Shown here: positions 1-64,000 of the stretch, piece by piece
Position numbering within the stretch: the stretch's first letter is position 1
How the letters are laid out: each line of letters begins with the position of its first letter
Assembly: GCA_026874595.1 (NCBI GenBank)
Contig: CM049307.1
Location: 37,428,862-37,492,861 of the forward strand
DNA: 64,000 bases
Reading direction: 5' to 3'
DNA from: Sipunculus nudus
Lineage: Eukaryota > Annelida > Sipuncula > Golfingiida > Sipunculidae
Position numbers and translations under genes: made by a program
The notes under the pieces: generated by a model
Databases searched by the model: none
What the model was told of the DNA's origin: nothing
The model's input: only the letters and a program-made list of their open reading frames with translations

Positions 1-3000
1 GGAGATATGGTTATATTTTGCAATAAAAAAAAATTCCTCCTCCACCCATACTCGTTGGTATATAATCTCATAAAATAAAAACAAACAAGGAACAGACATG
101 CAATTTAACTTTCTTTTGGTTTAATCAATTTGATGAGTTTTCTGTATACACCTTGTCAGAAAAACTTGAAATACTGAATTTAAATTTGAATCTTGCAATA
201 TTGAAAGTGTTTATGTATATAAACACAAGACTATTTTGTGAAAGTCTTCTTCCTCTACAGGTTACAAAATGCGTTCTTTGCGCAGTGCTCTCATCCCATG
301 CCTTTAAAATTCATTTAAGAAATGCAGTCAGACCACAAGAAGTACTGGTTTACCAGACTCAAAGGATTCATGGAAGAGAAAAATAACTTACGTATACGGT
401 GGGTGCAAAACATCATCAATAATTTGACAATAATAGGAAACTTTAATTAACGGGACATGTATGGCAGACGGTTACAAATGTTTGTTAATTCCATCAGTCC
501 GTGTTAAGTAAGGCAGTCTAAGGAAGTGTGAATAAAGTGACAACTCAATTTATACTATTATAAGCGGTATTGTTGGAAACACCTTTGAGGAATGTGTGTT
601 TGTGAAATACCTTTGAGGAATGTGTATTTGATTATAAATAGTAGATTTTATCATGAAAACAGCGACAAATAAAAAAGTTAAACATGAAGAATGAGTCATA
701 TTAATATCGTATTCAAATGTGAACAGTTGTCGACATCATTCTTGTTGACAGCCGAAAAATACTTCCTGGTGTTATGCTAATTAATTAAATATACAGACAT
801 ATATGAATAGATTTATAAATATATCTGTTTTAAGTATATGTATATTTGAAACGTATGTATAAATCCGCTTAAACTGCAATGAATTAAGTAAGAATTTCGG
901 AACACATTGGATGTGTTGACCTTTTTTTATTACTCTAAAGGACCCCAGGAGTAAGAGACAAATAGAGCAGGATACAGAAAAATAAGCTCTGAAACTGGTG
1001 TTATAAAACAACCCATGAAACTTGCTGCCAAGAGTGGTCTTAATACACAGGTATCCTATCAGTCAATTCAGTTATAATCAATGTGAATGCTTACGGTTCA
1101 CTCAAGTGTACTCTTAATAGATGGATGGTCTTATTAGACGGCTGGTCTTTCAGATAGGTTACAATGTATTTATTTAGAAGCTTCAGGTCACAAAGTGCTC
1201 CAAATATGCATGAAGACGTCAGTAGCCTTGACCATACCTGTTCATTTGCCTTTGGTTTGTTTAGCACTGGTTGTCTGTAGAACTGTTGCAGTATTTGATT
1301 TTTAAACATTTTAAATGATTCTTATGATAAATGGAGAGGGTGGTCCGTTAATTCTTAAACTGGAAATAATCAAATTATGATAGTAAAAGACATATATAAC
1401 ATTTTTTTTGCTCTCATTTTCTTTCAGAATAACTTCTTGAATATTTAATCATTAAAAAGTCAACATTTAAATTGTTTATTACGATACCTCCGGGGTTCTT
1501 ATAATTTGCTGATCCGTTTGTGTGAATATTTGCTAATTGCATAGAGAGGATGCTAGGAAACGTACTGGTTTAACAGACATCGATAATTAACAGTCAGCGG
1601 CAAAATCAACACAAAGAGATTTTAATATTCAGAATATGAAAACAACATAATACAGATGTTTATTTAATAAATGAGACGGTGTAATAAACAAGGGGTCCTC
1701 CAGGCTGCATCTAATACTCCCCGACCTCCCGGAATTTTACTCAGTCTAAAAATGATTAAATTTTCTAAAGCGCAATCATGAAATTCACGTCACTAGGATC
1801 CGCAGATTTGGGCCTTATTTTTATACATTTCATTGGGTTTGATCCTGCAAATAGGATATTTATAGCTCAGCTGAATATATGTCAACTGAGTTATAGCGAT
1901 GGTCATTTGTCCCTCATCCGTCTGGCTGACAGAACGTCGGTAAACGGGCAAACTGTTTAAAACTGCTGCACATACGAATCCATAATATAAAATACATTTA
2001 GATTTCCTTAAGTTCCCCTTCCAAACCCAAACTGAGTCACTGCGACTTCGTTCCCTTTGAAATTAAGGAAAATCTTCCGTTTTCCAGTAAAAGCCTGTTG
2101 TTACACTTCGAGAGTACCTTAATTACATTAAAACCGCTAACGTTTTGTTCATATAAAAAAAGTCATATAAAATATAATTTTCTCACTTAACATACTAACT
2201 CTTAAAGCTAGACTTTTTTCCCAATGATAAAAGTTTAACTTTATTTAATCGAACTTAAATAGTATGCCAGAAATCAGATCAGAATTTTGTATTTTTTTCA
2301 AGTAATGAGCATCAATGTAAAATATATACCTTAAATTTTGCCAAACTTTGTACCTGTAATTACTGATCATTTAAATTCACAACATATACACATCAGAGTA
2401 CTCTTTTGAACTCTGAAAGGAATTGGTAAAAACAAGATGATTTTATTAAAGCTTTAAGACACCACATCAAGTATTGTTATATCAAGTCAACCAAGCACGC
2501 TGGTGTGCAGCGAGTACCGGAGCCCTCACCGAGGACCTGTTATGAAACTTGCTTCAGTCCAGGCAGCTAGCTCCCTTTACTCAGCATTGCTAGGCTTCCC
2601 CTCCCGTCCATGCCCCCTTTATTAAGAGGATGTAAAAAGAAGATGAATGTACACATATTTTATGATTAATTCTCTTTAATTTTTTAATTAATTCAACTTT
2701 TGTTACATTTTGGAATTTATTTTGGATTACAAGGGGCTACAATTTAATTATCAGTGTTAGGTTATGTTATAAAAGTATGGATGTGCATGTTGAGAGGAAT
2801 TCCTCGCTTCAGAAGAGTTAAAACCTATTTCCTCTCTTTTTTAACATGAGTGAAATCAGTTTTAAAATATAGTTGAGATAATATTTATCATATTGATGTT
2901 ATTTGCCCCTTATCCAACAAACAGTGTGTATACCTGATTTGAAAAGGATTTTTTATCAATTTTACTTAATTTTGATTTTTAAGCATGTACATTAAACTAA

Positions 3001-3440
3001 AATCCCCAATTTATAAACCTTTTGGGGATTTGTGATCCAGAGGATAACCTAGAAGATGTCATTGTTTAGTGTGTTTATCTTTAAAAAATATTCTTTTAGA
3101 TTTAGTTGAAGCATTTTATGCCTAAAAAAGTGAAAAACATGTGTATGTATAATTTGACATGACCAAACTAAGGATAAATAATGATGCAGCTTATATTTCT
3201 TAATAAGTCGTCATTCTCCTCCCGAAATAGACATGCTGAAAAAAGGGTTTATTATAAACTTAAATATTTTTCCTTGCCTCATCAGAAATTAAAAAAAAAA
3301 ACTAGAATACGGGTAGTCGACAAGCGACTACGTGTATCCGCCAGAATCAGAGTAGGACGGGTGAAGTGAGGCATGGATTGACTGGCAAGAGGAAATAGAG
3401 TTAGATGTGTAACATATTAGACAGCTACAGCCTGTCACCC
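1..3440. other. Intergenic AT-rich DNA, no gene seen
   Basis: No exon-like reading frame with plausible splice sites is visible on either strand. The only small structures I see are a duplicated 15-mer (CCTTTGAGGAATGTG near 582 and 613) and a 9-bp perfect stem (AAATCCCCA at 3000-3008 with TGGGGATTT at 3023-3031). Short ORFs here have no recognisable content. Confidence 0.6.
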
Positions 3441-3539
3441 CAAACGTCGATTTTGGATGAACTGGAGAAGATGTCCAGGCCCGTCAGTTTATTTCCAAAG
3501 GCTTGAGTGTCATGTTGTCATGGCTACATATTAAAATGG

Positions 3540-4420
3540 ACGTCTGCCACGTAAACATGATTGTAGGTGGCGCCACATGTTTTTTGAACGAGAAACTATC
3601 CAAGATATATTCACATGCAAAATTTCAGGTAGAAAAGTCAAACCACTGCCGTGATTTGATCCCATAGCAAACAAACAGATAGACTGTGCAAAAATGGTTG
3701 TAGTCGGCGCCACAAGTTTCTTGTATGATAAAGAGCTATGTGAGATCCAAACACATGCATTACTTCAGGCAGGTACGTCAAACCAGGCAGGATATATTAG
3801 CACGGATATCTGCAGCATGAACGTGAATGTAGGTGGCGCCACCCGTCATAAAATCAAGAAATCTATCCAGGATGTATAAGCATGCCAAATTTCAGGTGAA
3901 TAGGTCAAACCATGCCGAGATTTGATCCCATAGCAAACAAACAGATAGACTGTGCAAAAATGGTTGCAGGTGGCGCTACCAGTTTCTTGTATGATAACGA
4001 GCGATGTAAGATCTAAATACATGCGAATTTTCAGGTAGATACGTCAAACCAGTTTAGAGATATAAGTATGGATGTCTGCAGCGTAAACGTGAATGTAGGT
4101 GGCGCCACCTTTCATAAAATCAAGAAAGCTATCCAGGATGTATATGCATGCCAAATTTCAGGTGAATAAGTCAAACCACTGCCGAGATATGAGTGATTTT
4201 ACCCCAAGGCAGACGAACAGATGGACGCTGTGCATAAATGGCTGCAGGTGGCGCCACCATTTTTGTGTATATTATAAAGCTATCCAAGGGCTACAATTGT
4301 GTAAAAATAATTCCTGATTGGTCAAACGAGTCCGACGATATGTGGGTTAATGTGTCAAAACAGACGCACAGATGGACGCACTGGAGAGAGGAAAGGTCAG
4401 AGGTCAACGCAAAATGGTTA
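3540..4420 (+). repeat. Tandem array carrying the GTGGCGCCAC palindrome
   Basis: A degenerate repeat of about 133 bp is organised as a dimer of about 266 bp. The palindrome GTGGCGCCAC occurs at 3567, 3833 and 4099 (spacing exactly 266). A second series of sister monomers has it at 3703 (altered), 3970 (altered) and 4248. Each unit also contains phrases of the type ATGCCAAATTTCAGGT, GTCAAACCA and AACAGATGGAC. Short ORFs across this segment are by-products of the repeat. The family probably belongs to a larger dispersed element, since the same palindrome occurs in a different repeat at 27.5-30.0 kb. Confidence 0.8.
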
Positions 4421-4536
4421 GGCACCAGTTCACATGTTACCCGATAATTGTTGTAAGTTTCGGAAAAATCGGTCTCAGAGGAGTTCTCCGGAAACGAATG
4501 CGGCCGCGGGGGCGGCGGAACCCGGTCAAAAACAAA

Positions 4537-4566
4537 GTATCCGCAAAACTTTGTTTTGTCGGATAC
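4537..4566. repeat. Imperfect hairpin
   Basis: GTATCCGCAAAA at 4537-4548 pairs with TTTTGTCGGATAC at 4554-4566, with one bulged base and a CTTTG loop. It follows a short GC-rich run (4498-4525) that includes a NotI-type GCGGCCGC. It may be the end structure of the repeat that precedes it; no function is evident. Confidence 0.5.
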
Positions 4567-4941
4567 AACTATCAGTTCTTTCTGTCCATCTGTGTCTATC
4601 TGTAAATATGTCATATGCAACACAGTATCTCAAAACCTTCACTGGTTTTTCCATGGCAGTCATGTCAAAGTATAAGTTTGGCAATCGTATATTTAGTACT
4701 TGATTACCACCAAATATTTAATCATTTTCTCTGAGCTCTGCAAGCAATAATATTTATATAGATATACAATGGAAAAAGTAAATTCTGCATTTGCAAAAAT
4801 TTTAAAAAATTAAGCTGTGACCCATGGGTTCCTTGTTTATTTTTTATTTACTCTTCTTATGCAATTGAATATTGGAATTGAACATTAATATGTTGTGTGG
4901 AATTATTGCGAGAGTTTTTGTATGTATATTTACAAATGTCT

Positions 4942-4944
<3 letters not shown>

Positions 4945-4994
<50 letters not shown>
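4945..4994. repeat. (TA)n microsatellite
   Basis: An almost pure TA dinucleotide run of about 48 bp. The Ile-Tyr-rich ORFs over it are artefacts of the run. Confidence 0.95.
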
Positions 4995-4996
<2 letters not shown>

Positions 4997-5951
4997 TCGA
5001 TTGCCTTTGCCAAAATTTTCAACCGGCTCCACTCCCTCAATCCTGGCTACGCCCCTATCAACTCGAATATATAATGTAAACATGTAAAAATATAAGCATT
5101 TTTTAAGGCAGTTAAACAAGATGATTTACTCAAATATATTAAAGGGAGTAAATTTAAATAACAATAAATAACAATAAATAGTTCTTTATTCAAGTGGGCA
5201 TTCATAGGGCAAATTTGCAATGGGGCATGTTAATTCGAAAAATAATGTTCAAGCAGTTCAAAATCAAATGGAAGAAGCTAATAAATGGAAGAATATCTCC
5301 GAAATAATAATAAATTTACTCAATAAATTTCCTGAATTATTTCTATTTGGTCTCTCATCGGACTTTTTCATATTTTACTGGTAGGACTTCAGTGTATAAG
5401 AATGAATTTGACTTAATGCTGAGGTTATGCAAACGCCCTATTGTGTTTGATGATTGTTAAACAACTCGGTCTGACCAGCTTATCAACTGTTAATAGGCTT
5501 CAAGCCCGTGTATTGACCGAAGTTAGCCTGATGATTGTAAAATATATATTTTGAACCCTCACTGTAAATATGGAAATAGAGGTCACTGACCATAAACATT
5601 TCCCGCAATAATTTGCTTGTCTAGCTCTAGTTGGCGGAAGTTGGAATAAAAAGGGCACCCTCGGTATATACTTGCTATACTTTTGTGTAGAATCCCATGA
5701 TGAACGTTAAGTGAGGTCCGGTAAATCTTCATTGTTTACCAGTCAGGGACTTGCTGTGTAGTGACTGGTTTGTGGAGGGATGTTAATTAGATCGTAGGCC
5801 AGAATTGGTATATAGAAAATATATGCATAATAATCTTCTTTGTATTCTGTTTTCTTTAAAAAAGACAGCTTTTTAAAAATTCTGGTTATAAGATTCTTCA
5901 AAAAGAAATTTACTACGATTCCTTAATTATTAGCTTATCCGCTTGCAGGAA

Positions 5952-7566
5952 ACGTACCAGACACAATCGGACGCGACATTTATTTCTTAGGTTTGCTTCA
6001 AAATAAACACCAGGAATTTCAGTTTTCAGGACATGTAAGACAGACTGACAGAGTCTCTGTGAAATAACGAGAATTAATTGAAATGACTTAAAATTTACAA
6101 GAAAACTCGGACACAAAGGGAAGTGAAAACAGACTGGTGCACATTTTATGCAATGCAGTATCGTTACCTTGGCAACGCCTTTGAGCAAAGGGTATTGTTG
6201 ATCAGTCCTCTGGTTATAAACAAGGTAATAATAGATAAATTCATACAAGAGTATTATATATCATATACATATACTGATATAAAGTAAGCTGACATGTTAA
6301 ACATTAACGAAAATTTATTGGAATGGCTTTACATTTACAAGTATACTCGGGCACAAAGGGAAGTGAAAATGGACTGTAGCACATTTTATGCAATGCAGTA
6401 TCGTTGCCTTGGCAATGCCTTTGAGCAAAGGGTATAGTTGGTCAGCCCTCTGGTTATAAACAAGGTAATAATAGATAAATTCATACAAGAGTATTATATA
6501 TCATATACATATACTGATATAACATGACATGTTAAACATTCAACCCCCCCCCGCCTACTGTGGAGACCTGTTATCCTCGTTTACAACTGTTCAGTGTTAT
6601 GTTAATAAGTATGTGTTGAATAATCTTTGAGACCCGTAAATCCTTCACAGTAAAAGTAATCACGGTTATGACGCAGGTCAAATTGCAGTGAATTAGTTCT
6701 ACATAAAAGGCAGAGGAATTTGTTAATTAATAAGCCTTGTATGTACGTTGATATAGAATGCCACCTATAAGCTAGCATTTTCATATATATGCAGAATACA
6801 TATGCGTATACGGTACGTATGCATATGAAGCTAGAAAACGGACACCTGTGATCCCATTAAAGGTGGCCCACCATATATACGTATGCGTATGCAACCAGGA
6901 ATCGGAAACAATATATTCTCTTGGTGACATTCATGATATATTTGGTAACAGACATGACATAATGTATACAAAAGCAGCATATTGTCGAACGAAATTCTTT
7001 GATATTCCGTAAAGTGCAATTTTTAAAACTTTTACCAAATTTAAACGCATTTGATTCCCCTTCCTTACTTTTTTTCTTACTGATTATAAGGAAAAGTGGG
7101 ACAAGAATTGAATCACAGGGAGTCGGTCACTACAGGAATCGCCACCAATACCTTATGTTTGCATATTCATCACTTGGTCAGTCTACAAAACTCCATGATG
7201 AAAGCTTCAGCGACTTTTGGGATACATGTATTTGATAACGCCTAGTGGACGGCGGAGGTGCACCATCACAGAATGAACTGACAAGTGTTTCTCTTAAAAG
7301 CCCCAACCCCACCCCCCCTCCCCTCCATGGATTTATTGTTACTTACAAACGCTCGCAATCCGAATTAGTCTTTCTCTTCAGTCATAAATTATCGTATAAG
7401 TGATATAATTTATTCTTGTATAAATTCAGAGGTTGATAACGTTTGATGACGGGCTTTGCCCGACATAACTGTGATGGTCAGTCGGTAGGATCGGAAATAT
7501 CATTCATATATCTCTATGTGCGTGTGTGTGTGTGAGGGTGTGTGGTCGGAATTGGTTGTAAAATCA
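5952..7566. repeat. 1.6-kb tandem duplication, copy 1
   Basis: This segment is repeated almost base for base in the following 1.6 kb (offset 1614 bp at the left edge and about 1635 bp further in, because of indels). It contains a nested direct duplication of about 240 bp (about 6059-6290 and 6300-6525), each half with the phrase TGCAATGCAGTATCGTT followed by an X-box-like palindrome (6163-6176 and 6403-6416). Near its right end is a short stem CGGGC-TTT-GCCCG at 7450-7462. No coding exon is recognisable; the 60-111-residue frames here are duplicated as well and look non-coding. Confidence 0.85.
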
Positions 7567-9195
7567 CGTACCAGACACAATCGGACGCGACATTTATTTC
7601 TTAGGTTTGCTTCAAAATAAACACCAGGAATTTCAGGTTTCAGGACATGTAAGACAGACTGACAGAGTCTCTGTGAAATTAACGAGAATTAATTGAAATT
7701 ACGTAAAATTTACAAGTAAACTCGGTCACAAAGGGAAGAGAAAACAGAAAGGTGCACATTTTATGCAATGCAGTATATCGTTGCCTAAGCAACGCCTTTG
7801 AGCAAAGGGTATTGTTGATCAGTCCTCTGGTTATAAACAAGGTAATAATAGATAAATTCATACAAGAGTATGATATATCATATACATATACTGATATAAC
7901 GTAAGCTGACATGTTTAACATTAACGAAAATTTATTGGAATGACTTTACATTAACAAGTATACTCGGGCACAAAGGGAGGTGAAAATGGACGGTAGCACA
8001 TTTTATGCAATGCAGTATCGTTGCCATGGCAATGCTTTTGAGTAAAGGGTATAGTTGGTCAGTCCTCTGGTTATAAACAAGGTAATAATAGATAAATTCA
8101 TACAAGAGTATTATATATCATATACATATACTGATATAACGTAAGCTGACATGTTAAACATTCAACCCCCCCCCCCCCCCCCCCTCGCCTACTGTGGAGA
8201 CCTGTCATCCTCGTTTACAACTGTTCAGTGTTATGTTAGTAAGTATGTGTTGAATAATCTTTGAGACCCGTAAAACCTTCACAGTAAAAGTAATCACGGT
8301 TATGACGCAGGTCAAATTGCAGTGAATTAGTTCTACATAAAAGGCAGAGGAATTTGTTAATTAATAAGCCTTGTATGTACGTTGATATAGAATGCCACCT
8401 ATAAGCTAGCATTTTCATATATATGCAGAATACATATGCGTATACGGTACGTATGCATATGAAGCTAGAAAACGGACAACTGTGATCCCATTAAAGGTGG
8501 CCCACCATATATACGTATGCGAATGCAACCAGGAATCGGAAACAATATATTCTCTTGGAGACATTCATGATATATTTTGTAACAGACATGACAAAATATA
8601 TACAAAAAACAGCATATTGTCGAACGAAATTCTTTGATATTCCGTAAAGTGCAATTTTTAAAACTTTTACCAAATTTAAACGCATTTGATTCCCCTTCCT
8701 TACTTTTTTTCTTACTGATTATCAGGAAAAGTGGGACAAGAATTGAATCACAGGGAGTCGGTCACTACAGGAATCGCCATCAATACCTTATGTTTGCATA
8801 TTCATCACTTGGTCAGTCTACAAAACTCCATGATGAAAGCTTCAGAGACATTTGGGATACATGTATTTGGTAACGCCTAGTGGACGGCTGAGGTGCACCA
8901 TCACAGAATGAACTGACAAGTGTTTTTCTTAAAAGCCCCTCCCCTCCCCTCCATGGATTTATTGTTAATTACAAACGCTCGCAATCCGAATTAGTCTTTC
9001 TCTTCAGTCATAAATTATCGTATAAGTGATATAATATATTCTTGTATAAATTCAGAGGTTGATAACGTTTGATGACGGGCTTTGCCCGACATAACTGTGA
9101 TGGTCAGTCGGTAGGATCGGAAATATCATTCATATATCTCTATGTGCGTGTGTGTGTGTGAGGGTGTGTGGTCGGAATTGGTTGTAAAATCACGT
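7567..9195. repeat. 1.6-kb tandem duplication, copy 2
   Basis: Second copy of the preceding unit. Both copies begin at ACCAGACACAATCGGACGCG and end with GTTGTAAAATCACGT. It differs by scattered substitutions and by expansion of a C-run to about 19 bases near 8167-8185. The nested 240-bp duplication and its two X-box-like palindromes (7780-7793 and 8020-8033) are retained. High similarity points to a recent tandem duplication or a tandemly inserted element. Confidence 0.85.
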
Positions 9196-10016
9196 TCCAT
9201 GAACGAAAGAAAACAAACGACCGATGCTCGACTATTAATCGATTATTTTATGTTCCTTCAATTTACCATATCATTTGCCTTATAAAATTATGCCATAATA
9301 TACAGACAAAGTAAATTCAGTCAGACTTGTACATCATGCATGAAAGGTTACGGTAAAGGCCAATTTGTTGATACTTATTCGCTGCACAAGAGTCCGTTTT
9401 AATACTGTTTGCTACTTCGTGTCCCGTCTTCCTTATTTCTCTGGATTAGAACAGTCTTTTTCTGTTAATGACTCCTTTGCATGTACATACCATTTTTGTG
9501 ATCGGTTATACAAACATGCAACCACTTTAAACGACAATGAATGAACACGATTAGTCATTTATATATCATCACATGTAAGTTCTACGCTTGTACGGACATT
9601 TCTCTTTTACTTTCTTTTGTGGAACGTTCAAACAAATGATAACAAATGATAAAAAGAGAACTGAAACAGATCACATTTTACACAATTTATTTCTGCAACG
9701 GATTCGTTCACAAGATATTGCTGAAAGGTCATATCACAGATAACGCGGTCTGGTTTGAACGGGAAAGTCTCAAACTACAAAAAAAATATCATTATCTATA
9801 CAATTATAAGTATATACAGGTACGCTAAACCCTATAACAAACATACAACATGGCAGTGTCACACACATGCATATTTTCAATCAGTTCTTGAAATATGAGT
9901 GCAGAAATTAATGACTGCAATGTTAAATAACATACTTGCACTGAAAATAAATTTGCTGTGGGTTCAGTGGGCGTGGTGAACGTTTTTGTATATATATTAA
10001 TGTGTGAGAGCCCGTA

Positions 10017-10023
<7 letters not shown>

Positions 10024-10059
<36 letters not shown>
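10024..10059. repeat. (TA)n microsatellite
   Basis: Pure TA run of about 36 bp. A minus-strand Tyr-Ile-rich ORF across it is an artefact. Confidence 0.95.
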
Positions 10060-10064
<5 letters not shown>

Positions 10065-10390
10065 AATATTTAAAACAAAAATACCATACCACAATATGTA
10101 GGTGAATATATAATGTGTTTGCATGTGTGCGTGTGTTCAAGTGAAATAAAAAGCGCGAAAGAAGAGCATTTTTCTGTAATTCATGACCAAACTACGATGA
10201 GGAATGTCGGTTCTAATATTTACCTAAACAATTATCAATATTAATTCTCATTAAATCAGGGCTGAAAGGAGCAATATATCAGATATCACAGTCATCACGA
10301 TTTACAAATATCAGAAGACCAATCCTTATCTGGGCTGACGTCACAATAAAACAGATCCACTAAATCTAACATCATATTTACCAATTCGAT

Positions 10391-10674
10391 TTCTAATATC
10401 CTATTATAATTTTGGTTTTATTTATCCTTATAAATATTGTTCACGAGTTATCTGCCATAAATATAATAAGACATTTTTATGCTGAACAGACAGGAATTTT
10501 ATCTGTTCCCCTAAAATGGTTTAAACTAACTATTTCTAATTCCCTATTATCAGTTCTGGTTTTATTTTTTCTTATAAATATTGTTCACGAGTTATCTGCA
10601 ATAAATATAATCAGATATTTATAATACTGAATTGACAGGACTTTTATCGCATCCCCTAAAATGGTTTAAAATAT
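10391..10674. repeat. 142-bp tandem duplication
   Basis: Two direct copies begin with TTCTAAT at 10391 and 10533. They share ATTGTTCACGAGTTATCTGC and CCCCTAAAATGGTTTAAA and have diverged by small indels and substitutions. No coding role is visible. Confidence 0.85.
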
Positions 10675-12350
10675 CTTTAAAAATTCATTATAATATCATA
10701 TATTTTACTAAGTATAAACTTATAAAACCATGCCAAATATATTAATAAAAAATTAGGTATATAATAACAACATGATCTGTATCATCAATACAAACCTGAT
10801 AATATCATGTGGTTAGCGTAACTACTTATTATAATACTGTCGGGACATATCAAATGGTTTTAAAATAGAGATATTATGCACGACGGACCATAATGTGCAT
10901 GTGTTTCTTTAAAATAAAAGCGGGATGCAAATGCAAAAAGCACCCTATATGAATAATTAATAAATCTGTTCTTTCCAAACATGGAATCTACTGCACAAAT
11001 TTCCTTATCAACACCCCATGTTTTTTTCAACAATATACTTTGTTTGCCTTTGCAAAATGATTAATAACCATGGATATGTCATAACCCATATATGGAAATG
11101 GAGATATTACCCCCTCCCCACCCTCAATCCTAATTAACAAGCACTAATACTGGTACCATCTAATGGGAGAAAGAGCATAAAGACCCAGGTTCCAGATTTC
11201 CATCCCTACAAATTGCTGTACTGATAAAAATAATAATAACCTCCGCTTTAATCATGCTATTTGTGTTTTGTCCTGTATGACACATTTACATATTACTTGT
11301 GGGGGTGGTCCATATTGTGGGATGGTCGTATGGCGGGACTTCACTTAATCTGTTTCCTTAATCCTTTGTTTATATTTTACTATACATACTGATTTTTCCA
11401 GTTTTTCAGTTTGACAGTTATTTGTCCCTTGCAAAGTTTTGCATCTAAAGCTGGCATATCTGAACTTCAGAGGATTAAGTGATACATTTCGCCAGCTGTT
11501 GGACCCAAATTTGGACCCAAACCCTCTTGGTGCACCTTACCCTAAAAACCTGAAAACCTGGCGTGTTGAATAATATACCTGAAGACCTGGCGTGTTGAAT
11601 AACATAGTACCGGTATATAACTTTGTAAATATTTACCCATTATTTTCAAAATTTGAAAGGATGTGTGTAATATTTACCCATGATTTTTAAAATTTGAAAG
11701 GATTTAAGGATTTAAGTAATAAGTGTAAATAAAGTATTCATTCAAATATGATAGTAGTACTAATTACCAACAATAGATGGCAGCACCAAGCCCATTTTCC
11801 TCAGGAAGCATAGAATGAATTAAGATACAGGAATGTACAGGCTTTCTGTTCTGAAATGCACAATTTAACCCAAATGTACTCTCTTGAATACAACCCAAGT
11901 GTACACTGTTGATTTGTAAAATTTACTGAGTCATGCATAAATCTGACTCCCTAGCACCAATTTAACCAGAATATATTTATATATTAATTTCTCAGCAGAA
12001 AAAAAACATGTATCTCTATGGGATAGCAATGGCACCAAATGAAAAATGCAAGCTTAGGCATATGATTCAAGGTAACATTTTCTTTAGAATATTTAAGAAT
12101 ACCAGTCTGAGGAACAATGGTTTTTAATATAGTGGACACAATCAACTGATCTAAACAACACATCAAAACACTGTTTCATTTGCATTAAACCACTCAACAA
12201 ACTTATACAATGGCTGAGCATAGGGCATACACAATATATATAACATTGTAAACATGTAACAAACACTGAATATGATGCATAAACCCTGCTAATCACATCT
12301 ACACACACCTCACATTGTGGTTACACACTGCAGTCAAGCAATATCTCCCT

Positions 12351-12620
12351 CTTTTTAACCACTGCTTTGTAAATCAAGAATTTCCGGGTTTCACCACCAG
12401 GGCTGGCACAGAGCAAAGAAAGACACAGACCAATAAGAGTGTGGTATTGTATTGTTCTGTGCATCCAGCTCCAAGTTTCAAACCTGTGACAGTCTGCTCT
12501 CATTGGTTTGATGCACAATGCAATACCACACTCTCAGCGATCTGATTACAACTCTTGGCCCTGTGCCAGCCCTGGTTTAAAAACCCTGAAAATATTGCCA
12601 TACAAAGCAGCCATTAAAGC
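12351..12620. mobile_element. Foldback (MITE-like) inverted repeat of about 270 bp
   Basis: The left arm reads inward as CTGCTTTGTA, then CCAGGGCTGGCACAG, then GAGTGTGGTATTG. The right arm carries the complements in reverse order: CAATACCACACTCTC, CTGTGCCAGCCCTGG, TACAAAGCAG. The two arms can therefore pair over most of their length. Such a long imperfect hairpin is typical of MITE or foldback elements. It could also be a hairpin RNA source if transcribed. It sits about 550 bp beyond the stop codon of the minus-strand gene, on its 3' side. No target-site duplication was confirmed. Confidence 0.7.
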
Positions 12621-13155
12621 CAAGGGGACTTGGAACGACTGTAGAGTATAACCACTGTGTAAGGTGTGTGATAACATCCATCAATCTACTTCTACAGACA
12701 TGCCTGTTTTAACACATCTGTCCTTGTTATTATCATGTCACTGATGGTGAATAAATTACCTTTTCCTGTCACCTGCACATATGATCATTATGGACTAGTA
12801 CTGATGTAGTTTAAGGTACCTGGCATCTTTTACCCATAAACACTGTATCCTATCCTCAGACTGGTTGAAAACCATGTAATTATCCAATCATTAATTTCTA
12901 ACCTATAATTAAACCAATATAATTAACAAATTAAATCTTGTGTAAAGCCTGCTCAACTGCACAATTACTCACAATGTTACAACTTAAAACATATTTTTGT
13001 AACTGAGTTTTGATAACTTCAAATGTACACTGAAAGTAGCATACTGTTACTGCTTTATAAATAAACTTTGAGTCTGCTCAATTTATTTGTTCGGACCATT
13101 TAAAAATCAGGATGGTTTGTTAAATTCTGTGTGTTTATACTTGACAGACCAGTTG

Positions 13156-13161
13156 TTTATT
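13156..13161 (-). terminator. Polyadenylation signal AATAAA overlapping the stop codon
   Basis: On the minus strand the last codons read TAC TAA and the next bases make AATAAA, so the canonical poly(A) signal begins inside the TAA stop. A second AATAAA lies about 75 nt further at 13087-13082. Use of the first would give a 3'UTR of only some 15-30 nt; which is used cannot be told from sequence. Confidence 0.5.
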
Positions 13162-13266
13162 AGTATATGAAAGTGTTGTTTGCTTGTTTTCTTGACCCAT
13201 GGTACAGCACTCTGTTTCCTGATGTCCTTTTGTTGTCCTCTTTCCAAGCAGGACCAACCTCATCAC
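13160..13266 (-). CDS. Exon 4 (last coding exon) of the four-exon unrecognised gene
   Basis: The acceptor is TATCTATCTTTCAG ending at 13267. The exon supplies the last two bases of a Gly codon split with exon 3 (phase 1) and then 34 residues to a TAA at 13162-13160. The peptide begins DEVGPAWKEDNKRTSGN and ends NNTFIY. It is basic (6 Lys/Arg against 4 Asp/Glu) with no domain I recognise. The frame stays open only in the phase demanded by exon 3, which is the main support for linking the two. Intron 3 is about 2.7 kb. The total joined protein is 243 residues. Confidence 0.72.
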
Positions 13267-13732
13267 CTGAAAGATAGATATATGATGTATTAGAAATATC
13301 ATTATAACAGAAAAATAAAACAGTGATATTTTATTAAAAGGTTTTTTTTAAAGATATGCTATTCCACTATCCTGAAATCTGAAATGAGGGTGAACTGGAA
13401 TTGCACTGTCAATTCTATACATAAAAAAAAAACAAAAAAAAAAAACAGGAAATAAAACTGCCAGGTTTAAGTATATTAAATACCTTTACCTTTATTAAAT
13501 GCAGACTAATTCATTTGTTGCATTGAAGACAATGGTAGCATAAGTTTATATTCAAAAAAGTTCAGCAGCAGGTTTTTAAAAATATCCTTGTGTAAAATGT
13601 GCTGTAAACTGTGCTGTTTGATCATAACAGACATTCATTTGTCTAATGTACAGCGAAAGTGAACAAGACTTGATCAGAATTAGTGAATAGTTTCCTGATG
13701 TTGTGTGTAGTGACTAGTTGGTTTGGTGGTCC

Positions 13733-13764
13733 TGAGACTGGTCTCGGCCTCGAGACCAGTCTCA
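13733..13764. repeat. Perfect 14-bp hairpin
   Basis: TGAGACTGGTCTCG at 13733-13746 and its exact complement at 13751-13764 are separated by the loop GCCT. It lies in intron 3 at the start of a GC-richer patch (13730-14125) with degenerate GACTCAGACTTGGCC-type repeats. Confidence 0.85.
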
Positions 13765-13779
13765 ATGCTGGTTTCTGCT

Positions 13780-14130
13780 GGCCTCAGGCTAGGCCTTGGC
13801 CTCAGAAGGCAATGACTCAGACTTGGCCTTGGACCTTCCAGCCTTGGTGAAGTGGCCCATGGCTGGCTCGAGGGTGCAAAAATTTGACCTATTTTTTATA
13901 CATGCTTTTGAGCTATAACTAGTACCAGAATTGACACAAAGAATCTTAGTTGTATGGACTCTGACTTGGTTGGTGATAACTTAAGACTCTTCCACAGGCT
14001 CACCCATGAGCGGGTTGCGGAGTGTCCAGCTGTGTTATAGACTAGTTGTGACTCAGCCTCATTCTCAAAGGGTGGTGACTCGGACTCTGCCTTGGCCACG
14101 GAGGGCAGTGACTTGGACTTAGCCTCATGA
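13780..14130. repeat. Degenerate GACTCGGACTTGGCC-type minisatellite patch
   Basis: Phrases of the form (T)GACTCAGACTTGGCCT, GACTCGGACTCTGCC and GACTTGGACTTAGCC recur irregularly through this intron 3 patch, which is visibly richer in G and C than its surroundings. A 79-residue minus-strand frame here is rich in Ser and Glu because of the repeat and has no matching splice phase that I trust. Confidence 0.5.
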
Positions 14131-15266
14131 CTCAACTACAACACTGGACTGACTATGAAAACTGTAAATTTACCAGTTTTTAAAGCTCAGAAAAAAGTAG
14201 TCAATAGTGTCTAACTGAATGAGGTCAAACAGGACATAGCTGAACTTTGATAAGAAATAAGTGTTGTCATGGGAACAGCCAGGAATTGCAGTAGCCAAGT
14301 CATTCTTGCATAATCAACATACATTTCTTCAAATTTAACTGTTTAATCTCTTCCTAGAACCTTTGCTTGATGAACTGACGAGTGAATTTCACAAATTTAT
14401 CCCTAACAGCAGACAGTTCTTCCAGGAGACAGAGAAACAAATATCCCACCCCCCAATTAAATGAGATTTTTTATGCCAATCATGGCATGGTATTTGCATT
14501 TATTTTACATAATTTTAGTAGAAAATAAAACAAAACAACTGTCCTGCAAGAATCATGATCAGGAAAAGAAGCCACTTTGCAAGAAATGGCCATATTACCA
14601 TTGACTTTTAAATATATCTTTTTTGAGATAACATGGTATACACAATAGCACAATAATCACAGCCACAGAAAGTTAAAACACTATTGATCTAGAACAGTAA
14701 CAACACACAATATCACTAATGCACGCTAATATATGAGTTTTTTCCTCATAGTTCGTTTACCTAACCTGACTACTACATCCAGCCATGCTGGGAAATGATC
14801 GACCCCATACAGAGGACCACCAGGCCGAAGAAATGCTATGTCCCTCAGCCCTGCAGACATCACAGAGCAACCAACAGAGAAACCAGCCTGCCCAACTACC
14901 CCCCAGGGCTCAGCGGGGAAATGCTCATGATTTTCTTATCTTACTCACAACAAATAACAGGTGTCTGCTCGATTCCTTAGGCCTTAGATAATAAACATAT
15001 AAACAGTACGGTGTATATATATACACACACCCCCGGCAAAACTTAGACAGTAAAACAACACAACAAGATTGTAGACAAAATAATAAAGAATTAAAAAAGC
15101 ATGCGATATGGGGACCGGAAACCTGCACAGCAAAATTGATGCCATGGAATGGAATGTTAATTAAACCTGTGTCATTCCTGTTTTAACTGAAAACATTTTA
15201 AAAACACCCTGGACATCATGGTATTGCTGTCCTTGACTATAAATATAACAAACAACAACCATGCCT

Positions 15267-15286
15267 CCCCCCCCCCCCCCCCCCCC
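15267..15286. repeat. Poly(C) run
   Basis: Twenty consecutive C residues in intron 3. Confidence 0.95.
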
Positions 15287-16003
15287 ACCACGAGCATGAT
15301 GTACGTTAGTTTACTGACACCTTTTTGTGACATAATGGATCACACTGACAGATGGCTGTGTGGTCACATCCAACAAGTGCAAGTGGTAAAATGTGCTATA
15401 AAAACCCATAAAACACTCATTCAGGGGTTATTTACGCTTGAATTTACACCAAAATTGAACTTCATGAACACTTTTACATTACCAACCATTATGACAAATT
15501 TCAATAACATCCCTGATACATCCCCAGATTTGGTCCAGACACACATACACACACTCAGAAACATATGAGTGTCCTGATGTTACACTTGTAATCCTACTAA
15601 AGTCTGAGCATTATTCCCCTCTTAACTTTGCTGATACAGGCCCCCCAGGCCCCATACTCTATCTGTAGGCAGTATCTTGCCAGGACGCTGTCCTTGGACC
15701 GTGGTGTAAATTCTTGTTGAATCCCAAGGTCCTTACATGGAACCCTGACAGGTTAATCTGTGTGCACAGATTATACCAAATATCAAACACTGACAGGTTT
15801 ATTTAATTGCATAAACATTAAATCCTGGATATTCAATGAGATTTCCTATACAATTTAAAAACAATCCGAATTCTTAATTCAGGCAAGTGAAATTTCAGGA
15901 CATCACTTTTTACAATAGGAATTTTGTTCTAATTAGAAAAAGAAGTCAGGCACAGGGGAGTGGGTTACTGTCTTTTTAATCAGCTTCCAGCATTAATTGT
16001 TAC

Positions 16004-16214
16004 CTGTAAGGACATTGTACTGCCTCCGTACTGGGCTAGACCGTGGTACCCCCGGTCCCAGGAGCACACCAAGCTTATTGTGCACTCTGTTGTACTGCGT
16101 CCAGCCGTAGTTGCTGGATAAACGTCCATCCTTGCTGGAGAGTACTGTCTTGACCCCTGAGCTGTCATTCATGTTCATCTTGTTCTCGAAGGTTGGCCAG
16201 TGTATTTTATAATA
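16004..16214 (-). CDS. Exon 3 of the four-exon unrecognised gene
   Basis: Read on the minus strand, the acceptor CCTATTTCCAG ends at 16215 and the donor CTTACAG|GTAAC lies at 16004/16003. The exon is 211 nt: phase 0 at the start and phase 1 at the end, encoding 70 residues plus one base. It starts YYKIHWPTFENK and includes SSKDGRLSSNYGWTQY and later VRRQYNVLT. It is basic (10 Lys/Arg, 3 Asp/Glu) with no recognised domain. The first six codons and the acceptor itself are homologous to the monomer of the adjoining minisatellite, so this exon boundary either seeded the array or was made by it. GC content is clearly higher than in the flanking intron, as expected for an exon. Confidence 0.8.
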
Positions 16215-19200
16215 CTGGAAATAGGTAACATCACAGGTAAACAGTGTGGTTTATAATACTGGAAGCAGGTTAATCATCTAGATAAAGAGTGTAGTTTATA
16301 ATACTGGAAAATGGGTAAATCATAGATAAACAATGTAGTTTATAATACTGGAATATTGGTATCATAGGTAAACAGTGTAGTTTATTATTATAAAACTGGA
16401 ATCAGGTAAATCTTCTAGGTAAAGATTGTAGTTTATAATACTGAAAATGAGGAAATAATTGGTAAACAGTGTAGTTTAAAATACAGGAAAATTGGTATCA
16501 TAGGTAAACAGTGTAGTTTATTATTATAAAACTGGAATCAGGTAAATCTTCTAGGTAAAGAGTGTAGTTTATAATACTGAAAATGAGGAAATAATTGGTA
16601 AACAGTGTAGTTTAAAATACAGGAAAATTGGTATCATAGGTAAACAGTGTAGTTTATTATTATAAAACTGGAATCAGGTAAATCTTCTAGGTAAAGATTG
16701 AAGTTTATAATACTGAAAATGAGGAAATAATTGGTAAACAGTGTAGTTTAAAATACAGGAAAATTGGTATCATAGGTAAACAGTGTAGTTTATTATTATA
16801 AAACTGGAATCAGGTAAATCTTCTAGGTAAAGAGTGTAGTTTATAATACTGAAAATGAGGAAATAATTGGTAAACAGTGTAGTTTAAAATACAGGAAAAT
16901 TGGTATCATAGGTAAACAGTGTAGTTTATTATTATAAAACTGGAATCAGGTAAATCTTCTAGGTAAAGAGTGTAGTTTATAATACTGAAAATGAGGAAAT
17001 AATTGGTAAACAGTGTAGTTTAAAATACAGGAAAATTGGTATCATAGGTAAACAGTGTAGTTTATTATTATAAAACTGGAATCAGGTAAATCTTCTAGGT
17101 AAAGAGTGTAGTTTATAATACTGAAAATGAGGAAATAATTGGTAAACAGTGTAGTTTAAAATACAGGAAAATTGGTATCATAGGTAAACAGTGTAGTTTA
17201 TTATTATAAAACTGGAATCAGGTAAATCATCTAGGTAAAGATTGAAGTTTATAATACTGAAAATGAGGAAATAATTGGTAAACAGTGTAGTTTAAAATAC
17301 AGGAAAATTGGTATCATAGGTAAACAGTGTAGTTTATTATTATAAAACTGGAATCAGGTAAATCTTATAGGTAAAGAGTGTAGTTTATAATACTGAAAAT
17401 GAGGAAATAATTGGTAAACAGTGTAGTTTAAAATACAGGAAAATTGGTATCATAGGTAAACAGTGTAGTTTATTATTATAAAACTGGAATCAGGTAAATC
17501 TTCTAGGTAAAGAGTGTAGTTTATAATACTGAAAATGAGGAAATAATTGGTAAACAGTGTAGTTAAAAATACAGGAAAATCGGTATCATAGGTAAACAGT
17601 GTAGTTTATTATTATAAAACTGGAAGCAGGTAAATCTTCTAGGTAAAGAGTGTAGTTTATAATACTGAAAATGGGGAAATCATTGGTAAACAGTGTAGTT
17701 TAAAATACAGGAAAATTGGTATCATAGGTAAACAGTGTAGTTTATTATTATAAAACTGGAAGCAGGTAAATCTTCTAGGTAAAGAGTGTAGTTTATAATA
17801 CTGAAAATGAGGAAATAATTGGTAAACAGTGTAGTTTAAAATACAGGAAAATCGGTATCATAGGTAAACAGTGTAGTTTATTATTATAAAACTGGAAGCA
17901 GGTAAATCTTCTAGGTAAAGAGTGTAGTTTATAATACTGAAAATGGGGAAATCATTGGTAAACAGTGCAGTTTAAAATACAGGAAAATTGGTATCATAGG
18001 TAAACAGTGTAGTTTATTATTATAAAAATGGAATCAGGTAAATCTTCTAGGTAAAGATTGAAGTTTATAATACTGAAAATGGGGAAATAATTGGTAAACA
18101 GTGTAGTTTATAATACTGAAAAATCGGTATCATAGGTAAACAGTGTAGTTTATTATTATAAAACTGGAATCAGGTAAATCTTCTAGGTAAAGAGTGTAGT
18201 TTATTATACTGAAAATGGGGAAATCATTGGTAAACAGTGTAGTTTATAATACTGGAAAATGGGTAAATCATAGATAAACAATGTAGTTTATAATACTGGA
18301 ATATTGGTATCATAGGTAAACAGTGTAGTTTATTATTATAAAACTGGAATCAGGTAAATCTTCTAGGTAAAGAGTGTAGTTTATAATACTGTAAATGAGG
18401 AAATAATTGGTAAACAGTGTAGTTTAAAATACAGGAAAATCGGTATCATAGGTAAACAGTGTAGTTTATTATTATAAAACTGGAAGCAGGTAAATCTTCT
18501 AGGTAAAGAGTGTAGTTTATAATACTGAAAATGGGGGAAATCATTGGTAAACAGTGTAGTTTAAAATACAGGAAAATTGGTATCATAGGTAAACAGTGTA
18601 GTTTATTATTATAAAACTGGAAGCAGGTAAATCTTCTAGGTAAAGATTGAAGTTTATAATACTGAAAATGGGGAAATAATTGGTAAACAGTGTAGTTTAA
18701 AATACAGGAAAATTGGTATCATAGGTAAACAGTGTAGTTTATTATTATAAAACTGGAATCAGGTAAATCTTCTAGGTAAAGATTGAAGTTTATAATACTG
18801 AAAATGGGGAAATCATTGGTAAACAGTGTAGTTTATAATTCTGGAAAATCTGTATCATAGGTAAACAGTGTAGTTTATTATTATAAAACTGGAATCAGGT
18901 AAATCTTCTAGGTAAAGAGTGTAGTTTATAATACTGAAAATGGGGAAATCATTGGTAAACAGTGTAGTTTAAAATACAGGAAAATTGGTATCATAGGTAA
19001 ACAGTGTAGTTTATTATTATAAAACTGGAAGCAGGTAAATCTTCTAGGTAAAGATTAAAGTTTATAATACTGAAAATGGGGAAATCATTGGTAAACAGTG
19101 TAGTTTATAAAACTGGAAAATCGGTATCATAGGTAAACAGTGTAGTTTATTATTATAAAACTGGAAGCAGGTAAATCGTCTAGGTAAAGAGTGTAGTTTA

Positions 19201-22200
19201 TAATACTGAAAATGGGGAAATCATTGGTAAACAGTGTAGTTTAAAATACAGGAAAATTGGTATCATAGGTAAACAGTGTAGTTTATTATTATAAAACTGG
19301 AATCAGGTAAATCTTCTAGGTAAAGAGTGTAGTTTATAATACTGAAAATGGGGAAATCATTGGTAAACAGTGTAGTTTATAATACTCGAAAATCGGTATC
19401 ATCGGTAAACAGTGTAGTTTATTATTATTAAACTGGAATCAGGTAAATCTTCTAGGTAAAGATTGAAGTTTATAATACTGAAAATGGGGCAATCATTGGT
19501 AAACAGTGTAGTTTATAATACTGGAAAATCGGTATCATAGGTAAACAGTGTAGTTTATTATTATAAAACTGGAATCAGGTAAATCTTCTAGGTAAAGAGT
19601 GTAGTTTATAATACTGAAAATGGGGAAATCATTGGTAAACAGTCTAGTTTAAAATACAGGAAAATTGGTATCATAGGTAAACTGTGTAGTTTATTATTAT
19701 AAAACTGGAAGCAGGTAAATCTTCTAGGTAAAGATTAAAGTTAATAATACTGAAAATGGGGAAATCATTGGTAAACAGTGTAGTTTAAAATACAGGAAAA
19801 TTGGTATCATAGGTAAACTGTGTAGTTTATTATTATAAAACTGGAAGCAGGTAAATCTTCTAGGTAAAGATTGAAGTTTATAATACTGAAAATGGGGAAA
19901 TCATTGGTAAACAGTGTAGTTTATAATACTGGAAAATCGGTATCATAGGTAAACAGTGTAGTTTATTATTATAAAACTGGAAGCAGGTAAATCTTCTAGG
20001 TAAAGAGTGTAGTTTATAATACTGAAAATGAGGAAATAATTGGTAAACAGTGTAGTTTAAAATACAGGAAAATTGGTATCATAGGTAAACAGTGTAGTTT
20101 ATTATTATAAAACTGGAATCAGGTAAATCTTCTAGGTAAAGAGTGTAGTTTATAATACTGAAAATGAGGAAATAATTGGTAAACAGTGTAGTTTAAAATA
20201 CAGGAAAATTGGTATCATAGGTAAACAGTGTAGTTTATTATTATAAAACTGGAATCAGGTAAATCTTCTAGGTAAAGATTGAAGTTTATAATACTGAAAA
20301 TGGGGAAATCATTGGTAAACAGTGTAGTTTATAATTCTGGAAAATCTGTATCATAGGTAAACAGTGTAGTTTATTATTATAAAACTGGAATCAGGTAAAT
20401 CTTCTAGGTAAAGAGTGTAGTTTATAATACTGAAAATGGGGAAATCATTGGTAAACAGTGTAGTTTATAATACTGGAAAATCGGTATCATAGGTAAACAG
20501 TGAAGTTTATTATTATAAAACTGGAATCAGGTAAATCTTCTATGTAAAGATTGAAGTTTATAATACTGAAAATGGGGAAATCATTGGTAAACAGTGTAGT
20601 TTAAAATACAGGAAAATTGGTATCATAGGTAAACAGTGTAGTTTATTATTATAAAACTGGAATCAGGTAAATCTTCTAGGTAAAGAGTGTAGTTTATAAT
20701 ACTGAAAATGGGGAAATCATTGGTAAACAGTGTAGTTTATAATACTGGAAAATCGGTATCATAGGTAAACAGTGTAGTTTATTATTATTAAACTGGAATC
20801 AGGTAAATCTTCTAGGTAAAGATTGAAGTTTATAATACTGAAAATGGGGAAATCATTGGTAAACAGTGTAGTTTAAAATACAGGAAAATTGGTATCATAG
20901 GTAAACAGTGTAGTTTATTATTATAAAACTGGAATCAGGTAAATCTTCTAGGTAAAGATTGAAGTTTATAATACTGAAAATGGGGAAATCATTGGTAAAC
21001 AGTGTAGTTTAAAATACAGGAAAATTGGTATCATAGGTAAACAGTGTAGTTTATTATTATAAAACTGGAATCAGGTAAATCTTCTAGGTAAAGAGTGTAG
21101 TTTATAATACTGAAAATAGGGAAATCATTGGTAAACAGTGTAGTTTAAAATACAGGAAAATTGGTATCATAGGTAAACAGTGTAGTTTATTATTATAAAA
21201 CTGGAATCAGGTAAATCTTCTAGGTAAAGATTGAAGTTCATAATACTGAAAATGGGGAAATCATTGGTAAACAGTGTAGTTTAAAATACAGGAAAATTGG
21301 TATCATAGGTAAACAGTGTAGTTTATTATTATAAAACTGGAATCAGGTAAATCTTCTAGGTAAAGAGTGTAGTTTATAATACTGAAAATGGGGAAATCAT
21401 TGGTAAACAGTGTAGTTTATAATACTGGAAAATCGGTATCATAGGTAAACAGTGTAGTTTAATATTATAAAACTGGAATCAGGTAAATCTTCTAGGTAAA
21501 GATTGAAGTTTATAATACTGAAAATGGGGAAATCATTGGTAAACAGTGTAGTTTAAAATACAGGAAAATTGGTATCATAGGAAAACTGTGTAGTTTATTA
21601 TTATAAAACTGGAATCAGGTAAATCTTCTAGGTAAAGATTGAAGTTTATAATACTGAAAATGGGGAAATCATTGGTAAACAGTGTAGTTTAAAATACAGG
21701 AAAATTGGTATCATAGGTAAACAGTGTAGTTTATTATTATAAAACTGGAATCAGGTAAATCTTCTAGGTAAAGAGTGTAGTTTATAATACTGAAAATGGA
21801 GGAATCATTGGTAAACAGTGTAGTTTAAAATACAGGAAAATTGGTATCATAGGTAAACAGTGTAGTTTATTATTATAAAACTGGAATCAGGTAAATCTTC
21901 TAGGTAAAGAGTGTAGTTTATAATACTGAAAATGGGGAAATCATTGGTAAACAGTGTAGTTTATAATACTGGAAAAATAATACTGGAAAATCGGTATCAT
22001 AGGTAAACAGTGTAGTTTATTATTATTAAACAGGAATCAGGTAAATCTTCTAGGTAAAGATTGAAGTTTATAATACTGAAAATGGGGAAATCATTGGTAA
22101 ACAGTGTAGTTTATAATACTGGAAAATCGGTATCATAGGTAAACAGTGTAGTTTATTATTATAAAACTGGAAGCAGGTAAATCTTCTAGGTAAAGAGTGT

Positions 22201-24575
22201 AGTTTATAATACTGAAAATGGGGAAATCATTGGTAAACAGTGTAGTTTAAAATACAGGAAAATTGGTATCATAGGTAAACAGTGTAGTTTATTATTATAA
22301 AACTGGAATCAGGTAAATCTTCTAGGTAAAGAGTGTAGTTTATAATACTGAAAATGGGGAAATCATTGGTAAACAGTGTAGTTTATAATACTGGAAAATC
22401 GGTATCATAGGTAAACAGTGTAGTTTATTATTATAAAACTGGAATCAGGTAAATATTCTAGGTAAAGATTGAAGTTTATAATACTGAAAATGGGGAAATC
22501 ATTGGTAAACAGTGTAGTTTAAAATACAGGAAAATTGGTATCATAGGTAAACAGTGTAGTTTATTATTATAAAACTGGAATCAGGTAAATCTTCTAGGTA
22601 AAGATTGAAGTTTATAATACTGAAAATGGGAAAATCATTGGTAAACAGTGTAGTTTAAAATACAGGAAAATTGGTATCATAGGTAAACAGTGTAGTTTAT
22701 TATTATAAAACTGGAAGCAGGTAAATCTTCTAGGTAAAGATTGAAGTTTATGAAACTGAAAATGGGGAAATCATTGGTAAACAGTGTAGTTTAAAATACA
22801 GGAAAATTGGTATCATAGGTAAACAGTGTAGTTTATTATTATAAAACTGGAATCAGGTAAATCTTCTAGGTAAAGAGTGTAGTTTATAATACTGAAAATG
22901 GGGAAATCATTGGTAAACAGTGTAGTTTATAATACTGGAAAAATAATACTGGAAAATCGGTATCATAGGTAAACAGTGTAGTTTATTATTATTAAACAGG
23001 AATCAGGTAAATCTTCTAGGTAAAGATTGAAGTTTATAATACTGAAAATGGGGAAATCATTGGTAAACAGTGTAGTAAATAATACTGGAAAATCGGTATC
23101 ATAGGTAAACAGTGTAGTTTATTATTATTAAACAGGAATCAGGTAAATCTTCTAGGTAAAGATTGAAGTTTATAATACTGAAAATGGGGAAATCATTGGT
23201 AAACAGTGTAGTTTAAAATACAGGAAAATTGGTATCATAGGTAAACTGTGTAGTGTATTATTATAAAACTGGAAGCAGGTAAATCTTCTAGGTAAAGATT
23301 GAAGTTTATAATACTGAAAATGGGGAAATCATTGGTAAACAGTGTAGTTAAAAATACAGGAAAATTGGTATCATAGGTAAACTGTGTAGTTTATTATTAT
23401 AAAACTGGAAGCAGGTAAATCTTCTAGGTAAAGATTGAAGTTTATAATACTGAAAATGGGGAAATCATTGGTAAACAGTGTAGTTTATAATACTGGAAAA
23501 TCGGTATCATAGGTAAACAGTGTAGTTTATTATTATAAAACTGGAAGCAGGTAAATCTTCTAGGTAAAGAGTGTAGTTTATAATACTGAAAATGGGGAAA
23601 TCATTGGTAAACAGTGTAGTTTAAAATACAGGAAAATTGGTATCATAGGTAAACAGTGTAGTTTATTATTATAAAACTGGAATCAGGTAAATCTTCTAGG
23701 TAAAGAGTGTAGTTTATAATACTGAAAATGGGGAAATAATTGGTAAACAGTGTAGTTTATAATACTGGAAAATCGGTATCATAGGTAAACAGTGTAGTTT
23801 ATTATTATAAAACTGGAATCAGGTAAATCTTCTAGGTAAAGATTGAAGTTTATAATACTGAAAATGGGGAAATCATTGGTAAACAGTGTAGTTTAAAATA
23901 CAGGAAAATTGGTATCATAGGTAAACAGTGTAGTTTATTATTATAAAACTGGAAGCAGGTAAATCTTCTAGGTAAAGATTGAAGTTTATAATACTGAAAA
24001 TGGGGAAATCATTGGTAAACAGTGTAGTTTATAATACAGGAAAATTGGTATCATAGGTAAACAGTGTAGTTTATTATTATAAAACTGGAAGCAGGAAAAT
24101 CTTCTAGGTAAAGATTGAAGTTTATAATACTGAAAATGGGGAAATCATTGGTAAACAGTGTAGTTTAAAATACAGGAAAATTGGTATCATAGGTAAACAG
24201 TGTAATTTATTATTATAAAACTGGAAGCAGGTAAATCTTCTAGGTAAAGAGTGTTGTTTAAAATACTGGAAAATGGGGAAATCATTGGTAAACAGTGTAG
24301 TTTATAATACAGGAAAATTGGTATCATAGGTAAACAGTGTAGTTTATTATTATAAAACTGGAATCAGGTAAATCTTCTAGGTAAAGATTGAAGTTTATAA
24401 TACTGAAAATGGGGAAATCATTGGTAAACAGAGTAGTTTAAAATACAGGAAAATTGGTATCATAGGTAAACAGTGTAGTTTATTATTATAAAACTGGAAG
24501 CAGGTAAATCTTCTAGGTAAAGAGTGTTGTTTAAAATACTGGAAAATGGGAATTCATAGGTAAAGAATGTAGTTT
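16197..24575. repeat. 8.4-kb higher-order minisatellite, 136-bp unit, adjoining exon 3
   Basis: A three-part unit of 136 bp repeats about 60 times. The parts are about 38, 56 and 42 bp and all share GGTAAA-CAGTGTAGTTTA-TAATACTGGAAA-type monomer sequence. The phrase GTAGTTTATTATTATAAAAC recurs at 16513, 16649 and 16785 (spacing exactly 136). The first three or four monomers, next to the exon, are simpler and not yet in the three-part order. Units near 16.4-17.6 kb carry GAGGAAATAATT, while later ones mostly carry GGGGAAATCATT. Every frame is closed quickly by stops. The far end (24540-24575) decays into unique sequence. The array lies in intron 2, directly 5' of exon 3 in transcript order. Confidence 0.95.
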
Positions 24576-26050
24576 TTTATACTAGGGAAGGGGGACATCA
24601 TCAGTATACACCTGGATAAAGATTTCCAGTACTGTAAACTGCATGGAATGGATATACCAAATATTTTGAAGAAAATTGTGAAGTATGTAGTGACAAATGA
24701 CTATTTACTGATACACACATTAATGTCTACAAGCGTTTTTCTTCAGTTTTAGATGCACTTTTTAGGCAATGGATGGTTTGATGATTTCTTTTTATTAATA
24801 TTGCAATTAATCTGTCGACATCATCTGCGGTTTTCCCTATAAAACACAAAGTTAATACCAAAAGAAGAATTAGTTCTCAACAAAAACAGTTGAGTGGTGT
24901 TCAATAATTTGGCTAAAGTTCAGGAACTGTGATACATAATCATTCAATAACTCAACAAATTTCTTTAAGAAAATCTCAAATTAAATAGGTCAGTACTTTA
25001 GGTTTTCCAGTCTTTGTAAAATTCATTCACTTTTTTCAATCTTAAAGATACGTTAAGACAGTAACAGAGATGACAATCAGCCAATGGCAGTGCAGATTTA
25101 GAGACATTTGGTGGAGGGTCATGCAGTTAGTTCTCCTTAGTGCATCCTCCCCTTGCCATGAAGTGCAACACAGGTGTAAAGCAGATTTTTTTATACATAT
25201 TCATTTAGTCCCAGATGATCCTGCTTGTGTTTGAAATTAACCATCTGCAAACAATGCTTTATGGCCCCACTTGCTGTTTATAATTCCCAGCTGGAACACT
25301 TTGAAAACCCCTAAGCATTACATCAGGCAAATATCAAGGCACGTCAGTAACTATAGAGTAAGTCATTGAGGTACTGAACGTTGCCGACCGGCCTGAATCT
25401 GGGTGTGTACAACAAGTGTTCCTGTACATAAAAAACTGACTTCTTACTACAATCATTAGTAAACAATCCCCTGGTACTTAATTAGCCTCAGTGAGCATGC
25501 TGGCTACACCTGGAGCACACGTAGAGATTATTTACTCAGGACTTATAAACATTTGTAAATAAGCCATATTACTAGAGTGATTATACACAGAGATAGGTAA
25601 CATATACAGTATATAGCAACTCAGCTGGTGAATGAACAAGAATTTTTAATCTGTACAATCTCTCAAGAATAAACAGGAACTATGAGCCACATGGTGTAAA
25701 AAAACCCTTGTTATTTAAGAAAAATAAGAATTTTAATTTCCTCTTAGGAAATAAAGGAATTTGAGGCACCTTTAGAAAGTGCAAGTCATCTGTTTCTTAA
25801 AGAGAATTAAGATTTAACAGATATATAGTATATCAAGGAAAGCAGGTACTCCAAGCTAGTGTACAAAACAAGGCCTTCCTCTTCCAGGAAACATAAGAAT
25901 TTTCATTCCCTCTAAAGGAAATATAGGAATTTGAGGCTCCTTTAGAATGTAAGAGTTATCTCTCTCTCAAGGCGGATTCAGATTTCCAAAATATACAGTA
26001 GTATATTAAGCCAACCTCAGGACAATCATTTAATTTTTGTTTTCATACAA
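24576..26050. other. Intron 2, no exon seen
   Basis: Unique-looking AT-rich sequence between two repeats. A phrase of the kind GGAAATAAAGGAATTTGAGGC-CCTTTAGAA occurs twice (about 25746 and 25918), showing an old local duplication of about 170 bp. Nothing coding is visible. Confidence 0.55.
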
Positions 26051-29000
26051 ATTAACAAGTGACCCATGGGTCATGACGCTCAGCTGACTAAGAAGAGATT
26101 CACACAAAGAATTTTACCATCTGAATGCCACATTTTGCTAGTGGTATCCTCATTCAACTGTAGCAATTAAAGTTCATCAAAATCGACAAGAAAAAAAAAT
26201 TTCATGATAATATGTCCAGCCATTCCCATGAAATCTAGCCTTTTTGTATGCAGTCAGCTGACTTATAGGACCATGCACATTTTTTAAGGACATCCCTGGA
26301 TTTTATGACAGAAGATTCTATGTCAAAAAGTTGTACCATGTCTGACTGTCTATGTGCTTAAAATGTTTTTGGCCAGTAATATAGGTCACAATGACCTTAT
26401 TTCAGGTTTCCATGGATATTGCCCAAAAGTTCCCTGTATATTACATTGGAACATTCTAGGGAAAGCAGATACAATTTGTGCTCATCTGATTTTCAGGATG
26501 CTAAAAATCCTGTCTTTGGCCAAAAGTTACATGTATATTTAATATAAGTTACCATGACATAATTTCAGGTTTCAATGCAGATTTAGAGAAGATTTTAGGG
26601 CTAGCAGATACAATTTGTGCTCTGTCTGACGGACTAGGTGCTTAAAATAATGTTTTCAGCCTGTAGTTTACAAACAAGTGACCCAGGGGTCATGAGGCTC
26701 AGCTGACCAGGAAGACATTGACAAAAGTAATTTTATCATCTGAATGTCAAATTTGAATGAAATACTTTTTCCAAACTTGACCTTTTGCATCAAAATCATC
26801 CAATATTCATTGGAGTACTATGGAGCTCTGTAGCATGAAGGATATGGGTAACAGACACCTATTTTCAAGGTTTACAAGATGACTTTTCAGGGGTCTCCCA
26901 GCATGTCAAAAAATAAAATTCTAGGTCCAGTTATTATGATTTGTGCCCTGTTAACAAATCCAAATGTTTATTCTGGGGGGTATTTCAAAGCCGCATAGGA
27001 TGAAGGATATGGGTAACAGAGATGTAATTTCAGGTGCACAAGGAGAGGGGGCCTCCCAGCATATCAAGAAAGGAGATTCTAGGTCAAGTCATTATAATTT
27101 GTGCTCTGTTAACAGATGACCAAATCTTTATTCTGGGGAGTACTTCGGAGCCCCAGAGCATGAAGGATATGGGTAACAGGGACCTTATTTCGGGTTTCCA
27201 TGTAGACCTTTTATGGGCTTCTCTGGAGGTGAGGACAGAAGATTCTAGGTCCAGTCATTATGATTTGTGCCCTGTTAATATATGACCAAATCTTTATTCT
27301 GGGGGGTACTTCAGAGCCCCATAGCTCACAGAATATGGGAAACAGGGACCTTATTTCGGGTTTCCATGTAGACCTTTTATGGGCTTCCCTGGAGGTGAGG
27401 ACAGAAGATTCTAGGTCCAGTCATTATGATTTGTGCCCTGTTTACAGATGACCAAATGTTTAAAGATCACAAAAGTAGAGAAAAAAAATCGTAAAAAATA
27501 AAAAAAATATAGGTGGCGCCACCAATCTCCAGAAATTGATGAAACACTCCATGATCAATATCCATGCAAAGAATCATGGTGATTAATGCATTAGTTGTTC
27601 AGATACTTGAGCTTTTTTATTAAATTTTGCATTATTCTGGGGGGTACTTCAGAACCCCATAGCTCAAAGAATATAGGTCACAGTGACCTAATTTCAGGTT
27701 TACAAGGAGAATTTCCATAGACCTCCCAGGATTTCAAGTAAGAAGATTCCCGGTCTAGCAGTTACGATTTGTGCCCTGTTAACAGACAGACGCCTGGATG
27801 GCCGGACTGACGACGGACAAAAGGTGATCCCTACAGCTCAGATGACTTTCAGTCAGCTGAGCTAAAAATTGAAAAAATACAGGTGGCGCCACCAGAATGC
27901 AGAAACTGATGAAACATTTCATGATCAATATCCATGCAAAGAATCATGGTGATCAATATAATAATTGTTCAGATACTTGAGCTTTTGTATCAAATTTTCC
28001 ATTATTCTGGGGGGTACTTCGGAGCCCCATAGCTCAGAGGTTATGGGTAACCGAGACCTAATTTCTAGTTTTTAAGGAAACTTTTCATGGGCCTCTCAGC
28101 ATGTCAAGAGAGAAGATTCTAGGTCCAGTTGTTACGATTTGTGCCATGTTAACAGATGACCACATCTTATGAGGTCTCAAAAATAGAGAAAAAAATTCGT
28201 AAAAATAAAAAAAAATACAGGTGGCGCCACCATACTGCAGAAACTGATGACACATTCCATGATCAATATCGATGCAAAAAAATCATGGTGATCACTGCAA
28301 TTGTTGTTTAGATACTTGAGCTTTTGTATCAAATTGTCCATTATTCTGAGGGATATTTCAGATGACTTACAGTCAGCTGAGCTAAAAACACTTAATGGTC
28401 AATATCCATGCAAAGAATCATGATGATCTCTGTATTAGTTGTTCAGATACTTCAGCTTTTGTATCAAATTGTCCATTATTCTGAGGGATACTTCAGAGTC
28501 CTATAGCTTGAAGGATATGGGTAACAGAGACCTAATTTCAAGTTTCCACAGGCACTCTTCATGGGCCTCCTTGCATGACAAGAATGAAGTTTCTAGGTCC
28601 AGTTGTTGCAATTTGTACCCTCTTGATAGATAACATAGGTGGAGCCACCAGTCTGCAGGAACTGATGGAACATCTCATAATCAATATGTATGCAAAAAAT
28701 CATGACCATCAGTGATGTAGTTATTGAGATATTGAAGTTTTTGTATGAAATTTTTGACTACTCTGGAGGGGTACTTTGGGGCCCCATAGCTCGAAGAATA
28801 TGGGTAACAGAGACCTAATTTTGGTTTCCATGGAGACTTTTCATAGGTCTCTCAGTGTGTCGAGAATGAAGATTCTAGGTCCAGTTGTTATGATTTGTGC
28901 CACGTTAACAGATGACAGCATCCTTAAAGGTCTCAAAAATAGAGGAAAAAATCATAAAAAATAAAACAATACAGGTGGCGCCACAAGTCTGCAGGAACTG

Positions 29001-30357
29001 ATGGAACATTTCATAATCAATATGTATGCCAAAAATCATGACCATCAGTGATGTAGTTATTGAGATATTGAAGTTTTTGTATGAAATTTTTTACTACTCT
29101 GGGGGGGGGGGTACTTTTGGGCCCCATAGCTCGAAGGATATGGTTAACAGAGACCTAATTTCTGGTTTCCAAGGATATTTTTCATGGACCTCTCAGTGTG
29201 TCAAGAATGAAGGTTCTAGGTCCAGTCGTTACAATTTGTGCCATGCTAACAGATGACAGCATCCTTAAAGGTCTCAAAAATAGAGGAAAAAATCATAAAA
29301 AAAAACAATAAAGGTGGCACCACCAGTCTGCAGGAAGTGATGACACAACTCATGATCAATAGTTATGCCACAAATCATGACCATCAGTGATGTAGTTATT
29401 GAGATATTGAAGTTTTTGTTTGAAATTTTTTACTTTTCTTGGGTGTACTTTGGGGCTCCATAGCTCGAAGAATATGGGTAACAGAGACCTAATTTCTGGT
29501 TTCCATGGAGACTTTTCATAGGTCTCTCAGTGTGTCAAGAATGAAGATTCTAGGTCCAGTCTTTACGATTTGTGCCTTGTTAACAGATGTTTACATTTTG
29601 AAAGGTCTCAAAAATAGAGAAAAAAATTCGTTAAAAATTGAACGATACAGGTGGTGCCACCAGTCTGCAGGAAGTGATGGAACATCTCATGATCAATATG
29701 TATGACAAAAATCATGACCATCAGTCAAGTATTTAATGAGATATTGAAGTTTTTGTTTGAAATTTTTTACTTTTCTGGGGGGTAGTTTGGGGCCCCATAG
29801 CTGGAAGGATATGGGTAACAGAGACCTAATTTCTGGTTTCCATGGAGACTTTTCATAGGTCTCTCAGTGTGTTGAGAATGAAGATTCTAAGTCCAGTTAT
29901 TAAGATTTGTGTCTTGTTAACAGATGTTCACATTTTTAAAGGTCTCAAAAATAGAGAAAAAAATTCGTAAAAAATTGAAAAAATACAGGTGGCGCCACCA
30001 GTCTTCAGGAACTGATGGAACCTCTCATGATCAATATGTATGCCAAAAATCATGACCATCAGTCAAGTAGTTATTGAGATATTGAAGTTTTTGTATGAAA
30101 TTTTTGACTACTCTGGGGGGGGGGGTACTTTGGGGCCCCATAGCTCGAAGGATATGGGTAACAGAGACCTAATTTCTGGTTTCCAAGGAGATTTTTCATG
30201 GACCTCCCAGGATGTCAAGTAAGAAGATTCCAGTTCTAGCGGTTACGATTTGTGCCTGGTTAACGGACAGACAGACGGACAGACAGACAGACAGACGGAC
30301 GACGGACAAAGAGTGATCGCTATAGCTCAGATGACTTTCAGTCAGCTGAGCTAAAAA
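26051..30357. mobile_element. Composite tandem-repeat element with inverted subterminal ends
   Basis: The left end reads AACAAGTGACCCATGGGTC (with the palindrome GACCCATGGGTC) followed by GCTCAGCTGACT at 26078-26089. The right end has the exact complement AGTCAGCTGAGC at 30340-30351 followed by TAAAAAT. A second left end occurs near 26670, and further right ends occur near 27845-27865 and 28375-28390, so copies are nested or fused. The interior from about 28.0 kb is a tandem repeat of about 340 bp with GGGTACTTTGGGGCCCCATAG and a GGTGGCGCCACC palindrome per unit. Near the right end are ACAGACGG-type tetranucleotides and GACGACGGACAAA. The same ends recur at 62.6-63.85 kb. There is no transposase, so it is non-autonomous. 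Similarity to bivalve tandem-core elements (pearl/Helentron-like) is inference. Confidence 0.75.
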
Positions 30358-30603
30358 TCCTGTACAGTTAATGGTTTACTATTAATTTTCAAGTTAATGT
30401 TCCTAACTAAATAACATGTACGAAAGAGAGTGATAAATTATAAATTTGCAATTATAGTAATAGACTTCTACCAAATTGGACTAAGTTATGAAATAATAAA
30501 ACCTTGTCCCTCCTGAATATATCAGGATATAAGTTTTTGTCTGTCCCAGGAAGAATAGAAATTAGTTCTTGAATGCCCCTGATGCTGTGAATCATGTACT
30601 CAC

Positions 30604-30753
30604 CGGTTGCGTATCCTTTTCGTGGAAGTTACTTTTATAGAGCGGTAACCAGGGGGTGGAATACTGGCCACCTAGTGAGAACTGTGAAGTGTGTTGTGAC
30701 GGGAATGGGATGGGCCTCTCAGCGGGTGCTAAGGTTTTGCTTCCTCCAAAATT
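30604..30753 (-). CDS. Exon 2 of the four-exon unrecognised gene
   Basis: The minus-strand acceptor TTTTCAG ends at 30754 and the donor is CAACCG|GTGAGT at 30604/30603. The 150-nt exon encodes exactly 50 residues in phase 0/0. It opens NFGGSKTLAPAERPIPFPSQ and ends YKSNFHEKDTQP, rich in Pro, Ser, Phe and Gln. Translation continues without a stop into exon 3. The exon is richer in GC than the intron around it. No domain is recognised. Another phase-0 exon could exist in the long introns and would be invisible to this argument. Confidence 0.72.
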
Positions 30754-30759
30754 CTGAAA

Positions 30760-31550
30760 AGTAACAGATAGATTGTTATATAATGTACTTATCACATCAT
30801 TTATTAAATATTGTGTACACTCACCAATGAATTTAAAAACCCCTTGGAGATTGGAGATATGCCTGAAACAAAAAAAAACATATATACACATATAATAAAA
30901 TCTCACTTGTATAACCCTGTTATAAAACCCTTAGATATTCCATTATCATTGAAAAAATACTGTTTGCTTATAAGTATGTGCTCAATGTCTCCTTAAGTAA
31001 ATTTTCAGTAACAGCGACTGGTATGGTCCAGACATTCATTTTAAAGTTATGTGTGTCAAAGATATGTATCAACCTACATTTGCAATGGGAAAAATGAGAA
31101 TTTTTTAATACTTTTCAGCTTTTCAGTATAATGAAACTTCAATAATGTATGACACAGATGGACAAGACTTCAAGAAAACTATATGTGGAGTAGATCATTT
31201 CTAGAATCTTGACACATACCAGGGCCATAATTTTACCCAGGGGAGTGGGGTATATATCTCTATTTATTTTACTTAAGTGGTATATGCAATGTTTTTAGTT
31301 TCCCCATGAGAGCCAAATAAATTCATAAGTAACTAGACCAACAAACAGATGACCAGCCAACCTCAGGGTCATGATAAAGTGGCTACTTTCCCTGATAACG
31401 TTTATGATTAACTACCCAGCATGCAGCACTGGAAACTTGATGTCAGTGCTGTTTCCTTACTTGGAAATGTGGCAAGGCATGGTTAGGCCCAGCTGTGATG
31501 GAAATCTGAAAATGTTGCTTCACCTGACAGTTTCACAGGTAAGATTGCAT

Positions 31551-31585
<35 letters not shown>

Positions 31586-34500
31586 GTACAACGTGATCAA
31601 CAGTAGATAGGGATAGATAGGGATATGTTTACATTTTAATTTGAGATTAACTATTGCTTTTGGAAGTTTAATTTTTTTTGCTTTATATCAAGAGTCTGGA
31701 CTGTTTTAACTTTAATAGGCATGCATAGATGTGTGTGAATATTAAAAGCAGCAGTCTATTTTGATTATAAACATTCATGGATCCTTTTGAATTTAAGTGG
31801 ATATGAATCTGTTCCAAATTTTAATTAATTTTCAATTTTAATTTCAGATTTAAAATATCTGACTAGAAATAGAATTTCTCATTTATCTAATTTTAATGTA
31901 AATGTTAAAATGTTATCTGAGCTCTCAATATAGAAATATCTTGAGATATAATGAAAATTTGGTACCATATTTCCCATCAAAAGATAGAAGAGAATTATCT
32001 TACTTGTTGAAATAATACCTATTTTATTGAGCTCAAGACATGAAGGCAATGTGTGATATTTTAGTAAAGGTGTTGAATTAATAATACAAAGTAGTATATG
32101 TTCCTTGTTGCCTGCCTTGAAACACTGGTACCCGTAAGGAAAGAAATGATACTTTAATTGTAAGATCTGAATGGTTTCTTGGTTTCTCATAGAAAGAGCA
32201 CATATTATTTATAAGCCCTGATGATCTTACAGAAACAAAGCTGACATCAAAGGTGTAAAAAATATCAGACAAAAAATCTAAACAAAAATATTTCAAACAG
32301 AATACAGTCTGGACTGGTGCAGAATATATAGTGTGAATGCCCTCACACAATCAATATAGCAACAATATGTGATGTAAATATGTTTATGAAAGCAACTGTT
32401 CAGTTTACATCCAAATTAATATACCTATATTAAACTAAAAGAAATATGTATAGGGAAATAACCTGTCTACTTACAGAGTTACTCTACTTGTTGATTCTGG
32501 CACTATTTAGCTTATTCCTATGCCAACGTGACAACCAACGAAACTATGAGAACCAATCCAAAAGGGTCTACATTCAGCACTAAGGGCCCGTAAGCTGCTA
32601 ATTCTCCTCATAAAAGCAATGAAAAGCTCTTTATTAACAACAGAACTTTTGTTGTGGGATACCCTCAGAGAAGTGTAAACATGTGGACGTATTTTTGGGG
32701 CTGTGACACCAAGAACCCTTGGAGCTGATCCCAAACACAGCTACAAATCACTCGTTAATGGCCCGTCAGCTGTATAGGATATACATGTACCCACAGTATG
32801 AGGCCTCAGGCTTTATTAATACTTCATTCATTTCTGAACCTGTTCACTATTCATTATCCTCAATACTGAACCAGCTCTTTGAAACTCTGAATAAAGTGAG
32901 GGTTATTATTTTGGGTCAGTTCTGTTTAAGCACTAAGTGGGCAGGTATATCCATAAATTATTTTATTGAATGGTTTCATGGATATTTAATAAGGAAATGT
33001 TAAATATAGCTTATCTCGGAGTCTGAACATCTTAAGGTGTTTAAATATTGATGTAAACCTCTGTGTTCACAACCCAAGGATAAGAGTTCTACAAGTTTTA
33101 TAGCACTATTAGGGGATTATAATGTGTGACAAACAGCCATCCATAAAGTGCGATTTGTGACTTGACATCGCTGTGAATAATGAAATCTTCCACCATGAAT
33201 TGCTTACTGAAAGGAAGCTTTGCCGGTTTTTCTGTTTCTGTTATTGCTCATAATCCTTTGTCTTATACAGGATTCACAGAAGATATAATACTGTATGTTT
33301 TACCAGTATACAGAAAGGTATTATTAATAACCAAAGAGTCATGTTAATAAATAGGCAAATTAATCAGAACACATTTTAGACTTAATGGATTAACAGGAAG
33401 TTGGCTAAACATCATAAAGAGTCACTCAGACAGGGCTGAATTTATACGATGATATGATGCAAGATCTTCAAGCATTGTAATAACAATGTATAACTGTACT
33501 GATCCCTTTCAAAGGGTAAAGGCTTCAGTCCATATTACTGAATTGTAGGTTATAAAACACCTTCAAAGTGGGCTACAATCTATTGGCAGAAATGGCTTAT
33601 GGATTTATTCATCTTACTGTCTGACTTGTAACTGAAACAGCACTGAAACTGCAGACATAAAGGTAGGTCAACTCTGTCCCACTGCCATACTTTCCAACAC
33701 TTGATCTGTCATAAGTTGATTACTTGTGTGAAGGATTAAAAATCAGTCTAATGGAAGTGATAGTTGGCTTTTACATCATTTCCTCTCTTGCCAAAATGTG
33801 TAAAAATACCCTTCCTCGATTTCCTAAAGCAGCCAAGTGCTATAAAGTAGAGTATTTTGTACTGATCCTCGGAGAGGCAGCCGTCCATAGCTGTATTGAT
33901 CTGAAACCTCATTTGTATGTCAAGCAGAAACCAAATTATAGCCATTTGTTTCCCTGAAGTATATTTGTTTCTGCTTGAAAATGGATGGTTTAAAATAGGT
34001 TGGATCAGATTTGAGTCTAAGGTCATTTGCAATGGAATGGACCCAAATGAGCACCCTTTTCCAACAGTAAAACTATCACTCCTAGCTGCCCCAAGTATAT
34101 ACCTTATGTTTAAGCATAGGGAAGGTAACCCAACTTACTGATGTAATACCCTGTATAAAATTACCTCATACATATGATAAAGCATACCCTCATTAAACTG
34201 AAACCTGAATATATATAAATGATGTGCATGAGACCCCAGCTCCTTATGTTCAAACATATCAAGTGGTCACTGATAAATAGGGAACAGCATTTGATTACAC
34301 TAGGCTGTTTAAAATAGAAGAACATCTGTGTTTTGCTCTTACTTTTTATGATATATCTGTAGCTATAAGGCACAGTGTGGGGTTCATGCCCTGAAATTTA
34401 AGCATTAATCTAATCATGTATCTTCTTGGAACAAACAATGTTAGATTAAATAGGTATATAAATCTACTCTAGTGAAAAGGCTAGATCAAAGAATCCAAGC

Positions 34501-36088
34501 TTATAAAGATTGATCACTGAGGGTCTGTACTCTCACAAATCACATGCTACGCTGGAATTTCTTGGGAATTTTCTTGTCGAAGTACAAATGTTATGTGCTC
34601 TTCACTGACAATACAATGGTTCAGGACATTGAATGGTTACAGCTGTTTGGTCCAGTAAACACTTTCACACCATAAAGGACTGAACAGAATACAAGGGAAG
34701 TCTAATAAAGTTATAAACTCATATTTTTATCAACAAATGGAGGTTTTGTTCAAACCCATCTTTGTTCATCTGTCTAGTCTTGGTCTGTAGGGTTACCAGG
34801 TGGGTGTGAAAAAAGACTACCAATGATCTCTGTGAAGAATTTATGAAAAAGAAATTTTTTGTGGAGATAACTGCTTCCATTTTTTTAATGCTAGCTCATC
34901 TAATCCTTATAATATATATATTTATGTACATCTGGAGCTGAAGTTAAAAATTAAATTCTGCAGAAAATTCCAGACCTAAATTCCCTTTGATTCTTATTAA
35001 ATCACAATAAACCATGTACAAAGCACAACAGACAGTCCTGAAGTTTCTTGTTTACAAGTCAAACAAAAATAAGAAAAAAAAATGAAAACATAAACAGCTT
35101 TGATTTTTATTAACATTTTTTTGTGGTATCAGAGGCCCTAGCATTAAAAAAGCCCAAGCAGGCCTCTAAGTCTGGGATTTATTCAAACTTTGATATGGAT
35201 TCTGAATATTTAATATCTCTTTGCCATTACCCTCTTTTGTTATCATAACTTAGCCAAATAGATGGGATCAATCAGTTACTTGATCAGTCAGCTGGTACAG
35301 TGGACATATAAAGTTCTCACTCAGACAGCTGCTTGATTTCTAATCCCAGCAGAGATGAGCTGTGAAAGATACTTTTTCCTCAATTTCCAATATGTCGGCC
35401 GGGACATTAGGCCTTGGTATGTTGCTCTCTACTCTGTTCCCTCAAGTTATGGAAGACATGGGGATATGGTGGGGTGAGCTGTTCTAGCGGCCACCCTGCC
35501 AGGGAGAAGCGGTTTTGTTTAGTATATTACCAGTCACCCCGTTCACTGAGTCAGGGCTTAACAGTGCCTGGACTGCGTTGTCCTGTAACTGAGTTTCCTC
35601 CATGAGTTATCTTCTGTACACTTTAATAATAAAAAATATGTATCTATAATAAGGCTCTGAAGTCCATTACAGTGTAAAAGACATACTTTAGAGAGCTGTG
35701 ATGATGCTGGAAGGTTGTTACTGTGAGGTAGCTGCTAATGCTGCTCCTTAACGAGAGGTGACATCAGCTTCACCAGGTGAGAGATCTTCATTAACAAACA
35801 TAGGTAATGAGATTTACTTCTGATAACAATGGCAAAAAGGTAAAGAGTTTTAAAAAGTTATTTCATCCATGGCACTGACAAAGCACAAACCCTGGAGAGA
35901 CCTGGGTGCTCTGAGCTAGGCCAGCAGGATAATCAGGAAGACACTGTGAAAATGTTGCTAAGCCAGAGTTCATATAAACATGGCTCATCCCTTTATGAAC
36001 TAGTAAGAAGGTTCATATTTTACTAATGCTATTATTCATAAAAAGAATTGAAATAAGATATGTGCTTTTTTAAATGTTTTAAACGTAT
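30760..36088. other. Intron 1, proximal part, no exon seen
   Basis: Ordinary AT-rich intronic sequence apart from one TA microsatellite. Frames of 70-103 codons occur on both strands but none has convincing splice sites in a phase that fits the gene, nor a recognisable product. Confidence 0.5.
31549..31586. repeat. (TA)n microsatellite
   Basis: TA run with one CA interruption, about 37 bp. Confidence 0.95.
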
Positions 36089-36292
36089 AAATATCAATGA
36101 GATAAACAGATGTTAACAAGGCAAGAGGCAAATCTAAGCTCACAGGCTTACAGTCAATCCCTTCAATACATATTATGGTATCTTAATTAAAAATATCAAT
36201 GAGATAAACAGATGTTAACAAGGCAAGAGGCAAATCTAAGCTCACAGGCTTACAGTCAATCCCTTCAATACATATTATGGTATCTTAATCAA
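36089..36292. repeat. 102-bp perfect tandem duplication
   Basis: AAATATCAATGAGATAAACA begins both copies, at 36089 and 36191. The two copies are essentially identical up to TATCTTAAT, indicating a very recent duplication. Confidence 0.95.
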
Positions 36293-38112
36293 TTTATTCT
36301 TATTGCATTCAACATTATCAATAAAATCATTCAAACAAAGTTAATACTGTAGTTTAAGCTGCGGGCTAATCACAAGTCACCAATCAAGCAGGCAGATGTG
36401 ATAATCCCCAGTTTTAATGATTCATAGCTAAAATTTAACTATACATTTGGTGTACCTGGGGTCTGCTGCAATAATATTTGGTAGGCTTAAGTACAGTTGT
36501 TGGAATGTAAACCAATAATTATTGTAATTGTGATGTCATAATGGTTACCATAGTTACATACACCTCTTGACTAAAATGGCACTTTTCATGGAATCTAATC
36601 TGTTCTACCTTGATTTCACATCTGAAGCTATTATTTTACAAACACACAAACACATCTAGCTATCATTATCCTGATCAGTTAACAAATACAGCTTCCTGCT
36701 AAAAATATCCACATTAAACAGGTAACACACATGTGGCATTCAATTTCTACTTATAAACACTTTTTATTGTGTCCCTACAGATGGTACGTCTTGCTAGATA
36801 CAGAATAAAACAGTTTCTAATTTGGTCCTAGTGTCGGAGATATATATGCTGGGAATTAGGTAATTCTGCCATCAGTGAGACTGAATTAGCCGTCTCAGTC
36901 AGGGGCAGGACTCCAGCTCCAACAAACAGGTGAAAAATTCAACACAAAAAGCAGCCCCATACTAATGCAAAGTAAAACCACAGCATCAGGCCAACTGATC
37001 AATCTAGGTAGCCTGTGTTTAATTTGAAGGCAAAATTGCCCATTGTTGTTTCAGATTTTTCCCCTGTTATGAGCAAACTCTCTTGTGGAAAAAACTGTCA
37101 CAGAGTCTTCTTGGAATCTAGCACAGGGTTGTTAATGTTGTAATGCCGCGGATTGTTAATGTTGTAATGCACCAGTTTTATTATAAAATATATACAGCCT
37201 GCTTTAAACAGTCTTTGTGACTGACCATAAATAACCTTTTCTTTTCATTCCTTGTGACCTTATTTTTTTCAGCTTGTATACATATACCTGAGACATTGGG
37301 CTGTTTTTAAACTGGATGGACCACGTAATTAAAGTACTACCATTAATTCTTAATTTGATCAATTTTCCATCTAAATCTTAGAATTAATGCTTTAACCATC
37401 ATGTACTATATTATTAAACATCTGGATGTTTTAATGATGCTCTGGTAGTAGGTGTACTTCTAACCATTCTTTATTTGAATTCTGTATGATGAGATGGTGA
37501 ATTACATGCATTATAGATCAGTCTGTCTGGACAGACCACAAACTGACAGATTCATATTTAAGGAGCGTAACTACCCGTCTGTCCTTTATAAACTAAAGGT
37601 AATCCCTTGAGCTTTTATATAAATAGGCCACAAAATGTGGATATCATTGCACACATTGCTGCTTGTTTTGTTTAAATCAACCTGTTTATAATATGTGGGG
37701 GCCTGCCAAAAAAATCAAAACAAATTAAACTAGGGCATCTGGTGGCAAGTAAGATAAGCCAGAGCTTTGCAAATGGCGTTTTGCAACAAATGACCTTTCT
37801 ACCTTCGCATATGTGCAACCTACCACCTAAGGTTATATTTTTTTCTCGTTTGCCAACATTTGTGTTTACAAACAGCTGGTTGTTAAACAAGTTTTTATCA
37901 TCCTTCATGGAGGCTTTATAAGAACTTTTCATAACCAGAATTACACTTAGATCATTAATATATGCATAGAGGAAGCCAGAAATCATATATATTCTTTATC
38001 AAAAGGTAGGTGAACGGGCAGCTTTAATAAAATGTCATTGTAAGATGAACAGCTACAGGAAATCAGCCTGTCAATATTAAAGCCAGATATTCACCTACAT
38101 GATGTGTATAAT
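36293..38112. other. Intron 1, no exon seen
   Basis: No coding exon or notable repeat, except GATTGTTAATGTTGTAATGC present twice in close succession near 37130-37170. Confidence 0.5.
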
Positions 38113-38551
38113 TAATGTGATTTCTGGCTTACATTGCTTACATATTCATGATCTGTAGTAAATTTCTGCTTAGAAAGGTTTTTATGACATTTTTGTGATG
38201 GCTGTGTGAGCATGTTCACCTTCAAGCTTTAATAAACGTGGCTCATGCACCTATGCTGACAGAGAGACCATGCAATGGGAGGTGGTTCACTTGGCTAAAT
38301 GTTTGTGGAAGCTGAAGGGTCAATAGTATTTGGCTAATGTGATTTCTGGCTTACATTGCTTACATATTCATGATCTGTAGTAAATTTCTGCTTAGAAAGG
38401 TTTTTATGACATTTTTGTGATGGCTGTGTGAGGATGTTCACCTTCAAGCTTTAATAAACGTGGCTCATGCACCTATGCTGACAGAGAGACCATGCAATGG
38501 GAGGTGGTTCACTTGGCTAAATGTTTGTGGAAGCTGAAGGGTCAATAGTTG
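38113..38551. repeat. 217-bp direct duplication
   Basis: Two near-identical copies (38113-38329 and 38335-38551) start with TAATGTGATTTCTGGCTTAC and end with GAAGGGTCAATAGT. They differ by about one base, so the event is recent. Confidence 0.95.
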
Positions 38552-38640
38552 CCAAATACTGTCAATAGTTGCTAAATACTGTCAATAGTTGCTAAATACT
38601 GTCAATAGTTGCCAAATACCGTCAATAGTTGCCAAATACC
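38541..38640. repeat. 20-bp minisatellite, five units
   Basis: Five consecutive 20-mers of the form GTCAATAGTTGCCAAATACT, with T/C variation at two sites. The array grows out of the end of the preceding 217-bp duplication, whose last bases supply GTCAATAGTT. Confidence 0.95.
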
Positions 38641-39770
38641 ATTTGCAAGACTGGTTTGCCTGGCTTGTTGCTTGTTGGATATATTTGGATTATTTTGGTT
38701 TTACTTAAAACCAGCTTCAAGTAAACAGTTCAATTACAGTTGTAAGTTTGTTTGTTTGCCGGTACTGATTTTTGATAATCAAAATAACTATTTCTTCCTA
38801 TTAACCTAATCGGCTACTAAGACAACATTATTGACTGATATTGATTTAAAAAGACTGAAATAGTCCCTTGGAATTCTCTGAGTATAAAGACAGAAATAAA
38901 ATACATGCCAGTTATATGAGACAGGTGAAATTTTACTGCATGTCGGCACTTTGTAAAATCAATGAAGAATAAATATTCATGAATACTGGCTTCTAAATAA
39001 AACATACACATTTATAATAAAGACTAATGGGCCAATTTATGATTCAACAAAGTATCATTTTAAAAATAGATCCTGCAGTTTAGGAATCTCTAAACATGTA
39101 TGCCATAAGAAAGATGTCTCCCAGCAGTACATGGAACACTTAACTGGCTCCATTTGTTAGGATTAGACTTTTGATATTCTGGCATTTCCTGTTTCCTTTC
39201 ATCATTTAATTATCAATATGCAAAACTGCTTTATATAGAACATTTCTTTTCTTCCACATCTGATGACCTTGTACAGATTTAACATAAACTAGAAATTACC
39301 CAATCAGCTGTCCTGATGTCTATATATGTAAACGTTATGCAATTGTAGAAACTAAATGAAAAAAGTAAAAATACCACCAGTTTGGTACAACTGAAACAGT
39401 ACCTAGTTTTGATCTCCAGATCATAACACCAACTGCCAGCACAGTACCTACAGCCTTTCTCAGAAATGAGTCAAAATATTAACGATATACATCATAATAA
39501 TTTTTTTAAATCCATTATATTCAGCTATATACTTTTTTCCTAAATCTAAGCATTTGGGAAAACAACTGAAATATAAGAATTTTAATTTTATGTGTGCTAA
39601 AAAATATTTTATATAATACAGAGCCTTGATTATCTGAACAATTCAGAGAACAATGGAGCTGCTCATATTAACAGTCTTTTAGATAAATTAGTTAGGTACC
39701 GTAACAGTAAAATTGACTTCATATTAAATGTTTCAAAGTCTGTTTAATGTAGCTTGGATGAACATTTGAG
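38641..39770. other. Intron 1, no exon seen
   Basis: AT-rich intronic sequence with no supportable exon, repeat or RNA gene. Confidence 0.5.
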
Positions 39771-39845
39771 GAGTGTGATGGTGTAATGGTTCGGCCACTG
39801 CACATGTGACCATAAGGTTGTGAGTTTACATCAGGTTTGGGTGCC
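39771..39845 (+). mobile_element. tRNA-like SINE head (candidate)
   Basis: GTGATGGTGTAATGGTTCGG resembles the A-box region of a tRNA, and about 40 bp on, GGTTGTGAGTTTACATC resembles a decayed B box (GGTTCGANTCC). The tRNA-type promoter spacing fits a SINE. The downstream flank of the adjacent array (CTCCACCAGGGCATGCCCTGTGATGGACAT, broken here only by position at about 41012-41042) could be the SINE body. No tRNA secondary structure is retained. Confidence 0.45.
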
Positions 39846-40995
39846 TGCCTCACTGAAACTCCTGTGTTAATTCACATCAGGTTTGGGTGCCTGCCTCACT
39901 GAGACTCATGTGTTACTGCATCACTGAAACTCCTGTGTTAACTAATTAGTTCACATCGGGTTTGGTGCCTGCCTCACTGAGACTCCTGTGTTAGTTCACA
40001 TCAGGTTTGGGTGCCTGCCTCACTGAGACTCCTGTGTTAGTTCACATCAGGTTTGGGTGCCTGCCTCACTGAGACTCCTGCGTTAGTTCACATCAGGTTT
40101 GGGTGCCTGCCTTACTGAGACTCCTGTGTAAGTTCACATCAGGTTTTGGTGCCTGCCTAACTGAGACTCCTGTGTTAGTTCACATCAGGTTTGGGTGCCT
40201 GCCTCACTGAGACTCCTGTGTTAGTTCTCATTGGGTTTGGGTGCCTGCCTCACTGAGACTCCTGTGTTAGTTCGCATTTGGTTTTGGTGCCTGCCTCACT
40301 GAGACTCCTGTGTTAGTTCACATCGGGTTTGGGTGCCTGCCTCACTGAGACTCATGTGTTAGTTCACATCGGGTTTGGGTGCCTGCCTCACTTAGACTCA
40401 TGTGTTAGTTCACATCGGGTTTGGGTGCCTGCCTCACTGAGACTCCTGTGTTAGTTCTCATTGGGTTTGGGTGCCTGCCTCACTGAGACTCCTGTGTTAG
40501 TTCACATCAGGTTTGGGTGCCTGCCTCACTGAGACTCCTGCGTTAGTTCGTATCAGGTTTGGGTGCCTGCCTCACTGAGACTCCTGTGTTAGTTCTCATT
40601 TGGTTTGGGTGCCTGCCTCACTGAGACTCCTGTGTTAGTTTGCATTTGGTTTTGGTGCCTGCCTCACTGAGCCTCCTTTGTTAGTTCACATCAGGTTTGG
40701 GTGCCTGCGTCACTGAGACTCCTGTGTTAGTTCTCATTGGGTTTGGGTGCCTGCCTCACTGAGACTCCTGTGTTAGTTTGCATTGGGTTTGGGTGCCTGC
40801 ATCACTGAGACTCCTGTGTTAGTTCTCATTGGGTTTGGGTGCCTGCCTCACTGAGACTCCTGTGTTAGTTTGCATTGGGTTTGGGTGCCTGCCTCACTGA
40901 GACTCCTGTGTTAGTTCGCATTTGGTTTGGGTGCCTGCCTCACTGAGACTCCTGTGTTAGTTTACATTGGGTTTGGTTGCCTGCCTCACTGAGAT
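39830..40995. repeat. 46-bp minisatellite, about 25 units
   Basis: The repeat phrase GGTTTGGGTGCCTGCCTCAC plus TGAGACTCCTGTGTTAGTTC-ACATC recurs every 46 bp. Variable positions cluster in the ACATCAGG segment (ACATCGGG, GCATTTGG, TCATTGGG). The first units are irregular, containing an extra partial copy around 39900-39950. The segment AGTTCACATC matches the B-box part of the SINE-like head at its left edge. Confidence 0.95.
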
Positions 40996-41094
40996 CCCTA
41001 ATCAAAGTCTTCTCCACCAGGGCATGCCCTGTGATGGACATAGGCAAATGTAGAAGAAATAAACCTCTATCACGCACTGGCTAGTTAGGTTGTA

Positions 41095-41500
41095 TGCTCC
41101 CAAGTTGCAGATCCAGAGGGGGGTCCAGGTCCAGACCCCCTCCTTTTGAGCTGCAACAACCTTTTTTCAGGGTTTGAAACCATTTTTTCCAGCCTGGACT
41201 CCTCCCTTTCCGGATTAGGGGACCTTTTCCTTAAGGTTTTCAAACAGGTCTTCCCTAGTTGGACCCTGCTCTTTCCAAAATCCTGGATCCGCCCTGCTCC
41301 CTGAGATAAGCTACAAGAATGAATAGGTCCAAAAGACCAGGGAGGCAAAGAAAGGGGGGGAGGAGGGGTTCGGGTCACCTTCCTTTTGAGCTGCTTCAAC
41401 CTTTTTTTCAGGGTTTGAAACCAATTTTTCCAGCCTGGACCCTTCCCTTTCTGGATAAGGGGACATTTTTCTTTAAAAGACCGGGGAGGCAAAGTGTGTA
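41095..41500. repeat. Duplicated ACCCCCTCCTTTTGAGCTG repeat
   Basis: A segment of about 105 bp (CCTTTTGAGCTGC, CAGGGTTTGAAACCA, TTTTTCCAGCCTGGAC, GGGGAC) occurs at about 41138-41230 and again at about 41382-41470, with a related weaker unit between. A 152-residue minus-strand frame across the block shows the same duplication in its Lys/Gln/Pro-rich peptide. I regard it as a repeat by-product, because its content is internally repeated and low in complexity. Confidence 0.7.
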
Positions 41501-42586
41501 AAGTTGGATAAGACCAACACTTGGACCAAAATCCTCTCATCATCGGACAACCGGGTCCAATATTTTGGTGGCACCAGTTGTGCTGCGAGCGTATAATTGC
41601 TCAGCAGCTCTGTCAGGTACTTAATGCATGCCATGATTGGAACATGTGTACACAGTTTATGTACAGCCTACAGATTTTGGTGCTATACAAATGGATTCAC
41701 TATCACCTGACAGTTAACAGAATATCTGAATTTTGTATGATGTCTATAATACCGGTACATGATGATTCCATCATCTGAGGAGAACTGGTCTACATCTTAA
41801 CCAGGTGGAGCTGTTCCATGAAGTGTCATCCAGTTAGTGCCCTATTAGCTCCTTGCATTGTTTAATATACAATTTGGGAGCATGAGCTGGTCTGCTGCTG
41901 TCAGACAGTAGTCTGCTGGAAGAAAAGACCTATATAATAAAATTAAAACCCTTGGTATACAGGAAGGTCTCTTGATAATAACTATATGCAAGGACTTCTA
42001 TAGCAGTACATGTAAATTTTATCTTAGAATAACCAGTGGCATAGCTGAGTTGCTGGCATGTCTCACTACTGTTTAAATATGTGCTATGTGAGCAGCTCAT
42101 TCTATGAGATCTATTTAGTGAATCTTGGCTAAAGCTAAACTTCAGTCTTTTGAAAATGATTTGGGAGATATCTGATTGAACGGGCTCTCAGTAACAGACA
42201 GATCTCCTGCTGTGTCAGTCAGGGACTAGTCAGTAAAATCAATACAGGAGATGACAGTCTCCATAATAACAATGGTGAATTTCTCAGGGATGAATCTATG
42301 GTATTACAGTGACCAACCAAGGATGGCACATAGGACAGTGCGGAATTGCTGAAATAGATAAGCAAAGCTAATACCTGACAGGAAGCCGGCATGATAGGAT
42401 GGGGCTGATTTAGAAGGGGACATGCCCCCATTTTTACCTTTAATTCTAGGATATGAATTAATACATGTTCCCTTTTTAACGAAAGAAAATGTACCATTTT
42501 CCCCCCTATACCTCTGCATGTGAAAGTTATATCAACTAGTCCCCCAGCACTCCTGGCAACTAATTAACTTGTGGAAGGGTGTTGAG

Positions 42587-42605
42587 CCCCCCCCCCCCCC
42601 CCCCC
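42587..42605. repeat. Poly(C) run
   Basis: Nineteen consecutive C residues. Confidence 0.95.
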
Positions 42606-43149
42606 TTAGATTCTGTATCCGCCCCCGATAGGGGTTTACATAAAAATAACTGATGTCTTACACTGTTTTCACATTAAATGTGGTTCATCTTTATATATTA
42701 AGAGGCCCAGGTAAACCACTTCATACTGATAAATATCCTGGTCCAGCCAACTCTGATTGATTGTATGCTACTGGTTCCTCCTGGAAAAACAAACTGTGTT
42801 CAACATGCAGCCTGTCATCTCTTGTCCCCTCACAGTGTATATAAACATCTGCATCCCATATTTAGCTGGGGCAAACCTGACAGAAGAAAATTTGGTTCTC
42901 TGATAGTCTCAAATTTTATTTTAGGGGAATCTACAAAAGTCTTTCTGAATCTTTTATATTAATTTTTGTTATTATAATTTGATTAACAAATTAAGAAGTA
43001 AATATAGTGTTTTTTACATACCAATTATAATGTCAACTAATTTAATTTTAATCAAATATATTATATATAATTTTCTGTAGTTATCTTAAACTGATTTAAT
43101 GGACATTAAATGGTATGATAAAAAAAATAAAAGAAAATAGCTGAATTGT

Positions 43150-44315
43150 CAGTGCTGTTTTATCTGCATTCGGTTTAATCCACTGGATAAATCTGGATTA
43201 ATCCAGATCGGATAAAACAGGTTTTATTCAGTTTCATCCAAAGTTTGAGTGTGTACTGTCTGTGAAGTAGACATTTTATATTCAGTTTAGCTTTCCACTG
43301 GAAAAAAAAAAATCTTAAAAGGAACATTTATGTCTAGTTGACTGAATTATTATGTGACCATGTATTTATACCTATAACTCCTTGTGTTTGTCACAGGTAG
43401 TCATACCATAATTTTAATAATAATTTTTAAACTTGAAACTATTTCTCTTCTTTAGGGAGGTCAGTTAGGGTATGACTTATTTAAACATTACACTATTAGA
43501 AAAGTTAAACAACTGCAACTCACACATGTTTAGTTAAACTCCACAATCAGTGGTACTACAGAATATGATATATTCACAGATAAGCATTTATTCTTACATC
43601 TGAGAGAGATGTACATGATCCAGTCATTTATTGCATAAATGACTTAAGATAAACAGTGACATCAGTCACTATGTCAATAATTATGAGGGGGTGACCTTTC
43701 AAGATGCAAAGATACAATACTTCAGTTGAAAAGCTATCTTGCCTAAGTAGGTTTCTCTGAATGTGGGGTAGTAGTGTGATTCCTTGACTCTTTTGCCACT
43801 GGAAAGGCATGTTTATACAAGCAGCAACAATGGGCTAACATTGGACAACCATCCAGTCATGACAGCCTGAGAGGAGATACCTCCATTGGATAAGTCTGCC
43901 CCGTGACTGAGTAAATATTTGATGGCTGATCGCGGATGATGCTTTAAAGATGATACATCCTTTTTAGAAAATGACTACCAGCCAGAAAAGTAACATAGAA
44001 GACAAAGGGATAGCTCTTCAATCTGGTGTGTTGAGCATAAGCTAATAGTGGATGCTGATAACAGTGAAACATGAACCTGAAGCAAATTGCCAATTGGATA
44101 TAAAACTTATTTATTGTTAATATATTAATAAACCTTCTGAATTTATTTAACCAGATTATGATTTACGTTAATTTAAATAAATTTTACAAGATGATTCTTA
44201 GTTTTATCCAGTTTAAATCTGTTTAATCCAAATAAAACTGTATTAAACCGGATAAAACCCAGTTTTATCCATTGTCCTAGATTAAAAAAAAAGTTTTATC
44301 TGGATAAAACCCAAC
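43150..44315. mobile_element. Candidate element bounded by GGATAAAAC-rich ends
   Basis: The left edge carries GTTTTATCTGCATTCGGTTT, the perfect palindrome ATCTGGATTAATCCAGAT at 43191-43208, and GGATAAAACAGGTTTTAT. The right edge (about 44200-44312) carries GTTTTATCC and GGATAAAAC several times plus TTAAACCGGATAAAACCCAG, which in reverse resembles the left edge. This suggests terminal inverted repeats of a MITE-like element of about 1.2 kb, but the ends are degenerate and no target duplication was established. Confidence 0.4.
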
Positions 44316-46892
44316 CCTGGTGCTTGGATAATTCTTCACCATAAATAAAATGCATGGTTGACAGATTTTAACTCGCACTGAGCAGAATACTGGCCCACAT
44401 TGAACTTTACTGGTTTTCAAAGATACATCACTATATGTTTTTTATGAAGAATGAAATATCCTCACTAGTTCACCATACTTAGTATCCTACTGAGAATAAT
44501 TATTCTCTTTGACTGGCATGCAAGAATAGTATAAACAGCTATATACAACATAACCCTTAATTCACTTGCCCAGTAGCTATGTCATTAGAGCGAAGCCTCT
44601 TTGAACTGACACTGGTATGTGATATGTTGTATGTTCTGTCCAGTGGGGCTTGACCAGTTGTCCACAGCTCAAATATAATCAAAGCGCCATTCATCTTTAC
44701 TCACACAACACTGACACTTAACGGTGTGACTCATGTATGTTTTCACTGCAGGGCAAACCACAGCTGGGAATAACAAGACCTTGTTACCATTGTAAGTAGT
44801 AAGTACACAAGCCTACCTGTGGTTCTATTGGATTATACAAAATTACATTCAGTATTTTAGCTGCATTGACCCTGTATACAACAGTTGGAGATCCAAGTAA
44901 AATGTGCAATGCAGTAATCTGCTGAGCAGTGGCAGTCTCAGGGCTCAGAGTGGAGTCAGAGAGGTCGGCATAGTATGCTTGTTTAAACAACAACAATAAC
45001 TTTCTTTTATTGACTTATCTGACAGCTCTGGAGGACATAGTTTAACTTCAGTAGATGTTTTAGACTGTTTGCACTGTATATCCTCAGAAAAAATATCAAT
45101 ATTTTCCTTCCTTTAAAAACATCTACATGAACAACCATCTAAGACCTAAATAAACAGCTATACTTTTTGTGACATTAGTGATTATATCCTGTTAAATGGG
45201 TTCAAATTAAAAAATTACTGATCATAATATTGTACTTCAAACATTAAATCAGATAATTAAGTGAAACAACTGACATAATTAATGACATACATTTAAATCA
45301 GGATATTTTGTAGCATTTTTTTCAAATTTATATGAATAAGCAAAAATAAATATTTTACAAATGATTCAGATTGGAAGTTTATATACATAGTAAGTGTTGA
45401 TATTGAAGGAGTTTGAAATCAGCAGACAGACATGTGTCCAAACATGAGTATATGTAATTTCTTTTTGTATGGGCTCAGACAATAAGAGCATTAATAGAGG
45501 TTATGTATATGTGTAACAAGTTAACATTGATAATGGAACTAATGCACCACTGATCACACACAGTGCCTCAGCATATTCTATACATTTCTTTACATAGGTG
45601 CACTGGTTTTAAATGTAATGGATGTAAGGCCAAATTACTTAAAAACAATTTAGACCAGTGTAGGTCTATCACCTGGCACTATATGTGCACCTTGTGTCTG
45701 CTTTGCTTACTTATCCTTAGGGGTATTAATATCCTTCTCCAGTAACTGCAGATATATAAAGTGCCTGCTATACTTTCAGTGGTGTGTCTTCTAGAGGTAG
45801 AAAATCATGCATAACTCCCAAAATAAATTTTATTTACAAAGATGCTCTGGTTCTAAATGTCACTTTAAAGCACTGTTGATTCTAATTTTCAGCAAGTCTG
45901 TGCTAGAATATTCTATTCCTTGATGTGGTACAGTTTAACAAACATGTCCACATTCTGTCAATCTAAATTATTAATATGTGCAGGTTTAGATAATGGTATT
46001 ACTGTAGTCTATATGTACTGTTTTTCATAATGCAAGATCAGAACTACAGTATTTGGCAATTAGGATGTTCAGCTCAGTCACCTGTCAATGGCAGCTGTCA
46101 TACATGTACATTTCACCTAATTAAGCTTCCCACCCTGGCATGTGACATATTAATGATAAGTAGTCTGGTCAATTAAGTCTGGTTACAGGCTGACAAATGT
46201 TCATTTTACCTAGATAAGCCCAGGGCTCAGAAGGGGTACCTATAATGTATGCACCAAAAAAAAGTTAAACAGTGTACAAAATGCAATTTACTTTTCACTG
46301 AAAGTGTAAGACAGCAAACTCAGCAATGAAGGTTTATTTTATGTAGATACTATATACTCCAATATACCTTTCATTTTTATCTTTATTATTAAGTCGAATT
46401 ATATCCTTAGAAAGGGACTACTTTGGTTCAACTTCACACAACACCAATTTATCTGAAGTCACACAATACAGAATTATTTCCTGTTCCTACCGAATGACAA
46501 GAAACCTATTGCAGTATTTGGCTATATACAGTATAACATCATTTTCTTGCCGACACCAGGAACCTTTGAACTTTTGGCAGTAGGTGGGGTGGTAGATAAT
46601 GAGGGATACTGATTTATAAAGCATTAGAATTTAAATGACTACAGTGACATACCTATCAAACAATAAAGCAATCAAGACAGGTAATAATGGAAAAGAAAAT
46701 ACTTTAAATCTGAAGTTATTCAAATTAATGTAGTACAAAACAAACCATACCAATAAATAATTTTATTAATTATACCTATATTATATAATATAATTATCAA
46801 ATTATTAAAAAAAATTATAATTATTTATTTCTTTAAATAACACCAAACTAGAAATATATATATCATACAAAATTACCCAGATTTAACAGCCT
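44316..46892. other. Intron 1, distal part, one weak exon-like stretch
   Basis: Mostly ordinary AT-rich sequence. On the minus strand 44996-44817 is an open frame that ends at a good donor (CCACAG|GTAGGC), with a peptide containing SPETATAQQITALHILLG, but no suitable phase-0 acceptor precedes it. I do not include it in the gene. Confidence 0.4.
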
Positions 46893-46907
46893 AATATATA
46901 TATATAC

Positions 46908-46958
<51 letters not shown>
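46893..46958. repeat. (TA)n(CA)n microsatellite
   Basis: TA repeats with single C interruptions, passing into (CA)7. It lies about 30 bp inside intron 1 from the exon 1 donor. Confidence 0.95.
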
Positions 46959-46985
46959 TTATAATAAAATACATAAAAATCTTAC

Positions 46986-47249
46986 CATCTTTGAGGATGT
47001 GGTGTAATCAGTGTGTGGCTGTGTCCGGATGGTGAATGTACTTCTGTGGTTGGCTCTGCTCCCTTTAGTGAACGGCAGAGGTTTAGAGACACAACGTGAT
47101 TTATATGGCTCATCTGTAATGATAGTGACGAAGTCCCCTTGATCAGCCAGGATGGTGGTGGCAGTTTTACCTTGGCCATGCCGTACGCTGCTGACTGGTT
47201 TTGCCAGTACGGAACAGTCGTAGTCTATCGGACTCTTCGCGGCTAACAT
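46986..47249 (-). CDS. Exon 1 (first coding exon) of the four-exon unrecognised gene
   Basis: The ATG at 47249-47247 has A at -3 and an in-frame TAA 24 nt upstream (47273-47271), which supports this start. The exon encodes 88 residues and ends at the donor AAGATG|GTAAGA (46986/46985) in phase 0. The peptide begins MLAAKSPIDYDCSVLAKP and includes TTILADQGDFVTIITDEPYK and FTIRTQPHTDYTTSSKM. No signal peptide or membrane segment is seen. Joined to exons 2-4, the product is 243 residues, with about 32 Lys/Arg against 17 Asp/Glu and many Ser, Thr, Pro and Tyr. Short, basic, Tyr/Pro-rich proteins of this kind include many axonemal microtubule inner proteins, but I could not match it to one; that remains a guess. 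Confidence 0.75.
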
Positions 47250-47450
47250 ATTACAAGATCTACTACCGTGTTATTTCCAATCAAAGAGAGCAGCTAACTG
47301 CTGTTGTCAGACAACCGTGAAGAGTTCGCCATACACCCGTACAAACATTTACACGGTCATTAGCGCACAGGGCCGAAGCGCACCCAATGTAAACAGCTGA
47401 ATGCGACGTTCAAGTACACAAAATAGTTCTGTCGATCGAGCCTGTATTAG
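47250..47450 (-). promoter_or_regulatory. Putative promoter and 5'UTR of the minus-strand gene
   Basis: The 200 bp upstream of the ATG are visibly richer in CpG than the rest of the intergenic DNA (GTTCGCC, ACGGTC, GCGCAC, CCGAAGCGC, GCGACG). A CCAAT pentamer (plus-strand orientation) lies at 47277-47281. An inverted repeat GTTGTC-A-GACAAC at 47303-47315, about 54 bp from the ATG, resembles a weak RFX X-box. No TATA box is evident and the transcription start is unknown. Confidence 0.45.
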
Positions 47451-49730
47451 TAGCACGAGTGGCACTGATAATGTCTTGAGTATTTACACAAATCAAGCCC
47501 ATTTTTTGTAAAGTCAAATAAAGTGAGTTCACCCTAAATTTAAAATGAATAGATTTTACACCTGAGTTTCTTAAGCGTATGAATATTTTGTTGTTATGGG
47601 GATTGCTTGCCGGAAAGCAGCTCGTTGCCGTATGTAGGTTCTCCTTATGTCGCAAAAGCCAAACTTATGGGCATTTACTTTGATCATTATGTCGCAAAAG
47701 CTATAGAAGCTTTGATTACCTGTGCAAACTGCTTAATGCTGTACCTAATTTCTGACAAAATATGCAGACTTAGGCGAAATAAGCATTAGTAAAAAGAAAA
47801 AAAATACATATGTTTGACTATATGATCGGCCAGCGGTCATGAATGTTGGCCTTGAAAATCAGGCATAAATGTCAAGCCAACATGTTGATACCCACAACTA
47901 GTCAAAAGTGTGGAGTGACGATACAAAGGACAGAGAGTCTAAAACTGAGTATATATCTAAATACCTAGAAGATATGCTGTTTTGAAATAATTTTGACTTT
48001 GAGAGTTTAAACCTTGGTTTTTCTTCTTTTTTTGGGGGGGGGGGGGGGGGGGGGGGGGTGGTGGTTTTGCCAAGGGGCTGGATCTGATTAATCACCATTT
48101 GATGTTTTGATCAAATAAAATGCTCCAACAATGACACTTAAAATCGGATATGCCTTTTTTAACGATAATAAATGTGTATCAGGTAATTTCACGAAATATA
48201 AGACATAGTTTGACAGTCCATACCATAGATGGTTCCATGTGCACTGAATCCGGCTTTGTTTCGTAGACATATCCTACAAGAAAAACTGGGTACTGGTATT
48301 TAAGCAGGTAAAGATACAGGTTAAAAAAGGTAAAAAAACAATAGAATCCCTAGGTATTTGAAAGTCCTTGCTGTGCTGTTAAATATTTGATAATTTTGAA
48401 TATCCGGTAAATGTATACTCATGCACATTCATTGCTTCAACAATTGCATATTGTTAATACTAGTTAAAATTTATTATCTTCAACTACTGGTGATATACTG
48501 GATAACCTTGAATATTGTTTTGGCGAATAGTTATGGCATTATTATATCTACTAACTATCCACTTAATCTGCCTTTGCATCTGGTAATTATTAAAAGAACA
48601 CGAAGCAGATTTGATATTAATAACATTTTCATATTTCCTCTATAAAGGACGACCGATCTAAAAAAAAACACATTTAATTGAGCTGGTGAAAATGTGACTT
48701 TGTGAACAGTTTTGTAAAACAAATGCATTGGGCATGACAGATAAACTTAATAAGTCTCAATAAATATCGGTTCTATATCGGTTCTAAATATACTGGTCAA
48801 TCAGCTCTGGGATTACTGCCTTTGCTGAACACGTGATATCTGGTGCTTTTTATGCCTATGCAAAAATAGATTGTAACTTCCCCTAGAGCAAATTTATAAT
48901 CCTTTGGATTTTTATCTACACCATGCCGTATATATCACAATTTAGGGCCAAGGAAAGACTATTCTTTGCTGATGATACTCAACCATCCGATGAAAATACC
49001 ACGAAACTATTATGTTATCATACTTTTTTTTATAAAGCAATTGTTTGAAGAGAGATCAAAATTGATTTAAGGCCTCATCCGTGAGAGTACAGTTAATATA
49101 ATGGCTATCTCAAATTAAACTAGTTTGTACATAAATTTATCATATAAGTGCTTATATAAAGCACCTGATTAACTGCTATTCACCGTTTTAATTCCTTTAA
49201 TTAAACAATTTTAATTAGAAATTTTATTGTGCCTTAGTTTAATACCTACTGACTTATTTGATAAAACAAGACAGGGCACTTATAAATTGTGTCTAATCCT
49301 ATTCTCAATCAAACTTGAATATATCTCAACTTGGTGAACAAGGCATGTTTATTGATGAATGTTAATTTATTGTAATTCAAGTAAATGTCCATTAAAGACT
49401 AATTCTGAATATAATCCATCGGAATTAAGTTCCTGGAGATTTAATAAACACTGTTTTACCAACAAATTGAGTTCCTGAAAATAGGCCTAAGGTACCCAAC
49501 AAACAAATACAAAACAGAATAAAACCACCCGAGGCTGTGTGTAAATATACAGGATATATGTGCATTTCAAATCTGATCTCGAATTATTATTTAATTGAAT
49601 TTGTTTATTTGTTTCATTGTTATATATTTAAAAAGAACGAAAAGTAAATTCGATAATAATTCATTGATTTATTAGAGATGAAATTTGAATGAAAACTTTT
49701 TTTCATTAAAGGTGTCATAGCGTTGGTGTA
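47451..49730. other. Intergenic, no gene seen
   Basis: AT-rich DNA upstream of the gene. The phrase TTATGTCGCAAAAGC occurs twice (about 47646 and 47689). Apart from a 25-base G run, nothing notable and no coding exon is seen. Confidence 0.55.
48034..48058. repeat. Poly(G) run of 25
   Basis: Twenty-five consecutive G residues, preceded by a T-rich pyrimidine tract (TTTTTCTTCTTTTTTT). Confidence 0.95.
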
Positions 49731-49734
49731 AATG

Positions 49735-50600
49735 AAACCCTCATCAGCAGTTGATATTACTATCAGACCAATAAACAAGATGACCAGAGGTCACGCGCTT
49801 GCCGGAAATACTTTGACCCAGATTGGTAGAATAACAAGAACATGTCATAACCAAGACAAAGACCCTAAAAAAGGAGCCCCTAGCGGCTATTTTCCAAAAA
49901 TGAAAAATTCTTTTCGAGATATTAGTGCAAGATGTATCAGATGTATCAGTTAAAATAGATTCCTGCGAAACTGTGGCCTGTAGAATGTTTTATTTAAGAC
50001 AAGGACCAGCTAAGAGGCAAAATTTAGGAGAGCTGACAAAGAGACAGAAATACTGACAAAGTGACACATCTGAGACAAAAGTTGGCCTTACAAAAGTTGT
50101 GGGGACGACCAATCGGAAGAAAATGAGCCTAAGATTGTGAAGATAGGATTAAAATTGACAAAGTTATGACGAAAATAACATTTCAAAATTTTTTGATGAT
50201 CTTGACGTTGACTTGTGGCAGATATTGAGAAAAAAGGCATGCAGAACGTTTGGTCTTCCATGATCTCTGTAAGTTTTAAAGCGGTTGCTGTAAAATTGTG
50301 GCCTTTGTAGTGCTATATGTAAGACAAAAGAACCAGCAAGAAGGCGAAAATGAGGACAGCTGACAAAGAGACAGAAATACTGACTAAGTGACACATCTGA
50401 CACAAAAGATGGCTTTACAAAAGTTGTGGGGAAGACCAAGAAGAAGAAAATGAGCCTAAGATTGTGAAGATAAGACCAAATTTGATAAAGTTATGAAGAA
50501 AATAGAATTTCAAGGTTTTTGGCCGACCTTGACCTTGACCTCTGACCTATATTGCCCAAAAAGAAAAGGCTTCCAGGATTTGAAAATTTCTACCAGCTGT
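49735..50600. repeat. Mixed repeat fragments, including a 320-bp spaced duplication
   Basis: It opens with the end motif AAGATGACCAGAGGTCACGCG shared with the composite elements below (shown here one base over; core TGACCAGAGGTCA at about 49780). A fragment with a decayed GGAGCCCCTAGCGGCT core follows (49873-49888). Then comes a block, GACAAAGAGACAGAAATACTGA through AAGATTGTGAAGATA, present at about 50036-50180 and again at about 50358-50500. It ends with TGACCTTGACC-type sequence near 50526. The 73-residue frame at 49732 is a repeat by-product. Confidence 0.65.
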
Positions 50601-50639
50601 GTAAGTTTCAGGGCGATTGCTGGAAAAGTGTGCCCAGGA

Positions 50640-52503
50640 GAGTACTGACAAACAAACTAGACCTGTCTAGCTGTAAAACTCGCCGAGTTATCAGCATTTC
50701 CCTGAAATCTCGTGTTTTCTCGTGTGACCAGATACGGTGCGAGATTGTGCCTTACTTGCAGTTTTGTCCTGTCAAGCTGGCCATGTGGAACGAAATGCCG
50801 AAAACTAGACCTGTCTAGCTGCAGTTTCGTGAAATCTGGTGTTATCTCGTTTGACGAGATATGGTGTGAGATTTTGCCAGGCTTGCATATCTGTCGTGTT
50901 AAGGTGGTCTAGTGGAACCAAATGCCGAAAACCAGACGTGTCTATCTGTAAAACTGGCCGAGTTATAAGCATTTTGGTGAAATCTCGTGTTTTCTCGTTT
51001 GACGAGATACGGTGCGACATTCGGCCTGACTTTCAGTTCTATCATGTCCAGCAGGTCATGTGAAACAAAATCCCGAAAACGAGACCTGTCTAGCTGTAAA
51101 ACTCGCCGAGTTATAAGCATTTCCGTGAAATCTCGTTTTTTCTCGTTTGACGAGATGGGGTGCGAGAGTTGGCCTGACTTGCAGTTCTGTCGTGTCAAGC
51201 TGGTCATGTGGAAGAAAATGCCGAAAACTAGATCTGCCTAGCTGTAAAACTGGCCGAGTTATAAGCATTTCCGTGAAATCCCATGTTTTCTCATTTGACG
51301 AGATACGGTGCGAGATTTGGCCTGTCTTGCAGCTCTGTCGTGTCAAGCTGGTCATGTGGAAGAAAATGCCGAAAACTAGATCTGCCTAGCTGTAAAACTG
51401 GCCGAGTTATAAGCATTTCCGTGAAATCCCATGTTTTCTCGTTTGACGAGATACGGTGCGAGATTTGGCCTGATTTGCAGATCTGTCGTGTCAAGCTTGT
51501 TTGGTGGAACGAAATGCCGAAAACCAGACCTGTCTAGCTGTAAAAGTCGCCGAGTTATAAGCATTTCCGCGAAGTCTCGTTTTTTCTCGTTTGCCGAGAT
51601 ATGGCGCGAGATTTGGCGTGACTTTCAGTTCTGTCGTGTCAAGCTGGTCATGTGGAACAAGATGCCGAAAACTAGATCTGCCTAGCTTAAAAACTGACAA
51701 AGTTACAAAAAATGGTCGTGTTATTTCCAATTTCCATGATTTTTGCCCAAAAAATGTAACCATGGTAACGGCACTTGCATATCTGTCGTGTCAAGCTGGT
51801 CTAGTGGAACTAAATGCCGAAAACCAGACGTGTCTAGCTGTAAAACTGGCCCAGTTATAAGCATTTCCGTGAAATCTCGTGTTTTCTCGTTTGACGAGAT
51901 ACGGTGCGAGATTTGGTCTGACTTGCAACTCTGTCGTGTCAAGCTTGTTTGGTGGAACGAAATGCCGAAAACCAGACCTGTCTAGCTGTAAAAGTCGCCG
52001 AGTTATAAGCATTTCCGCGAAGTCTCGTTTTTTCTCGTTTGACGAGATATGGCACGAGATTTGGCGTGACTTTCAGTTCTGTCGTGTCAAGCTGGTCATG
52101 TGGAACAAAATGCCGAAAACTAGATCTGCCTAGCTTAAAAACTGACAAAGTTACAAAAAATGGTCGTGTTATTTCCAATTTCCGTGAATTTTGCCCAAAA
52201 ATTGTAACCATGGTAACGGCAAATTTAAGTAAGCTACATATCAAAAGAAAGGCCAGGTGATGACGAAAATAAATGAGCTATTGCAGAAGTGGATAAGCCT
52301 ATTTATGGCGAAGTTATAGTGCAAAAACCGTTAACCATACCTGTCGTGACCTTGACCCTTGACCTTGGAGCAATGTTGACCAAAAACAATAGGGCACCTA
52401 GAAATCGGTTTGTCAATCAAGCCTGTAAGTTTCAAGTTGATTGATGCAAAAGTGTGACCTGGAGAGTCGTGACAAACAAACAAACAAACAAACAAACAAA
52501 CAA
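50640..52503. repeat. Composite element copy A: 148-bp monomer array plus terminal domain
   Basis: About nine monomers of 148 bp. Each holds the stem TCTCGT-TTG-ACGAGA and, at the junction, the inverted repeat CTAGAC-CT-GTCTAG. Hairpins recur at about 50992, 51140, 51288, 51436 and 51584, spacing 148. Two interruptions of about 90 bp (about 51690-51772 and 52140-52220) carry GTAACCATGGTAAC. A terminal domain (52220-52503) holds TGACCTTGACCC and an (AAAC)n tail. Because 148 is not a multiple of 3, each monomer opens a new frame, giving staggered ORFs of 60-100 codons on both strands. None is likely to be a gene. Confidence 0.9.
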
Positions 52504-54656
52504 GATGACCAGAGGTCACGCGCTTGCCGGAAATGGAAATGATAGAGACAGATAGACAGAGAGTGCATGAAGAAACAGTCATATGAATGAGCAACATTGT
52601 GGGGGCAGCAGAAACGGATAATATGTTTATTTATGCATGCTGACCTTTAACAGCTGCATATCTTTCTAGTGTAAAAGGGACCAAGTTCAAAATTTTTTCA
52701 TGAAATCCCGTTAATCTCGTTTGACAAGAAGCAGTGACACGTTTTCAGGTTTGTCATGTCAAGCTGGCCAAATGATATGAAATGCCGAAAACTAGACCTG
52801 TCTAGCTATAAAAGCCGCTGAGTTATAAGCATTTGCATGAAATCTCGTGTTTTCTCGTTTGACGGGAAATGGTGCGAGCTTGTGCCTGACTTGGAGTTCT
52901 GTCATGTCAAGCGGGTCATGTGGAACTAAATGCCGAAAACTAGACCTGTCTAGCTGCAGTTCCGTGAAATCTCGTGTTTTCTCGTTTGACGGGATACGGT
53001 GCGAGATTTTGCCTGACATGCATGTCTGTCGTGTCAAGCTGGTCTAGTGGAACAAAATGCCGAAAACCAGACGTGTCTATCTGTAACACTCGCCGAGTTA
53101 TAACCAATGCCGTGAAATCTCATGTTTTCTCGTTTGACGAGATACGGTGCGACATTCGGCCTGACTTTCAGTTCTGTCATGTCCAGCAGGACATGTCAAA
53201 CAAAATGCCGAAAACTAGACCTGTCCAGCTGTAAAACTCGCCGAGTTATAAGCATTTCCGTGAAATCTCGTGTTTTCTCGTTTGACGAGATAGGGTGCGA
53301 GATTTGGCCTGACTTGTACATCTATCGTGTCAAGCTGGTCATGTGGAAGGAAATGCCGGAAACCAGACCTGTCTAGCTGTAAAACTGGCCGAGTTATAAG
53401 CATTTCCGTGAAATTTCGTGTTTTCTCGTTTGACCAGATATGGCGCGAGATTTTGCCAGACTTGCATATCTGTCGTGTCAAGCTGGTCTAGTGGAACTAA
53501 ATGCCGAAAACCAGACGTGTCTAGCTGTAAAACTGGCCCAGTTATAAGCATTTCCGTGAAATCCCGTGTTTTCTCGTTTGACGAGATACGGTGCGAGATT
53601 TGGCCTGTCTTGCAGCTCTGTCGTATCAAGCTTGTTTGGTGGAACGAAATGCCGATAACCAGACCTGTCTAGCTGTAAAAGTCGCCGAGTTATAAGCATT
53701 TCCGCGAAGTCTCGTTTTTTCTCGTTTGACGAGATATGGCGCGAGATTTGGCGTGACTTTCAGTTCTGTCGTGTCAAGCTGGTCATGTGGAACAAAATGC
53801 CGAAAACTAGATCTGCCTAGCTTAAAAACTGACAAAGTTACAAAAAATGGTCGTGTTATTTCCAATTTCCATGATTTTTGCCCAAAAAATGTAACCATGG
53901 TAACGGCACTTGCATATCTGTCGTGTCAAGCTGGTCTAGAGGAACTAAATGCCGAAAACCAGACGTGTCTAGCTGTAAAACTGGCCCAGTTATAAGCATT
54001 TCCGTGAAATCCCGTGTTTTCTCGTTTGACGAGATACGGTGCGAGATTTGGCCTGTCTTGCAGCTCTGTCGTGTCAAGCTTGTTTGGTGGAACGAAATGC
54101 CGAAAACCAGACCTGTCTAGCTGTTAAAGTCGCCGAGTTATAAGCATTTCCGCGAAGTCTCGTTTTTTCTCGTTTGACGAGATATGGCGCGAGATTTGGC
54201 GTGACTTTCAGTTCTGTCGTGTCAAGCTGGTTATGTGGAACAAAATGCCGAAAACTAGATCTGCCTAGCTTAAAAACTGACAAAGTTACAAAAAATGGTC
54301 GTGTTATTTCCAATTTCCATGATTTTTACCCCAAAAAATGTAACCATGGTAACGGCAAATTTAAGTAAGCTACATGTCAAAAGAAAGGCCAGGTGATGAC
54401 GAAAAAAATGAGCTATTGCAGAAGTGGATAAGCCTATTTATGGCGAAGTTATAGTGCAAAAACCGTTAACCATACCTGTCGTGACCTTGACCCTTGACCT
54501 TGGAGCAATGTTGACCAAAAACAATAGGGCACCTAGAAATCGGTTTGTCAATCAAGCTTGTAAGTTTCAAGTTGATTGATGCAAAAGTGTGACCTGGAGA
54601 GTCGTGACAAACAAACAAACAAACAAACAAACAAACAAACAAACAAACAAACTAGA
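52502..54656. repeat. Composite element copy B
   Basis: It starts with TGACCAGAGGTCACGCGCTT and a head of about 130 bp containing GTGGGGGCAGCAGAAACGG. An array of about nine 148-bp monomers follows in the same order of variants as copy A. The two interruptions with GTAACCATGGTAAC are at 53891 and 54340, and the terminal domain ends in about 12 AAAC units (54605-54653). It ends near ACTAGACGACCATAGGTCG. This copy and copy C look close to full length. Confidence 0.88.
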
Positions 54657-54998
54657 CGACCATAGGTCGAATGCTTGCCGGAAATCGGAAGTGAAACACA
54701 GACGGACAGACAGAACATATTGTCAGTTTTCTATTAATGGAATGACTCTCAGGGACATTGCTGAGAATATGTGGCCCGTAGAATGACATATGAGACAAAA
54801 GAACAGGCAAGCAGACAAAGCTGACAACAAAAGACGAACAGACAGACATACTGACTTTGTGAGACAAGATTGACACCAGATGACATAACCTGGTGATTGA
54901 GAAGATTGAAAGGAAGAAAATGAGTAATAATTTATGTAATTTAGATTTATAATTTTGGAGGTATGGCGAATTAATGATATACTAGGGAGGCTCGACTG

Positions 54999-55014
54999 TA
55001 GCGCCCTCTAGCAG
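54999..55014 (-). promoter_or_regulatory. CTCF-like core
   Basis: The minus strand reads CTGCTAGAGGGCGCTA, close to the vertebrate and fly CTCF core (CCASYAGRKGGCRC). Motif match only; binding is not shown. Confidence 0.35.
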
Positions 55015-55329
55015 ACATATTCCGAAGACGACAAATGCGTTTCGTATTATTAGTGTAAACCATGAGATGTCCCAGTTTCAAAAGGATTCCGTCAAAGCTG
55101 TGGCCTGTAGAATGCTATATGTAAGGCGTAAGAACCAGCAAGCAGGCGACTTTGAGGATAACGGACAAACAGATGGACACACTGACAAAGTGACAGAAGA
55201 TTGAAACCAGATGCCTTAATCAGGTTATGGAGAAGACTCAAAGGAAGAAAATAAGCTATAGTTTATGTAACTGAGGCTTTGGGTGTAGAGATAGGGTCAA
55301 TACAATGGTATGTGTGTGAGGGTCGTGTG

Positions 55330-55347
55330 CAGCGCCCACTAGTGGCC
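55330..55347 (-). promoter_or_regulatory. CTCF-like core
   Basis: The minus strand reads GGCCACTAGTGGGCGCTG, one mismatch from CCASYAGRKGGCRC. It is in the second unit of the 330-bp repeat. Confidence 0.4.
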
Positions 55348-55660
55348 ATATCCGGAAAATGAAAAATTTATTTCTAGATATTAGTGTAAGACATAAGATG
55401 TAATAGTTTCAAAAGGATTCTGTCAAAACTGTGGCCTACAGAATGCTATATGTGAGACGCAAGAGCCAACAAGCAGGCGAATTTGAGGACAACTGACAAA
55501 CAGATGAAAACACTGACAAAGTGACTCAAAATTGAGTCCAGATGACTACTCCAGGTTATGGAGAAGACTCAAAGGAAGAAAAAAGCTACAGTTTATGTAA
55601 CTGAGGTTTATAGTTTTGGAGATATTGCCAAAGCATGATATGTTGGGAGAGGTCCGAGTT

Positions 55661-55678
55661 CAGCGCCCCCTAGCGGCC
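55661..55678 (-). promoter_or_regulatory. CTCF-like core
   Basis: The minus strand reads GGCCGCTAGGGGGCGCTG, near the extended CTCF consensus. Third unit of the repeat. Confidence 0.4.
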
Positions 55679-55987
55679 ATATCCGAAAAATGAAAAATTG
55701 GTTTCGAGATATTAGTGTAAGACTTAAGATGTAATAGTTTCAAAAGGATTCTTTCAAAACTGTGCCCTTTAGAATGCTATATGTGAGACGCAAGAGCAAG
55801 CAGGTGAATTTGAGGACAACTGACAAACAGACAGACACACTGACAAAGTGTCACAAAATTGTGACCAGATGACTACACTAGGTTATTGAGAAAACTCAGA
55901 GGAAGAAAATAAGCTATAGTTTATGTAATTGAGGCTTATAATTTTGGAGATATGGCCCAAATATGATATGTTCGGGAGGTTTGCATC

Positions 55988-56005
55988 CAGCGCCCCCTAG
56001 CGGCC
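55988..56005 (-). promoter_or_regulatory. CTCF-like core
   Basis: Identical to the core of the preceding unit (GGCCGCTAGGGGGCGCTG on the minus strand). Fourth unit. Confidence 0.4.
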
Positions 56006-56270
56006 CTATTCAAAAAATGAAAAAACGATTTCGAGATACTAGTGTAGGACTTATAATATGTCAGTTTCAGAAAGATTCCTGCAATAATGTGGCCTTTGGC
56101 GCAAGATGAATGAAATCTCAAAATATCTCTATTCACGTGATATTTTACGAGATACTGCAATACTTGTTATAAAATCTTGTAGTACTAGTTCAATGCTACC
56201 TGATGCAAAAAACTAGATTACACTAGCTTTAAAACTGACAAAGTTAGAAAAATAAGACCCCTTATATTCG

Positions 56271-56726
56271 AATATCATGACTTTTCCCCCAAAATTTGTA
56301 ACCATGGTTACGGCAAATTTGAGTCAGCTACACACCAGATGACAGGCCTTGGAATGACGATTAAAATGAGCTATTGTTGAAGTAGATACGACTAATAGTC
56401 ACAAAGATATGAAGAAAAAACCGTTTTGAGAATTTTTGACGACCTTGACCTTGACCTTTGACCTATTTTAACCAAAAACAATAGGGCACCTAGAAATTTA
56501 ATTCTCCATCATCTCTGAAAGTTTTAAGGTGATTGTGGCAAAATTGTGGCCAGGAGAGTGCAGACAAACAAACAGACAGACAGACAAACAGACATACGCA
56601 ACTGAGCAATATGCTTGCCGAAATCTTTGATTCCGGCAAGCAACAAACAGACAAAGAGACAAACAGACATACGCAACTGACGAACATGCTTGCCGAAATC
56701 GAAGATTTCCGGCAAGCAACAAACAA
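56271..56726. repeat. Terminal-domain relic with AAAC/ACAG tails and two hairpins
   Basis: A diverged terminal domain carries the palindrome GTAACCATGGTTAC (56298-56311), then three TGACCT half-sites including a perfect DR1 (56452-56464). A CAGACAAACAGACAGA tail follows, with two hairpins GCTTGCCG-AAATC/GATTTCCGGCAAGC (56613-56641, imperfect; 56688-56717). It ends where copy C begins. Confidence 0.75.
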
Positions 56727-58728
56727 GATGACCAGAGGTCACGCGCTTGCCGGAAATGGAAATGATACAGACAGATAGACAGAGAGTGCATGTAGAAACA
56801 GTCATATGAATGAGCAACATTGTGGGGGCAGCAGAAACGGATAATATGTTTATTTATGCATGCTGACCTTTAACAGCTGCATATCTTTCTAGTGTAAAAG
56901 GGACCAAGTTCAAAATTTTTTCATGAAATCCCGTTAAGCTCGTTTGACAAGAAGCAGTGAGACGTTTTCAGGTTTGTCATGTCAAGCTGGCCAAATGATA
57001 TGAAATGCCGAAAACTAGACCTGTCTAGCTATAAAAGCCGCTGAGTTATAAGCATTTGCATGAAATGTCGTGTTTTCTCGTTTGACGGGAAATGGTGCGA
57101 GCTTTGGCGAGATTTCCAGTTTTGTCATGTCAGGTTTGTCAAATATTACAAAATGCCGGAAACTAGACCTGTCTAGCTGCAAAAGTCGCCGTGTTATCAG
57201 CATTTACGTGAAATCATGTTTTTTTTCTCGCTTGACGAGATATTGTACGAGATTTGGCAAGACAAGCAGTTTTATTATGTCAAGACGGCCAAACGTTACG
57301 AAATAGCGAAAACTAGATCCGTCTAGCTGTAAAAGTCGCCGAGTTATTAGCATTTCTGTGAAATCTCCTTTTTTATCGTTTGACGAGATATGGTGCGAGA
57401 TTTGGCCTGACTTGCATATCTATCGTGTCAAGCTGGTCATGTGGAAGGAAATGCCGGAAACCAGACCTGTCTGGCTGTAAAACTGGCCCAGTTATAAGCA
57501 TTTCCCTGAAATTTCGTGTTTTCTCGTTTGACGAGATACGGTGCGAGATTTTGCCAGACTTGCATATCTGTCGTGTCAAGCTGTTCTAGTGGAACTAAAT
57601 GCCGAAAACCAGACGTGTCTAGCTGTAAAACTGGCCCAGTTATAAGCATTTCCGTGAAATCCCGTGTTTTCTTGTTTGACGAGATACGGTGCGAGATTTG
57701 GCCTGTCTTGCAGCTCTGTCGTGTCAAGCTTGTTTGGTGGAACGAAATGCCGAAAACCAGACCTGTCTAGCTGTAAAAGTCGCCGAGTTATAAGCATTTC
57801 CGCGAAGTCTCGTTTTTTCTCGTTTGACGAGATATGGCACGAAATTTGGCGTGACTTTCAGTTCTGTCGTGTCAAGCTGGTCATGTGGAACAAAATGCCG
57901 AAAACTAGATCTGCCTAGCTTAAAAACTGACAAAGTTACAAAAAATGGTCGTGTTATTTCCAATTTCCATGATTTTTGCCCAAAAAATGTAACCATGGTA
58001 ACGGCACTTGCATATCTGTCGTGTCAAGCTGGACTAGTGGAACTAAATGCCGAAAACCAGACGTGTCTAGCTGTAAAACTGGCCAAGTTATAAGCATTTC
58101 CGTGAAATCCCGTGTTTTCTCGTTTGACGAGATACGGTGCGAGATTTGGCCTGTCTTGCAGCTCTGTCGTGTCAAGCTTGTTTGGTGGAACGAAATGCCG
58201 AAAACCAGACCTGTCTAGCTGTAAAAGTCGCCGAGTTATAAGCATTTCCGCGAAGTCTCGTTTTTTCTCGTTTGACGAGATATGGCGCGAGATTTGGCGT
58301 AACTTTTAGTTCTGTCGTGTCAAGCTGGTCATGTGGAACAAAATGCCGTAAACTAGATCTGCCTAGCTTAAAAACTGACAAAGTTACAAAAAAATGGTCG
58401 TGTTATTTCCAATTTCCGTGATTTTTGCCCAAAAAATGTAACCATGGTAACGGCAAATTTAAGTAAGCTACATGTCAAAAGAAAGGCCAGGTGATGACGA
58501 AAATAAATGAGCTATTGCAGAAGTGGATAAGCCTATTTATGGCAAAGTTATAGTGCAAAAACCGTTAACCATACCTGTCGTGACCTTGACCCTTGAATTT
58601 GGAGCGATGCTGACCAAAACCAATAGGACACATAATAAATCGGTTTCTCAATCAAGCCTGTAAGTTTCAAGTTGATTGATGCAAAAGTGTGGCCTCGAGA
58701 GTCGTGACAAACAAACAAACTAGACCTT
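56727..58728. repeat. Composite element copy C
   Basis: Same head as copy B (TGACCAGAGGTCACGCGCTT, then GTGGGGGCAGCAGAAACGG). It has about eight 148-bp monomers, interruptions with GTAACCATGGTAAC at 57989 and 58438, and a terminal domain with a short (AAAC)n tail ending near 58720. The second and third monomers (57077-57310) are more diverged than the rest. ORFs on both strands are repeat by-products. Confidence 0.88.
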
Positions 58729-60450
58729 CGTACCTGTAAAAATCGCCGAGTTAAAAGCATTTTGGTGAAATCTCGTGTTTTCTCGTTTGACGAGATACGG
58801 TGCGAGATTGTGCCTGACTTGGAGTCTGTCATGTCAAGCGGGTCATGTGGAACTAAATGCCGAAAACTAGACCTGTCTAGCTGCAGTTCCGTGAAATCTT
58901 GTGTTTTCTCGTTTGACGGGATACGGTGCGAGATTTTGCCTGACATGCATGTCTGTCGTGTCAAGCTGGTCTAGTGGAACAAAATGCCGAAAACCAGACC
59001 TGTCTAGCTGTAAAACTCGCCGAGTTATAAGCATTTCCGTGAAATCTCATGTTTTCTCGTTTGACGAGATAGGGTGCGAGATTTGGCCTGACTTGCACAT
59101 CTATCGTGTCAAGCTGGTCATGTGGAAGGAAATGCCGGAAACCAGACCTGTCTAGCTGTAAAACTGGCCGAGTTATAAGCATTTCCGTGAAATTCGTGTT
59201 TTCTCGTTTGACGAGATACGGTGCGAGATTTTGCGAGACTTGCATATCTGTCGTGTCAATCTGGTCTAGTGGAACTAAATGCCGAAAACCAGACGTGTCT
59301 AGCTGTAAACTGGCCCAGTTATAAGCATTTCCGTGAAATCCCGTGTTTTCTCGTTTGACGAGATACGGTGCGAGATTTGGCCTGTCTTGCAGCTCTGTCG
59401 TGTCAAGCTTTTTTGGTGGAACGAAATGCCGAAAACCAGACCTGTCTAGCTGTAAAAGTCGCCGAGTTATAAGCATTTCCGCGAAGTCTTGTTTTTTCTC
59501 GTTTGACGAGATATGGCGCGAGATTTGGCGTGACTTTCAGTTCTGTCGTGTCAAGCTGGTCATGTGGAACAAAATGCCGAAAACTAGATCTGCCTAGCTT
59601 AAAAACTGACAAAGTTACAAAAAATGGTCGTGTTATTTCCAATTTCCATGATTTTTGCCCAAAAAATGTAACCATGGTAACGGCATTTGCATATCTGTCG
59701 TGTCAAGCTGGTCTAGTAGAACTAAATGCCGAAAACCAGACGTGTCTAGCTGTAAAACTGGCCCAGTTATAAGCATTTCCGTGAAATCCCGTGTTTTCTC
59801 GTTTGACGAGATACGCTGCGAGATTTGGCCTGTCTTGCATCTCTGTCGTGTCAAGCTTGTTTGGTGGAACGAAATGCCGAAAACCAGACCTGTCTAGCTG
59901 TAAAAGTCGCCGAGTTATAAGCATTTCCGCGAAGTCTCGTTTTTTCTCGTTTGACGAGATATGGCGCGAGATTTGGCGTGACTTTCAGTTCTGTCGTGTC
60001 AAGCTAGTCATGTGGAACAAAATGCCGAAAACTAGATCTGCCTAGCTTAAAAACTGACAAAGTTAGAAAAAATGGTCGTGTTATTTCCAATTTCCGTGAT
60101 TTTTGCCCAAAAAATGTAACCATGGTAACGGCAAATTTAAGTAAGCTACATGTCAAAAGAAAGGCCAGGTGATGACGAAAAAAATGAGCTATTGCAGAAG
60201 TGGATAAGCCTATTTATGGCGAAGTTATAGTGCAAAAACCGTTAACCATACCTGTCGTGACCTTGACCCTTGACCTTGGAGCAATGTTGACCAAAAACAA
60301 TAGGGCACCTAGAAATCGGTTTGTCAATCAAGCCTGTAAGTTTCAAGTTGATTGATGCAAAAGTGTGACCTGGAGAGTCGTGACAAACAAACAAACAAAC
60401 AAACAAACAATCAAACAAACAAACAAACAAACAAACAAACAAACAGACAA
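58729..60450. repeat. Composite element copy D
   Basis: Begins directly after the tail of copy C without the usual head, so it is 5'-shortened or fused. About eight monomers follow the same variant order, with interruptions at 59668 and 60116, a terminal domain and a long (AAAC)n tail (60384-60445). The 171-residue minus-strand frame at 59476-58961 is the longest ORF in the window, but it only reflects small indels that keep three monomers in one frame. Confidence 0.88.
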
Positions 60451-60580
60451 AGAGACAAACAGACATACGCAACTGACGAACATGCTTGCCGAAATCGAAG
60501 ATTTCCGGCAAGCAACAAACAGACATACGCAACTGACGAACATGCTTGCCGAAATCGAAGATTTCCGGCAAGCAATAAAG
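60451..60580. repeat. Two 60-bp tail units with terminal hairpins
   Basis: AGACATACGCAACTGACGAA followed by the hairpin GCTTGCCGAAATC-GAA-GATTTCCGGCAAGC (13 bp paired, one bulge) occurs twice, with hairpins at 60484-60513 and 60544-60573. The same unit ends the relic at 56688-56717. Confidence 0.9.
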
Positions 60581-60599
60581 TTGTGACTGTGCCTCCAAC

Positions 60600-60830
60600 A
60601 TGTATGATAATAGATGGGGCCCGGAGAGGCCGTCACGGACCGCTGCACACGCCGGCCGCCCACCGTAAGGACCCTGCCGCCACTTGCGGCGACGGCACGT
60701 GTCTTCGTGGTTTGGCGAAAAACGGCGCCAGATTTGACGAGACTAACAATGTGACCCCTGAATGTGACTGCGAGTGTCAGCTGCTATCCAGCGCTGCAAA
60801 CCATGTGTCTGTAGCGTGAAAAATGACAGA
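60600..60830. other. CpG-rich pocket of unknown origin
   Basis: From about 60616 to 60740 the base composition jumps to strongly GC with many CpGs (GGGGCCCGG, CACGCCGGCCGCCC, GCCGCC-ACTT-GCGGCG stem), in contrast to everything near it. After 60720 it merges into a degenerate 148-bp-type monomer (GGCGCCAGATTTGACGAGAC). A frame open through it on the plus strand has no recognised motif. It may be an inserted fragment of an unrelated GC-rich sequence. Confidence 0.5.
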
Positions 60831-61300
60831 ATTATAGGCATTTCTTTGAATGGTCACTTGTTCTCGTTTCACGAGAAACGGTGCGAGATATGACGAGACT
60901 TGCGATTGAACGGCTTAGAACTAGAGGGATGCTGTCTAACGCCGAAAACCAGACCTTTCTATGGCAAATATCAACAGAGATAGAAGCAGGTAAACTTCGT
61001 ATTTTCAAGTTGTCACGTTTTACCCCAAAATTTGGTAACCATGGTAACGGCAGTACAAAGCTACATGTGCGGAGCAATAAGCCAATGTTCCTAGTTTCAG
61101 ATACCACAAAAAAAAATGGTGTCACGTTTAATATTTTTTGAGATATTGCAGAAAAATGATATGTTACAGTGTTTCATGTACCACGCCCCCTGGTGGCTAT
61201 TTCCCAAAAATGAAAAATTGATTTCGAGATATTTATAAATAACACAAAATATATCAATTTCAAAGCCATTGTTAAAAAAATGCAACCTGTAGGTCATATT
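60831..61300. repeat. Diverged monomer and CTCF-like repeat fragments
   Basis: A decayed monomer (TTCTCGTTTCACGAGAAACGG near 60860, core only) is followed by GGTAACCATGGTAACGG at 61034-61050. A fragment of the 330-bp family then has the core CCACGCCCCCTGGTGGCTAT near 61181. Confidence 0.65.
61181..61197 (-). promoter_or_regulatory. CTCF-like core (best match)
   Basis: The minus strand reads AGCCACCAGGGGGCGTGG, which matches the central CCACCAGGGGGCG of the CTCF consensus exactly. Motif only. Confidence 0.45.
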
Positions 61301-61830
61301 TAATGAAATCTCGAAGACTCTCGTTTGACGAGAAATGGTGCGAGATTTGGCGAGACTTTCAGTTTTATCATGTCAAGCTGCCCATAAGGTACATAATGAC
61401 CAAAACCAGACGTCTGTAGCTTAAAAATTGACAAAGTTACAAAAAATGGTCGTGTTATTTCCAATTTCCATGATTTTTGCCCAAAAAATGTAACCATGGT
61501 AACGGCAAATTTAAGTAAGCTACATGTCAAAAGAAAGGCCAGGTGATGACGAAAAAAATGAGCTATTGCAGAAGTGGATAAGCCTATTTATGGCGAAGTT
61601 ATAGTGCAAAAACCGTTAACCATACCTGTCGTGACCTTGACCCTTGACCTTGGAGCAATGTTGACCAAAAACAATAGGGCACCTAGAAATCGGTTCGTCA
61701 ATCAAGCCTGTAAGTTTCAAGTTGATTGATGCAAAAATGTGACCTGGAGAGTCGTGACAAACAAACAAACAAACAAACAAACAAACAAACAAACAAACTA
61801 GACGACCATAGGTCGAGAGCTTGCCGGACT
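61301..61830. repeat. Composite element copy E (truncated)
   Basis: A single diverged monomer, one GTAACCATGGTAAC block (61490-61503), the usual terminal domain with TGACCTTGACCC, and an (AAAC)n tail (61758-61798) ending in CTAGACGACCATAGGTCG. It is the 3' end of the same element without the array. Confidence 0.85.
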
Positions 61831-62606
61831 TAAATGACAGACAGATGGACAAACAGGACAAACTGACGGTTTTCTATCAATTGAATGACTTTTAAAGCAA
61901 TTGCTTGAACGTTTGGCCTGTTGAACGACATATATCACACAAAAGAACATGAAATCAGACATAGCTCAAAAACAGACAAATATACTGACACACCTGAGAT
62001 AACAGACTACAAGTGAAGGTAGAGTTTATAATGTCGGAGATATAGCCAAAAAATGATATGGTGTGGAGGCTCTACCGCAGCATCCCCTAGCGGCCATATC
62101 CCAAAAATTAAAAAATTTCTTTTGAGATATTATTGTAAGAAATGTTCCAAAATGTATATATTATTGTAAGAGATGTTCCAATTCCAAAAGGATTCCTTCA
62201 AAACTGTGGCCTGAAGATTGCTAACTGTAAGACGCAAGATCCAGCAATCAGGCGAAAATGAGGATCACTGACAAACAGACAGACATACTGAAAAACTGTG
62301 GCCTGAAGATTGCTAACTGTAAGACGCAAGATCCAGCAAGCAGGTGAAATAGAGGATCACTGACAAACAGACAGACATACTGAAAAAGTGACATAAGAAT
62401 AAGACCAGATGACTAACTCAGATTATGGAGAAGATTCAAAGGAAGACAATAAGTCATAGTGTTTGTAATTGAAGTTTATAGTTTTGTAGATATGGCAAAG
62501 AAATATATATAGGGGAGAGGCGAGTGCAACGCCCCCTATTGGCAATATCCAGAAAATGAATAATCTGTTTCGAGATATTACTGTAAGATGTAAGATGTAA
62601 TAGTTT
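61831..62606. repeat. Fragments of the 330-bp CTCF-like repeat
   Basis: Two or three degraded units with cores at about 62078 (CAGCATCCCCTAGCGGCC, damaged) and 62527 (CAACGCCCCCTATTGGC). A 100-bp piece, CTGTGGCCTGAAGATTGCTA through ACAGACAGACATACTG, is duplicated at about 62205 and 62298. The last unit is interrupted at 62606 by the next element. Confidence 0.75.
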
Positions 62607-63848
62607 AACAAGTGACCCATGGGTCATGACGCTCAGCTGCCAAGCATGACCTGCCACATCATGGGCTGAGATTCACAACTTCCAGTCACATTTTGAAGAA
62701 CCAATTTGCCAATATGTTGAAATTTTCTACGACAACAGAAATATACATCACCTATGTCTGGTTAAAACACAGTAACTTGATGGTCTTAGAAAAATTAATG
62801 ATTGTTAATCTAACAGTAACTATTCCCATAGCTTGCTTGATACCTGTCAGTCTCAAAAGAAACACCAAAAAGGGCAAATATAAGATCAAAATATATAGCA
62901 AAAATCAAGGAAATCCATGCAAGAATTATTGAGAAACGGGTGCTTATAAATATGAAGTTTGAATCAAATTGAGTGATGCATAGATATGGCATATGTGAAA
63001 GACTGAAGGTTTGGGTTGAACAGTTTCACTTGCAAAATGTTCACAACCATTTAGAATAATTAAGTAATGTGTCCTTGACCTTTGACCTTTTGAACTCGAC
63101 ATCGATAGGCTTCTTCCCCTATTGGTAGGTAAGCCATATATGACAAATGGAAGGTATAGATTGAAAAGTTTCCTGAAAATGACTCCACACAAAAAGTGGG
63201 TGCAGTGAACTTCACCTTTGACCTCAAATTCAACAGGTCTTATCCCCTGTTGGTAGAGAAGCGATATCAGTGCTGGGAAGTTTGGAATGAAATGTCTAGC
63301 TTGAAATGTTTTCACAACCTTTTAAAAAAATTGGATCCTGTGACCCTGATCTTTGATCTTGTGACCTAAAAATCTATAGGATTCTTCTCCCTCTTAGTAG
63401 GTGAAATATATGTAAAAGTTCAAAGAATTGGGATGAAAGATTTGGCTTAAAATGCATCCACAGGCATTAAATAAAGGGACTCCTGTGACCTTGACCTTTG
63501 ACATGTTGACTTCAAAATAAATATGGTTCTTCCCCTGTTGGTAGATGAGCTGTATGTGAAAGATTGAAGGTTTTGGATAAAAATTTTAGCTAAAAGAATT
63601 ATTTCTGGGGGGTGCATACACACCCTGTAACTTCGAGAATATAGGTCAGTGACCTAATTTCAGGTTTGCAAGGAGATAATTTTAGAACCTCTAAGACTAC
63701 ATAGGGTTCATGACCCTAGCCCGTACAGTTACGATTTGTGCCCTGCTAACAGACGGACGACCGGTCAGCAGGATGGACAGATGGAAGGACGACGGACAAA
63801 GACCCATCGCTATAGCCCAGCATGACTGAAAGTCAGCTGAGATAAAAA
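62607..63848. mobile_element. Inverted-end element inserted in a 330-bp repeat
   Basis: The left end AACAAGTGACCCATGGGTCA plus GCTCAGCTG, and the right end AAAGTCAGCTGAG-ATAAAAAT, match the ends of the 26.05-30.36 kb element. The host repeat runs up to GTAATAGTTT on the left and resumes as GGTCCTTTCAAAACGGTGG on the right, so the element is about 1.24 kb. Its interior has several diverged units of about 140 bp with TGACCTTTGACCT (63076-63088 is a perfect DR1) and CTTCCCCTGTTGGTAG phrases, then GGACGACGGACAAAG. There is no transposase. Confidence 0.78.
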
Positions 63849-64000
63849 TGGTCCTTTCAAAACGGTGGCCTGTAGAATGCTATCAGTGAGACTCAAGAAC
63901 CAAAAAGCCGGCGAATTTGAGGACAACTGACAAACAAACAGACAAACTTACAAAGGGACACAAGATGGAGACAAGATGACTTAATCAGGTTATGGAGAAG
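63849..64000. repeat. 330-bp repeat, right half after insertion (runs off window)
   Basis: Resumes the host repeat: GTGGCCTGTAGAATGCTATC, GCCGGCGAATTTGAGGACAA, AATCAGGTTATGGAGAAG, in the order seen in the array at 54.9-56.1 kb. It is cut by the end of the window. Confidence 0.8.

Follow-up and report, generated by a model that had tools for sequence, protein, structure and literature searches.

A tandem array resembling amphioxus mirages at a predicted 3' splice site of Sipunculus nudus

Minisatellite-like repeats that extend across exon-intron boundaries are rarely reported; they have been described in amphioxus, where they are called mirages; they are found in the genes of the globins BflGb6 and BflGb9 and in Adh3, TnC and PGBD5 (PMC3087553, PMC3902484), the last of which was added by PMC3902484, a paper that cites Adh and TnC as mirages. 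According to the excerpts of these papers used here, the repeated segment of the BflGb6 mirage joins the 3' terminus of an intron to the start of the following exon, mirage copies keep splice signals, copies at the edges escape homogenisation, and acceptors as well as donors can be affected. The first three traits recur in the array described below, and the last recurs in the junction arrays found elsewhere in the same genome. The sequence-only reading of this DNA had regarded a satellite made of splice sites as unfamiliar; however, the amphioxus mirages are a precedent of the same kind. A literature search covering open-licence PMC papers found no report of mirages outside cephalochordates, and PMC2812944 and PMC7931591, as far as their excerpts go, describe other things.

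The stretch of DNA analysed here, referred to as the window, has a length of 64 kb and corresponds to positions 37428862-37492861 of contig C2 in a genome of 1,426,538,692 bases and 153 contigs. It contains a predicted gene of four exons on the minus strand, which encodes 243 codons:

46986..47249, minus strand: exon 1, from the ATG; open frame, recovered by the whole-genome protein search
30604..30753, minus strand: exon 2, ending in phase 0; open frame, recovered by the whole-genome protein search
16004..16214, minus strand: exon 3, acceptor TATTTCCAG/TATTATAAA, donor CTTACAG/GTAACA; open frame in phase with exons 2 and 4, start putative
13160..13266, minus strand: exon 4 with the stop codon; open frame, recovered by the whole-genome protein search

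A last exon near 15.7 kb, which had been the first guess, was dropped; 13160-13266 fits the phase. Apart from the four exons, the protein search of the whole genome gave a single additional row, at an E value of 8.59, and the gene thus appears to be single-copy. Pfam searches assigned no family to either the frame of exon 3 or the full joined translation. In the PDB, exon 3 drew a single hit at chance level (E 0.072), and longer versions of the protein drew no hit. Neither a tRNA nor an RNA family at the gathering threshold was detected within the window. The gene model and the exon-3 start at 16214 are predictions, and the origin of the codons that follow this start is likewise unproven. That the model or this boundary is wrong, exon 3 being a first exon or no exon at all and its likeness to a splice site incidental, is highly improbable: the missing Pfam and PDB relatives and an in-frame ATG 13 codons into exon 3 would suit such a reading, but the four exons join in consistent phases into 732 nt without an internal stop, all three introns carry GT/AG, and the GC content of the exons (0.42-0.50) exceeds the window median of 0.36 per kb.

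Intron 2 of this predicted gene harbours a tandem array of 8,411 bases, whose end towards exon 3 includes the exon edge:

16199..24609, minus strand: tandem array in intron 2, delimited by TRF and monomer splitting; the single locus found in the genome
16199..16242, minus strand: terminal monomer, made of the last 28 bases of intron 2 and the first 16 bases of exon 3; 37/44 identical to the consensus
16259..16260, minus strand: AG of the nearest decoy acceptor, computed; splicing here would add 44 nt to the exon and cause a frameshift
24566..24609, minus strand: distal edge monomer, degenerate and in the same register; 32/44 identical to the consensus, sharing GATGT with the terminal monomer only
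24623..24643, plus strand: inverted 21-base piece of a monomer just beyond the distal edge; 18/21 identical

The array consists of 185 monomers of 42 to 56 bp, counted by splitting at a conserved anchor from 24609 to 16199 (186 anchors, one of them spurious). Most of them are grouped into three-monomer units of 136 bp with the usual order A (51 bp), B (42 bp) and C (43 bp), whereas the monomers nearest exon 3 have a simpler form of 44-45 bp. TRF reports 136-bp arrays at 16251-18291 (15.0 copies) and 18229-24575 (46.4 copies) as well as sub-periods of 42-44 bp from 16198 onward; the sequence-only reading had given roughly 60 units and 180 monomers. Its size of 8.4 kb stands, but the distal end, placed by it at 24575, lies 34 bases further out and takes in one extra degenerate monomer. 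Between successive A monomers, 54 of the 59 units measure exactly 136 bp; 39 of these 54 are distinct, and interior 136-bp units (n=54) differ pairwise by 3.9% on average.

The array ends within exon 3. The first 17 bases of the exon match the monomer at 16 positions, after which the similarity ceases, and the score of this match was reached by none of 5,000 random 18-mers from the window and none of 2,000 dinucleotide shuffles. This bears out the earlier proposal that the exon edge and its acceptor are one monomer of the array, and the chance likeness that would have spoken against it does not account for the match. None of the gene's five remaining splice sites shows such a repeat (scores of 10.0-11.5 versus 33.0 at the exon-3 acceptor). 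A junction segment of about 44 letters, intron end plus exon start, is thus repeated about 185 times within the intron, and, given the predicted model of exon 3, the unit spans an exon-intron boundary of which the outermost copy is the real one, as in a mirage. We consider it probable, at roughly 0.8, that the array is a mirage, that is, a minisatellite founded by tandem duplication of the junction segment between intron 2 and exon 3.

Two further observations concern where the array sequence occurs and how it ends. Genome searches, in which very common words were skipped, gave 62 matches for the 136-bp unit and 61 for the 211 exon-proximal bases, all inside the array; a dispersed satellite or an invading mobile element is therefore not supported, since no other locus with the array sequence was found. 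Beyond the terminal monomer, the next 44 bases into exon 3 agree with the consensus at only 14 positions, and beyond the distal edge monomer the next 44 bases outward agree at 10, against a best value of 27/44 among 55,301 background windows. The motif GATGT is confined to the two edge monomers, each of which contains it once. Both edge monomers are diverged compared with the homogeneous interior, which is the pattern of edges escaping homogenisation known from mirages. In-place duplication of one segment predicts diverged edges that are in register and share a motif such as GATGT, so that growth in place is favoured. Of 55,507 windows outside the array, only the one with the inverted monomer piece beyond the distal edge gives a match of this kind, for which no explanation is offered.

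Many monomers retain the signals of a 3' splice site. Judged by motif, 133 monomer-type YAG sites among the 185 monomers precede the predicted acceptor of exon 3, so that splice signals are kept in many, not all, copies, as in mirages; the sequence-only reading had spoken of over a hundred decoy acceptors. It had also stated that two of the three monomer types keep a pyrimidine-CAG, and indeed YAG followed by T is present in 59 of 63 A pieces and 57 of 58 C pieces versus 14 of 56 B pieces, 41 of which read CTG (the 63 A pieces include one end piece and two B-like monomers of 56 bp). A motif resembling a branch point (yTnAy) lies 15-45 nt upstream of all 133 decoys, and the predicted real acceptor has one at 24 nt. 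Read in phase 0 after exon 2, each of the 133 decoys would lead into a stop, after a median of 96 nt and 213 nt at most. The expectation that this would happen within about one unit therefore holds for 117 of them, which meet a stop within 136 nt, and is too strict for the remainder; only the nearest decoy (16258) would reach exon 3 before its stop.

Scoring with splice-site models, a step proposed by the sequence-only reading, was carried out with two general weight matrices that were not trained on this genome. In a 12-position matrix the predicted real acceptor scores 5.02 and the decoys 4.56 on average, with 58 of the 133 scoring at least as high as the real site. In a 20-position matrix the real acceptor scores 1.47, a value reached or exceeded by 29 of the 266 AGs in the array and also by 9.7% of 3,025 other minus-strand AGs. 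Because many decoys or array AGs equal or surpass it, strength fails to explain the choice of the predicted acceptor; what singles this site out in the sequence is its position adjoining the exon body. The decoys might instead be functional, either titrating splicing factors or tuning expression via frameshifted isoforms and nonsense-mediated decay. The branch-point-like motif in front of every decoy and the stops to which all of them lead would be compatible with such a role; however, the AG has been lost in most B monomers (41 of 56 pieces), which speaks against upkeep, and persistence of the array requires no function, so that this is very unlikely. Nothing in the sequence analysis points to a function of the array.

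Whether an exon is likely to be the source of such repeats can be judged from other junctions of the genome. A survey covered 147 of 264 listed exon matches (81 to kinesin, 41 to myosin and 25 to TCP-1 domains), excluding merged matches and rows of bacterial chaperonins. For every one of the 294 match edges, a stretch of 70 bases was compared with the flanks. These are edges of HMM matches, which only approximate exon edges, and the flanks often comprised just 300 bases. A repeat score of 20, the threshold, was reached at 13 of 294 edges, in 35 of 459 intron windows and at none of 147 exon midpoints; repeats are thus not enriched at exon edges relative to intron windows. Six of the 13 edges (L150, L215, L206, L190, L164 and L180) were rejected as mirages, the repeat being confined to the intron or weak. 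Tandem copies that span the junction and include exon bases were found at seven edges, namely six acceptors (6/147) and one donor (1/147):

L185, kinesin, acceptor: 72-bp steps, at least 4 further copies in 310 bases; array extends past the compared flank
L031, myosin, acceptor: about 82 bp, four copies, exon part 14-16/16 identical
L196, kinesin, acceptor: about 31 bp, at least 9 copies filling 304 bases; array extends past the compared flank
L049, TCP-1, acceptor: three copies, 21-26/30
L176, kinesin, acceptor: 61-bp steps, four copies; the exon start at TTTTAG is a reading of the frame, the HMM match begins later
L044, TCP-1-like, donor: four copies
L181, kinesin, acceptor: 60 bp x 4.2, 74% alike, degenerate

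A strict test likewise lists seven edges; it takes in L164, excluded here because the AG that is repeated there is intronic, but not L181, which is counted here. In several of the arrays, the repeated exon bases encode hallmarks of the families, for example RNYHIFYCMLAG in myosin and GYNGTIFAYG in kinesin. Such family-conserved codons indicate that the exon was the source of the repeat there. In the myosin gene, four exon matches cover the same stretch. Two muscle-myosin exon queries of the genome were compared with structure entries. The first scores 193.0 bits against 3i5f (squid), 190.8-191.3 against seven scallop entries and 190.1 against the top vertebrate entry, which is close to a tie; the second scores 151.1 against 3i5f, 145.6-146.9 against six scallop entries, 135.9 against 2os8 (also scallop) and 135.7 against the top vertebrate entry. 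The GFP family, which is abundant in lancelets, gave no match in a search whose control was empty as well; the molluscan haemocyanin domain likewise gave none, again with an empty control, and lucinid haemoglobin I gave none in a search run with no positive control. By these comparisons with molluscan and vertebrate sequences, a molluscan affinity would be likely and a cephalochordate one unlikely, neither being proven. A COX1-like contig of the assembly, C123, reads as a bacterial oxidase.

These junctions bear on the question, left undecided by the sequence-only reading, whether the splice site seeded the satellite or a monomer was recruited as the exon boundary. According to the latter scenario, the satellite would have begun as plain intronic DNA, and only later would its last monomer have become the boundary, adding about six codons to the protein. 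Such a step would be easy, as the monomer offers branch-point-like, pyrimidine and AG signals, and for the first codons (YYKIHW) Pfam and the PDB gave no homologue. At several of the seven junction arrays elsewhere in the genome, however, the repeated exon bases are coding sequence conserved across the family; there the exon came first. Moreover, no other good acceptor was seen within exon 3: none of the inner AGs as far as 16019 reaches the score of the site at 16214, and the AG at 16003, located at the exon-3 donor, scores 1.8 versus 1.5 for the site at 16214. Recruitment is therefore unlikely. Seeding by the splice site is favoured, since the array is found only here, its edges are in register and share GATGT, and the exon parts at several other junctions are family-conserved; for the gene in the window itself we infer it by analogy.

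If the array was seeded in this way, it would have started with the tandem duplication of a short junction segment of 28 intron and 16 exon bases. The exon-adjacent copy would retain the acceptor and the full exon, while every upstream copy would land in the intron; the duplication would be invisible in the mRNA provided that the exon-proximal acceptor is used, and the array would be free to grow. Use of this acceptor would probably depend on exon definition, in which the donor of the 211-nt exon pairs with the nearest acceptor. Growth may have proceeded by unequal exchange, with a row of single monomers first, of which a remnant would persist at the exon edge, and the three-monomer unit of 136 bp later. 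No special duplication mechanism is needed beyond the fact that splicing hides duplications: repeats are no commoner at edges than in introns, which gives no sign of a link between duplication and splice sites themselves, and the absence of repeats from exon midpoints is as expected if only duplications hidden by splicing survive. On the plain account, the genome makes many tandem duplications, and those that cross a junction survive because splicing hides them.

Should splicing occur at 16214, the locus would offer a natural experiment on the selection of one 3' splice site among more than 130 near-identical ones in tandem. The seven spanning edges among 294 suggest that mirages make up a measurable share of the junctions of another animal and are not an oddity of lancelets, and intron growth by junction duplication is open to study here using RNA-seq and related genomes. 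It is conceivable, yet at present tentative, that introns of this lineage routinely grow by junction duplication, that mirages account for about 2% of its junctions and in one case have reached satellite scale, that splicing reliably picks the exon-adjacent copy from over 100 equivalents, and that the terminal copy might even exchange sequence with decoys, so that the opening codons of the exon would be rewritten.

Related arrangements are known from other organisms, as judged from excerpts of the respective papers. In the potato RdRp gene, a duplication also crosses an intron-exon boundary and carries the branch site, the pyrimidine tract and the 3' splice site; however, that single duplication made a new intron, whereas here an existing intron grew and no intron gain was seen (PMC4974935). 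The intronic VNTR of ABCA7, which alters splicing, is likewise a tandem repeat within an intron of a gene, but neither its database listing nor the start of its abstract presents the unit as a duplicated splice junction (PMC5954066). The amphioxus mirages remain the closest relatives. In amphioxus, RT-PCR suggests normal splicing despite the copies. The BflGb6 mirage, with units of 150-160 bp, has 6 of them in one haplotype and 3 in another, compared with 185 monomers and a higher-order unit of 136 bp here. Relative to the mirages already known, it is the size, the higher-order unit, the rate of seven in 294 edges and a host outside the lancelets that are new.

Seven more tandem arrays that span splice junctions, six at acceptors and one at a donor, are found in conserved genes elsewhere in the same genome:

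L044 (locus of a TCP-1-like gene), positions 2395-2780, donor
L049 (TCP-1 gene), acceptor
L031 (myosin gene), acceptor
L176, L181, L185 and L196 (kinesin genes), acceptor

At the distal end of the intron-2 array, a 21-base inverted piece of the monomer lies just outside the repeats (window 24623-24643, 18/21 matching). TRF further detected a 148-bp unit, which is repeated in several arrays at window 50703-60133 and has higher-order forms of 296 and 448 bp, and two very young tandem duplications in intron 1 of the gene:

window 36089-36289, 102 bp, two copies, 100% identity
window 38113-38549, 222 bp, two copies, 99% identity

On the contig that holds the window (C2), positions 44837703-44856291 carry a muscle-type myosin gene, in which four exon matches, likely alternative exons, cover profile positions 122-152.

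The TCP-1 domain search also returned intronless chaperonin genes of bacterial type, which score equally at nine places on small contigs (C61, C62, C66, C72, C73, C75, C89 twice, and C99); on C74, the gene is in two pieces. The sequence was examined for two of the places, and identity to the nearest genome record is 69%, a comparison from which closer records may be missing. Their probable source is an undescribed lineage, present as a symbiont or as a contaminant. Among the 11 COX1 search matches listed, no mitochondrial COX1 was seen. One COX1-like match (L223; C123, positions 9280-9430, on a contig of 112,245 bases) reads as a haem-copper oxidase of bacterial type, which we take to be probably ccoN; the assembly may therefore contain a second bacterium.
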